Origin: Saccharicrinis carchari | Lineage (GTDB): Bacteria > Bacteroidota > Bacteroidia > Bacteroidales > Marinilabiliaceae | Reading direction: 5' to 3' | NCBI RefSeq assembly: GCF_900182605.1 | Contig: NZ_FXTB01000001.1 | Span: forward strand, 558,001-622,000 | Length of the DNA: 64,000 nt | Shown: positions 1-64,000 of the stretch, piece after piece | Layout of the letters: each line of letters opens with the position of its first letter | Numbering within the stretch: position 1 is the first letter of the stretch | Program-made: the position numbers and the translations under genes | The notes under the pieces: model-generated | Database searches by the model: none | What the model was told of the DNA's origin: nothing | What the model saw: the letters and a program-made list of their open reading frames with translations, nothing else

Positions 1-1092
1 CTTTACGCCCAAAATTTTACGGTAAACGGAACGGTGGTAGACGCCGAAACCGGACTGGCAGTAGAATTTGCCAATATTGGGGTAGAAGGGACCTATCTGG
101 GTACTGCATCCGATGCTAACGGAAATTTTGAGATAGCTCTATCCCGGGCCTTGTTCGATAATAAGGTAAGTATTTCGGCGGTGGGTTACCAAACAAAAAC
201 ATACCAGGTAAGTAAATGGAACGGAAAGCATAGTGTAATCATTCAGCTGGCGCCTGTTAACTACGGTATTTCGGAAGTTAATATAGAAGCTCAATCGAAA
301 GTAGGGTATGGCATACTGCGCAACGCGTCAAGTTTAATAACTCAGAATTATTTAAATGAACCGTATTCGTATAGGTGCTATATGCGAACCAATACAAAAC
401 AAGGGGGAGAGATCGTCAAGGACGAAGCCTTGTTTATAATGACCGACAACAAAGGATACGGCGAACGGTCTTTTTCCGATGCTTTTGAAAATATTCATTA
501 CCGTATTAAAGAAAATAACCCCCATAAACCAACACTTCTTTTAGAAGAAGGCATGACTTCTATCGATAACCTTATTGCCCAGGATATTTTGCGAAATCCG
601 GGTAATATATTGTCGGTGGAGGCTATTAATGAATTCGACGTGCAGGTGCAGGGGCAGGATGTGCTGGGCAACGATTCCGTGTGGATAATAGCGTATACCT
701 GTAAAAATCCGACTATCCAGAATGCCGGTGATCCGGATTTGATTACATATAAGGGCACTATATGGATAGCCTTTGATAATTACCAGGTGCTTAAAAATAG
801 TTTTACAGCCATCCGTAAAGGAGCTTTCCGACATGGAAACAGCTTTTACAAGGTGCAGCAAAATGCAGATACATTAACGTATAAAGTTGAGACTACTTAT
901 AAATCAAATAAGGGCAGGTATGTGCTGAATTCAATTGCATACAAACAAGTACATGCGATCGATAAAAACAAATCGGTTTATTTAAAAGTGGTGCAGGTTG
1001 AAGCACCGGAAACCTCGATTACGGATCGTCAGTATTTTAATGGTGAAGATAAAAATCCAGTTTTTTGGAATACTTTTAAACGACCGGAGTAA
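1..1092 (+). CDS. Carboxypeptidase-regulatory-like (CarboxypepD_reg) exported protein, 5' truncated
   Basis: The reading frame is already open at base 1 (residues LYAQNFTVNGTVVDAETG), so the true start lies upstream of the window; the GTG at position 34 is only an internal codon. The LYAQ residues at the edge look like the end of a signal peptide. The next 80 or so residues match a CarboxypepD_reg-like beta-sandwich (VNGTVVDAETG, then GNFEIAL, then a YQTKTYQV strand), the domain found at the front of many Bacteroidota envelope proteins. The remaining 270 residues are a family I do not recognise by function, rich in beta-type sequence. An envelope location is inferred. No partner gene is visible upstream, and 60 bp separate it from the next gene. 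Confidence 0.8.
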   Translation, partial: LYAQNFTVNGTVVDAETGLAVEFANIGVEGTYLGTASDANGNFEIALSRALFDNKVSISAVGYQTKTYQVSKWNGKHSVIIQLAPVNYGISEVNIEAQSKVGYGILRNASSLITQNYLNEPYSYRCYMRTNTKQGGEIVKDEALFIMTDNKGYGERSFSDAFENIHYRIKENNPHKPTLLLEEGMTSIDNLIAQDILRNPGNILSVEAINEFDVQVQGQDVLGNDSVWIIAYTCKNPTIQNAGDPDLITYKGTIWIAFDNYQVLKNSFTAIRKGAFRHGNSFYKVQQNADTLTYKVETTYKSNKGRYVLNSIAYKQVHAIDKNKSVYLKVVQVEAPETSITDRQYFNGEDKNPVFWNTFKRPE

Positions 1093-1152
1093 TAAATCAA
1101 TGTATTAAATAAAGATTCAGAACAAACAAAAACAATCTAAGCTAAATACGCC

Positions 1153-2268
1153 ATGAAAGACAACATTATTACTTTAGCTACACTAACTTACGGAAAGGCC
1201 CAAGTGGTAAAATCCATGTTAGCAAACGAAGGAGTGGAATGCTTCCTTGAACACGTTAACCTTATTCAGGGTGCGGTTTCCGCAGGAGTAAAAGTCAACA
1301 TTAAAGAAAGTGATTTTAAAAAGGCGCAAATGGTGTTCGACTCTATCAGGGAATCGGATTACGAAAAGCCCCATTCTGCCGAAAAAATAAGTAATGACAT
1401 AAAGGTATTGGTTCCGGTCGATTTTTCGGAGTATTCGCAAAAGGCGGTGGATATGGCATTCGATTGGGTGGCACAGAATACCGGAGAGCTCACCCTTTTC
1501 AACGCCTTCTACTCACCATTAAGCTCAGGACTTCCCTTTGGCGAATCTTTTGTATATGACATCAATTCAGATCAAATAAGTTTTGAATTGAAGGAAGAGA
1601 GCGAAAAAAAGATAGAAGAACTGAAAAAAGGTCTGGAAAAAAGAATCAAGGACGAGAAAATTGAAAACGTACGCATTTACACCGAATTGCGTCGCGGAAT
1701 AGCAGAGCACGAAATATTGGAATTCAGCGAAACCTACAATCCCTCGCTTATTGTGATGGGTACCAGGGGCAGCGACAAAAAAGCAGTTGACCTGATTGGC
1801 AGTGTTACCACCGAAATAATAGATGGTGCCAAGGTGCCTGTGCTGGCAGTTCCCGAAAGTTTTGACTACAAAGGCCTCGACAAACTAAAGACTGTAGGTT
1901 ATCTCTCCGTGTTTGGACCAAGCGACTTTGTGGCCATCGAAAAACTATCCAGTATATTGGGAGCTTTTGATGTAAATGTTAAGTGTGCACATATCACAAG
2001 CGGTAAAAACATGCAAACAGACAAGGTGAAAATGGACGGACTTATTGAACACTTTAATAAAAACAAGATAGCTACTTCACTGGATTTTAAACTGATCGAA
2101 AACGAAGATTTTTGGGTAGGAGTAGAAAGCTTTGTACAATCTGAAAATATTGAGATATTGTCCTTTACTACTTTTAAGCGGAATTTATTATCGCGACTTT
2201 TAAATCCATCTATTGCTAAAAAAATGTTGTTTCACTCAACTACACCCTTACTGGTTTTTCATGCTTAA
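1153..2268 (+). CDS. DUF2007-like domain fused to tandem universal stress protein (Usp) domains
   Basis: 371 residues. Residues 1-68 look like a DUF2007 (putative signal-transducing) domain, with the pattern ATLTYGKAQVVKSMLANEGVECFLE. A Usp domain follows from about residue 82 (IKVLVPVDFSEYSQ). It ends in an intact ATP-binding loop, G203-T-R-G206, nine residues, then G216-S, the G-2x-G-9x-G(S/T) signature of ATP-binding Usp proteins. A second Usp-like half (about 245-371) lacks that loop and is probably degenerate. Cytosolic, with no signal peptide. The exact role cannot be told; Usp proteins respond to energy, redox or osmotic stress. It appears to be a single-gene unit, 66 bp before the next start. 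Confidence 0.85.
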   Translation: MKDNIITLATLTYGKAQVVKSMLANEGVECFLEHVNLIQGAVSAGVKVNIKESDFKKAQMVFDSIRESDYEKPHSAEKISNDIKVLVPVDFSEYSQKAVDMAFDWVAQNTGELTLFNAFYSPLSSGLPFGESFVYDINSDQISFELKEESEKKIEELKKGLEKRIKDEKIENVRIYTELRRGIAEHEILEFSETYNPSLIVMGTRGSDKKAVDLIGSVTTEIIDGAKVPVLAVPESFDYKGLDKLKTVGYLSVFGPSDFVAIEKLSSILGAFDVNVKCAHITSGKNMQTDKVKMDGLIEHFNKNKIATSLDFKLIENEDFWVGVESFVQSENIEILSFTTFKRNLLSRLLNPSIAKKMLFHSTTPLLVFHA

Positions 2269-2334
2269 AATAACTTAGCATTTGGCGTTTTTAACACTGC
2301 CTGATGACTTTTGTACAACATCAAGTGTTACCAT

Positions 2335-3219
2335 ATGGATAAAAAGTATGTACTCGTTATGCTGTTTGTTGTACTTGCCCTTAGCTTTCTCAAAGGGCAG
2401 GAAAAGTACGCTGTACGAGGTACTGTTTACCTCCGTGATGGAAAAACATCTACGATTAGTTTGTTGGTATCGTCAGATAGTAATAATATAAAGGTGCCGG
2501 TGGATAAGGAAGGGTTTTTTACTATTAATTTGAGCTGGGACAGCAATTATCAGTTTTATTTTTCAAAGCCGGGATACGTCGCCAAAAAAATTAATTTTTC
2601 TACTGTCGTGCCCGGCCATGTTCAAAAAAAACAAATTTATCCCTATAATTTACTGGTGGAGCTGTTTCCCACGTTTCCCAATGCCGATACTTCATTCTTT
2701 GAAAATCCGGTGGCCAAAATCGCCTATTCACCAAAAATTAATGATTTTGACTATGATTTGGACTACCTGCTAGTTGTGAGAGAAAAAATAAACAGCCTAA
2801 ATGAACAATACCAGGCCTATAAACGCCAGGTTGCAACGAAAAGTGATAAACAGCGTGCAGTTTTATCCCAGGCACATACCCGACCCTTGCACCATAATCA
2901 AAAACAAACAGCAAAAAAACAGGAGGTAGAAACCTCTGCTGTATCTAGGCGGAAAACCAAAGAATTGGAATTACCCAAGACGAAAAACCAATTTGGTTTA
3001 CCTCCCCTTAAAAGTGTTTATCCCGATGGTAAATCAATTGAGGTATACCAACTAAAAGGAAAGGTGATTACAAGGGTAATTATAAAACAAAGCGGTTTAC
3101 AAAGGGTTTTTTATAAAGTAGAACACAATTGGGGTGGATTGTATTTTTTTGTGGAGGAATCGCCTTCGCTTTACCGAAGTATTTCAAAATATTACTTCGA
3201 AAGCGCAACAAAGGTTTAA
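2335..3219 (+). CDS. Secreted or periplasmic protein of unknown function
   Basis: 294 residues from the ATG at 2335. An upstream in-frame TTG at 2311 would add eight residues ahead of an otherwise perfect signal peptide (MDKKYVLVMLFVVLALSFLKGQ), so I prefer 2335. After the signal there is a short beta-rich segment (KYAVRGTVYLRDGKTSTISLLV) resembling the regulatory or surface beta-sandwich domains of Bacteroidota. Next comes a Lys/Gln-rich low-complexity linker around residues 165-215, and then a C-terminal globular part. I do not recognise a family. It lies 120 bp before the promoter of the threonine operon and is probably transcribed separately. Confidence 0.7.
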   Translation: MDKKYVLVMLFVVLALSFLKGQEKYAVRGTVYLRDGKTSTISLLVSSDSNNIKVPVDKEGFFTINLSWDSNYQFYFSKPGYVAKKINFSTVVPGHVQKKQIYPYNLLVELFPTFPNADTSFFENPVAKIAYSPKINDFDYDLDYLLVVREKINSLNEQYQAYKRQVATKSDKQRAVLSQAHTRPLHHNQKQTAKKQEVETSAVSRRKTKELELPKTKNQFGLPPLKSVYPDGKSIEVYQLKGKVITRVIIKQSGLQRVFYKVEHNWGGLYFFVEESPSLYRSISKYYFESATKV

Positions 3220-3267
3220 AACAGAGTGCTGTTTATCAGTAATAATATGGCATATGCCCAACTTAAT

Positions 3268-3297
3268 TTTGAAATTTTAAATAAATGTCTATTTTTG
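3268..3297 (+). promoter_or_regulatory. Promoter of the threonine operon
   Basis: TTTG at 3268-3271 and TATTTTTG at 3290-3297, separated by 18 bp. This fits the Bacteroidota housekeeping pattern of a TTTG/TTG -33 box and a TAnnTTTG -7 box. Transcription would begin near 3303, about 30 nt before the leader peptide start. Confidence 0.7.
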
Positions 3298-3332
3298 CAT
3301 TATAGTTTATAAGAAAAATTCAACAATAGCTT

Positions 3333-3401
3333 ATGATTCGCAAATTTCGCTATACCATCACTCCCCTTATTACTTCCACCATTACCCCTGGGGGGGTATA
3401 A
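3333..3401 (+). CDS. thrL: Threonine operon leader peptide (22 codons, Thr/Ile-rich)
   Basis: ATG at 3333 to TAA at 3399-3401 encodes a 22-residue peptide that begins MIRKFRYTITPLITSTITP and ends in two Gly and a Val. Five Thr and four Ile fall in the stretch from residue 8 to 18, with alternating Thr-Ile-Thr codons as in the E. coli ThrL leader. It sits about 30 nt after a promoter and 206 nt before thrA, the first gene of thrA-apgM-thrC. Ribosome stalling at scarce Thr-tRNA (and perhaps Ile-tRNA) on these codons would couple threonine supply to transcription of the operon. The role is inferred from composition and position. Confidence 0.8.
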   Translation: MIRKFRYTITPLITSTITPGGV

Positions 3402-3607
3402 TCTATTTCTTTCCGCATTAAAAGAGGTCAATGTTTGTTATCAAATATTGTCTGTTTCTCAATTTTCAGGACCCAACAATCATCAGAAAACAAGGTGATG
3501 GTTTATTTTTGCTCTCTGCATAAATAATGTCAAAATAGCTCATATTGAAAATAGCATAGTAAAATACGTTTAATTAGTCACCAAAGGTGTCATTATATAG
3601 CATGGTT
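3402..3607 (+). promoter_or_regulatory. Candidate transcription attenuator between the thr leader peptide and thrA
   Basis: Directly after the leader codons there is a GC-rich hairpin overlapping the stop region (TACCCC near 3383 with GGGGTA near 3393). A nine-pair hairpin follows, CAATGTTTG at 3430-3438 with CAAATATTG at 3443-3451. GGTGATGGT at 3494-3502 is followed at once by TTATTTTT, a terminator-like tail. The GATGGTT part can pair locally with AATCATC (about 3478-3484). GGTGATGGT can instead pair over nine positions, one of them G-U, with ACCATTACC, the Thr-Ile-Thr codons at 3378-3386. Mutually exclusive pairings of this kind are what an attenuator needs; which fold is the terminator is not settled by eye. 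Confidence 0.55.
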
Positions 3608-6040
3608 ATGAAGGTATTAAAATTTGGAGGTACATCCGTAGGATCCTCTGACAGTTTTTTAAAGGTAAAAAAAATAGTAGAATCTCAGCCAGAACAAGTA
3701 ATTGTAGTAGTTTCGGCTGTGGGTGGTGTTACCGATGCATTAATCTCCGCTGCTGTATTAGCAGAACAGGGCAATCAGGAATGCTTTGACCAGTACAGCG
3801 AAATAAAAGAAAAGCACTATAAAATTATAGGTGAGTTGTTTCCGCTCGATGTGGCTCGCAACATAAAATTTAAAGTAGATCAGTTGTTTGAGGAACTAAG
3901 CACCATTATTAAAGGTGTGTTTATGCTCAAAGAAATGACCTATAAGAGTAAGGCTATTATATCGAGCTATGGCGAAAGAGTATCCTCTTTTCTTCTTTCG
4001 GAACTAATTGAAGGTGCTTCACTAATTGAATCACAACATCTTATCGTTACAGATAAAATTTTTGGAAGGGATACCGTTGACCTGGAAAGGACAGAAGATA
4101 ATTTAAAAAAGATAAAAGACAGCTTGGGTCAAGTAAGTGTTTTTCCTGGTTTTATCGCATCAAACAAAAAAAAGGAGGTCACTACACTGGGTAGGGGTGG
4201 TTCGGATTATACGGCAGCCATCCTTGCTGCTGCTTATGATGCATCCATACTTGAAATATGGACGGATGTAAACGGCTTTATGACGGCCGATCCAAAAATT
4301 ATTAGCCGTTCGTACTGTATTGATAGTCTCACCTATTCCGAAGCAATGGAGCTATCGCATTTTGGCGCTAAAGTTATTTTTCCGCCTACCATATTGCCGG
4401 TATACAAAAAAAACATTCCTATTCTTATAAAAAATACCTTTAATCCGGAGGCGACCGGCACCCTGATAAGTGGTGAAGCAAAAGTGGCCAACGGCAAAAA
4501 AATTAAAGGTATCTCATCTGTTAAGGATGTATCGCTCTTAACAGTGCAGGGTATCGGTATGATTGGCGTTACAGGCATTGCTATGCGCTTGTTTAAATCT
4601 TTAGCAACCAAAGACATCAATGTGATACTTATTTCACAAGCCTCGTCTGAAAACTCAATCAGTCTGGTTATAGATACTGCTGCCGCCGATAGCGCGATTA
4701 GAATGGTAAAGAAGGAGTTTGCACCTGAAATAGCACTTAATCAGATAAATAACGTGTCGGTTGAAACCGATATGGCCATTATTGCCATCGTTGGCGAAAA
4801 CATGAAACGTACAACGGGTATCTCCGGAACTTTATTTGAGAGCATGGGTAAGAATGGTATTAATATTTTTGCCATTGCACAGGGCGCCTCGGAGCTCAAT
4901 ATTTCGTTTGTTGTAAAGGATAAAGACCTTAAAAAAGGGCTTAATGCAGCTCACGAAGCATTTTTCCTATCGCAGTATGCTGTTGTTAATTTGTTTTTGG
5001 TAGGTACAGGTACCGTTGGTAAAATGTTAATTGAAAAAATAATTTCGCAAACGGAAAAACTTGCCCAACAGCATCGTCTTAAAATCAGGGTGGCAGGAAT
5101 TACCAACAGCCGTAAAATGTTGCTAGAGCCCCAGGGCTTAAACGTAAAAACACTTTTTGCCGATTTGATGGAGAAGGGAGATAAAGCTAACCTGGCCGTT
5201 TATAAAGAGCACATTGTGCAATATAACCTTTCCAACAGTGTATTGGTCGATTGTACGGCTAATGCTAGTGTGGCTTCGGTTTACCAAAGCATGTTGGAGT
5301 CGAACGTTTCAGTGGTCACCGCCAATAAAATAGCAAGTTCATCTAAATATGAACTGTACCAAAAGCTTAAATCGACTGCTTTAAATAAGGGGATTAAGTT
5401 TTTGTTTGAAACCAATGTGGGAGCAGGCTTGCCCATAATTGCCCCATTAAATAGTATGGTAATGAGTGGCGACAAGATATTAAAGTTAGAAGCGGTGCTC
5501 TCGGGCAGTTTAAATTTTATTGTAAATACAGTAAATCAACATAAGCCCTTGTCCGAGGTGATACTGGAAGCCAAAAATAAAGGTTTTACCGAACCGGACC
5601 CCAGGATAGATTTGAGCGGTATTGACGTGGTACGTAAAATATTAATTTTAGCCAGAGAGTCGGGTTATCCAATGGAACAGAGCGATATTGATGTTATTCC
5701 GTTTGTACCCCAGAAATATATGGAGGCCGAATCCATTGAACAATTTATGGAAAACATTAAAGAACATGATGCAGCATTTGAGGAATACCGAAATGCCTTA
5801 ACTGCCAAAGGTAAAAAATTGCGATATGCAGCTAAACTTGAAGACGGAAAAGCCACCGTTGGTTTTATTGAGGTAGCCAGCGAGCATCCATTCTACGATC
5901 TGGAAGGGAGTAACAACATTATTTTAATAAATTCTGAGCATTATAAAGAGCATCCCATGCAAATAAAAGGATACGGTGCCGGTGCCGAGGTTACCGCGGC
6001 AGGTGTGTTTGGAGATATTATTAAAGTAGCCAACCAATAA
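3608..6040 (+). CDS. thrA: Bifunctional aspartate kinase / homoserine dehydrogenase I
   Basis: 810 residues from the ATG at 3608, giving MKVLKFGGTSVGS, which aligns directly with the E. coli ThrA start; the ATG at 3602 and GTG at 3587 are upstream alternatives. Aspartokinase occupies about 1-290 (KFGGTS at 5-10; GRGGSDYTAA). Two ACT regulatory domains lie at about 305-455. Homoserine dehydrogenase follows from about 460 (LVGTGTVGK nucleotide-binding loop, VTANK, and the signature GFTEPDPRIDLSGIDVVRK). It catalyses the first step (aspartate to aspartyl phosphate) and the third step (semialdehyde to homoserine) of the threonine branch. Fusion and length are normal for the family. It is the first structural gene after the threonine leader peptide, so it is probably controlled by attenuation and by feedback through the ACT domains. 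Confidence 0.96.
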   Translation: MKVLKFGGTSVGSSDSFLKVKKIVESQPEQVIVVVSAVGGVTDALISAAVLAEQGNQECFDQYSEIKEKHYKIIGELFPLDVARNIKFKVDQLFEELSTIIKGVFMLKEMTYKSKAIISSYGERVSSFLLSELIEGASLIESQHLIVTDKIFGRDTVDLERTEDNLKKIKDSLGQVSVFPGFIASNKKKEVTTLGRGGSDYTAAILAAAYDASILEIWTDVNGFMTADPKIISRSYCIDSLTYSEAMELSHFGAKVIFPPTILPVYKKNIPILIKNTFNPEATGTLISGEAKVANGKKIKGISSVKDVSLLTVQGIGMIGVTGIAMRLFKSLATKDINVILISQASSENSISLVIDTAAADSAIRMVKKEFAPEIALNQINNVSVETDMAIIAIVGENMKRTTGISGTLFESMGKNGINIFAIAQGASELNISFVVKDKDLKKGLNAAHEAFFLSQYAVVNLFLVGTGTVGKMLIEKIISQTEKLAQQHRLKIRVAGITNSRKMLLEPQGLNVKTLFADLMEKGDKANLAVYKEHIVQYNLSNSVLVDCTANASVASVYQSMLESNVSVVTANKIASSSKYELYQKLKSTALNKGIKFLFETNVGAGLPIIAPLNSMVMSGDKILKLEAVLSGSLNFIVNTVNQHKPLSEVILEAKNKGFTEPDPRIDLSGIDVVRKILILARESGYPMEQSDIDVIPFVPQKYMEAESIEQFMENIKEHDAAFEEYRNALTAKGKKLRYAAKLEDGKATVGFIEVASEHPFYDLEGSNNIILINSEHYKEHPMQIKGYGAGAEVTAAGVFGDIIKVANQ

Positions 6041-6221
6041 AAAAGCACTTAACAACAATCAAAGGGAGTTATTGTGTAAATGAAAATAGATGAAAAGAGG
6101 CCCCGATGGGTCGGACAAGCGTAGGAGAGCACACTCTCACATAACTTGTGCCGTTTAACAGATGGAGGATGGCTAATGTGGCGAATTCCCTTTGACCTTA
6201 AAAAAAATAAATTAAAGACAG
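6041..6221 (+). other. 181-bp structured gap inside the thr operon
   Basis: No convincing gene. The gap is bracketed by a nine-base inverted repeat, TCAAAGGGA at 6059-6067 and TCCCTTTGA at 6187-6195. It contains smaller potential hairpins: CCGA/TCGG near 6102-6113, GAGAG/CTCTC near 6127-6140, and GCACA paired with TGTGC. Its base composition is richer in G and C than the neighbouring spacers. It matches no riboswitch that I recognise. Confidence 0.4.
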
Positions 6222-7436
6222 ATGAACAAAATGAAATACTTAGTGATATTGGCAGATGGCGCTTCGGATGAGCCCATAGCCGAATTGGGAAATAAAACAC
6301 CATTGATGGCCGCCAACACACCCCACATTGATAAATTGTGTACCGAGGGTGTCTCCGGTCTTCTGGATACCGTTCCCCCCTCATTACATCCGGGCAGCGA
6401 AGTGGCCAATATGATGGTAATGGGTTACGATGCGGCCAAGTATTACAGGGGTAGGGGTGTGCTCGAGGCTGCTTCGATGGGAGTGAAAACTTCACTTACG
6501 GACCTGGTGTTCCGTTGCAACTTGATATCCCTGCAAGATCAGAAGATATTAAATCATTCTGCCGGTCATATCAGCACCGACGAAGCCAATGAGATAATGT
6601 TGTATCTGCAAGATAAACTTGGTGCGGATGATGTTAACTTTTATCCGGGAGTAAGTTATCGGCACCTTATGGTGCTAAAGGGAGGAAACGACAAAATAAA
6701 TTGTACACCCCCGCACGATGTTACCGGCAAGCCTTTTAAAAACGTGCTGCCCACCGCATTGGATGATGCAGCGCAGGACACCGTAGATAGGGTTACTGAG
6801 CTGATGCTCAAGTCAATTGACTTACTTAAAGCGCATCCTGTCAACCTTAAAAGACGAGAAGCAGGAAAACCTGCCGCCGACATGATTTGGCCCTGGTCGC
6901 AAGGCAACACACCCGACATGCCTACCTTAAAAGAAATGTACGGGGTAGAGTCCGGGGTGGTTATTTCGGCAGTGGATTTAATTTATGGTTTGGGGGCTTA
7001 TGCCGGCCTCAAGGGGGTACATGTAGAAGGCTCCACAGGGCTTTACGACACCAATTACGAAGGCAAGGCCAAGGCTGCCATTGAAGCTTTAAAGGATAAT
7101 CAATACGTATTTTTACATATCGAGGCCAGTGATGAAGCAGGGCATGAAGGTGATTATATGCTGAAAACAAAAACAATAGAGTATCTGGATCAACGTGTGG
7201 TTAAATATGTAACAGAGGAGATAGCAAAAATGGACGAGCCGGTAAGCATCGCTTTGCTGCCCGACCATCCTACCCCCTGTGCGCTTAAAACACACACCAG
7301 AGATGCAGTACCCTTTTTTATTAAAAAACCCGGCCAAAAGCCCGATGCTGTAACACAATATAACGAAGAGTCGGCCAAAGCCGGCGGATATGGAATGTTG
7401 TATGGCCCCGAGTTTATGCAGGAACTGTTAAAGTGA
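6222..7436 (+). CDS. ApgM-type phosphoglycerate-mutase-like protein, proposed homoserine kinase
   Basis: 404 residues (ATG at 6222; a second in-frame ATG at 6231). It belongs to the alkaline-phosphatase-superfamily 2,3-bisphosphoglycerate-independent mutases of archaeal (ApgM) type. Visible marks are the metal-binding ADG at 11-13, TPLMAANTPHIDKL, the nucleophile region LHPGSEVANMMVMGYD with the catalytic Ser, and GRGVLEAASMG. In Bacteroidota and some other groups this clade sits between thrA and thrC in place of thrB and is described as a proposed homoserine kinase (TIGR02535). The same arrangement is seen here and no GHMP-type ThrB is present in the operon. The homoserine kinase role is therefore an inference from context; the sequence alone says mutase-like. 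Confidence 0.88.
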   Translation: MNKMKYLVILADGASDEPIAELGNKTPLMAANTPHIDKLCTEGVSGLLDTVPPSLHPGSEVANMMVMGYDAAKYYRGRGVLEAASMGVKTSLTDLVFRCNLISLQDQKILNHSAGHISTDEANEIMLYLQDKLGADDVNFYPGVSYRHLMVLKGGNDKINCTPPHDVTGKPFKNVLPTALDDAAQDTVDRVTELMLKSIDLLKAHPVNLKRREAGKPAADMIWPWSQGNTPDMPTLKEMYGVESGVVISAVDLIYGLGAYAGLKGVHVEGSTGLYDTNYEGKAKAAIEALKDNQYVFLHIEASDEAGHEGDYMLKTKTIEYLDQRVVKYVTEEIAKMDEPVSIALLPDHPTPCALKTHTRDAVPFFIKKPGQKPDAVTQYNEESAKAGGYGMLYGPEFMQELLK

Positions 7437-7455
7437 TTTTTTTAAATATTTATTG

Positions 7456-8751
7456 ATGCAATATTACAGTACCAATACGCCAGATATAAAAGTAAGCCTC
7501 AAGGAGGCAGTACTTCGGGGGCTGGCGCCCGACAAGGGATTGTATATGCCCGTAACTATCCCTAAATTAGATGATGACTTTTTTGCTACCATCGCAAACA
7601 GGTCTTTACCCGAGATAGCATTTGAAGTGCTTAAACCTTTCTTTTGTCCCGACATACCCGAAGAAATTTTTAAAAATATCGTGGAGGAGTCCCTCAATTT
7701 TGATATTCCCGTGGAGCAAGTGAGCAAAGACATTTACGCACTCGAATTATTTCACGGACCTACCTTGGCATTCAAGGATGTGGGGGCTCGATTTATGGCA
7801 CGTATCTTATCCTATTTTTCGAAAGGACAGGACGAAGATATTACCGTTTTAGTGGCCACGTCCGGCGATACAGGCAGTGCGGTTGCCAATGGTTTTTATA
7901 AAGTACCGGGTATCAATGTAGTAGTATTATACCCCAAAGGTATGGTAAGTCAAGTGCAAGAAAAGCAATTTACCACCCTGGGGCATAACATTACCTCGGT
8001 TGAAGTAGAAGGAACCTTTGACGATTGCCAACGCATGGTTAAAGAAGCCTTTATGGATGATGAGTTAAAGGATACAATGGTACTTACCTCGGCCAACTCT
8101 ATCAATTTGGCGCGCCTGTTGCCACAATCCGTTTATTATCATCATGCCTATGCCCAGTTGCGCAGAGCCGGCGTAAATGAAGATATTGTTTTTTGCGTGC
8201 CCAGTGGTAATTTTGGTAATATTACGGCCGGTTTGGTAGCGCAAGCCATGGGACTTCCCGTTGCCAAATTTGTAGCAGCTACTAACATCAACGATATTGT
8301 ACCCGAGTATTTGCGCACCGGCTTGTATATGCCTGCACCATCAAAAAGTACCGTGGCTAATGCTATGGACGTAGGTGATCCCAGTAATTTTGTACGTATT
8401 CTTGATCTATTTGGTTCCGACCATCAAGTAATAAAAGCAAAAATAGAAGGGATCGCATTCACCGATGACCAGATAAGGGCAGGGGTGAAGCGTATCGACC
8501 AAATCCACAGTTATGTGCTCGATCCGCATGGTGCTACCGGATATCTGGCACTCGAAAAGAAACTTCAGGACGGACAAAAAGGAGTGTTTTTAGAAACTGC
8601 CCACCCGGCTAAGTTTCCCGAAGTAATAGAACCGGTGCTCGGTCGCAAGGTGAAAGTGCCGCCTAGACTACAAGCTTTTATGAATGGAACGCCTAAAAAT
8701 ACAGGTATTAATGCAACATTGGACGCATTAAAATTACTCCTTTTAAAATAG
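7456..8751 (+). CDS. thrC: Threonine synthase
   Basis: 431 residues from the ATG at 7456; the preceding TTG at 7453 is in frame but unlikely. It is a PLP enzyme of fold type II that converts O-phosphohomoserine to threonine. The N-terminal YYSTNTPDIKVSLKEAVLRGLAPDKGLYMP is the usual threonine synthase opening. The PLP lysine is Lys107 in FHGPTLAFKDVGARF, and the phosphate loop is ATSGDTGSAVANGF. It ends the leader-thrA-apgM-thrC operon, with about 20 bp from the previous stop, and so should share the leader control. No hairpin terminator is obvious in the 130 bp after it. Confidence 0.96.
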   Translation: MQYYSTNTPDIKVSLKEAVLRGLAPDKGLYMPVTIPKLDDDFFATIANRSLPEIAFEVLKPFFCPDIPEEIFKNIVEESLNFDIPVEQVSKDIYALELFHGPTLAFKDVGARFMARILSYFSKGQDEDITVLVATSGDTGSAVANGFYKVPGINVVVLYPKGMVSQVQEKQFTTLGHNITSVEVEGTFDDCQRMVKEAFMDDELKDTMVLTSANSINLARLLPQSVYYHHAYAQLRRAGVNEDIVFCVPSGNFGNITAGLVAQAMGLPVAKFVAATNINDIVPEYLRTGLYMPAPSKSTVANAMDVGDPSNFVRILDLFGSDHQVIKAKIEGIAFTDDQIRAGVKRIDQIHSYVLDPHGATGYLALEKKLQDGQKGVFLETAHPAKFPEVIEPVLGRKVKVPPRLQAFMNGTPKNTGINATLDALKLLLLK

Positions 8752-8823
8752 GCACAGTTATTGTTAATTTTGGTGAAAAGCGCAAAATGGTTTCCAATTG
8801 TTAAGATATTTTAAAAAAAAAGT

Positions 8824-8831
8824 TATTTTTG
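8824..8831 (+). promoter_or_regulatory. Promoter -7 box for the TPR protein
   Basis: TATTTTTG, matching TAnnTTTG, 51 bp before the start codon. A TTG at 8798-8800 is the nearest -33 candidate, but its spacing (23 bp) is slightly long. Confidence 0.5.
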
Positions 8832-8881
8832 CGCTTTAAGGAAAAGCTAAATACGAAACATATAATTTTAAATTAAAAATC

Positions 8882-9529
8882 ATGAAGTACGTTTTATCGG
8901 TAACATTACTATTGTTTACAATGTTGGGAGTAGGCTATGCCCAGGAGGCCAAAAGTGCAGCTGAATTAAAAAACGAGGGTAACGCCGCATTAAAAAGCAA
9001 AGATTACAAAAGCGCACTGGTAGCCTTTGAGTCGGCCATTGCTAACTGGGACGAAGCGGAAGATATGGACGCGGCAATGGTGTACAACACCGCAACCTGT
9101 GCCCGGAAAATCGACAACCATAAAAAAGCCCTAAAGTATTACCAACAATCAAAAGATTTAGGCTATAAAGAAGATGTAGCTGCTTTTTATATTGGTATGG
9201 CTTATAAAAATATGGGTAAAGATCAGGAAATGGAAAAAGCCTTACTTAGCGGTATCGAAGAATTTCCGAACAGTAAATACATTGGTTACATGAAAAAAGA
9301 ATTGGCCAAATTCTATGTTATTCAGGCCAACGAATTTTTCACCAAAGGAATTTCCATCCTGAACAGCAGGGTCGACGGCAATCGTGATCAGTGGGACGCG
9401 ATAAAGAAAAATGCAAAAGCTGAGTTCGACCAGGCAGAAGCACTTGCCGACAAAGCTTTAAAATATCATGCTAACAATAAACCGGCTACTACTATCAAAA
9501 CCAAAATTGCCGAATTGATGAAAAGCTAA
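8882..9529 (+). CDS. Periplasmic tetratricopeptide-repeat (TPR) protein
   Basis: 215 residues with a clear signal peptide (MKYVLSVTLLLFTMLGVGYAQ). TPR-like helical pairs follow: LKNEGNAALKSKDYKSALVAFESAI, MVYNTATCARKIDNHKKALKYYQQS, AFYIGMAYKNMGKDQEMEKALLSGIEEFP. The C-terminal third is a long Lys/Asp-rich helix. TPR proteins of this size in Bacteroidota are usually exported scaffolds with no assigned substrate. The 389-residue protein at 15123 is of the same general type (signal peptide, similar early repeat, same strand). A strong terminator follows the stop codon. Confidence 0.8.
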   Translation: MKYVLSVTLLLFTMLGVGYAQEAKSAAELKNEGNAALKSKDYKSALVAFESAIANWDEAEDMDAAMVYNTATCARKIDNHKKALKYYQQSKDLGYKEDVAAFYIGMAYKNMGKDQEMEKALLSGIEEFPNSKYIGYMKKELAKFYVIQANEFFTKGISILNSRVDGNRDQWDAIKKNAKAEFDQAEALADKALKYHANNKPATTIKTKIAELMKS

Positions 9530-9551
9530 TTGTATTAAAATTATCTAAACA

Positions 9552-9589
9552 AAAAAAAGGATGAACCGTTTTTGGTTCATCCTTTTTTT
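9552..9589. terminator. Bidirectional rho-independent terminator
   Basis: A 16-bp perfect stem (9552-9567 with 9574-9589) with a six-base loop, A-run on one side and T-run on the other. It lies between the convergent TPR gene (ends 9529) and clpC (ends 9609) and can serve both. Confidence 0.9.
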
Positions 9590-9608
9590 GTTGGCAAACA
9601 TCAGGTAC

Positions 9609-12143
9609 TTAGTTTTCGCTGGCTTTGGAATCGTTTAACGCTTTGATTCCTTCTTTTTCTACCGAAGTAAATATCTTATCATTCTCTTCATCATAATCCA
9701 CTTTAATAATATCTCCTTCCGATATGCTGGCCTGGATAATGACCTCTGCCATCTCATCTTCGAGATACTTTTGGATAGCTCTCTTCAGTGGTCGTGCCCC
9801 ATAGCTGATGTCAAACCCTTTGGAAGCGATATAATCTTTTGCTTTTTCTGTGAGTGCAAGTTTATACCCCAGAGATTCAACTCGTGCATACAATCCTTTG
9901 AGCTCAATATCAATAATTTTGAAAATATCTTCTTTGTCCAGTGAATTGAAAACAATTACATCATCAATACGATTGATAAATTCGGGTGCAAAAGCTTTTT
10001 TCATCGCTTTTTGAATAACATGTCGGGCATGCTCCGAATCAGACTCTTTGCTGCTGGGCTGAAATCCCACTCCACGTCCAAAATCTTTAAGTTCGCGACT
10101 TCCTATATTTGAAGTCATGATGATAATTGTGTTTTTAAAATCAACTTTACGTCCAAGGCTGTCCGTCAGCCTGCCTTCGTCAAGCACTTGTAGCAGCAGG
10201 TTAAATACATCGGGATGCGCTTTTTCTATCTCGTCGAGCAAAACAACTGAATAGGGTCTGCGTCTCACCTTCTCGGTTAGCTGACCACCTTCTTCATACC
10301 CCACATATCCGGGAGGTGCTCCTACCAAACGCGAAACGGAAAACTTTTCCATATATTCGCTCATGTCTATGCGGATAAGTGCGTCGGTTGAATCGAACAG
10401 GTAGGTGGCCAATACTTTTGCTAAATGTGTTTTACCAACACCTGTTGGACCAAGAAAAACAAATGATCCGATAGGTCGGTTAGGATCTTTAAGGCCGGCT
10501 CGATTCCGTTGAATCGCCTTCACTATTTTTTGTATGGCATCTTCCTGGCCTATCACACGCCCCTGCATCTCGCTGCCCATCTTTAGCAATCTAAAGCCTT
10601 CGGCCTGAGCCACCCGCTGAACCGGAATGCCTGTCATCATGGCTACCACCTCGGCCACCTTTTCTAAATCAACAATTTCGCGGTTTTGTTGAAGGTCTTG
10701 TTCCCATTTTGTTTTGGCATTGTTTAAATCTTCGAGATAGGTTTTTTCTTTATCTCTGAAACTGGCCGCCAGCTCAAAGTTTTGGGCTTTTACCGCTTTT
10801 ATCTTATTGTCTTTCGTTTCTTCAATCTGTTCCTCTAGTTTTAATATGGTTTCCGGAACAACAATATTTGATATATGTACACGCGAACCTGCTTCGTCCA
10901 ATGCATCAATGGCCTTGTCGGGCAAATGACGGTCGGTAATGTATCTGTCCGTCAGTTTTACGCATGCTTCAACAGCTTCCTGCGTAAAGGTTACGTTATG
11001 ATGGTCTTCGTATTTTTCTTTTATATTGTTTAGTATTTCTACCGTTTCATCAATACTGGTCGGTTCCACCATAACTTTCTGAAACCTACGCTCCAGCGCA
11101 CCGTCTTTTTCAATGTGTTGGCGGTATTCGTCCAAAGTGGTGGCACCAATACATTGAATATCGCCGCGTGCAAGCGCAGGCTTTAACATATTGGCCGCAT
11201 CCAACGATCCGGTTGCTCCGCCTGCACCTACGATGGTATGGATTTCGTCGATGAAGAGGATGATGTTAGGATTTTTAGAAAGCTCATTTAAAATGGCTTT
11301 CATCCTTTCTTCAAATTGCCCTCTGTATTTTGTGCCTGCCACAATAGAGGCCAGATCCAGGGTAACAACTCTTTTGTCGAACAGCACGCGCGATACCTTT
11401 TTTTCCTGTATACGCAGCGCCAATCCTTCGGCAATAGCCGACTTACCCACGCCGGGTTCACCTATTAATATGGGATTGTTCTTTTTTCGACGGCTTAGAA
11501 TCTGTGCCAGTCGTTCTATCTCTCTTTCGCGTCCCACAATAGGGTCGAGCTTGCCGTCTTCGGCGGCTTGTGTTATGTCTATGCCAAAGTTATCAAGCAC
11601 CGGCGTGTCCGAACCTTTTGGGCCGGCAGCCGCGCGTGAGGGGTCGGAGCCGCCTCCTGACGAAAAGGGACTGTCCTGATCGTCGTCTTCAGGCAGATCG
11701 GCCTTTGCCAATGGTTGGTTATTGGTTAAAAGTGCCTTTACTTTTTCGTAATTCAATTTATCTTCTTCCATAAGTTCAGGTATTAATCCTTGATTATCTT
11801 TTAGTAAAGCCAAAAGCAGATGACCTGTATTAATGTTTTTGCTTTTTATCGCCCGTGACTCAAGATAAATTAATCTTAAAATCCTTTCCGACGATTTAAG
11901 CAAAGGGATGTGGTCGGTGTGCGCCAACACCGTGTCTGTTTTTAGCCTTTGTTCTATATTGCGCTTAAGCACTTCCAGGTCGACATTTAATTGTCCTAAA
12001 ACCTCTATTGCCGTGCCTTCGCCTTCTCTCAAAAGACCCAAAAGAAGATGCTCAGGTAAGATATATGGATTCCCGAGCCGCTCGGCTTCTTCTTTCGAGT
12101 AGGCGATAACATCATTTATCCGTTGTGAAAAATTCAAATTCAT
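9609..12143 (-). CDS. clpC: ATP-dependent Clp protease ATP-binding subunit ClpC
   Basis: 844 residues. Two Clp N repeats cover 1-145. The first AAA+ domain has Walker A GEPGVGKS at 228-235 and Walker B IILFIDE at 294-300. A UVR-containing middle domain lies at about 434-470, and the second AAA+ domain has Walker A GPTGVGKT at 565-572. The UVR segment and length mark ClpC rather than ClpB or ClpA. A VGF tripeptide (RGVGFQP) in the second AAA+ domain corresponds to the loop that docks on ClpP. It is a hexameric unfoldase feeding ClpP. The start ATG (complement of 12141-12143) is followed directly by the N-domain. It is monocistronic, divergent from gyrA across 342 bp, and ends at a strong terminator. 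Confidence 0.97.
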   Translation of the reverse strand: MNLNFSQRINDVIAYSKEEAERLGNPYILPEHLLLGLLREGEGTAIEVLGQLNVDLEVLKRNIEQRLKTDTVLAHTDHIPLLKSSERILRLIYLESRAIKSKNINTGHLLLALLKDNQGLIPELMEEDKLNYEKVKALLTNNQPLAKADLPEDDDQDSPFSSGGGSDPSRAAAGPKGSDTPVLDNFGIDITQAAEDGKLDPIVGREREIERLAQILSRRKKNNPILIGEPGVGKSAIAEGLALRIQEKKVSRVLFDKRVVTLDLASIVAGTKYRGQFEERMKAILNELSKNPNIILFIDEIHTIVGAGGATGSLDAANMLKPALARGDIQCIGATTLDEYRQHIEKDGALERRFQKVMVEPTSIDETVEILNNIKEKYEDHHNVTFTQEAVEACVKLTDRYITDRHLPDKAIDALDEAGSRVHISNIVVPETILKLEEQIEETKDNKIKAVKAQNFELAASFRDKEKTYLEDLNNAKTKWEQDLQQNREIVDLEKVAEVVAMMTGIPVQRVAQAEGFRLLKMGSEMQGRVIGQEDAIQKIVKAIQRNRAGLKDPNRPIGSFVFLGPTGVGKTHLAKVLATYLFDSTDALIRIDMSEYMEKFSVSRLVGAPPGYVGYEEGGQLTEKVRRRPYSVVLLDEIEKAHPDVFNLLLQVLDEGRLTDSLGRKVDFKNTIIIMTSNIGSRELKDFGRGVGFQPSSKESDSEHARHVIQKAMKKAFAPEFINRIDDVIVFNSLDKEDIFKIIDIELKGLYARVESLGYKLALTEKAKDYIASKGFDISYGARPLKRAIQKYLEDEMAEVIIQASISEGDIIKVDYDEENDKIFTSVEKEGIKALNDSKASEN

Positions 12144-12485
12144 ATGTCAATTTTTTTTACTCTTTTACAATTTTCGTGCAATTAATGCAGACACTGACAA
12201 TTCAGCAGTTCAACAGCGAATATTATGCCAATTCTTCCAGCAATTCAAGAAGGTTAAAGCTATAAAACATCCGTATAAAAATATTGTTTAAATTATCATT
12301 TTCCCGCTTATAAGTTTAAAAATAGCAATAATAAAGTGTATTTCGGAATGTTTGTTTGATGTTTGTAAATTGTGTGGTTTTTCGTTTTATAATTAGCGCA
12401 TAAATGATTAATTTAGGGCGTCTAAAAAACAGGCCTAAAGAAGCCTGTTTTTGTTTGTAATATCTAATTCATAATTTAAATATAA
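12144..12485. other. Divergent clpC/gyrA intergenic region
   Basis: 342 bp without a gene, AT-rich. I see no clean TAnnTTTG box for either gene. Apart from the hairpin at 12425-12452 it holds no recognisable element. Confidence 0.6.
12425..12452. terminator. Terminator-like hairpin 33 bp upstream of gyrA
   Basis: AAAAACAGGC at 12425-12434 pairs perfectly over ten positions with GCCTGTTTTT at 12443-12452, with an eight-base loop. It has A and T tracts on either side, so it could terminate in both directions, yet it stands between two divergent genes, where no upstream transcript is expected to end. Confidence 0.7.
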
Positions 12486-15071
12486 ATGGCTGAAGGAGAA
12501 AGAATTATAAAGATAAATATTGAGGAGGAAATGAAATCGGCCTACATCGATTATTCGATGTCGGTGATTGTTTCCAGGGCGTTGCCCGACGTCAGAGACG
12601 GTTTTAAACCTGTACACCGACGCGTTTTATTTGCCATGAGCGATTTGGGGCTTTCCTCTAACAAGCCATATAAAAAATCGGCCAGGATAGTGGGAGAGGT
12701 GCTGGGTAAGTATCATCCGCACGGCGACTCTTCGGTGTATTACGCCATGGTGCGAATGGCTCAACCTTGGTCTTTACGCTATCCCTTAGTCGATGGCCAG
12801 GGAAACTTTGGCTCAGTAGATGGCGACAGCCCTGCTGCCATGCGCTATACCGAAGCCCGATTGAACAGGATAGCGGAAGAAACGCTGGTTGATATCGATA
12901 AGAGAACGGTGGATTTCAGGTTAAACTTTGACGATTCGTTGCAGGAACCAACTGTATTACCTACCCGTATACCCAACCTATTGGTTAACGGGGCATCTGG
13001 TATAGCAGTGGGTATGGCCACCAACATGCCCCCACATAACTTAACCGAAATTATTAATGCCACAGTAGCCTATATCGAAAATAACGACATAGACACCGAC
13101 GGTCTTTTGGAATACGTTAAGGCACCGGACTTTCCCACAGGTGGTACCATATATGGTTTTAAAGGTGTAAAAGATGCCTTTGAAACAGGCAGGGGACGGG
13201 TAGTAGTTCGTGCCAAAGCCGAAGTAGAGACCGACAATAATGGCAGGGAAAAGATCATTATAACCGAGATCCCATATATGGTGAACAAGGCAGAACTGAT
13301 AATGAAAGTAGCCGACCTTGTTATCGAGAAAAAAATTGAAGGCATATCCAATGTAAACGATGAGTCGGACAGGGATGGTATGCGTATTGTGGTGGATCTG
13401 AAACGTGATGCGATTGCCAATGTAGTGCTGAATAATCTTTACAAGCTCACCGCTTTGCAATCGTCTTTTAGTGTAAATAATATAGCACTGGTTAATGGTC
13501 GTCCGGAAATGCTGAACCTTAAAGGCTTGATAAGCAATTTTGTGAAGCACCGCCACGAGGTAGTTGTTCGTCGTACGCAATATGAGTTGGAGCAGGCCGA
13601 AAAACGTGCCCACATTTTGGAGGGGCTCATTATTGCCAGTGACAACATCGACGAGGTAATTAAAATAATCAGGGCAGCATCCAGTCCCGACGAAGCGAGG
13701 GAAAAGCTGATGGAGCGGTTTGAGTTATCCGACATTCAGGCACGCGCTATCGTCGATATGCGTTTGCGTCAGCTCACCGGACTGGAACAGGATAAATTAC
13801 GCAGTGAGTACGAAGAATTACTGAACACAATAGCTGATTTGAAAGATATCCTGGCCAATGTAAGCCGGCGTATGGAGATTATAACCGAGGAACTGATTCA
13901 AATCAGGGATAAATATGGTGATGAGAGAAGAACAGATATTGTATACTCCTCGGAAGAATTTAATCCGGAAGACTTTTATGCCGATGATGAAATGGTGATT
14001 ACCATTTCGCACATGGGTTATATCAAAAGAACACCTTTGGCCGAGTTCAGAACCCAATCCAGGGGAGGAGTAGGTTCCAAGGGTAGCACCACCCGCGACG
14101 AGGACTTCATCGAACATCTTTATCCGGCAACGATGCACAATACCATGTTGTTTTTTACCAGCAAGGGACGCTGTTTCTGGTTAAAGGTGTATGAAATACC
14201 CGAAGGCGCAAAAAGTACAAAGGGTAGAGCCATACAAAACTTGTTAAATATAGAAGCCGACGATAAGGTAAAGGCGTTTATAAAAGTGAAGGGGCTTAAT
14301 GATCAGGATTATATCGACAGTCATTATATTATAATGGGTACGAAAAAGGGTATGATCAAAAAATCTTTGTTGGCCGATTATTCCCGTCCGCGCGTGAATG
14401 GAGTTAACGCGATTACCATCAAAGAAGGTGACGAACTTATACAGGCAAGGCTAACCAATGGCGATGCAGAAATCCTGATGGCCACACAATTGGGTAGAGC
14501 CATACGCTTTAACGAAAAAAAGGTAAGGTGCATCGGTCGTACCGGCCAGGGTGTCAAGGGAATAACCCTAGATACAAATAACGATGAAGTGGTTGGCATG
14601 ATATGTGTTGAAGACATAGAGCAGGAGGAAGTGCTGGTAGTGTCTGAAAATGGCTTCGGTAAAAAATCCAAGATTGAAGCCTATCGAATTACCAACCGGG
14701 GAGGTAAAGGAGTTAAAACAATGCGAATTACCGATAAAACGGGGGCATTGATATCCATTAAAAACGTTACCGACGACAACGACCTGATGATTATTAACAA
14801 ATCCGGCATAGCCATACGCTTGGCACTTTCCGAAATAAGAACCACAGGCAGAGCCACGCAGGGAGTTAAAGTAATTAACCTGCGCAACGGTGATCAAATT
14901 GCCTCAGTGGCCAAGGTGTCGGCTTTTAAAGATGAAGAAAGTGGTGGGGAAGATGTAGATTCGGAAACCATCGCAACAGAACAGGATAAAACCGGAAATG
15001 AAGCTGCCGAGGGACTAAATCCCGATAATAGCGAAGAAGAAAAAAATAACAACGAGGAAATACAAGAATAA
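12486..15071 (+). CDS. gyrA: DNA gyrase subunit A
   Basis: 861 residues. The breakage-reunion domain is at the N terminus, with the catalytic tyrosine at Tyr121 ([10 protein letters not shown]). The quinolone region reads [16 protein letters not shown]: Ser82 corresponds to E. coli Ser83, and Tyr86 stands where E. coli has Asp87. The C-terminal DNA-wrapping beta-pinwheel has several blades and a GyrA box reading TNRGGKG instead of QRRGGKG. The last 50 residues are an acidic tail ([16 protein letters not shown]). With GyrB (not in the window) it introduces negative supercoils. The next gene begins 51 bp downstream on the same strand, so readthrough into it is possible. Confidence 0.96.
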
Positions 15072-15122
15072 ACAACTATTATTTTATTTTAGCGGATTAA
15101 AATCCACACAATAAAAAAACGC

Positions 15123-16292
15123 ATGATGATGAAAAAAACAGTATTATTTTTAGCGGCTCTATTTACCATATCAATAGCAGTGGCGCAAAAAGGTAAGGTA
15201 ACTACGGCCACCACCTTATTAGAACAGGGCGATCCTGTGAAGGCCAAAGAGGCCATTGATCAAGCGATGGAGCACGAAAAAAGCAACACCTGGCCTAAAA
15301 CCTATATTGTTGCAGCAAAGGTTTATACCAAACTCTATCAGAAAGGCAAAGATGACAAAGGGACGATCAAAGCGTACAAGTTTTATCAAAAAGCTATTGA
15401 ACTGGACAAAAAAGGTAACCACAAAGGCAAGCAAAAAGGAAAATATAAGAAAGAAATTGGACAGGCGCTTTTATTCTTTGGTACTGAGTTGACCAATGCC
15501 GGCGTAGAGGCATTCAACAAAGAAGATTTTGAAACAGCGGTGCTGGCGTTCGACGGTCTATTAGAGCTCAACAAAAATGAGTATATGGAAGAGATTCAAG
15601 GCGAAAAAGTAGACACCGCCATTATTTTTAATGCTGCACTGGCTGCTTACAACGCAAAAAACTGGTCCGTTGCAGAAGACTATTTTAATCAATCCATCGA
15701 CTTAAAGTATGGTGGTGGCGACGCTGTTTTGTTGGTGCACCAGATGTACGTAGAACAGGGCGATTCTACAAATATGGGTTCAAATTTAATGAGAGGATTT
15801 GAAACATACCCCGAAGACAACAGGATTTTAACAGAGTTGATTAACTATTATTTAAATACAAAACAAAACGATAAGGCGCTCGATTATTTAAATAAAGCCA
15901 TCGAAAGCGATGCCACCAATGCGTCGTATTACTATGCCCGGGGAGTTCTTTACGATAGTAACAAGGATTTTGAAGCCGCCAAGGCCGATTACCAAAAAGC
16001 CCTGGAGTATGATCCTGAGTACTTTAACGCGCTGTATAATTTGGGTGTAATGTACTTTAATAAAGCTGTAGAGGAAATGAACCTGGCGAATGCCGAAACC
16101 GATTTTAAGAAGTTTGAAAGCAAAAAGAAGGTTGCAGAAACTACGTTTAAAGAAGCTATGCCATATTTTGAAAGAGCTTTAGAGGTTAAACCCGATGAAG
16201 TGGCCGTATTGGAAAGCCTGAAAACTTTGTACTATCGCTTTGAAATGATGGATAAGTACAAGGAAGTGGATGAAAAGTTGAAAAGTCTTTAG
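15123..16292 (+). CDS. Exported TPR protein
   Basis: 389 residues with signal peptide MMMKKTVLFLAALFTISIAVAQ; three ATGs in a row (15123, 15126, 15129) leave the exact start open. At least five TPR-like units are visible, the clearest being NKAIESDATNASYYYARGVLYDSNKDFEAAKADYQKAL and the following FNALYNLGVMYFNKAVEEM. A Lys-rich segment near residues 90-110 (KKGNHKGKQKGKYKKE) separates the first and second groups. It is probably a periplasmic scaffold; the partner is unknown. It could share the gyrA transcript, and it ends at a strong terminator. Confidence 0.85.
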   Translation: MMMKKTVLFLAALFTISIAVAQKGKVTTATTLLEQGDPVKAKEAIDQAMEHEKSNTWPKTYIVAAKVYTKLYQKGKDDKGTIKAYKFYQKAIELDKKGNHKGKQKGKYKKEIGQALLFFGTELTNAGVEAFNKEDFETAVLAFDGLLELNKNEYMEEIQGEKVDTAIIFNAALAAYNAKNWSVAEDYFNQSIDLKYGGGDAVLLVHQMYVEQGDSTNMGSNLMRGFETYPEDNRILTELINYYLNTKQNDKALDYLNKAIESDATNASYYYARGVLYDSNKDFEAAKADYQKALEYDPEYFNALYNLGVMYFNKAVEEMNLANAETDFKKFESKKKVAETTFKEAMPYFERALEVKPDEVAVLESLKTLYYRFEMMDKYKEVDEKLKSL

Positions 16293-16320
16293 TAAAAGGC
16301 GAATTCAATAATAAGAAATT

Positions 16321-16354
16321 AAAAATATCCGGGTAGAAGTATCCGGATATTTTT
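16321..16354 (+). terminator. Rho-independent terminator after the TPR gene
   Basis: A 12-bp stem (16321-16332 with 16343-16354; core AATATCCGG/CCGGATATT) with a ten-base loop and a T-run on the plus strand, 29 bp after the TPR stop codon. It could also serve the minus-strand direction. Confidence 0.85.
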
Positions 16355-16487
16355 ATATATATAAAAATAACATAATATCAACTATAGGACAAACTGAAAT
16401 AAGTTCTGATTGGATCGGTATGGCTTACGAGCTGCTGCTTTACATTAAGCTGCTGTTCATCAGAATAAATGAAAATGCGTTCTTGCT

Positions 16488-16973
16488 TTATTTCTCCGGT
16501 AACTTAAAATCCATTTTAAATTGCGGCTCGTCGTGTTGATTTACCATCCAGTTAGAAAAGCCATCGAGCCAATACCAAAACGAAAGCACCAGGTTTTCCG
16601 GTACATCTTTAAGTTTCGACAATACCTGCCTGTAACAATCGAGCCAAACGATTCTTGTTTTTGGGGTTATTTTAAAAGGCAAATGCCGGTTGGCCAACAT
16701 TGGGTTACCACGACTCATTTTATAGTATTGTGGCCCACCCAGCCGTTGTACAAAAAAATCAGCAGAACGTTTTTTAGCTTCTTCGAGTAAATGACCTTTG
16801 GGAGGAAAAATATCCTTGATCGTGCTTTCTACCAACAGATCGTAGTGATCGTTTACCATTTTTCGCACTCCATCTTCTTTCAGATAGTCATATATCTTTA
16901 TATCCGGCCCTGAGCTTTTCGGGCGAAGACCAAAGGGCAATGTTGTTATCTTAAATTGTGAAATTTCCACCAT
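16488..16973 (-). CDS. Truncated hemoglobin, group II-like
   Basis: 161 residues. The 2-on-2 globin signature is clear: B-helix tyrosine Tyr44 (HYDLLVES), FFVQRLGGPQYY at 73-84, proximal histidine His97 in PMLANRHLPF, and Trp110 at the G8 position, which is typical of group II. It binds heme. Members are linked to oxygen or nitric oxide handling or to redox chemistry. Cytosolic, with no signal. It is a stand-alone minus-strand gene ending near the preceding terminator. The 174 bp upstream hold no clear promoter. Confidence 0.88.
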   Translation of the reverse strand: MVEISQFKITTLPFGLRPKSSGPDIKIYDYLKEDGVRKMVNDHYDLLVESTIKDIFPPKGHLLEEAKKRSADFFVQRLGGPQYYKMSRGNPMLANRHLPFKITPKTRIVWLDCYRQVLSKLKDVPENLVLSFWYWLDGFSNWMVNQHDEPQFKMDFKLPEK

Positions 16974-17147
16974 ATCTTTTAATTTGACCTGTCTTTTTTA
17001 CTTGAATGAATATACTTATCGTTTTATTGAATTTAAACAATACAACAAACGAATGAGTAACAGCAAGCGGCTAAAAAAGTTTAGGGCAAACAATGCATAA
17101 GGGATGAAACGTTGTAAACAAAATTAATTTAGCATGCGCCTATTTGC

Positions 17148-18473
17148 TTAAAAAACGATGGTTTTACGACGAAGTGGTTTTATTTGGTTTTTCAGTTCAA
17201 ATAAATTGTAGTCGGGCCAGTCTTCCACTTTAGCCAGGGTACGATCCATCATATATTTGATGTCGTTGGCAAACTTAGGGCCTTTCCAGGAGTTGCAATT
17301 AAACACAATAGCGTACGACAGCCCATCATCCTGACGCACAACCAGCGCTGCTGTACCGGCTAGTGTGCCCGTTCTGTACCAGTAACTTTTTCGTACACCC
17401 CGCCAACCCAATGGACTTCCACCCAAAAGTTCAGTTGTACTCATTTCCTTGATACTATTGGCCGAAAGTATGTCGGCCGGGGTATCAAAACCATCAATGG
17501 CCACCACTAACCTTAACAAATCGGTCGTTGAGGCGACCCAACCACCTGCAGCACCCAGGGTTTTTATGTCGTTGCCACCATAACTTCTGGGGACTTCCTT
17601 ATCGTCACTCATATGGTCTTTAACAAGATAGGCATCGTCGGGCTCATAATATTTGACCTCCAAATCGAGTCTCTCATGACTGTAACTACCTCCAATTTGC
17701 ATATCAAAAATCTCCAGCGGATATAGCACATCGGTTTTTACGTACAACTCGTAGTCCATTCCTGAAACTTTTTCGATCACTTCTTCGAGTATGGCATATC
17801 CCAGATTGCTGTACGACGACATAGTACCGGGTGGGTAATGCAGACGCTTACCAAGCATAAAGCGGATAATGTCTTGCTTTTGTACCGGATAGTCCACCTT
17901 CATTTTTTTTGCGACGACCTGAGGAATAAACATAGGATCGCCATAGCGGTTTGTAAAACCGGCTGAGTGGTTGAGAAGTTGTTTGACGGTAATCCTTTCA
18001 ATTTTGGGGTCGCGATAATTTAAGAATATGGAATCGTTTAGAATGCCCTCCGAACCAAAAACCTGGTCATCGAGCGACACTTTGCCTTCTTCCACCAATT
18101 TCATTACAGCAACTGCAGTAAGCAGTTTCGAAACACTGGCAATCCTGAATAAATTATACGGCTGCACTTCAATAGATTTTTCTTTGTCGGCAAAACCATA
18201 GCCTTTGGTAAATACCAGTTTACCATCTTTAACTACTGAAAGTGATGCCCCTGCTAAATGGTTACGTCGCAGAAAGCGGTTCACGTTATCATCTATCACT
18301 TCAAATCTATCCTGATCGGAAAAGGTATTGGATATTCTGTGGGAAGCAACAGTAGGCGCCGGAGGAACAAAATCTCCACCAAAGGAATCACCGGAGTTAA
18401 AATAAGTCATATTGCCTATCCCCATTGAAACCACCCCCAGCAAGGCCAGACCTGTTTTATATATAAACTTCAT
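17148..18473 (-). CDS. Serine hydrolase of the beta-lactamase / penicillin-binding (class C) family
   Basis: 441 residues with an N-terminal hydrophobic segment (FIYKTGLALLGVVSMGIGNM), probably a signal peptide or anchor. The catalytic SxxK motif is Ser113-V-S-Lys116 (FRIASVSKLLTA), and the second motif is YSN in SSYSNLGYAILEE. The family includes esterases, D-aminopeptidases and cell-wall-modifying enzymes; a substrate cannot be assigned and antibiotic hydrolysis should not be assumed. It is last in a minus-strand run after the DUF4105, TlpA-like and peroxiredoxin-like genes, 110 bp from the previous stop, so co-transcription is possible but not certain. Confidence 0.85.
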   Translation of the reverse strand: MKFIYKTGLALLGVVSMGIGNMTYFNSGDSFGGDFVPPAPTVASHRISNTFSDQDRFEVIDDNVNRFLRRNHLAGASLSVVKDGKLVFTKGYGFADKEKSIEVQPYNLFRIASVSKLLTAVAVMKLVEEGKVSLDDQVFGSEGILNDSIFLNYRDPKIERITVKQLLNHSAGFTNRYGDPMFIPQVVAKKMKVDYPVQKQDIIRFMLGKRLHYPPGTMSSYSNLGYAILEEVIEKVSGMDYELYVKTDVLYPLEIFDMQIGGSYSHERLDLEVKYYEPDDAYLVKDHMSDDKEVPRSYGGNDIKTLGAAGGWVASTTDLLRLVVAIDGFDTPADILSANSIKEMSTTELLGGSPLGWRGVRKSYWYRTGTLAGTAALVVRQDDGLSYAIVFNCNSWKGPKFANDIKYMMDRTLAKVEDWPDYNLFELKNQIKPLRRKTIVF

Positions 18474-18583
18474 TCAATTACTAATTTAATCGATGCAAAA
18501 GTAAGCAAAAAGAGTAAAACATTATCCAATTCGTGCTTAAACATGCCCAAAAGAGCTTAAATAAGATTATATACGCAAGAAAA

Positions 18584-19177
18584 TCAATAAGGTTTTATAC
18601 TACAACCTATAGCTTTTGTCTCTTTTAACCGCGGTTTGTTACCTGCCAGTATCGCATCTATGGCTTCGGCCAGGTAGGCTTGTTTTACCTTGCCGGCATC
18701 TTTAGGAGAATCATCGATAGCACCTATATAGCTTACTGTAAAATGTGATTCTTCATTTTCAAGCAGATACACATGAGGGGTCTTGGTAGCTCCATAGGCT
18801 TTATAAATACCTACGTTGTCTACCAGATAAGGAAATGTAAAGCCTTTATCTTCAGCTCTAATAATCATTTTATCAAAGGCATCTTCTTTTGAAGTTTTAG
18901 GATTGTTGGGGTTGAGGGCAACAACAGGAAAACCTTTCCTTTTGTATTTGGTATCCAATGCCACAATCCTGTCTTCGTATAATTTTGAATAGGGACAGTG
19001 GTTGCAAGTAAAAATAAGTATTACCCCTTTTTCTGAATGGTAGTGATCCAGGGCAACGTAACTATTGTCTATGTTTTTGAGTTTGAAACCGGGCGCTGTG
19101 TCCCCTATCTTTACCTGTGATGGAGAAGTAAAGGTAACCAACGACAGAAATAATAAAATGGAAATCTTTTTTTTCAT
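18584..19177 (-). CDS. Exported AhpC/TSA-type thioredoxin-fold protein with CNHC motif
   Basis: 197 residues. Signal peptide MKKKISILLFLSLVTFTSPSQ, then an AhpC/TSA-Redoxin fold (VKIGDTAPGFKLKNID) with Cys58-N-H-Cys61 at the head of the active helix (FTCNHCPYSKLYEDR). This CxxC arrangement, with TKTPHVYLLE later, is that of the periplasmic thioredoxin-like peroxiredoxin relatives of Bacteroidota. A thiol-disulfide exchange role is inferred. It lies between the TlpA-like gene (79 bp upstream) and the serine hydrolase. Confidence 0.85.
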   Translation of the reverse strand: MKKKISILLFLSLVTFTSPSQVKIGDTAPGFKLKNIDNSYVALDHYHSEKGVILIFTCNHCPYSKLYEDRIVALDTKYKRKGFPVVALNPNNPKTSKEDAFDKMIIRAEDKGFTFPYLVDNVGIYKAYGATKTPHVYLLENEESHFTVSYIGAIDDSPKDAGKVKQAYLAEAIDAILAGNKPRLKETKAIGCSIKPY

Positions 19178-19256
19178 GGCGTAAAATTGTTACTTAAACA
19201 GATGGAAAGAGCCTGTTTTTAGGGCTCCTGGGTTATTTATGTAACATGTAAACGCC

Positions 19257-19763
19257 TTACGGTATTAATTGGTTCATCGTGGATTCTATCGCCTTAAGTG
19301 TTACTTTTCCCTCGTGAAATAAAGTTTTACTTTTATATACAAACAAGCATGCCGGAATAGCACCGCTCCAACTGGGATCAACTTTAGGAATCCAATTGTT
19401 GGGATGGGCTTCATCTAATACAAGCACTTCACTTGCAATGCCATTGGATTTGACAAAAGGTACAAGCTTTTGTTCAATCTGATCCGTAAAATCCAGGCTC
19501 ACCAATAATACTTTGACAGCTGTTCCCTTGTACATCCCTGGAATTTTTTCTAATACCGGTATTTCTTCAATGCAAGGCTTGCACCAGGTTGCCCAAAAGT
19601 TAATTACCATTATAGAATCGGCACTCGTTTTTTCTATCCTTTCCTGCAGCTGCCTAAAATCTATTGTTTGAACTGTGGCACTTTGTGAATAAAGAGCGAG
19701 TACCGGTACAACCCAGAAAAACAATATAAAACCAGCTAATTTCCTGTCTATTGCATACTTCAT
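19257..19763 (-). CDS. TlpA-like thioredoxin-fold protein
   Basis: 168 residues with a signal or anchor segment (LAGFILFFWVVPVLALYSQS) and a classical active site Cys61-K-P-Cys64 in INFWATWCKPCIEEIPVLEKI. It is a periplasmic, membrane-anchored or exported disulfide reductase of the TlpA/ResA type. Its start codon comes two bases after the stop of the DUF4105 gene, so the two are surely co-transcribed. Confidence 0.9.
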   Translation of the reverse strand: MKYAIDRKLAGFILFFWVVPVLALYSQSATVQTIDFRQLQERIEKTSADSIMVINFWATWCKPCIEEIPVLEKIPGMYKGTAVKVLLVSLDFTDQIEQKLVPFVKSNGIASEVLVLDEAHPNNWIPKVDPSWSGAIPACLFVYKSKTLFHEGKVTLKAIESTMNQLIP

Positions 19764-19765
19764 CG

Positions 19766-20932
19766 TTAAATTGATAATTTGCGCTGTTTATATAACAATG
19801 AAACGAGCCTTGCTCCCAACAACAGCGCTATGGGTATGGTGGCGGCCGGGAATGCCTGTGGAATAAACTTCCATCCTATTAAAAACACAACAAGACAAAA
19901 AAGGTTGAAAACCATGATTACTGCTGTCCACTTATGTTTGTGGTTTGCGAAGGCCAACAACACGAAAGTAGGCATGGCCCATAGTATGTTCAGGTTGTTG
20001 CCTGTTACACTATGCATAGATATAAACCATAAAAATACGATGAGCAATCCAATACCGCCGGCCACAAAAAACAGCAAACCATCGAATAAGCTAAGTGTTT
20101 TAGGACGTACAAAAAATCCTATCACAACGGATAAAAACAATAAGAGCCAAAAAAACACTACGGGAGTCCATATTGTATCGTCTTCCTGCGTCATAAAATC
20201 AAACACCTTTACTTTTTCCTTTACCATTGGAATAGTCTGTCCGTCCTCCATTTTTATTGTAGCATGGTCGAAAGCTTGCATCAAAAAGTAAGGCAAGTAG
20301 GTAGATTCCCTGACCGTAGCAATTTTATCGGCAGGCATACCCAATATCATGGCCAAACCTGTTTCTATCCAAGGCGAGTGTTTTAAATAATGATGCAGTA
20401 GTGTTCTAAACGAAACATGTCCTGCGCTGCCACCTGGTTTAAAAATAAGCTCTCCATGCACATTAGTGTTCAGCATGTCCACAATGCGCGTAGCACAATT
20501 ATCGTAAAAAAAGTCGTACCTGTAATTACGATTTCCGGGTTCATAATTACTTAACAAGGCATCAAAAACCTTTTGTTTATCGTCCATGTTCAGGTTAAGT
20601 ACTTGCTCGGTAACACTGCGCCCCTCGTTAAAATACTGTACCAAAAAGCGTTTGTATTCACCAATGCTCAACAAATAATCCAGATTACCGTTGGCAAACT
20701 TTAAATAAAACCACGGCGTATCAAAATCGAAAGTACCATAATTAAAAACCCAGTCGATATTGTTGTCGGCATCCTTTACCCTTAGCGCACTGTGCCCAAA
20801 GGCCGAATACAACTCTTCGCCCTGTGAACAGGTCAATATAGATATTTCAGCTTTAGCAGATAATTTTTTTCGTCCGCTGAGCGGCACGGTAAATAAGAGC
20901 AGAAATAGCCCAATATAAATTAATCGTGTCAT
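19766..20932 (-). CDS. DUF4105 (Lnb N-terminal periplasmic domain) membrane protein
   Basis: 388 residues. A signal sequence (IYIGLFLLLFTVPLSG) is followed by a DUF4105 / Lnb-N domain with the typical ISILTCSQGEELYSAFGHSALRVKD and YDFFYDNCATRIVDML, whose conserved His and Cys resemble a cysteine-peptidase-like active site. The C-terminal 130 residues carry about four transmembrane helices (WTPVVFFWLLLFLSVVIGFFV onward). The role of DUF4105 in Bacteroidota is not established to my knowledge. Being first in a unit with two thiol-redox proteins suggests work on the cysteine state of exported proteins (inference). Confidence 0.85.
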   Translation of the reverse strand: MTRLIYIGLFLLLFTVPLSGRKKLSAKAEISILTCSQGEELYSAFGHSALRVKDADNNIDWVFNYGTFDFDTPWFYLKFANGNLDYLLSIGEYKRFLVQYFNEGRSVTEQVLNLNMDDKQKVFDALLSNYEPGNRNYRYDFFYDNCATRIVDMLNTNVHGELIFKPGGSAGHVSFRTLLHHYLKHSPWIETGLAMILGMPADKIATVRESTYLPYFLMQAFDHATIKMEDGQTIPMVKEKVKVFDFMTQEDDTIWTPVVFFWLLLFLSVVIGFFVRPKTLSLFDGLLFFVAGGIGLLIVFLWFISMHSVTGNNLNILWAMPTFVLLAFANHKHKWTAVIMVFNLFCLVVFLIGWKFIPQAFPAATIPIALLLGARLVSLLYKQRKLSI

Positions 20933-20984
20933 ACCTTATCAATTTGCCTCAAATATATACAAATTGAAATCGGCTAAAAAGAAT

Positions 20985-21329
20985 CTATACCACTATTGGT
21001 CTGACATTTTTATCGACACCTGCCCATATGGAGTCAAACAAAGCAAAACACCCGTTGGTGCATGTTTCTAAAATGTGCAAAAGCATACGTTTTAAATGTA
21101 TAAGCGCACCCAAAACAGGATCTTGCCTACGCCCCTTTATCCAAACAGGCCACTTGGGTGCTATCCTGGCTTTACCTGTAACACGAGCCTTAACTACCAC
21201 ATTATCCGAAGGGTACGTTTCGTGTACCCAATAATACTCCGGGTCGGCAAAAAGATCCATAAACCAATCTACACATAAAGTAGCCCACTTAAAAAGTAGT
21301 GCTGTAATACTTAATTGTATCGCTTCCAT
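20985..21329 (-). CDS. Small protein of unknown function
   Basis: 114 residues, Trp-rich at the N terminus (FKWATLCVDWFMDLFADPEYYW), without a recognised family or a clear signal peptide. The frame could be chance: it is short, has an overlapping plus-strand frame, and no promoter box is visible before it. In its favour are a plausible amino-acid composition, a start near the divergent repeat-bearing promoter region (21402-21514), and a distance of only 52 bp to the DUF4105 gene on the same strand. Confidence 0.45.
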   Translation of the reverse strand: MEAIQLSITALLFKWATLCVDWFMDLFADPEYYWVHETYPSDNVVVKARVTGKARIAPKWPVWIKGRRQDPVLGALIHLKRMLLHILETCTNGCFALFDSIWAGVDKNVRPIVV

Positions 21330-21401
21330 AACTTAATAGATTTAATAAGATGAAGAATAACAGCACAAAAATACCCTCTTTATTTGTTGCATAACAGGAT
21401 T

Positions 21402-21514
21402 TTAAGTACATTAAGCAACAAATAATCTATTTTTAAGTAGATATAAAAGACTTAAAAACAACTTAATATTACACTTAATATTTTACTTAAAAATTCACTT
21501 AATTATTAACTTGA
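21402..21514. repeat. Array of ACTTAA repeats at 11-12 bp spacing
   Basis: ACTTAA begins at 21450, 21461, 21473, 21485 and 21497, followed by a variant ACTTGA at 21509. Spacings are 11, 12, 12, 12 and 12 bp. The longer unit is roughly ACTTAATATTnC. Two inverted copies (TTAAGT) lie further upstream at 21402-21407 and 21433-21438. The array abuts the -7 box at 21520, so bound protein would sit on the same face of the helix across the -33 region. Confidence 0.8.
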
Positions 21515-21519
21515 TCCCT

Positions 21520-21527
21520 TATCTTTG
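21520..21527 (+). promoter_or_regulatory. Promoter -7 box for the 386-residue gene
   Basis: TATCTTTG matches TAnnTTTG and lies 17 bp before the start codon at 21545, predicting a very short untranslated leader. No normal -33 box is seen; that position is taken by the ACTTAA repeats, suggesting activator dependence or repression. Confidence 0.6.
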
Positions 21528-21544
21528 TAGTTGATTACTGAATA

Positions 21545-22705
21545 ATGCCGAACAATACCGAAATAATGACCGAAGAGCTGATTTTTTCACTGATCGACCA
21601 TGTATGTGAGATGGTTGAAGGAGTGGAAAAAATAATTGGGGTATACAACCATCCCAAAACGGGCGAATTATGCGGTATCACCTTAAAACACATCAACAAC
21701 AGGTTACAAGAACACCAAATGAACCTGAGGGGGCAAAAGGAAATACTGGCCGGTTTAAGACAGTGCAAACATAAATACAGCTGGCCCGAAAAAACCCAAT
21801 TGCCATTCAGCACCATCGATAGCACACCCTTACAGCGCAATATTTTCGACGAGAGCGATCACCTAACCTTGCTCATCACATTACCTGGCAGCAAACGCAC
21901 AGAGAAAGACCTCCTGCTCATTTATTTTAAAGATCACTTCAATACCTTTGGTGTGCAACACCAAAATACAACACTGAGCACCGACAACAAAACCATTATT
22001 GCACATCTACTCTCAGGATCAATCCATTCGTTTTGCAAACTATATTGGAAAGAAAAAGAACGCCTGCAGCAGTTTACCCATAAAACACAGCGCATTTTAG
22101 ATCAGCAACGGTCGGAAAACCAAAAAGATATACGGAAAAAAGAACTAGAAGATTTTATTTGTTCGTGGGCTAATATGTTATTGAAAGAACGGAGCGAATC
22201 TGACGGCGTTAATTATGTTTACAGTGATCAGGCACTCGAAAAAATTAAAACATACAGCGGCGGATTGGAACAATTACAAAAAGCCCTGCACGAAGCCGTA
22301 GATTACACAAATACCCTGATTACAGATGCAAACAAAGTGATTGAGGCGGAATATATTGAAGGTGTTACATATGTAAATAGTGGTGATGTTATAGGAAACC
22401 TGGATGCTGCAAGCCAACATTTAACCACCCGACAACAGCGCGTGTATGATTTTTTAAACCGTTTAGAATCTGCCGCTATCCAGGTAGATCGATCCGGCAT
22501 AAACCTTACCGGCAGCCATATTGGATCGGCCATGGAGAAACCTGTATCGGCACCGGCGCTATCCGACTATATCGGTAAAAATAAGGAGGTAATTAATACT
22601 CTTTTTGCGAAGTATCCCGACAAATGGAGTTTTGTAAAAAACAATTTTAAGTCCATTATCAATATCACCCTAACTGGTGAGCGACCAACCCGTAAATGGG
22701 CCTAA
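21545..22705 (+). CDS. Protein of unknown function behind the ACTTAA array
   Basis: 386 residues, soluble, no signal peptide or membrane helix. I do not recognise a family. The N-terminal 60 residues (ELIFSLIDHVCEMVEGVEKIIGVYNHP) look helical. A mixed middle region follows (LTLLITLPGSKRTEKDLLLIYF), then a long charged coiled-coil-like helix from about residue 180 to 300 (WKEKERLQQFTHKTQRILDQQRSENQKDIRKKELEDF). The C-terminal 50 residues (DYIGKNKEVINTLFAKYPDKWSFVKNNF) could be a small helical binding domain. An alternative start is Met8 at 21566. It is a single-gene unit controlled by the unusual repeat-bearing promoter. Confidence 0.75.
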   Translation: MPNNTEIMTEELIFSLIDHVCEMVEGVEKIIGVYNHPKTGELCGITLKHINNRLQEHQMNLRGQKEILAGLRQCKHKYSWPEKTQLPFSTIDSTPLQRNIFDESDHLTLLITLPGSKRTEKDLLLIYFKDHFNTFGVQHQNTTLSTDNKTIIAHLLSGSIHSFCKLYWKEKERLQQFTHKTQRILDQQRSENQKDIRKKELEDFICSWANMLLKERSESDGVNYVYSDQALEKIKTYSGGLEQLQKALHEAVDYTNTLITDANKVIEAEYIEGVTYVNSGDVIGNLDAASQHLTTRQQRVYDFLNRLESAAIQVDRSGINLTGSHIGSAMEKPVSAPALSDYIGKNKEVINTLFAKYPDKWSFVKNNFKSIINITLTGERPTRKWA

Positions 22706-22746
22706 TCCGAGTAGGTATACCCACCAAAGTAACGCCTTACAGCCAT

Positions 22747-23661
22747 CTAATCGATTAGCATACCCCCAATCAGGCTATTTACATCTGTAATATCATGACG
22801 GAGCATATAAGCTTTTATACCCTCTACTATTTGAACCGATATGCTAGGGTCGATAAAATTAGCCGTACCCACCTGTATAGCAGTAGAACCAGCCAACATA
22901 AACTCTATAGCATCCGTAGCATTCATGATACCCCCCATGCCTATTACAGGAACTTTTACCGCATTATATACCTGCCACACCATGCGCAAAGCCACCGGTT
23001 TAATACAGGGACCCGATAAGCCCCCCGTTACAGTAGAAAGCAATGGCCGACGCTTTTCAGCATCTATGGCCATGCCCAACAAGGTATTAATCAAAGAAAT
23101 TGAATCCGCCCCGGCCCCTTCCACAGCCCTGGCCATTTCCGTTACATCCGTAACATTGGGTGACAACTTTACCATAAGATGCCCCTTGTAAACATCACGC
23201 ACCGCCCTGGTAACCGCAATAGCCGAAGGACAATGCACGCCGAAGGACATCCCCCCTTCCTTTACGTTAGGACAGGAAATATTGAGCTCGATACCCGGTA
23301 TTTGCTCCAAACCGTTGAGTTTTTCGGCCGTTTGTATGTATTCTTCTATAGTAGATCCGGAAACATTAACAAAAATTCCTGTATCGTAATGCTTGATGCG
23401 GGGATAAATACTGGAAACAAAGTGATCCACCCCTTTGTTCTGTAAGCCTACCGCATTAAGCATTCCGGAGGCCGTTTCCGCCATTCTTGGATAAGCATTA
23501 CCCTCGCGATGGTGCAAAGTAGTGCCTTTGACCACGATACCCCCGAGGGCACCAATATCAATAAAATCCTCATACTCTTCGCCAAACCCAAAAGTACCCG
23601 AAGCCGTCATCACGGGGTTTTTAAGCAAATATCCGTTTATATCAACCGCTAATTTTACCAT
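22747..23661 (-). CDS. pyrD: Dihydroorotate dehydrogenase B, catalytic subunit
   Basis: 304 residues, class 1B. The FMN-binding barrel opens with [13 protein letters not shown]. The catalytic base is Cys130 in [15 protein letters not shown], the class 1 cysteine rather than the serine of class 2. The C-terminal FMN phosphate region is [21 protein letters not shown]. It oxidises dihydroorotate to orotate in pyrimidine synthesis and passes electrons through PyrK to NAD. It overlaps the end of pyrK by seven bases and forms a pyrK-pyrD operon. Confidence 0.95.
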
Positions 23662-24434
23662 CCTTTTAAATCATCAATGTTAAATACAGGTCCCTCCGTA
23701 CAGGTATTTTTATTTCCCTCTCGAGTTTCCACTACACAACAAAGGCATGCACCAAAGCCACATGCCATCATGTTCTCTAATGATACCTCACACGGAATAC
23801 CAGCCTCTTTGGCCACCGCTGCCACCGCCCGCATCATAGCATCAGGTCCACAAGTATAAACCCGGTCCATATCCTTAAGCCTTTCTTTAAGCAAGGGGTG
23901 GTCGGTAACATAGCCCTTTACCCCGGCAGAACCATCTTCTGTGGTAACCCCAACCAATCCGTGTTGCTTGTAATCCGTAAGATCCATTAATATCTCGCGA
24001 TCGCGTGCACCCAATAAAAAATTAACCTCAGCTCCCTCCTCACGTAATCGTCGGCCCAGTATCAACAACGGAGCAACCCCCACACCACCACCTACCAGCA
24101 GCATTCTGCCACTTTTAGGTACGGTAAAACTATTGCCCAGCGGATAAATCAAATCTAACTTATCGCCAGGCATCAAAGCCGCCAACAAACGCGAGCCTTC
24201 GCCCACCTCTTGAATTAGCAAAAGCATTTCGTTTGTCTCTTGGTGCACCTCATGAATAGAAATGGGTCTGCGCAAAAAAGTGTTTTGCCCATTTTCCACT
24301 TTTATTTCTACAAACTCGCCGGGGGAAATATCGGGGAGTTCACCATTAGCTTTGGCATACAGAACGATATATTCGTTATTAATTCTGCGGTTACGGGTAA
24401 CCGTAAATAATTCTACTCTCTTTTTCATATACAT
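23655..24434 (-). CDS. pyrK: Dihydroorotate dehydrogenase B, electron transfer subunit
   Basis: 259 residues. A ferredoxin-reductase-type FAD domain has RRPIS at 55-59 and a nucleotide-binding glycine loop [13 protein letters not shown] at 112-124. The C terminus carries the [2Fe-2S] ligands Cys225, Cys230, Cys233 and Cys245 (CGFGACLCC then KNTC), as in PyrK. Start MYMKKR at 24434, or Met3 at 24428. It lies directly upstream of pyrD, overlapping it. The promoter region carries a perfect 16-bp palindrome of the type repeated around the neighbouring XRE gene, so regulation by that XRE protein is suggested. Confidence 0.95.
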
Positions 24435-24451
24435 AAATCAGCCACAAGGTA

Positions 24452-24467
24452 GTTTACATATGTAAAC
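24452..24467. promoter_or_regulatory. Perfect 16-bp palindrome, candidate operator of pyrKD
   Basis: GTTTACATATGTAAAC reads the same on both strands. It lies 18-33 bp before the pyrK start and just downstream of the predicted transcription start, a position suited to blocking transcription. A related partial site, GTTTACATAAAC, lies at 24554-24565 between pyrK and the XRE gene. Confidence 0.7.
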
Positions 24468-24484
24468 GATTGTGTTTTGCGGTA

Positions 24485-24492
24485 CAAATATA
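24485..24492 (-). promoter_or_regulatory. Promoter -7 box for pyrK-pyrD
   Basis: CAAATATA on the plus strand, that is TATATTTG on the minus strand, matches TAnnTTTG, 51 bp before the pyrK start. The -33 box is not clear. Confidence 0.5.
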
Positions 24493-24613
24493 ATAAATCA
24501 AAGGAAAAGACCATGCAGGCATACACGAATAAGCATACAGGCATGCCCTTTTAGTTTACATAAACAGTTTTACCCTTGTAGGTTACCCTTCGAGATACAC
24601 GCCATAACTTGGT

Positions 24614-25108
24614 CTATTTAATACCGGAATTGTTGGGCACATAGGTGTCAAATGTCCCATCTGAATAGAAAAATACGATACGTTCAGCTTGCTTTGCCAC
24701 AGTAGGTGGATTGGTTTTTTGTACATTTTCTTTGCTGCTATTATAAGGAGCACGTTCTTCTGGTTCCTTCGATATATTTACGGGCTCTTCCTTCTCTTCC
24801 TTTTCCACTGAGGGGGACTGTTTGCCTGGCTCTTTCTTTTCCTCTCCCTGCTCAAATAAATGTTTACTTAAAGGTAAAGCAGTGGTATTTTCTTTGCTAT
24901 TTCGGTACATCGTGCCCTGTCCCAATAAAAGCCAATCGGGATTTATATGCGGGAACTTTACCAGTACTTTTTGCAAGAAATCCAGACCGGGATTATTCCG
25001 ACCAGACAATAGATGTGAAATACTTGACCTGTTTACACCGATTATATCGGCAAATTTTGAGGAGGCTATTTTTTCGCTGGCCAGTAGTGTTTGTAATCTT
25101 TGTTTCAT
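24614..25108 (-). CDS. XRE-family helix-turn-helix regulator
   Basis: 164 residues. The N-terminal 60 or so form an XRE HTH domain (LLASEKIASSKFADIIGVNRSSISHLLSGRNNPGLDFLQKVLVKFP), followed by NPDWLLLGQGTMY, the usual continuation in Bacteroidota members. The middle (about 75-135) is a Glu/Lys/Ser/Pro-rich linker. The C terminus ends in a short conserved-looking strand ERIVFFYSDGTFDTYVPN. It is likely a homodimeric transcription factor. Copies of a TTACAnnTGTAA palindrome lie in its own upstream region and in front of pyrK, suggesting autoregulation and control of pyrKD (inference). Confidence 0.88.
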   Translation of the reverse strand: MKQRLQTLLASEKIASSKFADIIGVNRSSISHLLSGRNNPGLDFLQKVLVKFPHINPDWLLLGQGTMYRNSKENTTALPLSKHLFEQGEEKKEPGKQSPSVEKEEKEEPVNISKEPEERAPYNSSKENVQKTNPPTVAKQAERIVFFYSDGTFDTYVPNNSGIK

Positions 25109-26137
25109 AGTTTGGAATAATATGAGTTACACTTGTAAATTAAACACAAGAGTACGATTGTTACAATTGAAAACAGCACTGTTGTGCTACAAATGTAACA
25201 TCTATTAGTACTCCGTACAAATGTAACTAATATTTACATATGAAACATATACCCAACGCATAAATATACAAGATCCTTACAAAGCTAAGATCCCTGCGTG
25301 CGCTATAAAAGGTAAAATCCAGTTATAATGTAAGCTATTCTTGCTTAGGTATTAAATAACATCAAACCGTTACTTTACTTAGCTGTTTTAAGCAATTATA
25401 AGGGTGTAGTTTAAGATTTAAAGCACCTGACGTGTCGTAATGCCATCAGGGCAATTAATGGCAGCCATCCAGCCTAAATAAAAGTAGCTCAAATCATCCT
25501 AAACCACCGAAAATACACTTTCTCAGATAGACGAAACTATCTATGCAAACTTAAACTTTATATAAAATACATAAATATCTGATTTGCAATGCTATATAAA
25601 ACTAAAACATACGATTTCACCCCTAAAAATAACGATCGCCACAGTCCATCCCTATTATCTATCAATTTTTCAATTAAATAAAGCTCGCATATTTCTGATA
25701 ATTAAACCATTATATTAATTGTGAAAATATGTAAAGACATTTGTAAAACAATACTATATCAAGATGACTGCAGGTGAATAAATGTTTACAAAACAGCACC
25801 CCTCTCCCCCATTCAGGGATACATAGGCTTTACTGCAGTATACATTTGTATCGTACGTCATTATGCTTTATGCTATCATTTACATTTGTAACACTTTGCA
25901 AGTAAGGCCTACCCATGCTATCCGTAGAATCGAATGATTTATCCCGGATAATTTGCACCTCAATTAAAGAACGCACTATCGGGCTCCTAAAGATTTAGTT
26001 TAATTATCGCTGGCCTATTATAGTAGAATTTGTTTGAGTCGTAGATTATGTAGTTATTCGCGAAGCTTTGCTACGAGCGAATCTAAAGCACTTAATTATG
26101 TTATATTTTGGCTTGATCTATTGCTTATAAAAACAAA
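25109..26137. other. About 1 kb without a recognisable gene
   Basis: AT-rich, with no convincing ORF on either strand and no tRNA-like fold found by eye. It contains the operator cluster at 25127-25244 and three further sites of the same type: ACATTTGTAAA at 25737, TACATTTGTA at 25841 and TTACATTTGTAA at 25880. Two inverted repeats are visible, TGCCAT/ATGGCA near 25440-25463 and ATTCGC/GCGAAT near 26056-26082. A small RNA or degraded genes are possible but unsupported. Confidence 0.55.
25127..25244. promoter_or_regulatory. Cluster of TTACAnnTGTAA-type sites upstream of the XRE gene
   Basis: Sites are TTACACTTGTAA at 25127-25138, a half-site TTACAATTG at 25161, TACAAATGTAA at 25188-25198 and again at 25216-25226, and TTACATATGAA at 25234-25244. 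Two of them contain CAAATGTA, which read on the minus strand is TACATTTG, a match to the -7 box. Operator and promoter of the XRE gene therefore overlap, as expected of an autorepressor. Confidence 0.65.
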
Positions 26138-26166
26138 AAAGGTTCTGCGCCAAGCACAGAACCTTT
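26138..26166 (-). terminator. Rho-independent terminator of the E2-E1-flavodoxin operon
   Basis: A ten-base stem AAAGGTTCTG (26138-26147) with CAGAACCTTT (26157-26166) and a nine-base loop. On the minus strand it is followed by a long T-run. It lies 70 bp beyond the flavodoxin stop codon. Confidence 0.85.
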
Positions 26167-26236
26167 AATCTTATTTAATCTAAGGCATACAGGAAAAAGC
26201 ATAATGTCAATTTCTTGTTGCCCCTATTACATCATC

Positions 26237-26740
26237 TCAAAACTCTTTTTTAAGACTTTCCACCCATTTTTCGATCCGTTCGTTAGAAAGCGCAGCCTGG
26301 TTTTCGATATCCAGTGCAAGACCCATAAATTTATCGCCCCTTTGTGCCCTGGAAGCTTCAAACTCATAACCATCGGTAGAAGTTAAACCTATTACTTTAC
26401 CACCTCGGGCTTCAATAAAATCGGCCAAAATACCAATGCCATCCACAAAATTTTCGGGATAACCTTTTTGGTCGCCACCGCCATAAAGCGCAAAAGTTTT
26501 TCCTTTTAGCGAATCCTCTTCCACCGAGGGCAAGAACTCGTCCCAGTAATTGGGCAGTTCTCCATCAAACCAGGTAGGCACAGCCAGAATGTAATTGCTA
26601 AAAGCCATAAATTCTTCTTGGCTAGCTTCCTCCACATTAACCTGTTCTACATTTTTTTCGCCAAGTTGCTTCACGATCTTTTCGGCCTGCTGACGTGTTT
26701 TTACCGAATTAAAGCTATAAAATAGTCCTATTTTTTTCAT
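26237..26740 (-). CDS. Flavodoxin (long-chain type)
   Basis: 167 residues from the ATG that gives MKKIGLFYSFNSVKTRQQAE; 14 extra residues upstream would overlap the previous gene and are not needed. The FMN phosphate loop is in FYSFNSVKTRQQ at the N terminus, the aromatic 50s loop is VPTWFDGELPNYWDEF, and the 90s loop is YGGGDQKGYPENFVDG. Length and the DGYEFEASRAQRGDKFMGLALD insertion fit FldA-like proteins. It is a one-electron carrier able to replace ferredoxin when iron is short. It starts 13 bp after the fused E1 gene and is the last gene of that operon, an uncommon partner. Confidence 0.93.
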   Translation of the reverse strand: MKKIGLFYSFNSVKTRQQAEKIVKQLGEKNVEQVNVEEASQEEFMAFSNYILAVPTWFDGELPNYWDEFLPSVEEDSLKGKTFALYGGGDQKGYPENFVDGIGILADFIEARGGKVIGLTSTDGYEFEASRAQRGDKFMGLALDIENQAALSNERIEKWVESLKKEF

Positions 26741-26753
26741 AATGGTAATAAAT

Positions 26754-28802
26754 TTAATAAGCCAATAAATCTGCTGCTGCACTCTTTATTTTTTGGGTAT
26801 CAGGCAAAATTTCGGCCTCCAAAATACGATTGAAACCCACCGGAGTAAAAACGGATCCTACCCTTTTTACCGGTGCATCGAGATACTCAAAACCAAGTTC
26901 AGTAATAATGGCTGACACTTCGGCACCAAAACCGGCAAACACCTTGTCTTCGTGCACCACAAGCGCACGCGATGTTTTTTTAATCGACGCTAATATTGCT
27001 TCCTTATCCAAGGGAATTAAAGAACGCAGGTCCATCACCTCTATATTTCCTATCCCCTCTTCTTTAAGGGCGTTGGCCGCCTCTACACACATATGCGTGG
27101 TATTACCATAAGTAATTATAGTAAGATCCGTGCCTTCACGTCTGATCCTTGCTTTACCATATGGCACTTCAAACTCGTCGGGAATGGGAGTAGCCGCCTT
27201 GGGCGAATTGTAGAGTGCCTTCGGCTCCAAATACAGGGTCATCCCCTCAGAGCGCATGGCAGTACGCAGCAAGCCTGCCGCATCATCGGCATACGAAGGA
27301 TAAACTACGCGTACCCCCGGAAAAGTTGTGAGTGCACCTTCAATAGTTTGCGAATGATAGAGTCCACCACCAATATAACCACCTGAGGCTAACCTTACGG
27401 TTACATTAGGTGAAAACTGACCTTTGGTACGCCAGTATTCGTGCGTAGTTTCTACGAACTGCTCCATGGCCGGCCAAAAATAATCAGCAAATTCGGCACC
27501 TTCAATTACAATTCGAATATCCTTATTGAAACGCGACATACCATTTGCTGTACCCATGATATAGTCTTCGGCTATAGGTGCATTAAACACCCGTTCTTTA
27601 CCAAATTCTTGTTGCATCCCCTTTGACACGTTAAAGATACCGCCTTTGTCCTTATTGGCCATGTCCTGCCCCCAGATATAAGTATGCGGGTTGTGCCTGA
27701 ACTCCTCCTTAAGCGTACCATTGAGTGCCTCAATGAGCTTTTTTGGCTCACCATCATGCTTATGCAGACCATCGGGAAATTTTTTAGGCTCGTAAGCCGG
27801 GGCGAAAACAAAGTCGTACACGCTTTCCGGTTTGGGGTCGGGAGCTGCCATAGCCGCCTTATGAGCAGCTAAAACCTCTTTTTTTACCTTAGCGTCTATT
27901 TCCTCCAGTTCTTCTTCGCTAGCCCGCTCGTAGCGGATTAACATCCTGCGGTACTTGGCCAGGGGATCGTATTCTTTTACATAATTCAGTTCGGCCTTAT
28001 CGCGGTAGAGTTCGTGTCTGTCGGAATTAGAATGCGAATGGATGCGTACGCAGTTGGCATGCACGATCACAGGTTTTTGCTCTTCTTCGGCCCATTTAAC
28101 GGCTTCTGTCATGGCATTCATCGAATCAAACACATCCTTACCGTTACAGTATATGATACGCAAATTTTTCATGCCCTCGAAGTTCTTCGCCACCTTGCGG
28201 TTGGCTGTCTGATCCTCCTTGGGTACTGAAATACCGTACCCATTATCCTGAATCACAAACACCACAGGCAACTCCTCATTACTAGCCCCATTGATGGCCT
28301 CATAAACATACCCCTCGGAAACCGAAGATTCGCCTTGCGAGCTAATGGCCACTCCTTTGGCCTTGTACGTTTTGATACCGCGAGCTATACCCGCCGCATG
28401 CAGGGTATGGTTACCCGTAGATGACGAAACGTTGTGGATATTCCACTCTGGCTTAGCAAAATGGTTAGACATGTGCCGTCCACCTCCTGCTACATCGGTA
28501 TCTTTAGATATGCCGTTAAAGATTATTTCTTCGGCAGTTAAGCCAGCCGCCAGGCAAGTCTGCAAATCCCTGTAATAGGGAAAAAGATGATCTTTGCTCC
28601 TATCGAAGTTTTGCCCGATAGCCAGCTGAATACCATCGTGCCCCGCAGCCGGCGCATGATACGACCAGCCTATGGCCTGCTTCAAATAGTTTGGCGCACG
28701 CTCATCGAGACTACGCCCCAGCCTTAAGAGGTGGTACCATTTCAGGAGTGTCTCCTTTTCCGTTGTTCTTATTTTGTATATTTCTTTTACGTCTGACTTC
28801 AT
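26754..28802 (-). CDS. Fused E1 alpha/beta component of a 2-oxoacid (branched-chain-type) dehydrogenase
   Basis: 682 residues from the ATG at 28802; an upstream TTG adds three residues. The N-terminal half is the thiamine-diphosphate-binding alpha part (RLGRSLDERAPNYLKQAIGWSYHAPAAGHDG; HNVSSSTGNHTLHAAG; GESSVSEGYVYEAINGAS then QDNGYGIS). The C-terminal half from about 350 is the beta part (LIEALNGTLKEEF; GQDMANKDKGGIFNVSKGMQQEFG; FNAPIAEDYIMGTANG). It decarboxylates a 2-oxo acid and transfers the acyl group to the lipoyl arm of E2, the gene directly upstream (36 bp). Fusion is common in Bacteroidota. Substrate is probably branched-chain 2-oxo acids or pyruvate; the sequence does not decide. 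No E3 gene is in the window. Confidence 0.92.
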   Translation of the reverse strand: MKSDVKEIYKIRTTEKETLLKWYHLLRLGRSLDERAPNYLKQAIGWSYHAPAAGHDGIQLAIGQNFDRSKDHLFPYYRDLQTCLAAGLTAEEIIFNGISKDTDVAGGGRHMSNHFAKPEWNIHNVSSSTGNHTLHAAGIARGIKTYKAKGVAISSQGESSVSEGYVYEAINGASNEELPVVFVIQDNGYGISVPKEDQTANRKVAKNFEGMKNLRIIYCNGKDVFDSMNAMTEAVKWAEEEQKPVIVHANCVRIHSHSNSDRHELYRDKAELNYVKEYDPLAKYRRMLIRYERASEEELEEIDAKVKKEVLAAHKAAMAAPDPKPESVYDFVFAPAYEPKKFPDGLHKHDGEPKKLIEALNGTLKEEFRHNPHTYIWGQDMANKDKGGIFNVSKGMQQEFGKERVFNAPIAEDYIMGTANGMSRFNKDIRIVIEGAEFADYFWPAMEQFVETTHEYWRTKGQFSPNVTVRLASGGYIGGGLYHSQTIEGALTTFPGVRVVYPSYADDAAGLLRTAMRSEGMTLYLEPKALYNSPKAATPIPDEFEVPYGKARIRREGTDLTIITYGNTTHMCVEAANALKEEGIGNIEVMDLRSLIPLDKEAILASIKKTSRALVVHEDKVFAGFGAEVSAIITELGFEYLDAPVKRVGSVFTPVGFNRILEAEILPDTQKIKSAAADLLAY

Positions 28803-28838
28803 TGTCCTCAAGTTTTAATTAAATGTCTGTGTAAATAG

Positions 28839-30197
28839 CTAAATAACCCTGTCCATATCAAACTGCTCCAGATAATCCCCAATCCTCCTCAGGAAATTAC
28901 CCCCTAGTGCACCATCCACAATACGATGATCGTAGGACAGTGAGAGGAACATTTTATGACGGATGGCTATGGCATCACCCGTGGGCGTTTCAATAACGGC
29001 CGGTTTTTTCTCGATAGAACCCACGGCCAGTATGGCTACTTGAGGTTGATTGATAATAGGTGTACCAAGAATATTTTTAAATGAACCAAAATTGGTGATG
29101 GTAAAGGTTCCGCCCTGAATGTCGTCGGGCGAGAGTTTGTTGTTACGTGCCTGGTTGGCCAGTTTGTTTACATCGGATGTGAGGCCAACGAGGTTTTTAT
29201 GATCGGCATTTTTAATAACGGGTACAATAAGGTTACCGCTGGGCAGAGCCACTGCCATACCGATATTTACATCTTTACGGTAGATAATTTTATCGCCGTC
29301 AACCGAGGTATTAACTCCCGGAAAATCGCGCAGTGCCTTGGCCGTTGCTTCAAAGAATATAGGCGTATAGGTTATTTTTTCGCCATGTTTTTTCTGATAG
29401 GCCTCTTTATTTTTATTACGCCACATCACAATGTTAGTCATATCCACCTCTACCACTGCGGTAACATGGGGCGACACCTGCTTTGACATGACCATGTGCT
29501 CGGCAATCATTTTACGCATACGATCCATTTGGACGATTTCGTCCTCGGCACTAACCGAAACCGGAGGCCGTGTTATTTGTGCAACAGGCTGGGCTGCAGA
29601 TTCAGATGATTTAGCCTCCTTTATATCGCTGGCAGAACCCGAAGCTCTTTGTTCAATATAATTCAATATGTCGGCTTTGGTTACCCGCTCGTTTTGCCCG
29701 CTTCCTTTAATTGTGTCGAGCTCTTTAAACGAAACACCTTCCTTCTTGGCGATACTCTTCACCAGAGGTGAATAGAATTTGTCGGAGCTTTTCTGCTCCT
29801 CTTGATTAACCGATGTGTCATTACCGGATTCCTTTGTGCCCTGGTCTGCTTGGGTATTCCCTGCTGTTTTGGCCGGGGTGGTATCCTGCTTATCGCTACT
29901 ACTTTCATCCTTTACCTGGGATGACTCGGGTTTTGCTTCACCTTCCGATTCATCGCCTTGGAGTGCGATAACGGCTACAGGCTTACCAACAGGGACAAGC
30001 GCATCGGTATCGTACAAAATTTCTTTAACTGTACCGGCCACCGGCGAAGGGATTTCTGAATCGACCTTGTCGGTTGCTATTTCCAACAGTAAGTCATCTT
30101 CCTCGATGGTATCCCCCACGGAAACGAACCATTTTGTTATTGTTGCTTCTTCAACGCTCTCGCCCATTTTAGGCATCAGAATTTCAAATGTTGACAT
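28839..30197 (-). CDS. Dihydrolipoamide acyltransferase (E2) of a 2-oxoacid dehydrogenase
   Basis: 452 residues. The lipoyl domain covers 1-78 with lipoyl lysine Lys44 (EIATDKVDSEIPSP). An Asp/Ser/Gln-rich flexible linker runs from about 85 to 140. A peripheral subunit-binding domain occupies about 141-186 (YSPLVKSIAKKEGVSFKELD). A second linker leads to the catalytic domain from about 220 (VQMDRMRKMIAEHMVMSK) with the catalytic SLSYDHRIVDGALGG. It forms the core of the complex with the fused E1 that follows. It is first in an operon with a good promoter at 30233-30263. Confidence 0.93.
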   Translation of the reverse strand: MSTFEILMPKMGESVEEATITKWFVSVGDTIEEDDLLLEIATDKVDSEIPSPVAGTVKEILYDTDALVPVGKPVAVIALQGDESEGEAKPESSQVKDESSSDKQDTTPAKTAGNTQADQGTKESGNDTSVNQEEQKSSDKFYSPLVKSIAKKEGVSFKELDTIKGSGQNERVTKADILNYIEQRASGSASDIKEAKSSESAAQPVAQITRPPVSVSAEDEIVQMDRMRKMIAEHMVMSKQVSPHVTAVVEVDMTNIVMWRNKNKEAYQKKHGEKITYTPIFFEATAKALRDFPGVNTSVDGDKIIYRKDVNIGMAVALPSGNLIVPVIKNADHKNLVGLTSDVNKLANQARNNKLSPDDIQGGTFTITNFGSFKNILGTPIINQPQVAILAVGSIEKKPAVIETPTGDAIAIRHKMFLSLSYDHRIVDGALGGNFLRRIGDYLEQFDMDRVI

Positions 30198-30232
30198 ATC
30201 GTTTTTATTTATTATTTCTATTTAAGCATATT

Positions 30233-30263
30233 CAAATATATATATTGTTTTAATCCAAACCAA
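30233..30263 (-). promoter_or_regulatory. Promoter of the E2-E1-flavodoxin operon
   Basis: On the minus strand a TTG at 30263-30261 precedes TATATTTG at 30240-30233 by 20 bp, the Bacteroidota -33/-7 arrangement. The -7 box is 36 bp before the E2 start codon. Confidence 0.65.
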
Positions 30264-30429
30264 AACTTTATAGTCCTTAAAAAAGGGTTAAGAGCTGGGG
30301 AACAAGCATTTGGTTAAAACGACTTTAAATAAGATAAGATAGAAATCCTACTTATTACATCTATTGATTTTTACATGTCCGAATTATAAACACACAATCG
30401 CATAAATGGTTCTGCCATCACAAATATTC

Positions 30430-32415
30430 TTATTCAACTACCCGCATTTCCGTTCTTCTGTTTCTGGCACGGCCACTCTCTGTATCGTTAGAGGCCACCG
30501 GGTTATGCATGCCTTTGCCTTTAAACGAAAGACGGTTTGCCGCTATCCCTTTCCGAATAAGATATTCATATACCTGTTGGGCTCTTTGCTTACTTAGTTC
30601 CTGATTATAGGCTACCGAGCCCACATTATCGGTATAACCCAACAACTGAATTTTTGTTTGGCTGTTTTCGTTCATAAACTCCAGCAATTTTTGCAATTCT
30701 ATCTCCGATTCTTCGCGCAACTGGTACGAATCTGTTTCGAAAAAAATATTATTGAGTATTACAGTCTCACCTGCCTGGATAGGTTTAAGATAGATATCCA
30801 ATATTCTAGGATTGTCGACCGCCGACACAGTATCCATACTAAAGTGGTCAGAATAAAACAGATATCCTTTTTTAGAAACACTTAAGGCATAAGACCCCCC
30901 TATAGGCAAGCAGACCAAAAAATCGCCTGAGAAATCTGTAGACATCGCTTCTACCACCATTTTACCATTGCTAAGATCCTTAAGCTCAAAAGAAGCCTTA
31001 AGTTTTTCGAGTGTCCGGATATCGAAAACCCGTCCCTTTACATACGAAACCGGCAGCGGCTGTAATTCCGTGGGCATTTCAAAACTATAAATATCGCGTC
31101 CTCCAAAGGATTCTCCGTACCTGTCGGACGAGAAATAGGCTGTACGACCATCTGCCGTAACCACCAGGCCAACCTCGTCGCCGGCCGTATTAATGGGAAA
31201 GCCCAGGTTGACCGGAGGCTCTACAAAAGCCCCATTTTCCATGCGTGACATAAACAAGTCGGCTTTTCCCATTCCCGGCCATCCCTCCGAAGCAAAATAC
31301 AAGGTATTGTTATCAGGATGGATAAAAGGCGACACCTCATTAAAACGTGTGTTCACCTTATCGCCCAAATTTTCGGGGGCAGCGAAAACAGGAGTACCTT
31401 CGTCATTGGTTGTGATAAGTCTGGCCCGCCAAATATCATTGCCGCCCAGCCCCCCGGCTCTGTTGCTCGCAAAATACAAGGTTCTTCCATCCGAAGAAAA
31501 AGAGGGTTGAGATTCCCAATAAGGCGTATTAACGGGGCCACCAATATTTTTGGGTTCACTCCAGCCTGTCGCCGTCCTTTGGCTGAAATAGATATCGCAG
31601 GAGCCCTTACTATCGGATCTTCCGCAGGCCGTGAAAAACATCCAATTGCCATCCGATGATAAGGTTTGCGCCCCTTCGTTGCTGCCACTATTTAAAGGTG
31701 CCGACAGCTGAATTCGCGGACTCCATTGCCCTGCCGTATCTTTTACAGAACTAAAAAAATCTTCGTGATAATGATTAGCCAGGGCATTGGCATAAGGTTT
31801 TTTTGTTAGCACAGAATCCCTGTCAACCATAACCGTATAAACCAAGGTTTGTCCATCGGCGGTGATGCTAGGCCAGTACTCATTATAATGGCTGTTAATG
31901 TTTTTGCCCAGGTTAAGCGCCTCTATGCGCTTGGGGTTTTCCATCGTGGTTTTTGCGAACTGCGCTTTTTCTATCCATTCCTGGGCTTTTTGCTTGAATT
32001 TAGAGTTGTCGGTTCGGTTGCTATATTTCCGAAACCATTGCTCCGCTTTATCGAACTCTCCCAAATGGAAACGCGCCACCCCCAAACTGTAATAGCTAAA
32101 AACAAAGAACGTAGAATCAAGCTCCACTACCCTTTCCAGATATTCGGCCTGATGCTGGTAGTCTTCCTGCTCGTAAAATACCTCCGACAGCAAAAGGTAA
32201 GCTTCTATAAAATTTGCATCCTTTTTAATGGCCTGCATAAGGGGCGCTTTGGCCTGATTGTAATGGTGAGATTTATAATGAGATAATGCTTTTTTATACA
32301 AGCTTGTTGCTTTTTTAGATGATGTGGATAATTTTTGGGCATCGGCGCCTACGGCCATACCAATAACAAGCGTAAAGACAAAAATTTTTAATACGATTCG
32401 ATAAAAATACAGCAC
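30430..32415 (-). CDS. OmpA-family envelope protein with TPR, PD40 propeller and carboxypeptidase-regulatory domains (PorE-like)
   Basis: 661 residues: signal peptide (IVLKIFVFTLVIGMAVGADAQ); TPR repeats at about 30-150; WD40-like PD40 beta-propeller strands at about 165-440 (LSSDGNWMFFTACG, FSSDGRTLYFASNRAGG, DGRTAYFSSDRYGE); a CarboxypepD_reg-like domain at about 445-535; and a C-terminal OmpA peptidoglycan-binding domain at about 545-661 (LLGYTDNVGSVAYNQELSKQRAQQV, then NRRTEMRV). This domain order and length are those of PorE, the type IX secretion component that ties the machine to peptidoglycan. Bacteroidota also hold several paralogues with the same order, so the T9SS role is only possible. 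No other por gene is in the window. Confidence 0.88.
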   Translation of the reverse strand: MLYFYRIVLKIFVFTLVIGMAVGADAQKLSTSSKKATSLYKKALSHYKSHHYNQAKAPLMQAIKKDANFIEAYLLLSEVFYEQEDYQHQAEYLERVVELDSTFFVFSYYSLGVARFHLGEFDKAEQWFRKYSNRTDNSKFKQKAQEWIEKAQFAKTTMENPKRIEALNLGKNINSHYNEYWPSITADGQTLVYTVMVDRDSVLTKKPYANALANHYHEDFFSSVKDTAGQWSPRIQLSAPLNSGSNEGAQTLSSDGNWMFFTACGRSDSKGSCDIYFSQRTATGWSEPKNIGGPVNTPYWESQPSFSSDGRTLYFASNRAGGLGGNDIWRARLITTNDEGTPVFAAPENLGDKVNTRFNEVSPFIHPDNNTLYFASEGWPGMGKADLFMSRMENGAFVEPPVNLGFPINTAGDEVGLVVTADGRTAYFSSDRYGESFGGRDIYSFEMPTELQPLPVSYVKGRVFDIRTLEKLKASFELKDLSNGKMVVEAMSTDFSGDFLVCLPIGGSYALSVSKKGYLFYSDHFSMDTVSAVDNPRILDIYLKPIQAGETVILNNIFFETDSYQLREESEIELQKLLEFMNENSQTKIQLLGYTDNVGSVAYNQELSKQRAQQVYEYLIRKGIAANRLSFKGKGMHNPVASNDTESGRARNRRTEMRVVE

Positions 32416-32511
32416 GATAAAAATGAAATATAGTTAGTTTGCACAAAAATAGCACAATTGGGCAAACCGCCATGTGGATAAAAGATATTTAGAGAAAACA
32501 CTTATACTAAA

Positions 32512-32539
32512 AAAGGCCGTTCGCAATTGAACGGCCTTT
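32512..32539 (-). terminator. Rho-independent terminator after the lipoprotein/SusCD operon
   Basis: AAAGGCCGTTC (32512-32522) pairs over 11 positions with GAACGGCCTTT (32529-32539), with a six-base loop and a T-run on the minus strand. It lies 22 bp past the lipoprotein stop codon. Confidence 0.9.
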
Positions 32540-32560
32540 AATTAAACTGGTAACAACAGC

Positions 32561-33268
32561 TTATTTTACTTCTTCCAGTATTAATTTTGAAACACCATAT
32601 TTTTCATCCGTTACTTCCACGGTAAGCGTTCCGTCCGCGTTTAAATAAATTTTGTCGACATTACCGCCAACCAGTTTTTTCTGGTTTAGTACCAAATCAT
32701 CGTAATTTAGCTCTGTAAAATCTCTCATCCCGATTTTAAAGATACAAAGACCGGTTTCTTCATTGGTAATATCGTCTATTTTTAAGTCATCGGCAGCGAA
32801 TGGTGCTGCGATAACCCGCCTAAACGATGCCAAAGTACTTTCTTTTCCCAATATAAATCCCCACTCTGCAAAATCCGGATAAAGGTCATCTTGAAATGCC
32901 TTTAGTTGAACGTCAATCTCTTCATCACTTAAATTAACATCAACTTTGGCTTTGGCGGAATCACCTTCCATTCCGAATGACAATACAAGGTTGAAATTTT
33001 TAGCATGTTCCGCTTTAGCAATTGTTGTTAATGCATCGGCTCCATCTTCTGTTTTTGACGCCGCTAAAAGATCAGCCGAAGGTTCAAATGCTTTATATGC
33101 CCATTGCTTGGCTATTACCATGTTGTAATTAACGGTAATTTCTGCCAATAACTCTTTCTTATCTTTTGCTTCCTGCTCCTCCGGGGTTAAATCGTCATCG
33201 CTCGAACAAGAAGAAAAACTTACTACTGCACCCAACATGAGCACAAAAAACACATTCATTTTTTTCAT
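32561..33268 (-). CDS. Lipoprotein of unknown function at the end of the SusCD locus
   Basis: 235 residues from the ATG at 33268; three more residues are possible from 33277. Lipoprotein signal MKKMNVFFVLMLGAVVSFSSC with the lipid-bearing cysteine followed by SSDDDLTPEE, an acidic tail of the kind that sends Bacteroidota lipoproteins to the cell surface. The mature part is mixed alpha/beta and I cannot name the family. It lies 57 bp after the previous lipoprotein gene and before the terminator, so it is probably the last member of the SusCD transcript, possibly a surface-exposed accessory binding protein. Confidence 0.75.
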   Translation of the reverse strand: MKKMNVFFVLMLGAVVSFSSCSSDDDLTPEEQEAKDKKELLAEITVNYNMVIAKQWAYKAFEPSADLLAASKTEDGADALTTIAKAEHAKNFNLVLSFGMEGDSAKAKVDVNLSDEEIDVQLKAFQDDLYPDFAEWGFILGKESTLASFRRVIAAPFAADDLKIDDITNEETGLCIFKIGMRDFTELNYDDLVLNQKKLVGGNVDKIYLNADGTLTVEVTDEKYGVSKLILEEVK

Positions 33269-33325
33269 CGTAATCATTTTAATTTTTGGAATTTCTCCCT
33301 TTTGTTTATAATAAATAATAAAAGT

Positions 33326-33826
33326 TTATTTTTGAAAAGAGTAGGTTTTAAAACGTTTTTGCCTGGCTTCGTTTTCCTTTTTTATCCCGTACAAACCGGC
33401 TATAACCTGCTCCTTATCTACCTCTTTTATGCGTATGGTCAATTTAAATTTACTCACTTCGTCCTGCGGCAGGTTGAGCGCGCTAACGGTAAAACTCCCG
33501 TAGTTATGCCCTGCCCGTATGGTCACCTTTTCCTGAAACGTAAAATTATCATTCAGCACTCCCTGCGTCTCTTCGTCAACCATCTCCAGATAAACAACAA
33601 GATCTTCGTTGATGGTACTACTGAGCACCAAACTATCTTTGAACACGCCAGCTTGCATGGTTTGATTGGTAGATTCATGGACACCTAAGCGGACAGCCGA
33701 CTGCTCGGAACTAAGGCTCACAAAAGGATACCCCTTATAATATTTTTCTTCCGAAACATTTTCATAAGGATTTTCGCACGAAGCAAACACCCATAAAGCA
33801 AATAACACTATAACTATATTCTTCAT
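33326..33826 (-). CDS. SusD-associated lipoprotein, DUF4843-like
   Basis: 166 residues. Lipoprotein signal MKNIVIVLFALWVFASC with Cys17, then ENPYENVSEEKYYKGYPFVSLS. The rest is beta-rich (DSLVLSSTINEDLVVYLEMVDEE; KVTIRAGHNYGSFTVSALNLP), like the small lipoproteins (DUF4843 and relatives) that follow susD in peptide-type loci. It starts six bases after the susD stop, so co-transcription is near certain. The family name is given with moderate confidence. Confidence 0.75.
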   Translation of the reverse strand: MKNIVIVLFALWVFASCENPYENVSEEKYYKGYPFVSLSSEQSAVRLGVHESTNQTMQAGVFKDSLVLSSTINEDLVVYLEMVDEETQGVLNDNFTFQEKVTIRAGHNYGSFTVSALNLPQDEVSKFKLTIRIKEVDKEQVIAGLYGIKKENEARQKRFKTYSFQK

Positions 33827-33832
33827 GTGTAT

Positions 33833-35203
33833 TTAATTAATGTATGGATTTGAATTGGTTTCTACTTTGGGAATATCCCAAACATATAAAGGCGAATTGG
33901 GCGCCAGCACTTTACCGTTATTACGCTGTACCACTATGTTCAACTCATCGGACAAGCGCTTTAAATCATAAAACCGTAATCCCTCGGCAAACAGCTCTTT
34001 ACGGCGTTCTTTTAGGATATCCGAAATTTCGGGCCTCGCGGTCAGTAATTCGGCCCCTCTCTTTTCCTTCAATATATTCAGCACGCGCATTGCTTCGTCG
34101 GGATCCGACGGCAATATCGCTTCGGCATAAATCAAATACTGCTCCCCCAGGCGAAAATGCTTATAATGCAGGTTTCGATCGCTTTGGCTGTTGCGCTCGT
34201 TTTCCGGGATAATATGTTTGTAAGGCATTAAGTTGGGACCGATGTAGGAAGACCCTTTACGCACGTCGTCCACCGAAAAGCTGGCCATTAGCTCATCGCT
34301 TAATCGCACACCATTGGTCACATACATTTCGTGATAATCCACCAAGTCGGCATCGTCAGTATCACTCAAATCGTGGGTCATAAAAATAATCTCATTATTA
34401 CCACTCCCAAATTGGTCTTCCCACAACATCCAATAATCATCTTTGGGCAGCAATGGGGTATTAATAAAATGAGCCGCAGCATTTTGGGCCATCTCCAAGT
34501 CGCCGGTAAAAAGCGCTATCCTTGCGCGAAGGGCACGTACCGCATCCAAACCGAATTGGTAGGCTTTATAATTGGACGAAGGGGCATATCCGCTTTCCAC
34601 AAACAGCTGTTCCGCCTTCTCCAAATCGCTAAAAATTTGCCCGTACACCTCGCCCAGAGTAGCCTTGGGCAGATATTCCAATTCGAGTTTAATTTTTAGC
34701 GGTATGGCCGCTTCTCCAATGTTTTGGCCATTGAAACGGGGGGCATACAATTGCACCAGGTTAAACAATGACCATGCCCGTAGTCCCAGGGCTTGAGCAT
34801 AAATTTGGTCGATTTGATTTTGTTCGTTTTCATCGGCAGCGGGAACGATGGGGTAATTGCCTATCAACACATTTTGGTTGGCGATCAACTGATATTGATA
34901 AGTCCAGATAAAGGGCTGTGGCTGGGTTTGATAATCCCAATTATAAATGTAGTAATTGGTGGGTGCATAGCCCGGTATCACACTCGAAAAGTCATCGCTC
35001 GCAAAATCGGTGCTTTGCATATTCATCACCGATGATGTTAGGTTGCGGAACACATTGTTTAAGGCCATTTGGTATGAGTCCACATCAGAAAAGGCCGTTT
35101 CTTCGGGGACCACATGTTTGGGTGTGATATCCAGCAATTCGCAAGCCGACAGCAGTACGGTGCCGTAAAATGCTATTTGTATATTTCTAATTATCTTTTT
35201 CAT
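33833..35203 (-). CDS. SusD/RagB-family outer-membrane lipoprotein
   Basis: 456 residues. Lipoprotein signal with Cys21 (GTVLLSACELLDITPKHVVPEE), the SusD-family opening with FSDVDSYQMALNNVFRNL, TPR-like helices in the middle (LRALRARIALFTGDLEMAQNAAAHFIN), and the C-terminal ILKERRKELFAEGLRFYDLKRL, the most conserved block of the family. It forms the lid over the SusC barrel and captures substrate at the cell surface. At 456 residues it is at the short end of the family. It follows susC by 17 bp. Confidence 0.93.
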   Translation of the reverse strand: MKKIIRNIQIAFYGTVLLSACELLDITPKHVVPEETAFSDVDSYQMALNNVFRNLTSSVMNMQSTDFASDDFSSVIPGYAPTNYYIYNWDYQTQPQPFIWTYQYQLIANQNVLIGNYPIVPAADENEQNQIDQIYAQALGLRAWSLFNLVQLYAPRFNGQNIGEAAIPLKIKLELEYLPKATLGEVYGQIFSDLEKAEQLFVESGYAPSSNYKAYQFGLDAVRALRARIALFTGDLEMAQNAAAHFINTPLLPKDDYWMLWEDQFGSGNNEIIFMTHDLSDTDDADLVDYHEMYVTNGVRLSDELMASFSVDDVRKGSSYIGPNLMPYKHIIPENERNSQSDRNLHYKHFRLGEQYLIYAEAILPSDPDEAMRVLNILKEKRGAELLTARPEISDILKERRKELFAEGLRFYDLKRLSDELNIVVQRNNGKVLAPNSPLYVWDIPKVETNSNPYIN

Positions 35204-35220
35204 TGTACACGCAGTTTAGC

Positions 35221-38200
35221 TTAAAAAGTAATATCCAATCCCAAAGTAAATGATCGCGGCAGTGCTTGTCCGATACCGGTAATCTCGGGGTCGATACCTT
35301 CGTAACCCGTTATCGTTAGTAGGTTATTGGCCTGTGCGGTGAGTTTAAACGAGGACACCCCTTTCATGTTCAGGTGATCGCTCAGGTTGTAGCGCACAAT
35401 AAGGTTTTTCCAGCGCAGGTACGAGGCATTTTCAACAAACAACGAATTAACGCTGGTGTCGGAAAAGAATTTAGGATAAGGCAGGGGTTTATTATCGCCC
35501 GGTTTTAACCATATATCGTTATAAAAACCCTCGTAGGGCACTTCTCCGTTTTTTACGTTACGTATCATGCGGGCTTTAAGGTTATTGTAATTAACGCCCC
35601 CCCAGGCATAGGTAAATAAGGTAGAAATTTCTACATTGTGGTAGTTAAAGATATTGGTAAATCCACCGGTTACCGGATGGGTGTAGGTTCCAAAACCTGT
35701 CATCTGGGGGGCTACTCCACCACTTACCAGGTTCCCGTTCTCGTCGTAATAAATGGGCATGCCATTTACGGGATTTACACCTGCCCAGTGCTTTACGTAG
35801 GCCGAATTAATGGGCTCGCCCACTTTAAAATATCCTTCGCTACCCACTTTTATCTCATCCTGAAGATACAGATCGGTTATTTTATTTTGATTATAGGCAT
35901 AGTTAATGCTTGTAGTCCAACGAAAATGATCGGTACGCACGGCTACCGCGCTCAATTGCAATTCGATACCCTTATTGCGCAGGGCACCAATATTGCGCAA
36001 CAAGCCGGAATAGCCGTTGCTGGCCGGTATATCGACTGCTGCCAGCAGATCATCGGTGTTTTTTACATAACCCTCGAGGGTACCATAGATGCGATGATGG
36101 AACAGACCAAAATCCAGTGCCACGCTCCATTGCCTGGCTCGCTCAAATTTTAGGTCGGGATTCCAAAACTCCACCAGATTAATTACCCTGTTGCCCATAT
36201 AGGTATTGCTGTTGGTAAAGTCGTAAAAGGGCAATCCCAGCGTTTGCCTGATGCCGCCCGAATTATAATTTACACCATAAGAAGCACGCAACTTAAACTG
36301 ATCGAACCTATCGAACCGACCGAACCATGGCTCATGCTGTATGTTCCATGCGCCACCTACCCCCCAGGCCGGCACAAAACGCTTGTCTTCGGGGAGAATA
36401 GAAGAGCCGTCGTAGCGAAACGATCCGGTTACATTATAACGAGAACTGAAATTATAGTTGCCGCGCAGGAAAAGACCCAACAGTGCATCGTAATATTTTG
36501 CCGTAGAAACTGTAGCATTGGGATTAGCACCGATTTCAGGATCCACCTTATCCGAAATACCAATACTGTTAAAACCAAAGCCCCAGTTTTTGGTATGGAT
36601 ATATTCGCTCCCGCCACTCAACGAAACGGAATGATCGCCCATGCGTTTTCTGTAATCGAGCCCCAGGTTGACACGCGACGTAAGCGATTTAGATTCATTT
36701 TTGCTAAAAGCACCTTTCCCTTTTATCAGTCCGGCGTTCCCGGTTATTTTGTTGGGTAGGGTTACACTGTTATTTTCGCCATCGTTGTAGGTTATTCCAA
36801 ACGTAGCGTTCAGGTTTAAACCGTCGGTGACGACCCAGTTTAGCCTGGAGTTCAGATCGACCCTCCAGGAGGTGTAATCAGAATACCGACTATCCAATTC
36901 GTCGTTGGGGTATTCGAAATATTGTCCACCAATGGCAATTGGGTTGCGCGCAATGAAATCGACGGTGCTTTCCGTTTCGTAGGGTTGCAAGGTGTATATA
37001 AGGCTTGCCGGCGATGAGTGCGATTTGGAACGTTGGCTACGACCTACCGATGAATCGAAACCTATAGACACCTCCTCGTTTAGGTTATGATCCAGGTTAA
37101 AACGCGTGGTAAAACGTTTTGCCCAGGAATTGTCGAAGCCCCCTTCTTCATCGTAGTAACTCGCCGAGATGTAGTAGCGGGTATTGTCGGCTCCACCCGA
37201 TAGGCTCAATTGCAAATCTTTTACCTGGGCTATGCGCGATAATTCTTTTAACCAATCCGTATCCACCGATTGGAGCTCGCGATAACGCTTATTTTTTATA
37301 AATATCTCTTCCTCGGAATCTCCGGGTGCCGGGGTATAAATAAACCCCAAACCGGAAACAATTTGCAGCTCTCTTTCGAGCGCGAGTTTCTCAGGCGATT
37401 TCATCAAACTGATGCCACCCAGTCCGGCTATGGGTTTTACCGTATGCTGATAGCGCACGTTATAGCTGGTTTCGCCCACAATACCGCGTTTAGTTTTAAT
37501 TTCAATCACACCGGTTGCGCCCCGCGTTCCATATTCTACGGTAGATAAGCCATCTTTAAGCACCCTGATGTCGACAATATCATCGGGGTTAATGGTACTG
37601 AATACATCAGATGAGATGGGTGATCCGTTGAGGATGTAGAGCGGTTCGTTTGCCCTGTTGGCGGAAACCAGCTCAATGTCGTCTTTTGAGCGGATACCCA
37701 GGGAGTTATTACCACGGATTCGTATGGTCGCCTTTTCGCCCGGCTCACCACTCGATTGTATGGCCAGTCCGGCCACCTGCCCTTGCAACAACTGATCGAA
37801 AGAACCGGCAGGGGTGCCCGCCGAAAAAACCTTGGTATCGATTTTTCCCACCGAGCCGGTGATGGTGCGCACATCTTTCTGATTTTCACCAAAAACCACC
37901 ACTGCCTCCAAATCTTGCGAAGCGGGCTTTAACTGAATATCAATAATAGTCTTCGTACCTACTGTAAGTTCTTGGGGTTGATAACCGATATAAGAATAAA
38001 CCAATATATTTTCCGGCACAAGACCGCCCAATTTGTAATGTCCTTCGTAGTTTGTTATAACGCCCGAAGTAGTATTTTTTATTAATACGGTTGCTCCGAT
38101 AAGTGTTTCGCCCGTTTGTGAATCCGTAACGATACCTTCTACCGTAATTTGCTCCTGCGCGTGGGTGCCCAAACCAAAACCGAGACAAAGGAAAAGGGTA

Positions 38201-38232
38201 AAAAGGCAATAATACTTTTGTGTAAACCTCAT
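35221..38232 (-). CDS. SusC/RagA-family TonB-dependent outer-membrane transporter
   Basis: 1003 residues. Signal peptide (LFTLFLCLGFGLGTHAQ), CarboxypepD_reg domain at about 28-110 (TVEGIVTDSQTGETLIGATVLI), TonB plug at about 112-235 (SGEPGEKATIRIRGNNSLG; EPLYILNGSPISSDVFSTINPDDIVDIRVLKDG; YGTRGATGVIEIKTKRG), and a beta-barrel to a terminal aromatic residue (RSFTLGLDITF). It imports substrate delivered by the SusD lid with energy from TonB. No glycoside hydrolase is nearby; the flanking M16 protease points to peptides. It lies 75 bp after the protease gene on the same strand. Confidence 0.95.
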   Translation of the reverse strand: MRFTQKYYCLFTLFLCLGFGLGTHAQEQITVEGIVTDSQTGETLIGATVLIKNTTSGVITNYEGHYKLGGLVPENILVYSYIGYQPQELTVGTKTIIDIQLKPASQDLEAVVVFGENQKDVRTITGSVGKIDTKVFSAGTPAGSFDQLLQGQVAGLAIQSSGEPGEKATIRIRGNNSLGIRSKDDIELVSANRANEPLYILNGSPISSDVFSTINPDDIVDIRVLKDGLSTVEYGTRGATGVIEIKTKRGIVGETSYNVRYQHTVKPIAGLGGISLMKSPEKLALERELQIVSGLGFIYTPAPGDSEEEIFIKNKRYRELQSVDTDWLKELSRIAQVKDLQLSLSGGADNTRYYISASYYDEEGGFDNSWAKRFTTRFNLDHNLNEEVSIGFDSSVGRSQRSKSHSSPASLIYTLQPYETESTVDFIARNPIAIGGQYFEYPNDELDSRYSDYTSWRVDLNSRLNWVVTDGLNLNATFGITYNDGENNSVTLPNKITGNAGLIKGKGAFSKNESKSLTSRVNLGLDYRKRMGDHSVSLSGGSEYIHTKNWGFGFNSIGISDKVDPEIGANPNATVSTAKYYDALLGLFLRGNYNFSSRYNVTGSFRYDGSSILPEDKRFVPAWGVGGAWNIQHEPWFGRFDRFDQFKLRASYGVNYNSGGIRQTLGLPFYDFTNSNTYMGNRVINLVEFWNPDLKFERARQWSVALDFGLFHHRIYGTLEGYVKNTDDLLAAVDIPASNGYSGLLRNIGALRNKGIELQLSAVAVRTDHFRWTTSINYAYNQNKITDLYLQDEIKVGSEGYFKVGEPINSAYVKHWAGVNPVNGMPIYYDENGNLVSGGVAPQMTGFGTYTHPVTGGFTNIFNYHNVEISTLFTYAWGGVNYNNLKARMIRNVKNGEVPYEGFYNDIWLKPGDNKPLPYPKFFSDTSVNSLFVENASYLRWKNLIVRYNLSDHLNMKGVSSFKLTAQANNLLTITGYEGIDPEITGIGQALPRSFTLGLDITF

Positions 38233-38307
38233 TATAAATAAAATAATAAACTGATGCAGCTTTTGTTATTAAAATAGACGAAACAAAAAAACAACTTAAA
38301 TCCCAGG

Positions 38308-41118
38308 TCAAATTTCCGGGCTAAGGATAAATTGCAGGTGGTTTTTCTTGTTCAGATATTTTTTGGCCAGCTTGCTCAAGCGCTTTGCTGTAACCTCTTG
38401 AATCTGTTCTTCAAAGCGCTCAAAATCCTGCTCATCTTCACCGCGCGTCCATTGATCTTCCAGTACACGGCGCCAGTAGCCGTTGGTTTTAAGCGAGCCT
38501 TCTCTGTTTTTGAGCCACGCTTTTTTTACTTTCGCTAAATTTTCGGCCTTTATTCCTTTTTGCATCTCTTTTATCTGGCCAAAGGTAGCATCCACCAATG
38601 CGTCAATATTCGCGGGCGAACCGGTAAAATAGATGTCCATCCGATAACTGCTGTATGGTCGTTGCAAAACGGTAGACGAAGCATAGGGCGAATAAGCACC
38701 ACCCATTTCCTCACGTAATTTCTGATTTAAACGGATGGTGAGCAGGTCGCTCAGCAATCCCATTTCTATCCTTGATTTTTGCGTGCTTGGGTAGGCACCC
38801 GTAAAACGCATCAGCATCTTCGACTTATCCACTGTATTCCGTGGAAAATCGTAACGATGGGCTCCTTTGGGCGGACGAATGCCATGATCGGTATAAGAAG
38901 TATTAATCTTATCGCCCGGAAGACTGCCCAGATATTGTGCCAAAAGTGGCTTTACCGAATCAACACAGAAACTACCCACCATAAAAAAGCGCGTTCCATA
39001 CGCGGAACCAAATCGTGATTGATAAAAATCAAATGCTTTATCTAAGCTTAACTTATCCAATTGTTTGGGGGTTAATAATGTGGCCGTTCGCGGACTGTTT
39101 TGCATCATCACCTTGTTCACCTGGTCGGTGAAATAGGAATCCGGACTGTTCAGGCTGTTCCTGTTGTACTCTTTTTTATTTTCAATAAATTGTACAAACC
39201 TATCCACATCCTTCCGTGGTTCCGTATAGCTCAGGTAAGTCAGTTGCAGCAAGGTTTCAAAATCCTGTTTCGACGAAAAGCCCGAAACCCCCTCCGTATA
39301 TCGGTGGATATATGGTGCCACATACACCTGCTTGCCCGAAGTAATCCGGTCTATCTGCATGGCATTGAATTTGGAAAGCCCACCACCGTTCACCAAAGTA
39401 GCCGCCATGGATGCATTATCGAAATTATCCACCGTAGCCAACGAATAGCCCCCCTCACGTAACGAGGAAAAGCGGATTTCGTCATTTTTAAAGTCGGTAG
39501 GCTTTAAGGCCACACTCACGCCGTTGGCAAACTCGATGGTGGTAATGCCCATTTTTTCGTAAAAAGTTTCTTTCACGATAGGTTTGCTCTCCGGTTTGGT
39601 TTCCATTAAAGGTTCGTCCACATTCATATCTACATAGGCTTGCAAACTTTCGGTATCGATATTTTCTATGGCCGCCAGAAGCTCTTGCTCGCTTGGGGTT
39701 TGGGTATCTTCGGGCGTGGTGACCAATATTACACGATTATCTTCCGACTGATTTAAGTATTGGTTTACCAGTGCCTGTATATCCTCCAAGGTAATTTCAT
39801 CGAGCACGGTTTGAACAAATTCTTTTTTAAAGGACAAGCTGGCGTTCTCTTCGCCATAAACAATATGATTTGAGATACCCTCCATGATTTGTGCCGACGA
39901 TAGCTTGTCGCCCTCCTGTGCCATACGCTCAACGTCGGCGTATAACACTTCCTTTTTCCGATCCAGCTCGGCCTGGGTAAATCCATGTTTTTTTATACGC
40001 AACAATTCGCGCATTAACCCTTGAGTGCCTTCAAGTATCAAGTCGGCTTTTACTGTGGCCAGCGACATATACCGCTCCGTTTTACCGGGTGCGCTACTTG
40101 CATACGACTGCGCATACATGTAAGGTGCATTATTTTGTTGAGCGATATCGGTGAGCCGCTGATTGATCATGTAAGTATAAACGATATTGGCCACACTACG
40201 CCTTAAATCGCCCAATGTTTCTTCGGGGCGATGCGGTAATTTACGGATAATCTTAACCGAGGTGCTGGTAATTTCCTTGTCTTTGATAATTTTCACCAAG
40301 GTATGGCTGTGCTTGGGCAAGGTATAATACTTGCGTTCGGGTGCATTTTCCGGATTTTGAAGATGTCCGAATGTAGCTTGGATACGTTGCTCCATATTTT
40401 CCTGATCAAAATTGCCCACTACGATCAGCGTGGCCAAATCGGGTCGGTACCACGAACGATAGAACTTGCGCAGCTCTTCGTCGTTCCCTTGTTTGGTTAC
40501 CACCTCCATCCGTCCGATAGGGCGGCGGTGAAGGTAACGAGAATCGTGGTACAGCAAGGGATACATTGCTTGTTTCAAGCGCTCACTCAATCCGATGGTA
40601 GTGCGCCACTCTTCCAGAATAATATCACGCTCACTATCGATATCTGCTGTATTTAGGGTTAAACCTGAGAGCAAATCGCCAAAAAAGTAAAATGCTTTAT
40701 CCAGCGTTTCCTTTTGGGCGTTGGGCAGGGGCAACATATACACCGTTTCGTCGTAGCCGGTGTAAGCATTTAAATCGGCGCCAAACTCCACGCCAATCGA
40801 TTGTAAATAATCAATCAGGGAATTATCCGGAAAATGCTTACTCCCGTTAAAAACCATGTGTTCCAAAAAGTGAGCAAAACCACGCTGTTCTTCCGTTTCT
40901 AATATCGATCCGGCTTTGATTACCATGCGCATTTGAACTTGCTTTTGGGGTATGCTGTTGTGCTGCAAAAAATAAGTAAATCCATTGGGCAGCGTTTTCT
41001 TTATAACTGCGGGGTTCAAAGGTATCGGGGTTGGATCTATTGACTGTGCCTTAGCCTCATGTGCAAAAAATAAAGCAAAGAAAACAACACAAAAATATGT
41101 TGAAATATGGTATTTCAT
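38308..41118 (-). CDS. Exported M16-family (insulinase/pitrilysin) zinc metalloprotease
   Basis: 936 residues from the ATG at 41118; a TTG at 41136 would put six residues before the signal peptide MKYHISTYFCVVFFALFFAHEAKAQ. The inverted zinc motif is His83-F-L-Glu86-His87 (GFAHFLEHMVFNGS), with the distal ligand region SERDIILEEWR. The second M16 half (from about residue 480) has the non-catalytic M16C substrate-binding repeats. Members degrade small peptides in a closed chamber. As the first gene before susC-susD it probably trims peptides for import or after import into the periplasm (inference). Confidence 0.93.
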   Translation of the reverse strand: MKYHISTYFCVVFFALFFAHEAKAQSIDPTPIPLNPAVIKKTLPNGFTYFLQHNSIPQKQVQMRMVIKAGSILETEEQRGFAHFLEHMVFNGSKHFPDNSLIDYLQSIGVEFGADLNAYTGYDETVYMLPLPNAQKETLDKAFYFFGDLLSGLTLNTADIDSERDIILEEWRTTIGLSERLKQAMYPLLYHDSRYLHRRPIGRMEVVTKQGNDEELRKFYRSWYRPDLATLIVVGNFDQENMEQRIQATFGHLQNPENAPERKYYTLPKHSHTLVKIIKDKEITSTSVKIIRKLPHRPEETLGDLRRSVANIVYTYMINQRLTDIAQQNNAPYMYAQSYASSAPGKTERYMSLATVKADLILEGTQGLMRELLRIKKHGFTQAELDRKKEVLYADVERMAQEGDKLSSAQIMEGISNHIVYGEENASLSFKKEFVQTVLDEITLEDIQALVNQYLNQSEDNRVILVTTPEDTQTPSEQELLAAIENIDTESLQAYVDMNVDEPLMETKPESKPIVKETFYEKMGITTIEFANGVSVALKPTDFKNDEIRFSSLREGGYSLATVDNFDNASMAATLVNGGGLSKFNAMQIDRITSGKQVYVAPYIHRYTEGVSGFSSKQDFETLLQLTYLSYTEPRKDVDRFVQFIENKKEYNRNSLNSPDSYFTDQVNKVMMQNSPRTATLLTPKQLDKLSLDKAFDFYQSRFGSAYGTRFFMVGSFCVDSVKPLLAQYLGSLPGDKINTSYTDHGIRPPKGAHRYDFPRNTVDKSKMLMRFTGAYPSTQKSRIEMGLLSDLLTIRLNQKLREEMGGAYSPYASSTVLQRPYSSYRMDIYFTGSPANIDALVDATFGQIKEMQKGIKAENLAKVKKAWLKNREGSLKTNGYWRRVLEDQWTRGEDEQDFERFEEQIQEVTAKRLSKLAKKYLNKKNHLQFILSPEI

Positions 41119-41556
41119 TCTATTAGTTTTTAACAATAAAAAATGATGATTTTTTTTGACCTAGAAGAGTCCGTTATTTGTCGCGCCCAGATAGGAACGC
41201 AAAAACGGGCGCAAAGATATTAAAAAAATGGGCAAGAAAAAAAGATAAATCAAAATATGAATTGCATGCAAAGCCTATCAATATAGCATCCTTTATGGAA
41301 TTTAGAGCATCTGCACAATCGACCAATACAAGGAAAGACAATTGATTTAAATTCAGATTTATTGCAGTAAAGCTTTCACATTCATTTTTACAATTAATAG
41401 CAACATGTGGCCCGGTATCCCCTCTTGTTTATTAACGATCATGAGGAGAATATTTAGCCATCTGCCTGAAAACACGCCGAATATTTTTGCCCGAACCGAT
41501 ACTCTGTTTGAGGGTTGGCGAGTTGGAGGCGCGTAAAATTTTAATAAAATATCCCT
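41119..41556. other. Intergenic region before the protease/SusCD operon
   Basis: 438 bp between the DUF721 gene end and the protease start, both on the minus strand. The half nearer the protease holds the promoter box at 41212-41219. I see no gene, repeat or terminator hairpin in the rest, and no obvious terminator for recF-dciA. Confidence 0.6.
41212..41219 (-). promoter_or_regulatory. Promoter -7 box of the protease-SusCD operon
   Basis: CAAAGATA on the plus strand, TATCTTTG on the minus strand, matches TAnnTTTG, 94 bp before the protease ATG. No good -33 box is visible, so an activator or extracytoplasmic sigma factor may be needed. Confidence 0.5.
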
Positions 41557-41847
41557 TTATCGAATTACCACGGCCGTTACCACCTTGTGGCCCACTTCTT
41601 CGTTCAGGGCGTGCATTATTTTATCCTTCAACATAAGCAACTCATTGCGCATTACACTGGAATTAATGCTCAGGTACAAGGTACCCCGATACATATAAAT
41701 ATTGGTGGTTGCCCTTGCCACAGTTTTACCAATTACCTTTTCCCAGGAGCGCACCACCCGGTTTTCGAGCATCTTATGATCCAAACTCTCTTTTTTGAGA
41801 ATATCATGGATAATTGATTTAATATGTACAGCATTCTTTCTTTCCAT
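41557..41847 (-). CDS. dciA: DUF721 / DciA-family protein
   Basis: 96 residues, of the DUF721 family: HIKSIIHDILKKESLDHKMLENRVVRSWEKVIGKTVARAT, then YRGTLYLSINSSVMRNELLMLKDKIMHALNE. DUF721 proteins include DciA, the ancestral bacterial loader or operator of the DnaB replicative helicase; here only the core domain is present. It lies 66 bp after recF on the same strand, a common Bacteroidota neighbourhood that supports a DNA replication role. Confidence 0.85.
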   Translation of the reverse strand: MERKNAVHIKSIIHDILKKESLDHKMLENRVVRSWEKVIGKTVARATTNIYMYRGTLYLSINSSVMRNELLMLKDKIMHALNEEVGHKVVTAVVIR

Positions 41848-41913
41848 AAAATATTTTTGACAAAATAGTTAAGCATAAACAGTTTTGCAGGTCGTTTATA
41901 AAACAGGCACCCA

Positions 41914-43017
41914 TTATATCAAATCAAATGCTCCGTTGTCCACCATAAATATACGGCTTTCCTTTTTTATTTTTTTCAGAATCGGCTGTATCCTGTTTAT
42001 TTGCGTATCCGTAATAAATATTTGGCGAAAGCAGTCGCCTCCTACAAGTTCTATGAGCTTGTCGCCCCGCTGGGTGTCAAGTTTATCAAAAATATCGTCT
42101 AACAGCAGGATGGGAGTCTTTTTTTTATATTTGGATAAAAACTTGAACTGTCCTAATTTTAAGGCGATTAAAAAGGTTTTTTTCTGTCCTTGCGATCCCA
42201 TTTTTTTGATGGGGTAAGCACCAATTTTAAAATCCACATCATCTTTGTGTACCCCTTTGGTGCTGTAGCCCAACAGCATATCGCGCTCACGTGCATTTTT
42301 TAGATGGCTTTTAAAATCTTTATCTTTCAAATGCGACTTATAAACAAATTCGACCTCTTCTTTTTGCCCGGAGATAAAATTATAGGTTTCCAAAAAAACA
42401 GGTTTAAGCTCTTCCAGAAAGCGAGTACGCGCCTGCACAATCTTTTTACCCAACTCAATCATTTGGTAATCCCATATATCCAGCATATCATGCGCTGATG
42501 GATTCAACACTTTCAATTTTTTAAGATACAGGTTACGTTGCGATATAATTTTATTGTAATTGATGAGTTGTTCGAGATAGGTTTTATCGTATTGCGAAAT
42601 AACCCCATCTACATATCGGCGCCGTTGTTCGCTCCCTTCAACAATCAAGCGCTCGTCCTGTGGCGATATCACTACCAGGGGCAGCAAACCGATGTGGTCC
42701 GAGAGCTTATCGTATTCTTTTTTATTACGTTTAAATTGTTTTTTAACACCGTTTTTTACTCCACAATAGATATGCTCTTCTTCATTGTTGACATGATAAG
42801 TACCCTGCACCACAAAGAAATCCTGATTATGCCTAATATTCTGGCTATCTACAGGATTAAAAAAACTTTTACAAAACGACATGTAATATATGGCATCCAG
42901 CAAATTTGTTTTACCGGCACCGTTGGAACCTATCAAACAGTTAATGCCTTTGCATAAGTCCAATTGTGCAAGTTCGATATTTTTGAAATTGATGAGATGC
43001 AGATGTTTTAAAAACAT
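41914..43017 (-). CDS. recF: DNA replication and repair protein RecF
   Basis: 367 residues. SMC-like ATPase: FLKHLHLINFKNIELAQLDL at the start, Walker A GSNGAGKTN at 30-38, the ABC-signature region IGAYPIKKMGSQGQKKTFLIALKLGQF, and Walker B PILLLDDIFDKLD. It loads RecA at single-strand gaps with RecO and RecR. The start ATG is followed immediately by the conserved first strand. A promoter -7 box lies 22 bp upstream, and it is followed by dciA. Confidence 0.95.
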   Translation of the reverse strand: MFLKHLHLINFKNIELAQLDLCKGINCLIGSNGAGKTNLLDAIYYMSFCKSFFNPVDSQNIRHNQDFFVVQGTYHVNNEEEHIYCGVKNGVKKQFKRNKKEYDKLSDHIGLLPLVVISPQDERLIVEGSEQRRRYVDGVISQYDKTYLEQLINYNKIISQRNLYLKKLKVLNPSAHDMLDIWDYQMIELGKKIVQARTRFLEELKPVFLETYNFISGQKEEVEFVYKSHLKDKDFKSHLKNARERDMLLGYSTKGVHKDDVDFKIGAYPIKKMGSQGQKKTFLIALKLGQFKFLSKYKKKTPILLLDDIFDKLDTQRGDKLIELVGGDCFRQIFITDTQINRIQPILKKIKKESRIFMVDNGAFDLI

Positions 43018-43038
43018 AGACGTGCTATTTTAGGATGA

Positions 43039-43046
43039 CAAAGGTA
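43039..43046 (-). promoter_or_regulatory. Promoter -7 box for recF-dciA
   Basis: CAAAGGTA on the plus strand, TACCTTTG on the minus strand, matches TAnnTTTG. It is 22 bp before the recF start, implying a short leader. No clear -33 box. Confidence 0.5.
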
Positions 43047-43139
43047 ACCAATCTTATAAAGATACCTTATAGCCCTGCCTTAAAACAAGAGATAAAATTT
43101 CAACCTGTTTTGTCATTACCTATTATTACATTTTATCCT

Positions 43140-43147
43140 TACTTTTG
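43140..43147 (+). promoter_or_regulatory. Promoter -7 box for the MarR gene
   Basis: TACTTTTG matches TAnnTTTG, 29 bp before the marR-type start at 43177. The nearest TTTTG (43108-43112) is too far to be a standard -33 box. Confidence 0.5.
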
Positions 43148-43176
43148 CATTAGAAACAAAATATAACAATAGCCAT

Positions 43177-43662
43177 ATGGATTACAAAAACATTATTATA
43201 AAAATTAGACGCATCGTTCGTTCCATCAATTTGGAATCGAAAAAAATTCAAAAAGATTATGGTGTCAGCATACCGCAGATTTTATGCTTGGAATACCTGA
43301 AAAATTCGCCCAACTACCAAGCTACGCAAAAAAACATCCGCGACCATCTAAAATTAAACTCCAGCACCGTAACAGGCATTATTGACCGATTAGAGAAAAA
43401 AGGTATGTTGGCCAGGCTGCCCAAAACAGGCGACCGCAGAACAACGGTTATTGCCCTTACCTCGGGGGGCGACACCCTTTTAAAAGAAACCCCCGACTTA
43501 CTGCAACAGCGGCTTGCTGTAAAGTTAAAAACAGCATCGGCCGACGATTTGCTTGCTATAGGTGAAGTATTAGACAAGCTGGTAAACATGCTTGAAATAG
43601 CCGATATTGATGCTTCTCCGGTACTTACTTCAGCAGGTATTATAAAAGAAGAAGACAGTTAA
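43177..43662 (+). CDS. MarR-family transcriptional regulator
   Basis: 161 residues. A winged helix follows an N-terminal dimerisation helix: VSIPQILCLEYLKNSPNYQATQKNIRDHLKLNSSTVTGIIDRLEKKGMLARLPKTGDRRTTVIALT, the standard MarR pattern with the DxR wing (GDRR). The C-terminal helices complete the dimer, and the last 20 residues are an unstructured-looking tail. Ligand and targets are unknown. It is a single-gene unit divergent from recF across 159 bp. Confidence 0.92.
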   Translation: MDYKNIIIKIRRIVRSINLESKKIQKDYGVSIPQILCLEYLKNSPNYQATQKNIRDHLKLNSSTVTGIIDRLEKKGMLARLPKTGDRRTTVIALTSGGDTLLKETPDLLQQRLAVKLKTASADDLLAIGEVLDKLVNMLEIADIDASPVLTSAGIIKEEDS

Positions 43663-43714
43663 TATTTTATAGTAGCCCACTACTCAACCTCAATTTATAG
43701 AAAAGCAAAAAAAA

Positions 43715-44674
43715 TTATAAAAACACCAGATGATTTGCATCCATTTCCGTTTCGCCCTGCCAGCAGTACGCTGCTAATGTGCCGCCGTTGGCCGCACACG
43801 CATCCACGCAGCAAATGTTATTACGAACCACCATATTGTTTTTATCCATGCAATAATGACCAAAGAACACCATAGGTTCTTTTTCGGAATACCACTTATA
43901 AGGAAACAGGATTTGCCTGGGAATGGTGTAATCGGGTAAAGTAAATTTGTTACCATAGGCCAATTCGCGAAAGGTTTTATTTTCGGCTGGTTTCCACCAC
44001 CCTATCCTGAAGCTGCCTCTGCGGTTATTGTCCGAATCCTTAATGATTAAATCTTTTGGCAAGTTAAACTCAATGCCTTTAGTTGACTTTTCGACGGCGT
44101 TACCCAACGGATGCCTGGAGTCGGCCATGTAAGCCAGCGCTTTTTTTGAAAAACTTCCCTCCGTACGATGTTGTGCTATAATACGCGCATAATCGTCGTT
44201 CCAATAGGCATGTACCACCCTAAAAGCTCCAAAGTCGAGATGGATGGGTAAGGTACGCATCCATTTAATATATTTCTTAAGTAATTTTTCCTCCCCGTGG
44301 AATTCACTTTTCAATTGTTCGGCCATTTTTTTTGAGGAGTCGGAAATCTTTTTAAATGGTTTCCCGTCTTTATTTTTAGACAGGTGAAAAATAGCATACA
44401 ACTCATGGTTGCCCAATATGGCATGGGCAAAGCCATATTTTACCATATCTTTAACAATTTCCAGAACGCGTCGTGAATTGGGGCCACGATGAATAAAGTC
44501 GCCAACAAAAACAGCTTTTCTACGGGTGTGCCTCCATATGCCGTAAATCTGTTTATAACCGAGCATTGGCAGCAGTTGTTCCAACTCTGTGGCATTACCG
44601 TGAACATCGCCTATAATATCGTAATAACAATGTTCCTGGATAATATTATTTACTTTGTCTTTTATCTGCTCCAA
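43715..44674 (-). CDS. PPP-type metallophosphoesterase (symmetrical Ap4A-hydrolase / PrpE-like)
   Basis: 319 residues. The PPP metal motifs are complete: GDVHG at 22-26, GDFIHRG at 58-64 and GNHE at 88-91, with further histidines in FRVVHAYWND and FFGHYCM. The large insertion in the second half (NLPKDLIIKDSDNNRRGSFRIGWWKPAENKTFRELAYG) is longer than in simple ApaH. Substrates in the family are diadenosine polyphosphates or phosphoproteins, so the exact one is uncertain. Cytosolic. Divergent from the oxidoreductase gene with 66 bp between them. Confidence 0.85.
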   Translation of the reverse strand: MEQIKDKVNNIIQEHCYYDIIGDVHGNATELEQLLPMLGYKQIYGIWRHTRRKAVFVGDFIHRGPNSRRVLEIVKDMVKYGFAHAILGNHELYAIFHLSKNKDGKPFKKISDSSKKMAEQLKSEFHGEEKLLKKYIKWMRTLPIHLDFGAFRVVHAYWNDDYARIIAQHRTEGSFSKKALAYMADSRHPLGNAVEKSTKGIEFNLPKDLIIKDSDNNRRGSFRIGWWKPAENKTFRELAYGNKFTLPDYTIPRQILFPYKWYSEKEPMVFFGHYCMDKNNMVVRNNICCVDACAANGGTLAAYCWQGETEMDANHLVFL

Positions 44675-44740
44675 ATTTTAATATATTTGATTGTTGACAG
44701 CAGCCAAAAATAAAACATTTGGTTTATTTTAAAACAATTA

Positions 44741-45724
44741 ATGATGACAAAAATTATCAATTGGGGAATAATAGGTTGCGGCAATGTTTGCGAAGTAAAA
44801 AGTGGACCTGCATTTAACAAGGTTAACCACTCTAATCTGGTGGCCGTTATGAGGCGTAATGCCGAAAAAGTCAGGGATTATGCAGAACGCCACAAGGTAG
44901 CTCATTTTTATACCGATGCCGACCAACTCATTCAATCACCCCAGGTAAACGCCATATATGTTGCTACGCCTCCATCTACGCATGCCCAATATGCCATTGC
45001 AGCCATGCGTGCCGGTAAGCCTGTGTATGTTGAAAAACCCATGGCAAAAAACTATGCGGAGTGCCTGGCGATGAACCAGGTGGCCAAAGAAACCGGCATG
45101 CCTTTGTTTGTGGCTTATTACCGACGCACACTACCTGGTTTTTTAAAGGCAAAGCAACTTATTGATGAAAATGCGATAGGTCGCCCTCTGGCGGCGAACT
45201 TGCATCTAACCCGTCCGGCAAAAGAAAGTGAAAAAAATAAGTCGTGGCGTATAGATCCTTCTATTGCCGGTGGAGGTATATTTTATGATCTGGCATCGCA
45301 TCAATTGGATTTGCTGGACTTTTTATTGGGACCCATAACACAAGCCATCGGTTTTACTGCCAACAACAACCCCTGGTACGAAGCAGAAGATACCATAAGT
45401 GCCTCCTTTAAGTTTGCGAGTGGGGTTGTAGGTTCGGGCACATGGAGCTTTGTAACCCATGATAAGGCTACTCGTGACAGCATAGAACTCATCGGTACAC
45501 AAGGCAGCCTTAGGCTGAGCTGTTTTACACCCGATCCTATACAGCTTATTACAGACAAGGGGACAACGGAGTTTCCTTATCTTAATCCGGAGAACATACA
45601 GTACAACCTGATAAAACAAGTAACAGAAAGCATTTTGCAAGGTAAAGAAGCTATTAGCGATGGTATTTCGGCAGCAAGAACTAACCGCGTTATGGAGCAA
45701 ATAATTAAAAGCATTGACCAATAA
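44741..45724 (+). CDS. Gfo/Idh/MocA-family oxidoreductase
   Basis: 327 residues, starting MMTKIINWGIIGCGNVCEVK. The N-terminal Rossmann fold has the Gly-9, Gly-12, Gly-14 dinucleotide loop and the family marker EKP at 98-100 (VYVEKPMAKNYAECLAM). The C-terminal alpha/beta substrate domain contains GGGIFYDLASHQLDLLDFLLGP with the catalytic-region histidine. Probably an NAD(P)-dependent sugar or polyol dehydrogenase of the cytosol; the substrate is not evident. The sensor kinase gene begins four bases after its stop, implying co-transcription. Confidence 0.92.
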   Translation: MMTKIINWGIIGCGNVCEVKSGPAFNKVNHSNLVAVMRRNAEKVRDYAERHKVAHFYTDADQLIQSPQVNAIYVATPPSTHAQYAIAAMRAGKPVYVEKPMAKNYAECLAMNQVAKETGMPLFVAYYRRTLPGFLKAKQLIDENAIGRPLAANLHLTRPAKESEKNKSWRIDPSIAGGGIFYDLASHQLDLLDFLLGPITQAIGFTANNNPWYEAEDTISASFKFASGVVGSGTWSFVTHDKATRDSIELIGTQGSLRLSCFTPDPIQLITDKGTTEFPYLNPENIQYNLIKQVTESILQGKEAISDGISAARTNRVMEQIIKSIDQ

Positions 45725-45727
45725 AAT

Positions 45728-48700
45728 ATGCATCCACTCAACAAACTGTACTTTTGCCTGCTACTTTTAGTGCTACCTCAGATATTTTTAGCACAAGCAG
45801 TTAATTATCAAGGTGCACCTTATATTCAAAATTTTGACCCGAACGACAATGCAGGCAGTAAAATTATCTTGTCTATATGTCAGGATAAAAGGGGTGTTCT
45901 TTTTTTTGGCGACAGGGAGGGAGTATTAGAATATGATGGCACAACCTGGAGAAGGCACTCCATACCCAATAAATCGGCTGTAAAAAGCCTGGCAAGCGAC
46001 TCTACGGGTACCATATATGTGGGTGGTAACAATGACTTTGGCTATTTAAAACCAGACGCTATAGGTGCATTAAAATATCATTCATTAAATCACCTGGTGC
46101 CGGGCAACACGCCCCATTACCGGAGTGTTTGGCAAATTTTTGTAACGGAGCAAGGCGTATATTACATATGCCAAAACAAAATTTTCAGGTTGATAAATGA
46201 TACGGTAAGCGTTATTTCGGTCGATCTGCAACCACCATGTGGAGCCTATGCCAACGGTAGCATTTATGTTATAGACAAAACATTGGGTATGGCCACTGTT
46301 GAAGGTAATCAAATAGTGCCGATAAGCAACTGTGATGTAGAGTATACGAGAAAAAAAGGCTATTTTTTTGTGAACCCACATTCCGAAGATGAAGTGACCA
46401 TATCCTTTAGCAGAAATGATTACTTTTATAAGTACAACACATCCACCCAACAACTAAGCCGGATTGAATTGCCAGCACAGACCGCGTTGTTTTTAAAAGA
46501 AAACTTTGGTTTTCACGTGCTCAATCTGGAGGACGGAACCATAGCGATAAGCACCTCACAGGCAGGTGTAGCCATTTTAAATAAAAATTGGGAAATTATT
46601 AAAATCATCAACGAGGAACGCGGGCTGACCGATAATTCATCCATTACGATATTAGAAGACGGAAACAATAACCTTTGGGCTGCACACAGAACAGGCGTTT
46701 CGCGTATTGACCTGAGTTACCCCGCCACGTTTTATAACAAAAATCAAGGAATAGAAGACGACGTAATCACTTCAACCGTACACGAGGGAATGCAATACAT
46801 TGGCACCGAGGATAAATGCTATTACCTGCCACCCTATCAATTTTCTATTGAAAACGATAACCACAAAGCTGAAGTTATAAAAAAACTTCGAGTTGCCCAT
46901 CAATTTATTGACATTAACGGTCATTTGCTGTTGTGCAATTGGATGTCGCTTTCCGAAATAAACAACAAGGAAGTAAAACATATTTACAATAAGGGAGAAA
47001 GAATTTTCTGTGCGGCCTACGACAAAAGATACCCCGATAAAATTGCCATTGGATTAGACGATAACGTTGTTATTTGTACTTTTAGGGATACCGGAACGGA
47101 TAATTTTATCGAAATTACCGACACCTTTACTATTGACGATAATATAATTAGTCAGATCCGTTCGATGGTTTTTGACGAAGAAGGTAAACTTTGGATGGCT
47201 TCCTACAACGAAGGAATTACACTTATCACATTCAAAAACAAAAACTTAACCGATTATACGCTTACGCGTTTTTCGGAGGAAGACGGACTGCCTGCCCAAA
47301 TACAAAAATCGTACGTAAATAATTTTAATGGCAAAATAAATATTTTTACACCAAAGGGAATTTATGAAGCCTTGCCTGTACATAATGCAAAGGGTAAGCT
47401 CACTTATAGGTTTAACCACGATAAGCAATGGGGCAGCACGTTTACCAGGGATTCGTGCGGAGTTAAAGTGGCAGAGCAAATCAATACCGAGCAATTTTTT
47501 ATCTATGGGGATAAAACAGGTCTATTGACTTTTAAAGGCGACTCTGCTTTATTTGATTACAAACCCTTTCTTAAACTCAACAACATACGATCCATATCCA
47601 CCGAAAACAAGCGCTTTGTTAACATTGGAGGAGCAGGATATTTTTGCATCTACGACACATGGAAAAAGAAAGATGTAAATAAATCATTCGATGTACTCAT
47701 CCGAAAAGTAAGCATTTCGACTAATGACTCCATTATCTTTAACGGCTCTTTTGTTGATACAGAAGGCAAGGTGGTCATTTCACAATCCGCGAAAAATGTT
47801 CCCGTCTTAAAAAAGCAATTTAACAATCTGCGCTTTCACTTCAGTTCCAATTATCTTGAATCGGCACAACAGAACCAGTACAGGCATATGATAGAGGGTT
47901 TTGATAAGGATTGGAGTGTTTGGTCGTCAGAACCATCGGCCACCTACACCAATCTTCCCTATGGCACCTATACATTTAAGGTTATGAGCAAAAATGTATA
48001 TGGAACCGTGAGCCCTGTCAGCACATTTCAATTTCGTATTGAACCTGCATGGTATCAGACCGAATGGGCTTACTTGCTTTATTTTGGAATAGCTTTATTG
48101 TTAATCGTTTTGATTGCTAAAGTGTACAACCTCAACCTGAGTCGCCAAAACTTAAAACTGGAACGACTGGTAAAAAAGCGTACCAGTGAGCTACAGGATA
48201 CCGTTGACAAGTTAAAAGAAACCCAATCCAGTCTGGTTCAGCAGGAAAAAATGGCTTCTTTGGGGATATTAACGGCAGGTGTAGCTCACGAAATCAATAA
48301 CCCTCTTAACTATATTCTTGGAGGATACACCGGACTACAAGCATACTTCGACGATAAAAAAGAGCAACAAGATGAAGATGTGGAGATTCTGTTGGAATGC
48401 ATAAAGACTGGGGTTGAACGGGCATCAGAAATTGTATCAGGACTGAACCAGTTCAGCAGAACCCAAAAAAAACTCAACGAACAGTGCGACATACATTCTA
48501 TCCTGGACAACAGTATATTAATGATTCAGCATTTATTGGGTAACAGAATAGAATTGGTAAAAAACTTTCAGGCCCAATCTTACATCGTATTAGGCAACAC
48601 CGGTCAATTACACCAGGTATTTATTAACATTTTAATAAATGCCTGTCAGGCTATACACGAGAAGGGCACTATTAAGGTGAGCACCGGGGTGCAAAGTAAG

Positions 48701-48934
48701 CATCTGAAAATAATGATTTCCGATAGTGGCGCAGGTATTGATCAAAAACACCTTAGCAAAATAACCGATCCATTTTTCACCACCAAGGAAGCAGGTGAGG
48801 GTACCGGACTAGGGCTTTACATTAGCTTTAAGATTGTTAAGGAGCACAAGGGTAAATTGCGCATAAAGTCGAAACCGGGTGAAGGAACCCATGTTATTAT
48901 TTCTATCCCCCTTTATTTAACCGAAATAAATTAA
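45728..48934 (+). CDS. Two-component-propeller sensor histidine kinase
   Basis: 1068 residues. Signal peptide LNKLYFCLLLLVLPQIFLAQ; periplasmic two-component-regulator propeller repeats to about residue 690 (ICQDKRGVLFFGDREGVLEYDGTTW; NNLWAAHRTGVSRID; DEEGKLWMASYNEGITLI); Y_Y_Y domain at about 700-770 (YRHMIEGFDKDWSVWSSEPSATYTNLPYGTYTFKV); transmembrane helix at about 780-800; coiled coil; HisKA domain with phosphorylatable His854 (AGVAHEINNPLNY); HATPase domain to the end (DSGAGID, GEGTGLGLYISFKIV). Unlike the hybrid regulators of polysaccharide loci it has no receiver or HTH domain, so it needs a separate response regulator that is not adjacent. The H-box HEINNPLNY resembles NtrB/PAS-type kinases. 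Confidence 0.92.
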   Translation: MHPLNKLYFCLLLLVLPQIFLAQAVNYQGAPYIQNFDPNDNAGSKIILSICQDKRGVLFFGDREGVLEYDGTTWRRHSIPNKSAVKSLASDSTGTIYVGGNNDFGYLKPDAIGALKYHSLNHLVPGNTPHYRSVWQIFVTEQGVYYICQNKIFRLINDTVSVISVDLQPPCGAYANGSIYVIDKTLGMATVEGNQIVPISNCDVEYTRKKGYFFVNPHSEDEVTISFSRNDYFYKYNTSTQQLSRIELPAQTALFLKENFGFHVLNLEDGTIAISTSQAGVAILNKNWEIIKIINEERGLTDNSSITILEDGNNNLWAAHRTGVSRIDLSYPATFYNKNQGIEDDVITSTVHEGMQYIGTEDKCYYLPPYQFSIENDNHKAEVIKKLRVAHQFIDINGHLLLCNWMSLSEINNKEVKHIYNKGERIFCAAYDKRYPDKIAIGLDDNVVICTFRDTGTDNFIEITDTFTIDDNIISQIRSMVFDEEGKLWMASYNEGITLITFKNKNLTDYTLTRFSEEDGLPAQIQKSYVNNFNGKINIFTPKGIYEALPVHNAKGKLTYRFNHDKQWGSTFTRDSCGVKVAEQINTEQFFIYGDKTGLLTFKGDSALFDYKPFLKLNNIRSISTENKRFVNIGGAGYFCIYDTWKKKDVNKSFDVLIRKVSISTNDSIIFNGSFVDTEGKVVISQSAKNVPVLKKQFNNLRFHFSSNYLESAQQNQYRHMIEGFDKDWSVWSSEPSATYTNLPYGTYTFKVMSKNVYGTVSPVSTFQFRIEPAWYQTEWAYLLYFGIALLLIVLIAKVYNLNLSRQNLKLERLVKKRTSELQDTVDKLKETQSSLVQQEKMASLGILTAGVAHEINNPLNYILGGYTGLQAYFDDKKEQQDEDVEILLECIKTGVERASEIVSGLNQFSRTQKKLNEQCDIHSILDNSILMIQHLLGNRIELVKNFQAQSYIVLGNTGQLHQVFINILINACQAIHEKGTIKVSTGVQSKHLKIMISDSGAGIDQKHLSKITDPFFTTKEAGEGTGLGLYISFKIVKEHKGKLRIKSKPGEGTHVIISIPLYLTEIN

Positions 48935-48984
48935 ATGATCGCCTATAACATCATCTATACAATAAAACGAAACATTGATTGGGC

Positions 48985-50223
48985 ATGAGCGATCTATATA
49001 TTTTTAACCCAACGGGAGAAATGGCGATAGCCAACGGAATGCATAGCTTTATGCCGCCCCGTAACCTGGTTCGCTTTGAAGAAGATTTGGCTTTTCTGCC
49101 TTCTTTTTATGCGTCGGACAAAGATATTGTTTATACCCCCCGCTTGCCCGAACCGGATTTTTTAGCACTGTGGCACAAGCTGGGATTGCCCCATATAAAT
49201 TATTCCGATACCTTAAAACTACCACAAGTACCTTACAATTACCTGAGGCCCTGGAGCTGGACCCCCGCCATACATCATAAAACCAAACATTTAAAACCAT
49301 ACTGCTCCGTGCACTTTAAACAATCGCCCAATTACATGTGGAAACAAAGCAGCAGGGATTTTTTTAGCCGGGAAACGACCAACCGCGTGCAATGCTTATT
49401 AAATCAGGACAGGAATACAGAAAACGCTATTGTAGTGCAAACACCCGCAATAAATATTAGCAGTATAGCGCAACTTGATGTGTGGTTGGCCAAACAACAT
49501 GCCGTTATCCTAAAAACGCCCTGGAGTTCATCGGGTAGAGGAATTCATGTGATTGACCCGGCAAAAGGACGCAATGCCAACTACGCCTGGATAAAAGGAG
49601 CATTGAAACAACAGGGGTTTGTTACTGCAGAGCCATTGTTAGACAAGGTGTTTGATTTTTCCTTTCAACTTAACCTAAGGCAGAATGGTGAGATGGATTT
49701 TTCAGGTATCTCCTACTCCATCAACGACAGCAAACAACATTTTATTGGCGCTCACATCAATTGGCCGTATCAGGCAAACGAAATAAGCGAGTTGCTGACT
49801 CATACTGTTCTTGAACAAGCCGTTCAGCGATTGATAAAAGCCATAAAAAAAATTGAACCCCATACATATTACCAAGGTCCCATAGGTGTAGATGCCATTG
49901 TTTACCGAACCGCTACAGGAAATCTAAAAATACATCCTTGCATCGATATTAACTGGCGCTATAACATGGGCTTGATCAATATATCGATGAAGCGATTTGT
50001 ACACCCTGATTCAATAGGAACATGGAGAATTGCTTCTTTTGCGCATGGCAAATGGAACAATTTTATTGAACAAAATCGACAATTAAAACCTTTGCATATT
50101 GCCAATGGTAACCTACTTAGCGGATTTATAAACATGACGCCTCCTAATATAAACGCTATGTTTGGCGTATGGATGGATGTACGGAGAAAACCGGTTCCAT
50201 CGGTAAAATACAACTCCTGGTGA
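48985..50223 (+). CDS. ATP-grasp-like protein of unknown substrate
   Basis: 412 residues from the ATG at 48985 (an upstream TTG adds two). The N terminus MSDLYIFNPTGEMAIANGMHSFMPP is distinctive and followed by a Pro/Trp-rich region. The second half looks like an ATP-grasp fold: AVILKTPWSSSGRGIHVID (phosphate loop), FVTAEPLLDKVFDFSFQL (hinge), YYQGPIGVDAIVYRTATGNLKIHPCIDINWRYNMG (metal-binding Glu/Asn-type region, here with Asp and Asn). ATP-grasp enzymes ligate a carboxylate to an amine or thiol; the substrate here is unknown. It lies 50 bp after the sensor kinase on the same strand and may be co-transcribed. Confidence 0.7.
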   Translation: MSDLYIFNPTGEMAIANGMHSFMPPRNLVRFEEDLAFLPSFYASDKDIVYTPRLPEPDFLALWHKLGLPHINYSDTLKLPQVPYNYLRPWSWTPAIHHKTKHLKPYCSVHFKQSPNYMWKQSSRDFFSRETTNRVQCLLNQDRNTENAIVVQTPAINISSIAQLDVWLAKQHAVILKTPWSSSGRGIHVIDPAKGRNANYAWIKGALKQQGFVTAEPLLDKVFDFSFQLNLRQNGEMDFSGISYSINDSKQHFIGAHINWPYQANEISELLTHTVLEQAVQRLIKAIKKIEPHTYYQGPIGVDAIVYRTATGNLKIHPCIDINWRYNMGLINISMKRFVHPDSIGTWRIASFAHGKWNNFIEQNRQLKPLHIANGNLLSGFINMTPPNINAMFGVWMDVRRKPVPSVKYNSW

Positions 50224-50333
50224 ACAAAGGAAATATTTGCGTGATATAGAAATAATCGATTTAGAACAAAAGAAAAAGTAGTTTATAAAGAAAATTCACC
50301 ATTTTTGCCATCCATATTTTTTAAAATTCAACA

Positions 50334-51083
50334 ATGACCGTTTCTATTATAACTGCCACCTACAATGCCGGTAAAACATTCGAAAGTGCACTGCGCTCTG
50401 TAATTAACCAAACCCATCCACATATAGAATACATTGTTGTTGACGGTGGCTCAAGCGATCAAACCCTAAAAATTGCAGATACCTATAAAGCCTTTATCCA
50501 TCATTTTATTTCGGAACCCGACCGGGGTATTTACGATGCCCTTAACAAAGGTATAGAAATGGCAACGGGCGATGTAATAGCTTTTTTACATGCCGACGAC
50601 CTGTTGGACGATGACACCACCATAGCAACTATAGTAGAGGAGTTTGAAAGAACAAAGGCCGATGCCATTTATGGGGATTTGGAGTATGTGCAGTTTCAAA
50701 ATCCCGATAAAGTTATTCGGTATTGGCAAAGCAAAACCTTTAAGCCTGCACTGCTAAAGGCAGGTTGGATGCCACCCCATCCTACCTTGTTTCTGAAAGC
50801 ACAAGTATTTAAAGAAATAGGTAAGTTTAATATAGATTATAAAATAGCTGCCGATTACGATTTTATATTACGATTTTTTTCGAATGGCAAATATGTGGCC
50901 GAGTACGTACCCATGGTGATTACCCGTATGAGAGTAGGCGGTACAAGTAACAATAGTCTTAAAAATATATGGATAAAATCGAAAGAAGATTTGCGGGCAC
51001 TAAAACAAAACAAGGTAGGTAACGTATTATCCTTAATTTGGAAAAATGTTTCTAAATTACCTCAATTTTTAAAGCGAAATTAA
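50334..51083 (+). CDS. Family 2 glycosyltransferase
   Basis: 249 residues. GT-A fold opening SIITATYNAGKTFESALRSVINQ, VVDGGSSDQTLKI, SEPDRGIYDALNKGIEMATGD and the metal/sugar-nucleotide-binding motif HADD at 86-89. This WcaA/WcaE-like type adds single sugars during capsule, O-antigen or exopolysaccharide assembly. The C terminus ends in a basic stretch (LIWKNVSKLPQFLKRN) suited to membrane contact. The next gene begins ten bases downstream. Confidence 0.92.
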   Translation: MTVSIITATYNAGKTFESALRSVINQTHPHIEYIVVDGGSSDQTLKIADTYKAFIHHFISEPDRGIYDALNKGIEMATGDVIAFLHADDLLDDDTTIATIVEEFERTKADAIYGDLEYVQFQNPDKVIRYWQSKTFKPALLKAGWMPPHPTLFLKAQVFKEIGKFNIDYKIAADYDFILRFFSNGKYVAEYVPMVITRMRVGGTSNNSLKNIWIKSKEDLRALKQNKVGNVLSLIWKNVSKLPQFLKRN

Positions 51084-51093
51084 CATACCGATT

Positions 51094-52707
51094 ATGAAAT
51101 TATTCAGCTCCACCATAATTCTAATTTCTACCTTACTCCTTTTTGTCCTTCCTATTTCGGCGCAAAAAATAAGCTATTACAACAACCCGGAGTTCAACCC
51201 CTACGGAAGCTTGATATACCGTCCGGGAACCAACATACACAGCTCCGTGCGCTCGTATAACATGAATAGTATTTATGCCCTCGCTAACGTCGATTCGCTT
51301 TTATACGATGGGTTAAAGGTGCCCAAAGGCAAGCTTAATTTTTGGCAAAGGATTTTTCATGATGATTTGTTAAAATGGCAGGATGACGATATAAGCATAA
51401 AAATCAATCCGTTGTTCGATTTTGGTGTGGGCAAAGAAATGGACGAAGGCAAGGGGACATGGAATAATACACGCGGTATTTTTATAGAAGGTACATTTGG
51501 CAAGCACTTTTATTTTTACACCGATTTTTTAGAAAATCAGTCGGCCTTCCCTAATTACATGGATGATTTTGTACACGAGCGAAAAGTAGTACCGGGCCAG
51601 GGCAGAAGTAAAGAATACGGCCAGAACAATCACGATTACGCACAAGCTACAGGATTTATATCTTTTAATCCGGCGCAGTGGTTCAATATTCAGCTGGGTA
51701 AGGGCAAGCACTTTATAGGCGATGGACACCGCTCGCTGTTACTCTCCGATGTTTCCTTCAGCTATCCCTACTTAAAGTTTAGTGCCAATTTTAACAAGGT
51801 ACATTACCATGTAATGTGGGCACAGCATCGCGATTTAAATATCGACCCGGTATTGGAAAGCAACGATGCGCGGTATTTAGAGAAATACTCAGCTTCCCAT
51901 TATCTTAACGTAAACATAGGTAAGCGCCTTTCGTTGGGTGTTTTTGAGAGTGTGGTATGGGCAGCACAGGACACTATGGGGCAGCGTAATTTTGATTTAT
52001 CGTATCTTAATCCCATCATTTTCTTTCGTCCGGTAGAATACTCATTGGGCTCACCCGATAACATGACCATGGGACTAAATGCCAAATACATTGTAGGCAA
52101 CAACAGCGCTTTTTACGGACAGTTTATATTGGGTGAATTTAAATTAGATGAAGTATTTTCGGGCCATAAATGGTGGGCCAACAAACAAGGCTTTCAATTC
52201 GGTTTTAAAAGCTTTAATATGCTGGGCATCAATAAACTCGATTTCCTGACCGAATATAACCAGGTGAGGCCTTATACTTATTCGCACCGCGAAACTATTA
52301 GCAACTATGGACACTACAATCAAGAATTGGCGCACCCACTGGGAGCCAACTTCCGCGAAAGCGTTACCAAAATAAAATACCAGTTCCGCCGCATTGTTTT
52401 TAGTGGTGAAGTAATGGTGGCCATGTATGGAAAAGACTTTGACAACAACATTAGCTACGGTAAAAATATTTATCAGAACAACCAAAAGCGCCCGGGCGAA
52501 TATGGCCATACTATCGGCCAAGGGCTCAAAACCAATCTTTTGTATGCCGAAGGCAGCCTTAGTTATTTAATTAACCCCCGTAATAATTTTAATATTGCCG
52601 CAGGCCTCCGCATCCGTAAAGAGCAAAACGATCTGGAAACCGCTAACACGCAACAAGTGTGGTTTGCCATACGAACATCCATAAAAAGTATTTATACGGA
52701 TTTTTAA
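51094..52707 (+). CDS. Outer-membrane beta-barrel protein, Wzi/RemB-like
   Basis: 537 residues with signal peptide (ILISTLLLFVLPISAQ). The rest is beta-barrel-like with alternating aromatic strands (FFIEGTFGKHFYFYTDFLENQ-type segments; WFNIQLGKGKHFIGDGHRSLLLSDVSFSYPYLKFSANF) and ends in a polar-aromatic strand. The pattern GKGKHFIGDGHRSLLLSD resembles the capsule-assembly Wzi family and the RemB gliding-associated proteins of Bacteroidota. Joint transcription with the glycosyltransferase (10-bp gap) suggests surface polysaccharide attachment or export. The family call is moderate. Confidence 0.75.
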   Translation: MKLFSSTIILISTLLLFVLPISAQKISYYNNPEFNPYGSLIYRPGTNIHSSVRSYNMNSIYALANVDSLLYDGLKVPKGKLNFWQRIFHDDLLKWQDDDISIKINPLFDFGVGKEMDEGKGTWNNTRGIFIEGTFGKHFYFYTDFLENQSAFPNYMDDFVHERKVVPGQGRSKEYGQNNHDYAQATGFISFNPAQWFNIQLGKGKHFIGDGHRSLLLSDVSFSYPYLKFSANFNKVHYHVMWAQHRDLNIDPVLESNDARYLEKYSASHYLNVNIGKRLSLGVFESVVWAAQDTMGQRNFDLSYLNPIIFFRPVEYSLGSPDNMTMGLNAKYIVGNNSAFYGQFILGEFKLDEVFSGHKWWANKQGFQFGFKSFNMLGINKLDFLTEYNQVRPYTYSHRETISNYGHYNQELAHPLGANFRESVTKIKYQFRRIVFSGEVMVAMYGKDFDNNISYGKNIYQNNQKRPGEYGHTIGQGLKTNLLYAEGSLSYLINPRNNFNIAAGLRIRKEQNDLETANTQQVWFAIRTSIKSIYTDF

Positions 52708-52717
52708 GTGGATTATG

Positions 52718-52760
52718 TAGGGCTATTTCGTGGGGCTATTTTGTGCGGCTTATAGCCCTA
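52718..52760. other. Stem-loop between convergent genes
   Basis: TAGGGCTA at 52718-52725 pairs perfectly with TAGCCCTA at 52753-52760. The 27-base loop contains a second copy of GGGGCTATTT. There is no T-run, so intrinsic termination is doubtful; it lies between the convergent barrel gene and hemH. Confidence 0.45.
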
Positions 52761-52782
52761 ATTGCGCATCTTATTCGTCAAA

Positions 52783-53787
52783 TTATACTTTTTCGATGAT
52801 CTCCGCAATGCCATCGACCCACACATCAGCATCGTTGAGGCTCTCGACTAACTGAAGCTTCTCCCCTCCGTTTTCCATAAAATCCTCATTGTACTCCCAC
52901 CCTATTTCCACTACGGTTTCGAGGCAATCGGTAACAAAGGCCGGGGAAACCACCAATATTTTTTTATTGCCGCTTTTTAACAGTTCTTCCAAGGCCACAT
53001 CGGTAAAAGGCATCAGCCAGTTTTTGCTCAGTCGGCTTTGAAACGAAACCGTGTATTTTTCTTTAGCTAAACCCAGTTTGTCGGCCAGCAATCGGGTAGT
53101 CTGGTAACAGGTGGCTTTGTAACAATTTTTACCATGCTCCGGCATAGCTACATGGCAAGTACACTCGGGGCTGTTGATACCGGGATGTATTTTGTTCACC
53201 TGCCGGTCGGGCAAGCCGTGGTACGAAAACACAACATGATCATAATTATCTACATTATATTTTTTTATATTGTGCACAAAAGCCTTTATAAAAGCCGGAT
53301 GGTCATAAAATTGCTCTACAAATTTTACATTCGGCAGCTTACTCCAGTTTTTGAGTTCTTTGTTTACCTTGTTAATGGTAGATAAGGTGGTAGAAGTAGC
53401 ATACTGCGGATAATGGGGTAAAACAATTATTTCATCATAATCTTTTTCCTTTATCTCTGCCAACACACTTTTAATGGATGGATTACCATAACGCATAGCC
53501 GAATATACATCATATTTCCCTTTTAATTTTATGTTAAGCTTTTCTACCAGTCGCTCCTGATAAAAAAGTAATGGCGAACCATCCTTAGTCCAAAGACGCT
53601 TATATAAACTGGTAGAATTTTTAACCCTAAAAGGGATGATAATTCCATTCACCAATATTTTTTGCCACAGCCAGGGAATATCGATTACCAGCCTGTCGTT
53701 TAAAAACTCCGTCAAATATTTACGAACAGCCTTTATTTCGGGCTTATCGGGTGTACCTATATTAATAATTAGTAATGCTTTGCTCAT
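52783..53787 (-). CDS. hemH: Ferrochelatase
   Basis: 334 residues from the ATG giving MSKALLIINIGTPDKPEI; 22 residues of upstream open frame are not needed. The catalytic histidine is His190 in VVFSYHGLPDRQ, and the C-terminal FVTDCLETVVEIGWEYNEDF is the second signature. It inserts Fe2+ into protoporphyrin IX, the last step of heme synthesis. It carries an internal cluster of four cysteines (Cys209, 211, 222, 227: ECTCHVAMPEHGKNCYKATC), which in some bacterial ferrochelatases binds [2Fe-2S]. It is last in the hemN-hemG-DUF3817-hemH run. Confidence 0.95.
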   Translation of the reverse strand: MSKALLIINIGTPDKPEIKAVRKYLTEFLNDRLVIDIPWLWQKILVNGIIIPFRVKNSTSLYKRLWTKDGSPLLFYQERLVEKLNIKLKGKYDVYSAMRYGNPSIKSVLAEIKEKDYDEIIVLPHYPQYATSTTLSTINKVNKELKNWSKLPNVKFVEQFYDHPAFIKAFVHNIKKYNVDNYDHVVFSYHGLPDRQVNKIHPGINSPECTCHVAMPEHGKNCYKATCYQTTRLLADKLGLAKEKYTVSFQSRLSKNWLMPFTDVALEELLKSGNKKILVVSPAFVTDCLETVVEIGWEYNEDFMENGGEKLQLVESLNDADVWVDGIAEIIEKV

Positions 53788-53886
53788 TCTATTTATATTG
53801 TGAAATAAGAGATTATCCGGTAAAATTAAGCCTTTTATAAAAAAATAAGTCAATTATAACGCCATTAAAATACTAAAAACTGCCAT

Positions 53887-54210
53887 TTAATATGACGCTT
53901 TATTGGTGGCAGCTTTTAATTGGTTATCCGCTTCAATTTTAAGAATTTTTTGATCTACTACAAATGTAGCAAAGGGAAATAAAGATGCGGCCAAACAGAT
54001 GAGTGTTTTCAATAGACTCCACTTCTTTTTTACGGCATAATAGACCACCCATATACAATATAAAACGAACAATAAACCATGAATGCTTCCTACTATTTTA
54101 TTGGGTAGCCCCATCTCAAACCCATACTTTAGAATAACAGTTGGAATCAATAAGAGATAAGAGATTCCCTCTAATATAGCGAGGATACGTAACTGATTAA
54201 GAACGCTCAT
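53887..54210 (-). CDS. DUF3817 small integral membrane protein
   Basis: 107 residues with three predicted transmembrane helices: LRILAILEGISYLLLIPTVIL, VGSIHGLLFVLYCIWVVYYAV and LLKTLICLAASLFPFATFVV. The EGISYLLL and GSIHG motifs mark DUF3817. Its function is unknown to me. It lies between hemG and hemH on the same strand with gaps of 55 and 99 bp, so a link to heme or porphyrin handling is a guess from position only. Confidence 0.85.
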   Translation of the reverse strand: MSVLNQLRILAILEGISYLLLIPTVILKYGFEMGLPNKIVGSIHGLLFVLYCIWVVYYAVKKKWSLLKTLICLAASLFPFATFVVDQKILKIEADNQLKAATNKASY

Positions 54211-54265
54211 AATTTTTATTTTATTTAGTTTTGTTTGACTCGTTGTTGTATCATTTCATTCCCTT

Positions 54266-55648
54266 CTACCCTTCATCCAGCAAAGCCTTAGCCAAGTCCC
54301 AGGCTTGCTGCACTCTATCGGCCATGCCTATGCCGCCTTTTATGTTCCCGGCCAGGTACAGGCCGCTGTATTCTTTTTCGATGCTGTGGATGGCGGCGTA
54401 GCGTTCTTTGGTAGATATATCGTACTGTGGAATGGCCTTAGGATAACGAAATACATTAATCAAATCCGGTTGTTGGTCACATTGCAGGGTCAACTCTATT
54501 TCCCGTAGCACCATCTGTTGGATTTCCTCATCTGATTTTACGATCATATGCGGCTTCTTCATTCCTCCTACAAAAACGGATAGTAAAGCACCATGCGCAG
54601 GACATCGTCCGCTAAATAAGGTACCCGGAAACAATATGCCCAGTATATCTTTATTTTCTACGCTTGGCACCAAACCACCAAAGGCTTTTATATTTTTTCC
54701 ATCCCAATGTTTATATCCTACCACCACTTGCACCACTTTGGCATAGGTGGTATCGGCAACGGGTTTTAACAAGGTCAGTGGCAAAAAAGGCAATACATCC
54801 CCAATGCCCTGCCCCCCAAAGGTAGTAATCACTTTATCGGACTCTATGGAAAATTGTTCGCCCCCTATGGTGTTCAATTCTGTACTAAATCCTTTATCGT
54901 GTTTTGAAACCTTAATCTGCTGGCATCCGCAAAAAACACTATCCTTTGAAATATTATTCTCTAAAGCTGTAATAAGATTTTGGAGTCCCCCCTTAACCGA
55001 AAACACCTCACGACTCACCCTTTTTTGTAACTCCGTACGCGGTTCTTTCCGTTTTTGGATGCTTCCCTTTATAAAGCTGCCATATTTTTGTTCTAAATTA
55101 TACAGTTTTGGCAAGGCAAAGCGCGTGATTAATTTTGTGGGATCGCCGGCATAAATCCCCGAAATAAAAGGATCTACGGCATAATTTAAAAAGCTCTTTC
55201 CCAAACGGCGCTTTACCAGCTGGGCCAGTGTTTCATCCGGATCTGTACCTTTTTTGCGCCAGGGCTCGCCCAGTATTCTGCATTTATCTTTGAAGCTAAA
55301 CAGGGGTGTTCCAATGGCCGACAAAAGTCCGGAGGGGAGTGGCTCCCATTGCCCTTTTTTTAATATCCATCGTTCTTTGGCTACCGGATCCGGTGTAATT
55401 AATTCGCAATGCTCCTTTAAATCATCGAATAACTGCACAATGCCCTCGGTACCTATAACACCGGTGTTGGGTCCCATCTCATACACAAACTCTTTTTCGT
55501 GAATTGTTTGAATGGCTCCCCCTAACCTATCCGATTTTTCGACCAGTGCTACTTTTTTACCCCCTTTTTGGAGATAAAAAGCCAAGGTAAGCCCTGTTAA
55601 TCCGGCTCCAACAATAACTACATCTACTTTGTTTGCAGGCATCATCAT
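54266..55648 (-). CDS. hemG: Protoporphyrinogen oxidase (FAD-dependent, HemG/HemY type)
   Basis: 460 residues. The FAD-binding motif VDVVIVGAGLTGLTLAFYLQKGGKKVALVEKSDRLGGAIQT is at the N terminus, and the C-terminal FAD region reads GLYLAGNIKGGIGMADRVQQAWDLAKAL. It oxidises protoporphyrinogen IX to protoporphyrin IX with oxygen as acceptor in the known members. Its start codon overlaps the hemN stop by four bases, so they are translationally coupled. The first Met could be any of three. Confidence 0.93.
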   Translation of the reverse strand: MMMPANKVDVVIVGAGLTGLTLAFYLQKGGKKVALVEKSDRLGGAIQTIHEKEFVYEMGPNTGVIGTEGIVQLFDDLKEHCELITPDPVAKERWILKKGQWEPLPSGLLSAIGTPLFSFKDKCRILGEPWRKKGTDPDETLAQLVKRRLGKSFLNYAVDPFISGIYAGDPTKLITRFALPKLYNLEQKYGSFIKGSIQKRKEPRTELQKRVSREVFSVKGGLQNLITALENNISKDSVFCGCQQIKVSKHDKGFSTELNTIGGEQFSIESDKVITTFGGQGIGDVLPFLPLTLLKPVADTTYAKVVQVVVGYKHWDGKNIKAFGGLVPSVENKDILGILFPGTLFSGRCPAHGALLSVFVGGMKKPHMIVKSDEEIQQMVLREIELTLQCDQQPDLINVFRYPKAIPQYDISTKERYAAIHSIEKEYSGLYLAGNIKGGIGMADRVQQAWDLAKALLDEG

Positions 55649-57024
55649 AAGGCGTTAGAATATCTTTTATTGCTACCGGCCAAAGCAGGATCGAACGATG
55701 CCACAATGTTGCGGATAAACATGGTGCCCAGCTCGGTTATTTCCAGATGGTCGGCGCTAAAGTGAATCAACTCATCTTCCCGGAACTGTTCCAGAACAGT
55801 CTCATCGTAAACAATTTGCTTTTTAAGACTGCTTACGTCCATGGAGAAACTTTCGGCTACCTTTTTCCAATCGATATACTTATTGCACATCAGCTCATTA
55901 ATAACACTTCGAATTACCTTTTGCTCATCGCTCACCAATACCCCTTTTTCCACAGGAAAGGCACCATTATTTACGGATTCGATATAGGCTTTCACACTCT
56001 TGGTGTTTTGCACGTATCCCCCCGATAATTGACTGATGGAAGATACCCCTACGGCATACACCTGACCCGTTGTGCGTTTAGTGCAATACCCTTGAAAATT
56101 ACGGTGCAACTGGTGTTTGTTTAAGGCCTGGCAGAGCTCATCCTGAGGCAGGGCATAATGATCCAGGCCAATGGAAACATAACCTGCTTTTAAAAGTAGA
56201 TCGTAGGCCGCCAAAAACATGTCTAACTTATCATCTGCCGATGGCAATCCTTTTTGCACCAATATTTTTTGATGCTCTTTGAACCAGGGCACGTGGGCAT
56301 ACGAAAAGGTGACCAATCTGTCGGGACGTATTGCTATGGCTCGCTCAATAGATTTACAAAAGCTGCTGACCGTTTGACCCGGCAAGCCATAAATAAAATC
56401 AAGGTTAACAGCAAACTTAGGGTTGGCTTTCTTTACATAGTTCACCAAGTCCGGAACAGGCAAGGCCGATGGCTTTCTGTTTACGTCTTTTAAAACATTT
56501 TCGTCAAAGTCCTGTATTCCAAAACTAAAACGGTTAAAACCAGCTTCAAAAAGGTCATCGAGATAGGCATGCGTTAGGTGGGCCGGGTTACATTCAATGG
56601 CTATTTCGGCATCTTCGATAAGTGCAAAATGTGCGAATAAAATATCGTTAATTTCTTTCAGGTAAACCGCTTTAATAGCATTAGGCGTGCCGCCACCATA
56701 ATGAATCTGCGATATTTTTCGTTTAGGATCAATGGTACTTACCACCAGTTCAATCTCCTTTTTTACAGCTGCTATATATCGTTTTACCTCATCGGCTCTA
56801 CCCATTTTTAGGGCATTGCAACCACAATAATGGCATATTTGCGCACAAAAGGGGATGTGCACATAAAAGGCAATATTAGAAGGCTCCTCCGCATTTGATT
56901 CGACCAAAAGAGTACGAAAATCCTCTTCCTTAAAATCCCCTGTAAAATGATTGGCCGGCGGATAACTGGTGTATCGGGGTACCGGAACATTATATTTTTG
57001 AAGTAATTGTTTATTTATTTTCAT
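55645..57024 (-). CDS. hemN: Oxygen-independent coproporphyrinogen III oxidase
   Basis: 459 residues. Radical-SAM motif Cys60-x3-Cys64-x2-Cys67 followed by Gly-Cys69 (HIPFCAQICHYCGCN), the full HemN CxxxCxxCxC form rather than that of HemW. The N-terminal YNVPVPRYTSYPPANHF is typical of HemN, and the C-terminal HemN domain is intact. It decarboxylates coproporphyrinogen III without oxygen, so this step works anaerobically while the next enzyme in the operon is of an oxygen-using type. It is first in the heme run. Confidence 0.95.
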   Translation of the reverse strand: MKINKQLLQKYNVPVPRYTSYPPANHFTGDFKEEDFRTLLVESNAEEPSNIAFYVHIPFCAQICHYCGCNALKMGRADEVKRYIAAVKKEIELVVSTIDPKRKISQIHYGGGTPNAIKAVYLKEINDILFAHFALIEDAEIAIECNPAHLTHAYLDDLFEAGFNRFSFGIQDFDENVLKDVNRKPSALPVPDLVNYVKKANPKFAVNLDFIYGLPGQTVSSFCKSIERAIAIRPDRLVTFSYAHVPWFKEHQKILVQKGLPSADDKLDMFLAAYDLLLKAGYVSIGLDHYALPQDELCQALNKHQLHRNFQGYCTKRTTGQVYAVGVSSISQLSGGYVQNTKSVKAYIESVNNGAFPVEKGVLVSDEQKVIRSVINELMCNKYIDWKKVAESFSMDVSSLKKQIVYDETVLEQFREDELIHFSADHLEITELGTMFIRNIVASFDPALAGSNKRYSNAL

Positions 57025-57279
57025 GGTGTGTTAAATAGTAATAAGTACTTATATATAGCGTATCATAAATTTCAAATACTGTAAATTCTTCTAATCATCA
57101 TTTTAATTTCTCACTGCTCTACGTTTTGATTATTATCATGCGCAGTAGCCATCTTATCAAATATAAAAACCAGGCTCAATCATCCACATTGACAATCGAA
57201 AATCCGGTTTAATTACGGCTTGTACGGTTTAGGAATATAAAGTAAGTATTGCCCCAATTGTTCATCATTTCTGGTATAT

Positions 57280-58146
57280 TTACGATTTCTCTATTACCAA
57301 ATCCTGTAAGATAGAGTCAATGGTGGGGAATTGAAATGGATAGCCCAGCTCCAACAATCTTCTGGGTCGCACTTTTTGGCCTTTGAGTAATGCGTTTGCC
57401 CCTTCGCCAAGTAACAGTTTCAGGATAAAACTGTAAGCTCTTAATATTACTGGTCGATGAAGTTTTTTACCCAATGTTTTCGAAAAATAGTGATTAGAAA
57501 CCATCTCCGGCGCCACCAGGTTATAAATTCCACTCGATTTTGGATGGTTTAAGATATACCATACAGCGGAAAGTAAATCGTTGATATGGATGCAGGGGAA
57601 AGGCTGTGTTCCATCTCCCACAACGGTACCAAGTCCCAATTTAAAAGGTGTTATCATCTTGGCCAGGGCACCCTCCTGCCTATCCAGCACAATGCCCAGG
57701 CGCAGCACTGTAAGTTTTATGTCTGTTTTCAATAAAGGAGCCAGTGCTGCCTCCCATTCCATACATACCGAAGCCAAAAAATCTTTTCCCAACCTATCCG
57801 AAAATTCATCGTGCTCATAAACCGTATCGTAAATACCCACAGCCGATGCCGACATTACCATCGACGGTTTATTCTGAACCATTAAAATAGCTTCTACCAA
57901 TTTTTTGGTGGTCTCTACCCTACTGTCTCTGATGGTTTGCTTATTCGGCTCGGTCCATCTTTTTAGTATAGGTGAGCCCGCTAAATTTATTACCACACCT
58001 GCTCCTTCCACCTTTTGGGCAATGGCTTTGGGGCCTTTCTTCAGGTCAACTCTGGTGATATGAACCACCTGTATATTGTTATCTTTAAAGAGTTGGCTTA
58101 GCCTGGAGCCTATAAAACCGGTACCTCCGGTCAAGCATACTTTCAT
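57280..58146 (-). CDS. TIGR01777-family NAD(P)-dependent epimerase-like protein (SulA/YfcH type)
   Basis: 288 residues. Extended short-chain dehydrogenase fold with the nucleotide loop VCLTGGTGFIGSRLSQLF at 3-20, GAGVVINLAGSPILKRW, SAVGIYD and the family C-terminal DUF1731-like block (NALLKGQKVRPRRLLELGYPFQFPTIDSIL). The substrate is unknown. It is 255 bp upstream of hemN on the same strand, too far to assume one transcript. Confidence 0.9.
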   Translation of the reverse strand: MKVCLTGGTGFIGSRLSQLFKDNNIQVVHITRVDLKKGPKAIAQKVEGAGVVINLAGSPILKRWTEPNKQTIRDSRVETTKKLVEAILMVQNKPSMVMSASAVGIYDTVYEHDEFSDRLGKDFLASVCMEWEAALAPLLKTDIKLTVLRLGIVLDRQEGALAKMITPFKLGLGTVVGDGTQPFPCIHINDLLSAVWYILNHPKSSGIYNLVAPEMVSNHYFSKTLGKKLHRPVILRAYSFILKLLLGEGANALLKGQKVRPRRLLELGYPFQFPTIDSILQDLVIEKS

Positions 58147-58304
58147 TTTTTTATCTTTTGATAAGAGACGGTTGTAAAAAATATTATCACTTATTTACAA
58201 TCATCTCTTTGTGTTAATCCTCAATAAAATAGAGCTACTTAATTTTTTTTTAATAAACGGCCATTACTATACTTCTTTTTAAATCAATGAAATGTTTACA
58301 ATAA

Positions 58305-59594
58305 TTATTTGTGTTGTAAAGATTCGAATCCCGAACGAAGATGTACATCGCGCTGCGGAAAAGGTATTTGTATATTATTGGCATTAAATTTATCATAAAT
58401 ATTAAAGCGTATATCGCTCCTCACCCGTTCCACCCAAAAAGATTCCTCACTCCAAAAAAACACACTAAATTCAAGAGCTGATTCTCCAAAATCGTTAAAA
58501 AAAACGACCGGCTGAGGGTGCTTATGTACTTTTTCGTGCTCAAGAACCGATTCTATCAACAACTTTTCTACCAAACGTACATCGGAGCCATAAGCAACCC
58601 CTACATTTACTTTAAAACGGGTTTTATGTTCATTGTAGGTCCAATTTATTACGTTTTTACCCACAAAATTATTATTGGGTATGATGATGATAATACTGTC
58701 GCGATTAAGCACTTTGGAGGTACGCAGCCCTATTTCCTGCACCTTACCCACAATTCCATTTTCGAGTTCTACAACATCATTTACACGGATGGTACCTTCA
58801 AATAGTATCATCAGTCCCGAAACAAAATCGTTAAACAAGGATTGCACCCCAAAGCCCAGGCCCACAAATAAAGCAGCCGAACCAGCCAACAAAACCGTAA
58901 CTTTAATACCCAAACTGCCAATTATAACGGTAACAGCTATTACCCAGGCAAAGTATTTTACAATTAAAAAAACGGTATGTCCTTTTCCGGCATCGATACC
59001 CGTTTGGTAAATACGGCGGTCAAAAAAAACTTCCAACACCATAATGGCTGTATGCACGGAGTAGGCGATAAACATCACCTGCAATATTTTACCGATGGTA
59101 ATTTGTACATTTTGGATACTGAAAAGACTGATGGTAAAAAACTGAAAGGAATGGTCGGTAAAACCTATAATTCCGCGCATCAATATTAAAAAAGCCAGAA
59201 AGCTGACCCACCTGCGCGCCACCGTAGTCATTTTTTTGGGGATAGAATTTATCCCTTTGCTTTGCGTAAATGCCTTGGACAAAAAACGGTTGATGATAAT
59301 CAGGAAAGAAAAAGTAAAAAACAGGAAAGCCAACAAAAAACCCGTAATAGGAATGTTTGCTCCTATTCGAAACAGTTCAACATCGATAGTATCAATCAGG
59401 TTAACATTAAAAATACGGAATACCATATCGATGGAAAATACAACAATAGCAATTATAACGATGAATAAAACCGCGCGCAATAACTGTGCTTTAATGCCCT
59501 CGGTATATTTTTTACGCAACAAGATGCTTCCCCAAATAATGCCTGCATTAAACATCAGGATAAGCACTATGTATAGTATTGTTGTAAACTGCAT
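58305..59594 (-). CDS. MscS-family mechanosensitive ion channel
   Basis: 429 residues. Several transmembrane helices in the first half (IVLILMFNAGIIWGSILL; AVLFIVIIAIVVFSIDMVF; FLLAFLFFTFSFLIII; and more), then the pore-lining TM3 region (VTVLLAGSAALFVGLGFGVQSLFNDFVSGLMILFEGTIRVNDVVELENGIVGKV) and the MscS beta domain with IIIIPNNNFVGKNVINWT. It releases solutes on hypo-osmotic shock. It begins 15 bp after cdaA and is thus co-transcribed with a c-di-AMP synthase, a second-messenger gene itself tied to osmotic control. Confidence 0.93.
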   Translation of the reverse strand: MQFTTILYIVLILMFNAGIIWGSILLRKKYTEGIKAQLLRAVLFIVIIAIVVFSIDMVFRIFNVNLIDTIDVELFRIGANIPITGFLLAFLFFTFSFLIIINRFLSKAFTQSKGINSIPKKMTTVARRWVSFLAFLILMRGIIGFTDHSFQFFTISLFSIQNVQITIGKILQVMFIAYSVHTAIMVLEVFFDRRIYQTGIDAGKGHTVFLIVKYFAWVIAVTVIIGSLGIKVTVLLAGSAALFVGLGFGVQSLFNDFVSGLMILFEGTIRVNDVVELENGIVGKVQEIGLRTSKVLNRDSIIIIIPNNNFVGKNVINWTYNEHKTRFKVNVGVAYGSDVRLVEKLLIESVLEHEKVHKHPQPVVFFNDFGESALEFSVFFWSEESFWVERVRSDIRFNIYDKFNANNIQIPFPQRDVHLRSGFESLQHK

Positions 59595-59609
59595 ACCGTT
59601 TTTCTTTAT

Positions 59610-60377
59610 TTATTCTTTTTGTAAAAGTTCTTCCAGTTCATCGGGGGTAACACCATGGTTTATTTCGCCGGCCTGGAAGTAAGATATCTTACCGGTTTCT
59701 TCAGAAACCACAATGGCCGAAGCATCCGTTGCCTCCGTAATACCCAAAGCCGCTCTATGCCGTAGTCCTAATTTTTTGGGTAAGTCGAAACTTTGTGAAA
59801 CAGGCAATATGCAACCAGCCGCTTTTATTTTGTTTTGCGCCACAATAACGGCTCCATCGTGCAAAGGGCTATTTTTATAAAAAATATTTTCGAGTAAGCG
59901 ACTTGATATTACGCCATTGATTAACTCGCCCGTTTGCACATAGTCTAATAATTCCGACTTTTTTGAGATGACGATAATGGCTCCCGTTTTTGTTTTGGCC
60001 AAATTTTGACAAGTCCGCACAATGGGCTTATGATAGAAATTCATTACCCCTGTGGAGGGACCGGAAAAAATATTCTCAAACGAAAAGCGGTTCGCTATAT
60101 TATATTTGGTGCCCAGCAAAATAAAAAAACGTCTTATTTCTTGCTGAAAAACTACGATAAGAGCGATAACACCCACATTAACAATATTATCGAGTATGGT
60201 GGCCGACAGCTCCATGTTCATGGACTTGATAAAAAGCCATAAGGCAATAAAAGCAAAAAGACCAAAAAAGATGCTCTGTGCCACAGTGCCCCTTATAAGC
60301 CGGTACAACCTGTACATCAGGTAAGCGACCAGGGTGATATCGATAAGGTCAATAAAACGTATATCTAAAAATGTCAT
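59610..60377 (-). CDS. cdaA: Diadenylate cyclase CdaA
   Basis: 255 residues. Two to three N-terminal transmembrane helices (LIDITLVAYLMYRLYRLI; IFFGLFAFIALWLFIKSM; VNVGVIALIVVFQQEIRRFFI), then the DAC (DisA_N) domain with the catalytic DGA at 174-176 (SPLHDGAVIVAQ) and RHR at 206-208 (LGLRHRAALGI). It makes c-di-AMP from two ATP at the membrane. It is preceded by a 43-codon small ORF and its own promoter, with folP further upstream, and followed by mscS. The folP-cdaA order is common in Bacteroidota. Confidence 0.95.
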   Translation of the reverse strand: MTFLDIRFIDLIDITLVAYLMYRLYRLIRGTVAQSIFFGLFAFIALWLFIKSMNMELSATILDNIVNVGVIALIVVFQQEIRRFFILLGTKYNIANRFSFENIFSGPSTGVMNFYHKPIVRTCQNLAKTKTGAIIVISKKSELLDYVQTGELINGVISSRLLENIFYKNSPLHDGAVIVAQNKIKAAGCILPVSQSFDLPKKLGLRHRAALGITEATDASAIVVSEETGKISYFQAGEINHGVTPDELEELLQKE

Positions 60378-60379
60378 AA

Positions 60380-60511
60380 TTATTTTTCTCCGGCTTTTTT
60401 AAAATGTAATAAAAAGTCGACCCTAGTCCTATTCAGAAGTGCTGCTGTAAGCCCTGAAGCTACTCTTCCTAAATCATATTTTTTTACTATGCTTATAGGC
60501 ATTTGTATCAT
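60380..60511 (-). CDS. Candidate 43-residue small protein upstream of cdaA
   Basis: ATG at 60511 to TAA at 60382-60380, two bases before the cdaA start codon. It reads MIQMPISIVKKYDLGRVASG and continues LTAALLNRTRVDF, ending in a basic HFKKAGEK: a composition with a plausible amphipathic helix and no low complexity. A promoter (60526-60557) predicts transcription start only about seven bases ahead, so this would be a nearly leaderless first gene of the cdaA-mscS transcript. I recognise no family. It may instead be an untranslated leader. Confidence 0.4.
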   Translation of the reverse strand: MIQMPISIVKKYDLGRVASGLTAALLNRTRVDFLLHFKKAGEK

Positions 60512-60525
60512 AACTATATTTTATT

Positions 60526-60557
60526 CAAAGTTAGTCAATTTATTTTCCTTTATTCAA
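60526..60557 (-). promoter_or_regulatory. Promoter of the small ORF-cdaA-mscS unit
   Basis: On the minus strand TTG (60557-60555), 21 bp, then TAACTTTG (60533-60526), a good match to the Bacteroidota -33/-7 pattern. It lies downstream of the folP stop codon, so the unit need not depend on folP transcription. Confidence 0.65.
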
Positions 60558-60572
60558 CTCTCCAGCCTCCAT

Positions 60573-61439
60573 TTAAAGTACTGAAACCGCATTAAAGATA
60601 CGCACACATTCTCCGGCTTCTTTTACATCGTGTACTCGTAAAATATTTGCACCTTGTTGCAAAGCCATCATATTCAGGGCAGTTGTTCCATTTAAAGCCT
60701 CTTGTGGCGAGCCACCCAACAACTTATATATCATCGATTTTCGCGAAACACCTACCAGCATGGGCAGTTCCAATATTTTCAATTGGTTCAGGCGATTCAT
60801 AAGCGCATAATTGTGCTCCAGGGTTTTCCCAAAACCAAAACCCGGATCTATAATTACATCGTGCACCCCCATCAGGCTCAGTTGTCTTTTTTTTTCGGCT
60901 AAAAAATCCATCACTTCAAATACCACATCCTTTTTATAAACCGGGTTTTGCTGCATACTTTGGGGGGTACCTTTCATATGCATTATAATGTAGGGCACGT
61001 TAAGCTCTGCCATGGTAGCAAACATCTGCCTGTCCATCTCCCCTGCCGAAATATCATTAATTATATCCACCTCATATTCCTGTACCGCCCGCTTTGCTAT
61101 TTCCGCGCGAAAGGTGTCTACTGATATCAGCATATCCGGCTTTTCTTTTCTAAGCAACTCCAACACCTCGGCTAACCTATCCCATTCTTTTTCCGCAGTA
61201 ATATGCTGTGCACCGGGTCGCGACGAATAGGCACCAATATCTATAATATCTGCCCCTTCGGCATGCATTTGCCTCACCCTGTTTAAAATAGTTGTGCCCG
61301 TATTGTATTTACCTCCATCGTAAAACGAATCAGGAGTAATATTGAGTATTCCCATCACCCTGGGTTTTGAGAGGTCAATCAATTTCCCATTACAATTCAT
61401 AATAGTGGGTATTTTCAGATAATTAAGGGCTGTTTTCAT
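60573..61439 (-). CDS. folP: Dihydropteroate synthase
   Basis: 288 residues from the ATG at 61439; an 18-residue upstream extension to 61493 and a later Met at 61400 are alternatives. Signature 1 is PRVMGILNITPDSFYDGGKY and signature 2 is GADIIDIGAYSSRPGA; the sulfonamide/pABA loop is IIDPGFGFGKTLEHN, and the C-terminal VGVSRKSMIYKLLG holds the conserved Ser-Arg-Lys. It joins pABA to dihydropterin pyrophosphate in folate synthesis. Cytosolic. Upstream of cdaA on the same strand. Confidence 0.95.
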   Translation of the reverse strand: MKTALNYLKIPTIMNCNGKLIDLSKPRVMGILNITPDSFYDGGKYNTGTTILNRVRQMHAEGADIIDIGAYSSRPGAQHITAEKEWDRLAEVLELLRKEKPDMLISVDTFRAEIAKRAVQEYEVDIINDISAGEMDRQMFATMAELNVPYIIMHMKGTPQSMQQNPVYKKDVVFEVMDFLAEKKRQLSLMGVHDVIIDPGFGFGKTLEHNYALMNRLNQLKILELPMLVGVSRKSMIYKLLGGSPQEALNGTTALNMMALQQGANILRVHDVKEAGECVRIFNAVSVL

Positions 61440-61801
61440 GTGTAGTTTTAATTGAATACGTAAAAATAATCTAAAACCCTCAATGAAAGGCATAGATAGG
61501 CGTTTTTTATATTTTTTTCCCTATTGTCCTTAAAATTTTAGCCTCTTGATTTAACTCACAAGCTACATCAGATAATCCCACGTGTATCATTCTTAATGTT
61601 AGGGCGGACGCTATTTGTCTTGTATAAGAAACCAAAGGCTCTTTCAGCGCTTCTGCCTAATACGCTAAATAGCTTGCAATGATTACGACTATTTGATCGG
61701 CTAAAAAGCAACAGAAGATGGAGTGTTGATAAATGAATTTTTAAAATCATCCCTATTTCGTGTATAAAGTTTATATTTGCGGATAAGCAAAAAAAACAGC
61801 C
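61440..61801. other. Divergent folP/dnaX intergenic region
   Basis: 362 bp without a convincing gene. A TATATTTG box at 61772-61779 (plus strand) is a good -7 element for dnaX, 23 bp before its start; a -33 box is not clear. No folP promoter could be identified with confidence, and nothing else is seen. Confidence 0.6.
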
Positions 61802-62908
61802 ATGGAATATATTGTTTCAGCACGAAAATACCGACCCTCTACCTTTGTTTCGGTAGTGGGTCAACAACACATCACCACCACTTTAAAAAATGCTGTCAAA
61901 GGCAGTCAGTTGGCACATGCCTATTTGTTTTGCGGTCCGCGCGGCGTAGGTAAAACCACTTGTGCGCGTATCTTTGCCAAAACAATCAACTGCTCCAACA
62001 TTACGGATGACTTTGAAGCATGCAACCAATGCGAGTCGTGCAATTCATTTGCCGAAAACCGCTCGTACAATATTCATGAGCTGGATGGAGCCTCCAACAA
62101 CTCCGTTGAAGATATTCGAAGCCTCATTGATAAGGTGCGTGTTCCGCCGCAGATTGGCACATACAGTGTTTACATTATCGATGAGGTGCACATGTTATCG
62201 GCTTCGGCGTTTAACGCTTTTTTAAAAACACTGGAAGAGCCACCGAAGCATGCCATTTTTATTTTGGCCACTACTGAAAAGCACAAGATACTCCCTACCA
62301 TTTTGTCGCGTTGCCAAATTTACGATTTCAACCGTATCACAATTGAAGATGCGGTAGAACATCTGAAATATGTAGCCAAAAGCGAAAACATTGAAGTGGA
62401 GGAAGAAGGACTTTCTGTTATCGCCCAAAAGGCGGACGGTGCCATGCGCGACGCCCTTTCTATCTTCGATCAGATCGTAGCTTTCTCGGGTAAACGCATT
62501 ACCTACCAACAGATAATTGATAACCTGAATGTATTAGATTACGATTATTATTTTAATTTGGTAGATGCTTTTTTAGCAGAAGATACTACACAAAGCCTGC
62601 TTATATTCGATGAGATATTAAAAAGAGGTTTTGATGCCCATCATTTCATCTCCGGATTGAGTTCGCACCTGCGCGATTTGTTGGTTTGCAAGGATACAGC
62701 TACAGTACAGCTGATGGATGTAGGTGTTAAGGCAAAAGAAAAATATGCTTCGCAAGCACAAAAAAGCAGCATGGATTTTTTATTAGACGCGCTGCAAATA
62801 ACCAACGACTGCGACCTGCAATACCGCATGGCCAAAAACAAGCGATTACATGTTGAGTTTGCCCTGCTAAAGCTGGCGCGTGTATTGGACGAGCAAAGAA
62901 AAAAGTAG
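61802..62908 (+). CDS. dnaX: DNA polymerase III subunit gamma (frame-0 product of dnaX)
   Basis: 368 residues ending at UAG (62906-62908) directly after the slippery heptamer. The clamp-loader ATPase is complete: Walker A GPRGVGKT at 45-52, zinc ligands Cys64, Cys74, Cys77 and Cys80, Walker B IIDEVH at 125-130, sensor 1 ATTEKHKI, the SRC motif (LSRCQ) at 169-171, and the domain III collar to the end. It lacks the DnaB- and polymerase-binding tail, which is encoded in the -1 frame immediately downstream. The product therefore equals a gamma form, able to load clamps but not to couple polymerase and helicase. Confidence 0.92.
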   Translation: MEYIVSARKYRPSTFVSVVGQQHITTTLKNAVKGSQLAHAYLFCGPRGVGKTTCARIFAKTINCSNITDDFEACNQCESCNSFAENRSYNIHELDGASNNSVEDIRSLIDKVRVPPQIGTYSVYIIDEVHMLSASAFNAFLKTLEEPPKHAIFILATTEKHKILPTILSRCQIYDFNRITIEDAVEHLKYVAKSENIEVEEEGLSVIAQKADGAMRDALSIFDQIVAFSGKRITYQQIIDNLNVLDYDYYFNLVDAFLAEDTTQSLLIFDEILKRGFDAHHFISGLSSHLRDLLVCKDTATVQLMDVGVKAKEKYASQAQKSSMDFLLDALQITNDCDLQYRMAKNKRLHVEFALLKLARVLDEQRKK

Positions 62909-62978
62909 CCAAAAAGGCGAAGCAACAAAGCGGTTCCGGAGGGAGTGATAAAAAAGTAAGTTCAACCGGTGCTTCGCC
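62899..62978 (+). promoter_or_regulatory. Programmed -1 ribosomal frameshift signal in dnaX
   Basis: Slippery heptamer A AAA AAG at 62899-62905 in the correct zero-frame phase, followed at once by UAG. Ten bases later an eight-base stem begins, GGCGAAGC (62916-62923) with GCTTCGCC (62971-62978), enclosing a five-base stem CGGTT (62931-62935) with AACCG (62964-62968). The heptamer is the same as in E. coli dnaX. Confidence 0.75.
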
Positions 62979-63546
62979 AGCAGATCAAACCAGACCTGCT
63001 AATCCCGCAGCTAAAAGTAATATTAAAAAAAATGGCGGAGCCCCAAAGAAACCGTTAAAAACCATTTCGCTCAAGGCGGTTTTAAACGGAGGAGAAAATC
63101 TATTGTCAGATAAAAAAACATCGTATCCGGATAACAAACAAGATAAAGGTACTGCAATTGAGGTGGATGCCGAATGGAAAGATCCGGTAGATGAGCAAGA
63201 ACTAAAAAAAGCCTGGTTGCTTTATGCCAAAAAAGTGGAGAAAAAAAATCCACGTTTATCCAGCATCTTAAACAACCATCCGCCCCAGTTGCATTCGGGA
63301 ACCCTTGTGCATGTGCGGCTTAAAAACAAAACACAAGACAACGAGCTGCAAGAGCAAAAGTCAAGTATATTTCCGTTTTTACGGCGGGAGCTTAAAAATG
63401 CCGATTTAGAGCTGGAAACGCTGGTGGTTACAGACGGACAAAAAACAACAAGAGCATTTACAGCAAGCGAAAAAGCCAAGTTGATGGCCCAAAAAAACCC
63501 GGCTCTTCTGTTGCTTACAAAAAAATTTGATCTGGATATTGAATAA
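62905..63546 (+). CDS. dnaX: Tau-specific tail of dnaX, read by -1 frameshift
   Basis: 213 codons in the -1 frame relative to the first part, open from before the slip site to TAA at 63544-63546. Joined as 61802-62905 plus 62905-63546 it gives a 581-residue tau, a normal length. The junction reads EQRKK then VAKKAKQQSGSGG. The first 65 or so residues are a Lys/Ser/Pro/Gly-rich flexible linker (SPADQTRPANPAAKS). The rest is a compact domain (DEQELKKAWLLYAKKVEKKNPRLSSIL; LFRRELKNAD-type helices; KAKLMAQKNPALLLLTKKFDLDIE) like the C-terminal domain of Bacteroidota DnaX, which binds the polymerase. A separate gene starting at 63103 (TTG) is unlikely, because the linker upstream is open and protein-like. 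Confidence 0.8.
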   Translation, partial: VAKKAKQQSGSGGSDKKVSSTGASPADQTRPANPAAKSNIKKNGGAPKKPLKTISLKAVLNGGENLLSDKKTSYPDNKQDKGTAIEVDAEWKDPVDEQELKKAWLLYAKKVEKKNPRLSSILNNHPPQLHSGTLVHVRLKNKTQDNELQEQKSSIFPFLRRELKNADLELETLVVTDGQKTTRAFTASEKAKLMAQKNPALLLLTKKFDLDIE

Positions 63547-63712
63547 AGGATGTTTGAACCAGTTTGATAGATGATTGTTTAGGCAATAGTTCTTTCATAT
63601 GTACAGACATTAGTCATAAAGCGTAAAACGCAAATTACATTGTATAATAAAATCAAAATGAATGGGAGTAATACTAAAATAAATACAGTCAAATCCCCTC
63701 CGTTGTAATTTA

Positions 63713-63763
63713 ATCAGGCGAGCAGCTTCTTACATCAAAAGAAGCGAAACGCGCACGCCTGAT
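63713..63763. other. Two-tier stem-loop upstream of the isocitrate dehydrogenase gene
   Basis: Outer stem ATCAGGCG (63713-63720) with CGCCTGAT (63756-63763); inner stem GCTTCTT (63725-63731) with AAGAAGC (63739-63745) and a seven-base loop. No T-run follows, so it is not a clear terminator of dnaX. It ends 47 bp before the start codon and may be a leader structure. Confidence 0.55.
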
Positions 63764-63804
63764 AACCCTTATTTAATCTAATGATCTATTCATCTCATAA
63801 TTAA

Positions 63805-64000
<196 letters not shown>

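Follow-up and report, generated by a model that had tools for sequence, protein, structure and literature searches.

The described dnaX genes closest to the one analysed here are those in which the longer product, tau, and not the shorter one, gamma, depends on recoding. Antonov et al. (2013; PMC3711429) presented 17 two-ORF dnaX genes of this reversed order from 12 genera, nine of them with 10 A's, for which their account proposes transcriptional realignment, and stated that RefSeq then carried none of the 17 with a frameshift annotation. The reversed order is repeated by Atkins et al. (2016; PMC5009743), who mention an unpublished candidate from Chlorobium with possible stimulators like those of Escherichia coli, and Sharma et al. 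(2014; PMC4066793) state that a limited set of bacteria makes its longer product by the shift. In E. coli itself, the slipperiness of the dnaX site is attributed to the sole tRNA-Lys, which pairs weakly with AAG (PMC5009743, section 21). Our search of the literature on dnaX recoding in Bacteroidota and Chlorobi, which covered titles and the openings of abstracts, found nothing on the variant described below.

Here we analyse the dnaX gene contained in a 64,000-nt stretch of the genome of Saccharicrinis carchari (the window), for which a preliminary description had proposed that gamma is the default product and that tau is made by a −1 shift. The reversed order of products to which that description drew attention is supported by our comparison, but it is not new, as it was described in 2013 (PMC3711429). 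While the arrangement is known, a ribosomal variant of it nested in a family with A10 runs appears to be new, as far as the literature search reaches.

Results

The dnaX reading frames in the window

The dnaX gene starts at 61802 on the forward strand and its frame 0 (61802..62908, + strand) encodes a gamma-like product of 368 aa and 41.6 kDa, ending at a TAG codon (62906-62908, + strand). This product matches positions 3-366 of NF011531, the gamma/tau model, with an E value of 5.6e-218 and a score of 725.7 (curated cut-off, 685), a match that covers the N-terminal clamp-loader ATPase part, and TIGR02397 matches the N-terminal part with 447.9 bits (cut-off, 250). The TAG codon adjoins the heptamer A_AAA_AAG (62899..62905, + strand), made of six A's and a G, so that a frame-0 stop directly behind this sequence, as previously noted, is found at 62899-62908. 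The −1 frame is open across the slip site up to a TAA at 63544-63546, and the part of it that follows (62905..63546, + strand) would encode the linker and the C-terminal part of tau: its product matches positions 420-613 of the 614 of NF011531 (E 2.1e-22, 79.7 bits), a fragment match that lies under the cut-off for the whole protein, in agreement with the tau-like character earlier ascribed to this frame up to 63546. The same product gave no Pfam family at an E value below 0.1. Joined through a −1 shift, the two parts would form a tau of 581 aa and 65.0 kDa, compared to the 41.6 kDa of the short form.

A gene organized in this way could also be split, giving gamma plus a C-terminal protein that has its own start and is never fused to it, since a TTG codon at 63103 would open a downstream ORF of 147 aa. 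However, this TTG, 66 codons past the slip, is the first ATG, GTG or TTG of the −1 frame in the window, and there is none in the overlap upstream; with no start near the slip, reinitiation could not supply the linker. Furthermore, across the nine members of the genus described below the place of the nearest in-frame start varies between codons 14 and 117 whereas the linker is open in the −1 frame in all of them, and the covarying stem found downstream of the heptamer would have no role in a split gene. All this makes a split gene very unlikely.

Conservation of the heptamer and the stop codon in the genus

Searching the genus of the window identified dnaX in all nine genomes, and in each of them an exact in-frame heptamer of the X_XXY_YYZ type, always A_AAA_AAG, is immediately followed by a stop codon (TAG in six species and TAA in three) and the C-terminus lies in the −1 frame. 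An alignment of close relatives had been suggested as a check by the preliminary description, and the heptamer, the stop and the stem are all kept in the nine species of this alignment. The predicted long product has 575-581 aa in all nine. The A run has six residues in eight members and seven in one (G001), short of the approximately nine or more A's of a Thermus-type site; in G001, the seven A's are found in GAA AAA AAG TAA and the gene is still interrupted right behind the same heptamer. Pairwise differences among the nine members at codon positions 1, 2 and 3 amount to 2732, 2026 and 4096 in the −1 part and to 1384, 497 and 6514 in the N-terminal part, a pattern in the −1 part that, judged from these substitutions, is that of a translated frame, although less sharp than that of the N-terminal part.

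Because the two frames would join with a difference of one base in the A run, we considered that one base of the run might be missing, either through an error of sequencing or assembly or because the gene is decaying; a homopolymer undercall, with seven A's read as six, had in fact been raised for this locus. The interruption recurs in nine separate genomes, of which one consists of four contigs, and the substitution pattern of the −1 part is a coding one; these two observations rule out the undercall and leave to error or decay a probability that is practically nil.

The tau part of the window contains two further runs of eight A's (63025-63032 and 63241-63248). At the first of them the close relatives L010 and L011 have seven A's, and at the second no run of seven or more A's occurs in any of the other eight.

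A covarying stem downstream of the heptamer

The stem of eight base pairs that had been noticed ten bases past the heptamer (62916-62923 with 62971-62978) is present, can be extended to nine pairs by A62924-U62970 and shows covariation. Its 5' arm thus spans 62916..62924 and its 3' arm 62970..62978 (both + strand), and compensatory changes, with both bases replaced and the pair kept, occur in five of the nine pairs in at least one species each: four of the eight pairs of the outer helix and, as the fifth, the ninth pair, which was predicted by RNAalifold. Over the eight pairs and nine species, 93.1% of the cells of the outer helix are paired; of the unpaired ones (5 of 72), G005, G007 and G008 have a single cell each, and the remaining two fall in G001, in which a bulge would restore the pairing of the outer stem.

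Inside this stem, a second helix can be formed by bases of 62931..62939 on the 5' side and of 62964..62969 on the 3' side (both + strand). The inner stem of five bases proposed previously, CGGUU (62931-62935) with AACCG (62964-62968), is possible, but a four-pair alternative, CCGG (62936-62939) with CCGG (62966-62969), fits the data equally well, and in the nine-species alignment no pair of the inner helix has changes on both sides, so that neither form has support from covariation.

The 92 nt that start at the heptamer fold in the window with −23.3 kcal/mol (z −3.44; one of 200 shuffles as good). When the structure of 13 pairs was compared with shuffled alignments, which take no account of the kinship among the nine species, both the number of cells changed on both sides (nine; one of 500 shuffles as high) and the covariation score (0.308, a value reached by none of the 500 shuffles, which gave 0.195, and compared with no more than 0.107 after sliding of the partner) were exceptional, whereas the count of pairs with both sides changed (four; 109 of 500 as high) and the number of pair types (nine; 333 of 500 as high) were not above the shuffles. 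A covariance model of the element gave 73-105 bits in the nine genus members from which it was built and nothing above 19.4 bits in the 56 other loci of the family, the best of these matches being at the slip site of L021 (E 0.043). A search of Rfam returned two matches, with E values of 1.8 and 4.6, both under the gathering scores. Folding energies in the genus are only moderately unusual (mean z −1.82; four of nine below −2), compared to a mean z of −0.63 in 55 other rows of the family, all with at least 85 nt behind the run and including the duplicate L112; three of these rows are below −2, one of them, L167, at −4.51.

The spacer between the heptamer and the stem has 10 nt, or 9 nt in two species, G003 and G008, whose stem has one more A-U pair, while the structures that stimulate −1 frameshifting usually lie 5-9 nt from the heptamer. 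Upstream of the heptamer, we looked for a stimulator resembling a Shine-Dalgarno sequence, and found no pairing with the 16S tail conserved among the nine members, only G003 pairing well (−6.1 kcal/mol). This is as expected for the ribosomes of Bacteroidia, which according to PMC9976891 make no use of Shine-Dalgarno sequences.

Long A runs in the relatives of the genus

In the family, 65 of 71 genomes were matched and all 65 dnaX loci were read, 56 of them outside the genus. Interruption at exactly 10 A's was found in 52 of these 56 and at 11 A's in one; the rest comprised two continuous genes with 10 A's and one cut at the end of a contig. A stop codon directly after AAAAAAG, here at the end of the longer run, is present in 27 of the 56, suggesting that the heptamer and the stop probably predate the genus; on the sequences compared, the genus is set apart by its short run and its stem and not by the heptamer and the stop. 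A quick tree of the N-terminal parts, with 42 of 89 inner branches unresolved, places the genus as one clade (SH-aLRT 99) nested in the family (97).

The C-terminus could be placed in 180 of 191 Bacteroidota loci by means of a profile built from the −1 parts of the family, which makes the test partly circular for the family itself. Outside the genus, 50 of the 53 placed family loci (including L112, identical to the family member L047 over 1740 nt) have it in the −1 frame and three in frame 0. For the 118 loci from outside the family the figures are 78 in frame 0, 28 in −1 and 12 in +1, shares that should not be read as frequencies, as 80 loci were the best of a longer list and 25 were picked for a short open frame among the matches listed. 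Among the 180 placed loci, the only ones that combine a −1 C-terminus with a run of fewer than nine A's are the nine of the genus.

The 10-A interruption of the family relatives suggests slippage by RNA polymerase, selection against which is evident at runs of nine in a large share of genomes (PMC1088944), a length not reached by the runs of the genus. The same process, as in Thermus, could operate on the A6/A7 run of the genus, with the stem being incidental or acting on RNA polymerase: in the family relatives the A10 runs occupy the corresponding position and most C-termini follow in the −1 frame as well, and Antonov et al. argued that runs of 7-9 A's in Chlorobium relatives may also slip transcriptionally (PMC3711429, section 23). 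However, six A's are few for polymerase slippage, the covarying stem is found only where the run is short, and a hairpin located 3' of the run would not yet have been made while the polymerase sits on it. We consider transcriptional slippage in the genus unlikely, and a shift made by the ribosome the better explanation of its site.

Several other observations were made on these runs. Among Bacteroidota loci with 10-12 A's the tau part may lie in frame 0, −1 or +1, as though the register did not matter where the polymerase slips. In L027 an A10 run is followed by an in-frame TAA and the C-terminus has returned to frame 0, which is not the case in its genus mate L031, possibly through an indel or an assembly error. 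The contig of L076 ends in an adapter-like sequence, presumably a sequencing adapter, which probably makes the dnaX stop seen there an artefact. Finally, a single AAA-to-AGA change was considered as the route from A10 to A6 and dropped, as the genus and its kin do not have equal numbers of codons ahead of the stop.

An apparent +1 site in a second family

We also examined f2, another family of the same order, centred on G037: 28 of its 30 genomes were matched and 27 loci analysed, the partial L273 being left out. The dnaX gene is interrupted in 21 of the 27, without a long A run, and in 17 of these 21 the C-terminus is in the +1 frame; the other four have no profile match, and their +1 frame stays open at least as far as codon 618. 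A search for AGGCAA[TC]C near codons 350-400, a pattern set after the junctions had been seen, found the motif in all 21 interrupted loci (20 as AGGCAATC and one as AGGCAACC) and in none of the six uninterrupted ones. The junction in this family (loci L246-L272) lies near dnaX codon 364-376. In L099 and L153 dnaX is likewise interrupted at the motif.

The motif is preceded by GTC in 15 of the 21 loci, and CRGGAG follows TCR in 16; the positions 4-7 bases upstream are near random, and conservation runs for about seven bases downstream. In seven genomes chosen for having the longer pattern AGGCAATCRCRGGAG in dnaX, this pattern occurs exactly once per genome, each time beside dnaX, and it does not occur in the genome of the window. 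Of the arginine codons in the N-terminal parts of the f2 dnaX genes, AGG is the least used (24 of 410), and tRNA-Arg(CCU) is present in the one f2 genome examined for it. Counts of codon phase upstream of the motif, made on ungapped stretches, were set aside. With these features the motif looks like a site of programmed +1 recoding.

Discussion

We propose that in the genus of the window gamma results from conventional decoding of frame 0 and tau from a programmed −1 frameshift of the ribosome, at a signal that would have replaced the 10-A polymerase-slippage site of the family, and we assign to this reading a probability of about 0.84. The preliminary description had arrived at gamma by default and tau by a −1 shift from a single locus, and the presence of the heptamer, the stop and the −1 C-terminus in nine of nine members, together with the covarying stem, lends it comparative support. 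Ribosomes arriving at A_AAA_AAG would have their lysyl-tRNA re-pair one base back, with an efficiency that, as the shift itself, we infer from the architecture of the site; the weakness of UUU-AAG pairing would aid the slip, as would the stop codon next to the heptamer and the hairpin behind it, and the shifted ribosomes would go on through the linker and the C-terminal domain to yield tau. Making tau by recoding would be old in the family, once through polymerase slippage on ten A's, and the genus would have switched to ribosomal −1 frameshifting, keeping the heptamer and the stop and adding the hairpin. The exchange of one mechanism for the other is less sure than the frameshift itself, because the A10 relatives with AAAAAAG followed by a stop (27 of 56) could also slip ribosomally.

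The spacing between the heptamer and the stem is the main weakness of the frameshift reading. With AAG in the P site and the stop codon in the A site, we count 13 nt from the first base of AAG to the downstream stem; if AAA were in the P site, the distance would be 16 nt. For E. coli ribosomes, inhibition was seen with a stem at 11-12 nt and release with one at 13 nt (PMC7282821). Because the distance is 13 nt with AAG in the P site and 16 nt with AAA, slippage with the stop codon waiting in the A site would be likelier than a classical slip of two tRNAs.

Among the tRNAs named by ARAGORN in the genome of the window, those for lysine have only the UUU anticodon, with two clear genes; a third ARAGORN call, also UUU, is absent from the Infernal list. 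A second lysine tRNA deciding which device is used was considered and dropped, since the two genomes compared, that of the window and G344 of the +1 family, both have tRNA-Lys(UUU) only. In a tRNA cluster on contig 10 of G000 (113501-113928 and 114295-114371), Infernal gives five weak tRNA-like matches of 77 nt where ARAGORN calls none.

In a wider context, we think it rather probable that one order, probably Bacteroidales in the sense of GTDB, uses three interchangeable devices in the same gene: polymerase slippage on 10 A's, which would leave the tau part free to drift among the three frames, a −1 shift at A_AAA_AAG plus hairpin, and a +1 shift at AGGCAATC. Selection would then maintain the need for two DnaX products while the device is swapped. 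The standing of gamma has long been controversial (PMC5009743, section 21); if our reading is true, tau itself depends on recoding and the device has been exchanged with both products kept, which would be evidence that both forms matter. Moreover, polymerase slippage and ribosomal frameshifting could be compared naturally in one gene of one family, with ribosomes that do without Shine-Dalgarno pairing. Gene callers may report dnaX genes of this kind as broken or truncated.

Finally, the order of products in the genus, with gamma in frame 0 and tau after the shift, is the opposite of that of E. coli dnaX, in which frame 0 gives tau and the shift gamma, and the stem of E. coli lies closer to the heptamer. 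Otherwise the E. coli gene is similar in its A_AAA_AAG, its downstream stem and its sole tRNA-Lys(UUU) (PMC6787027), although it has an upstream Shine-Dalgarno-like stimulator (PMC6787027), of which no conserved counterpart is found in the genus. Thermus thermophilus dnaX is alike in making two products from one gene at an A run, but there the run has nine A's, RNA polymerase slips and tau is encoded in the template frame (PMC1088944). Chlorobium phaeobacteroides shares the reversed order and possible E. coli-like stimulators (PMC5009743, section 21), with seven A's (PMC3711429, section 23) and in another lineage. The two-ORF genes of Antonov et al. resemble the locus most in having gamma in frame 0 and the tau part in the −1 frame; nine of their 17 have 10 A's and were proposed to be realigned during transcription, whereas the genus combines an A6/A7 run with a covarying stem and probably shifts frame on the ribosome.
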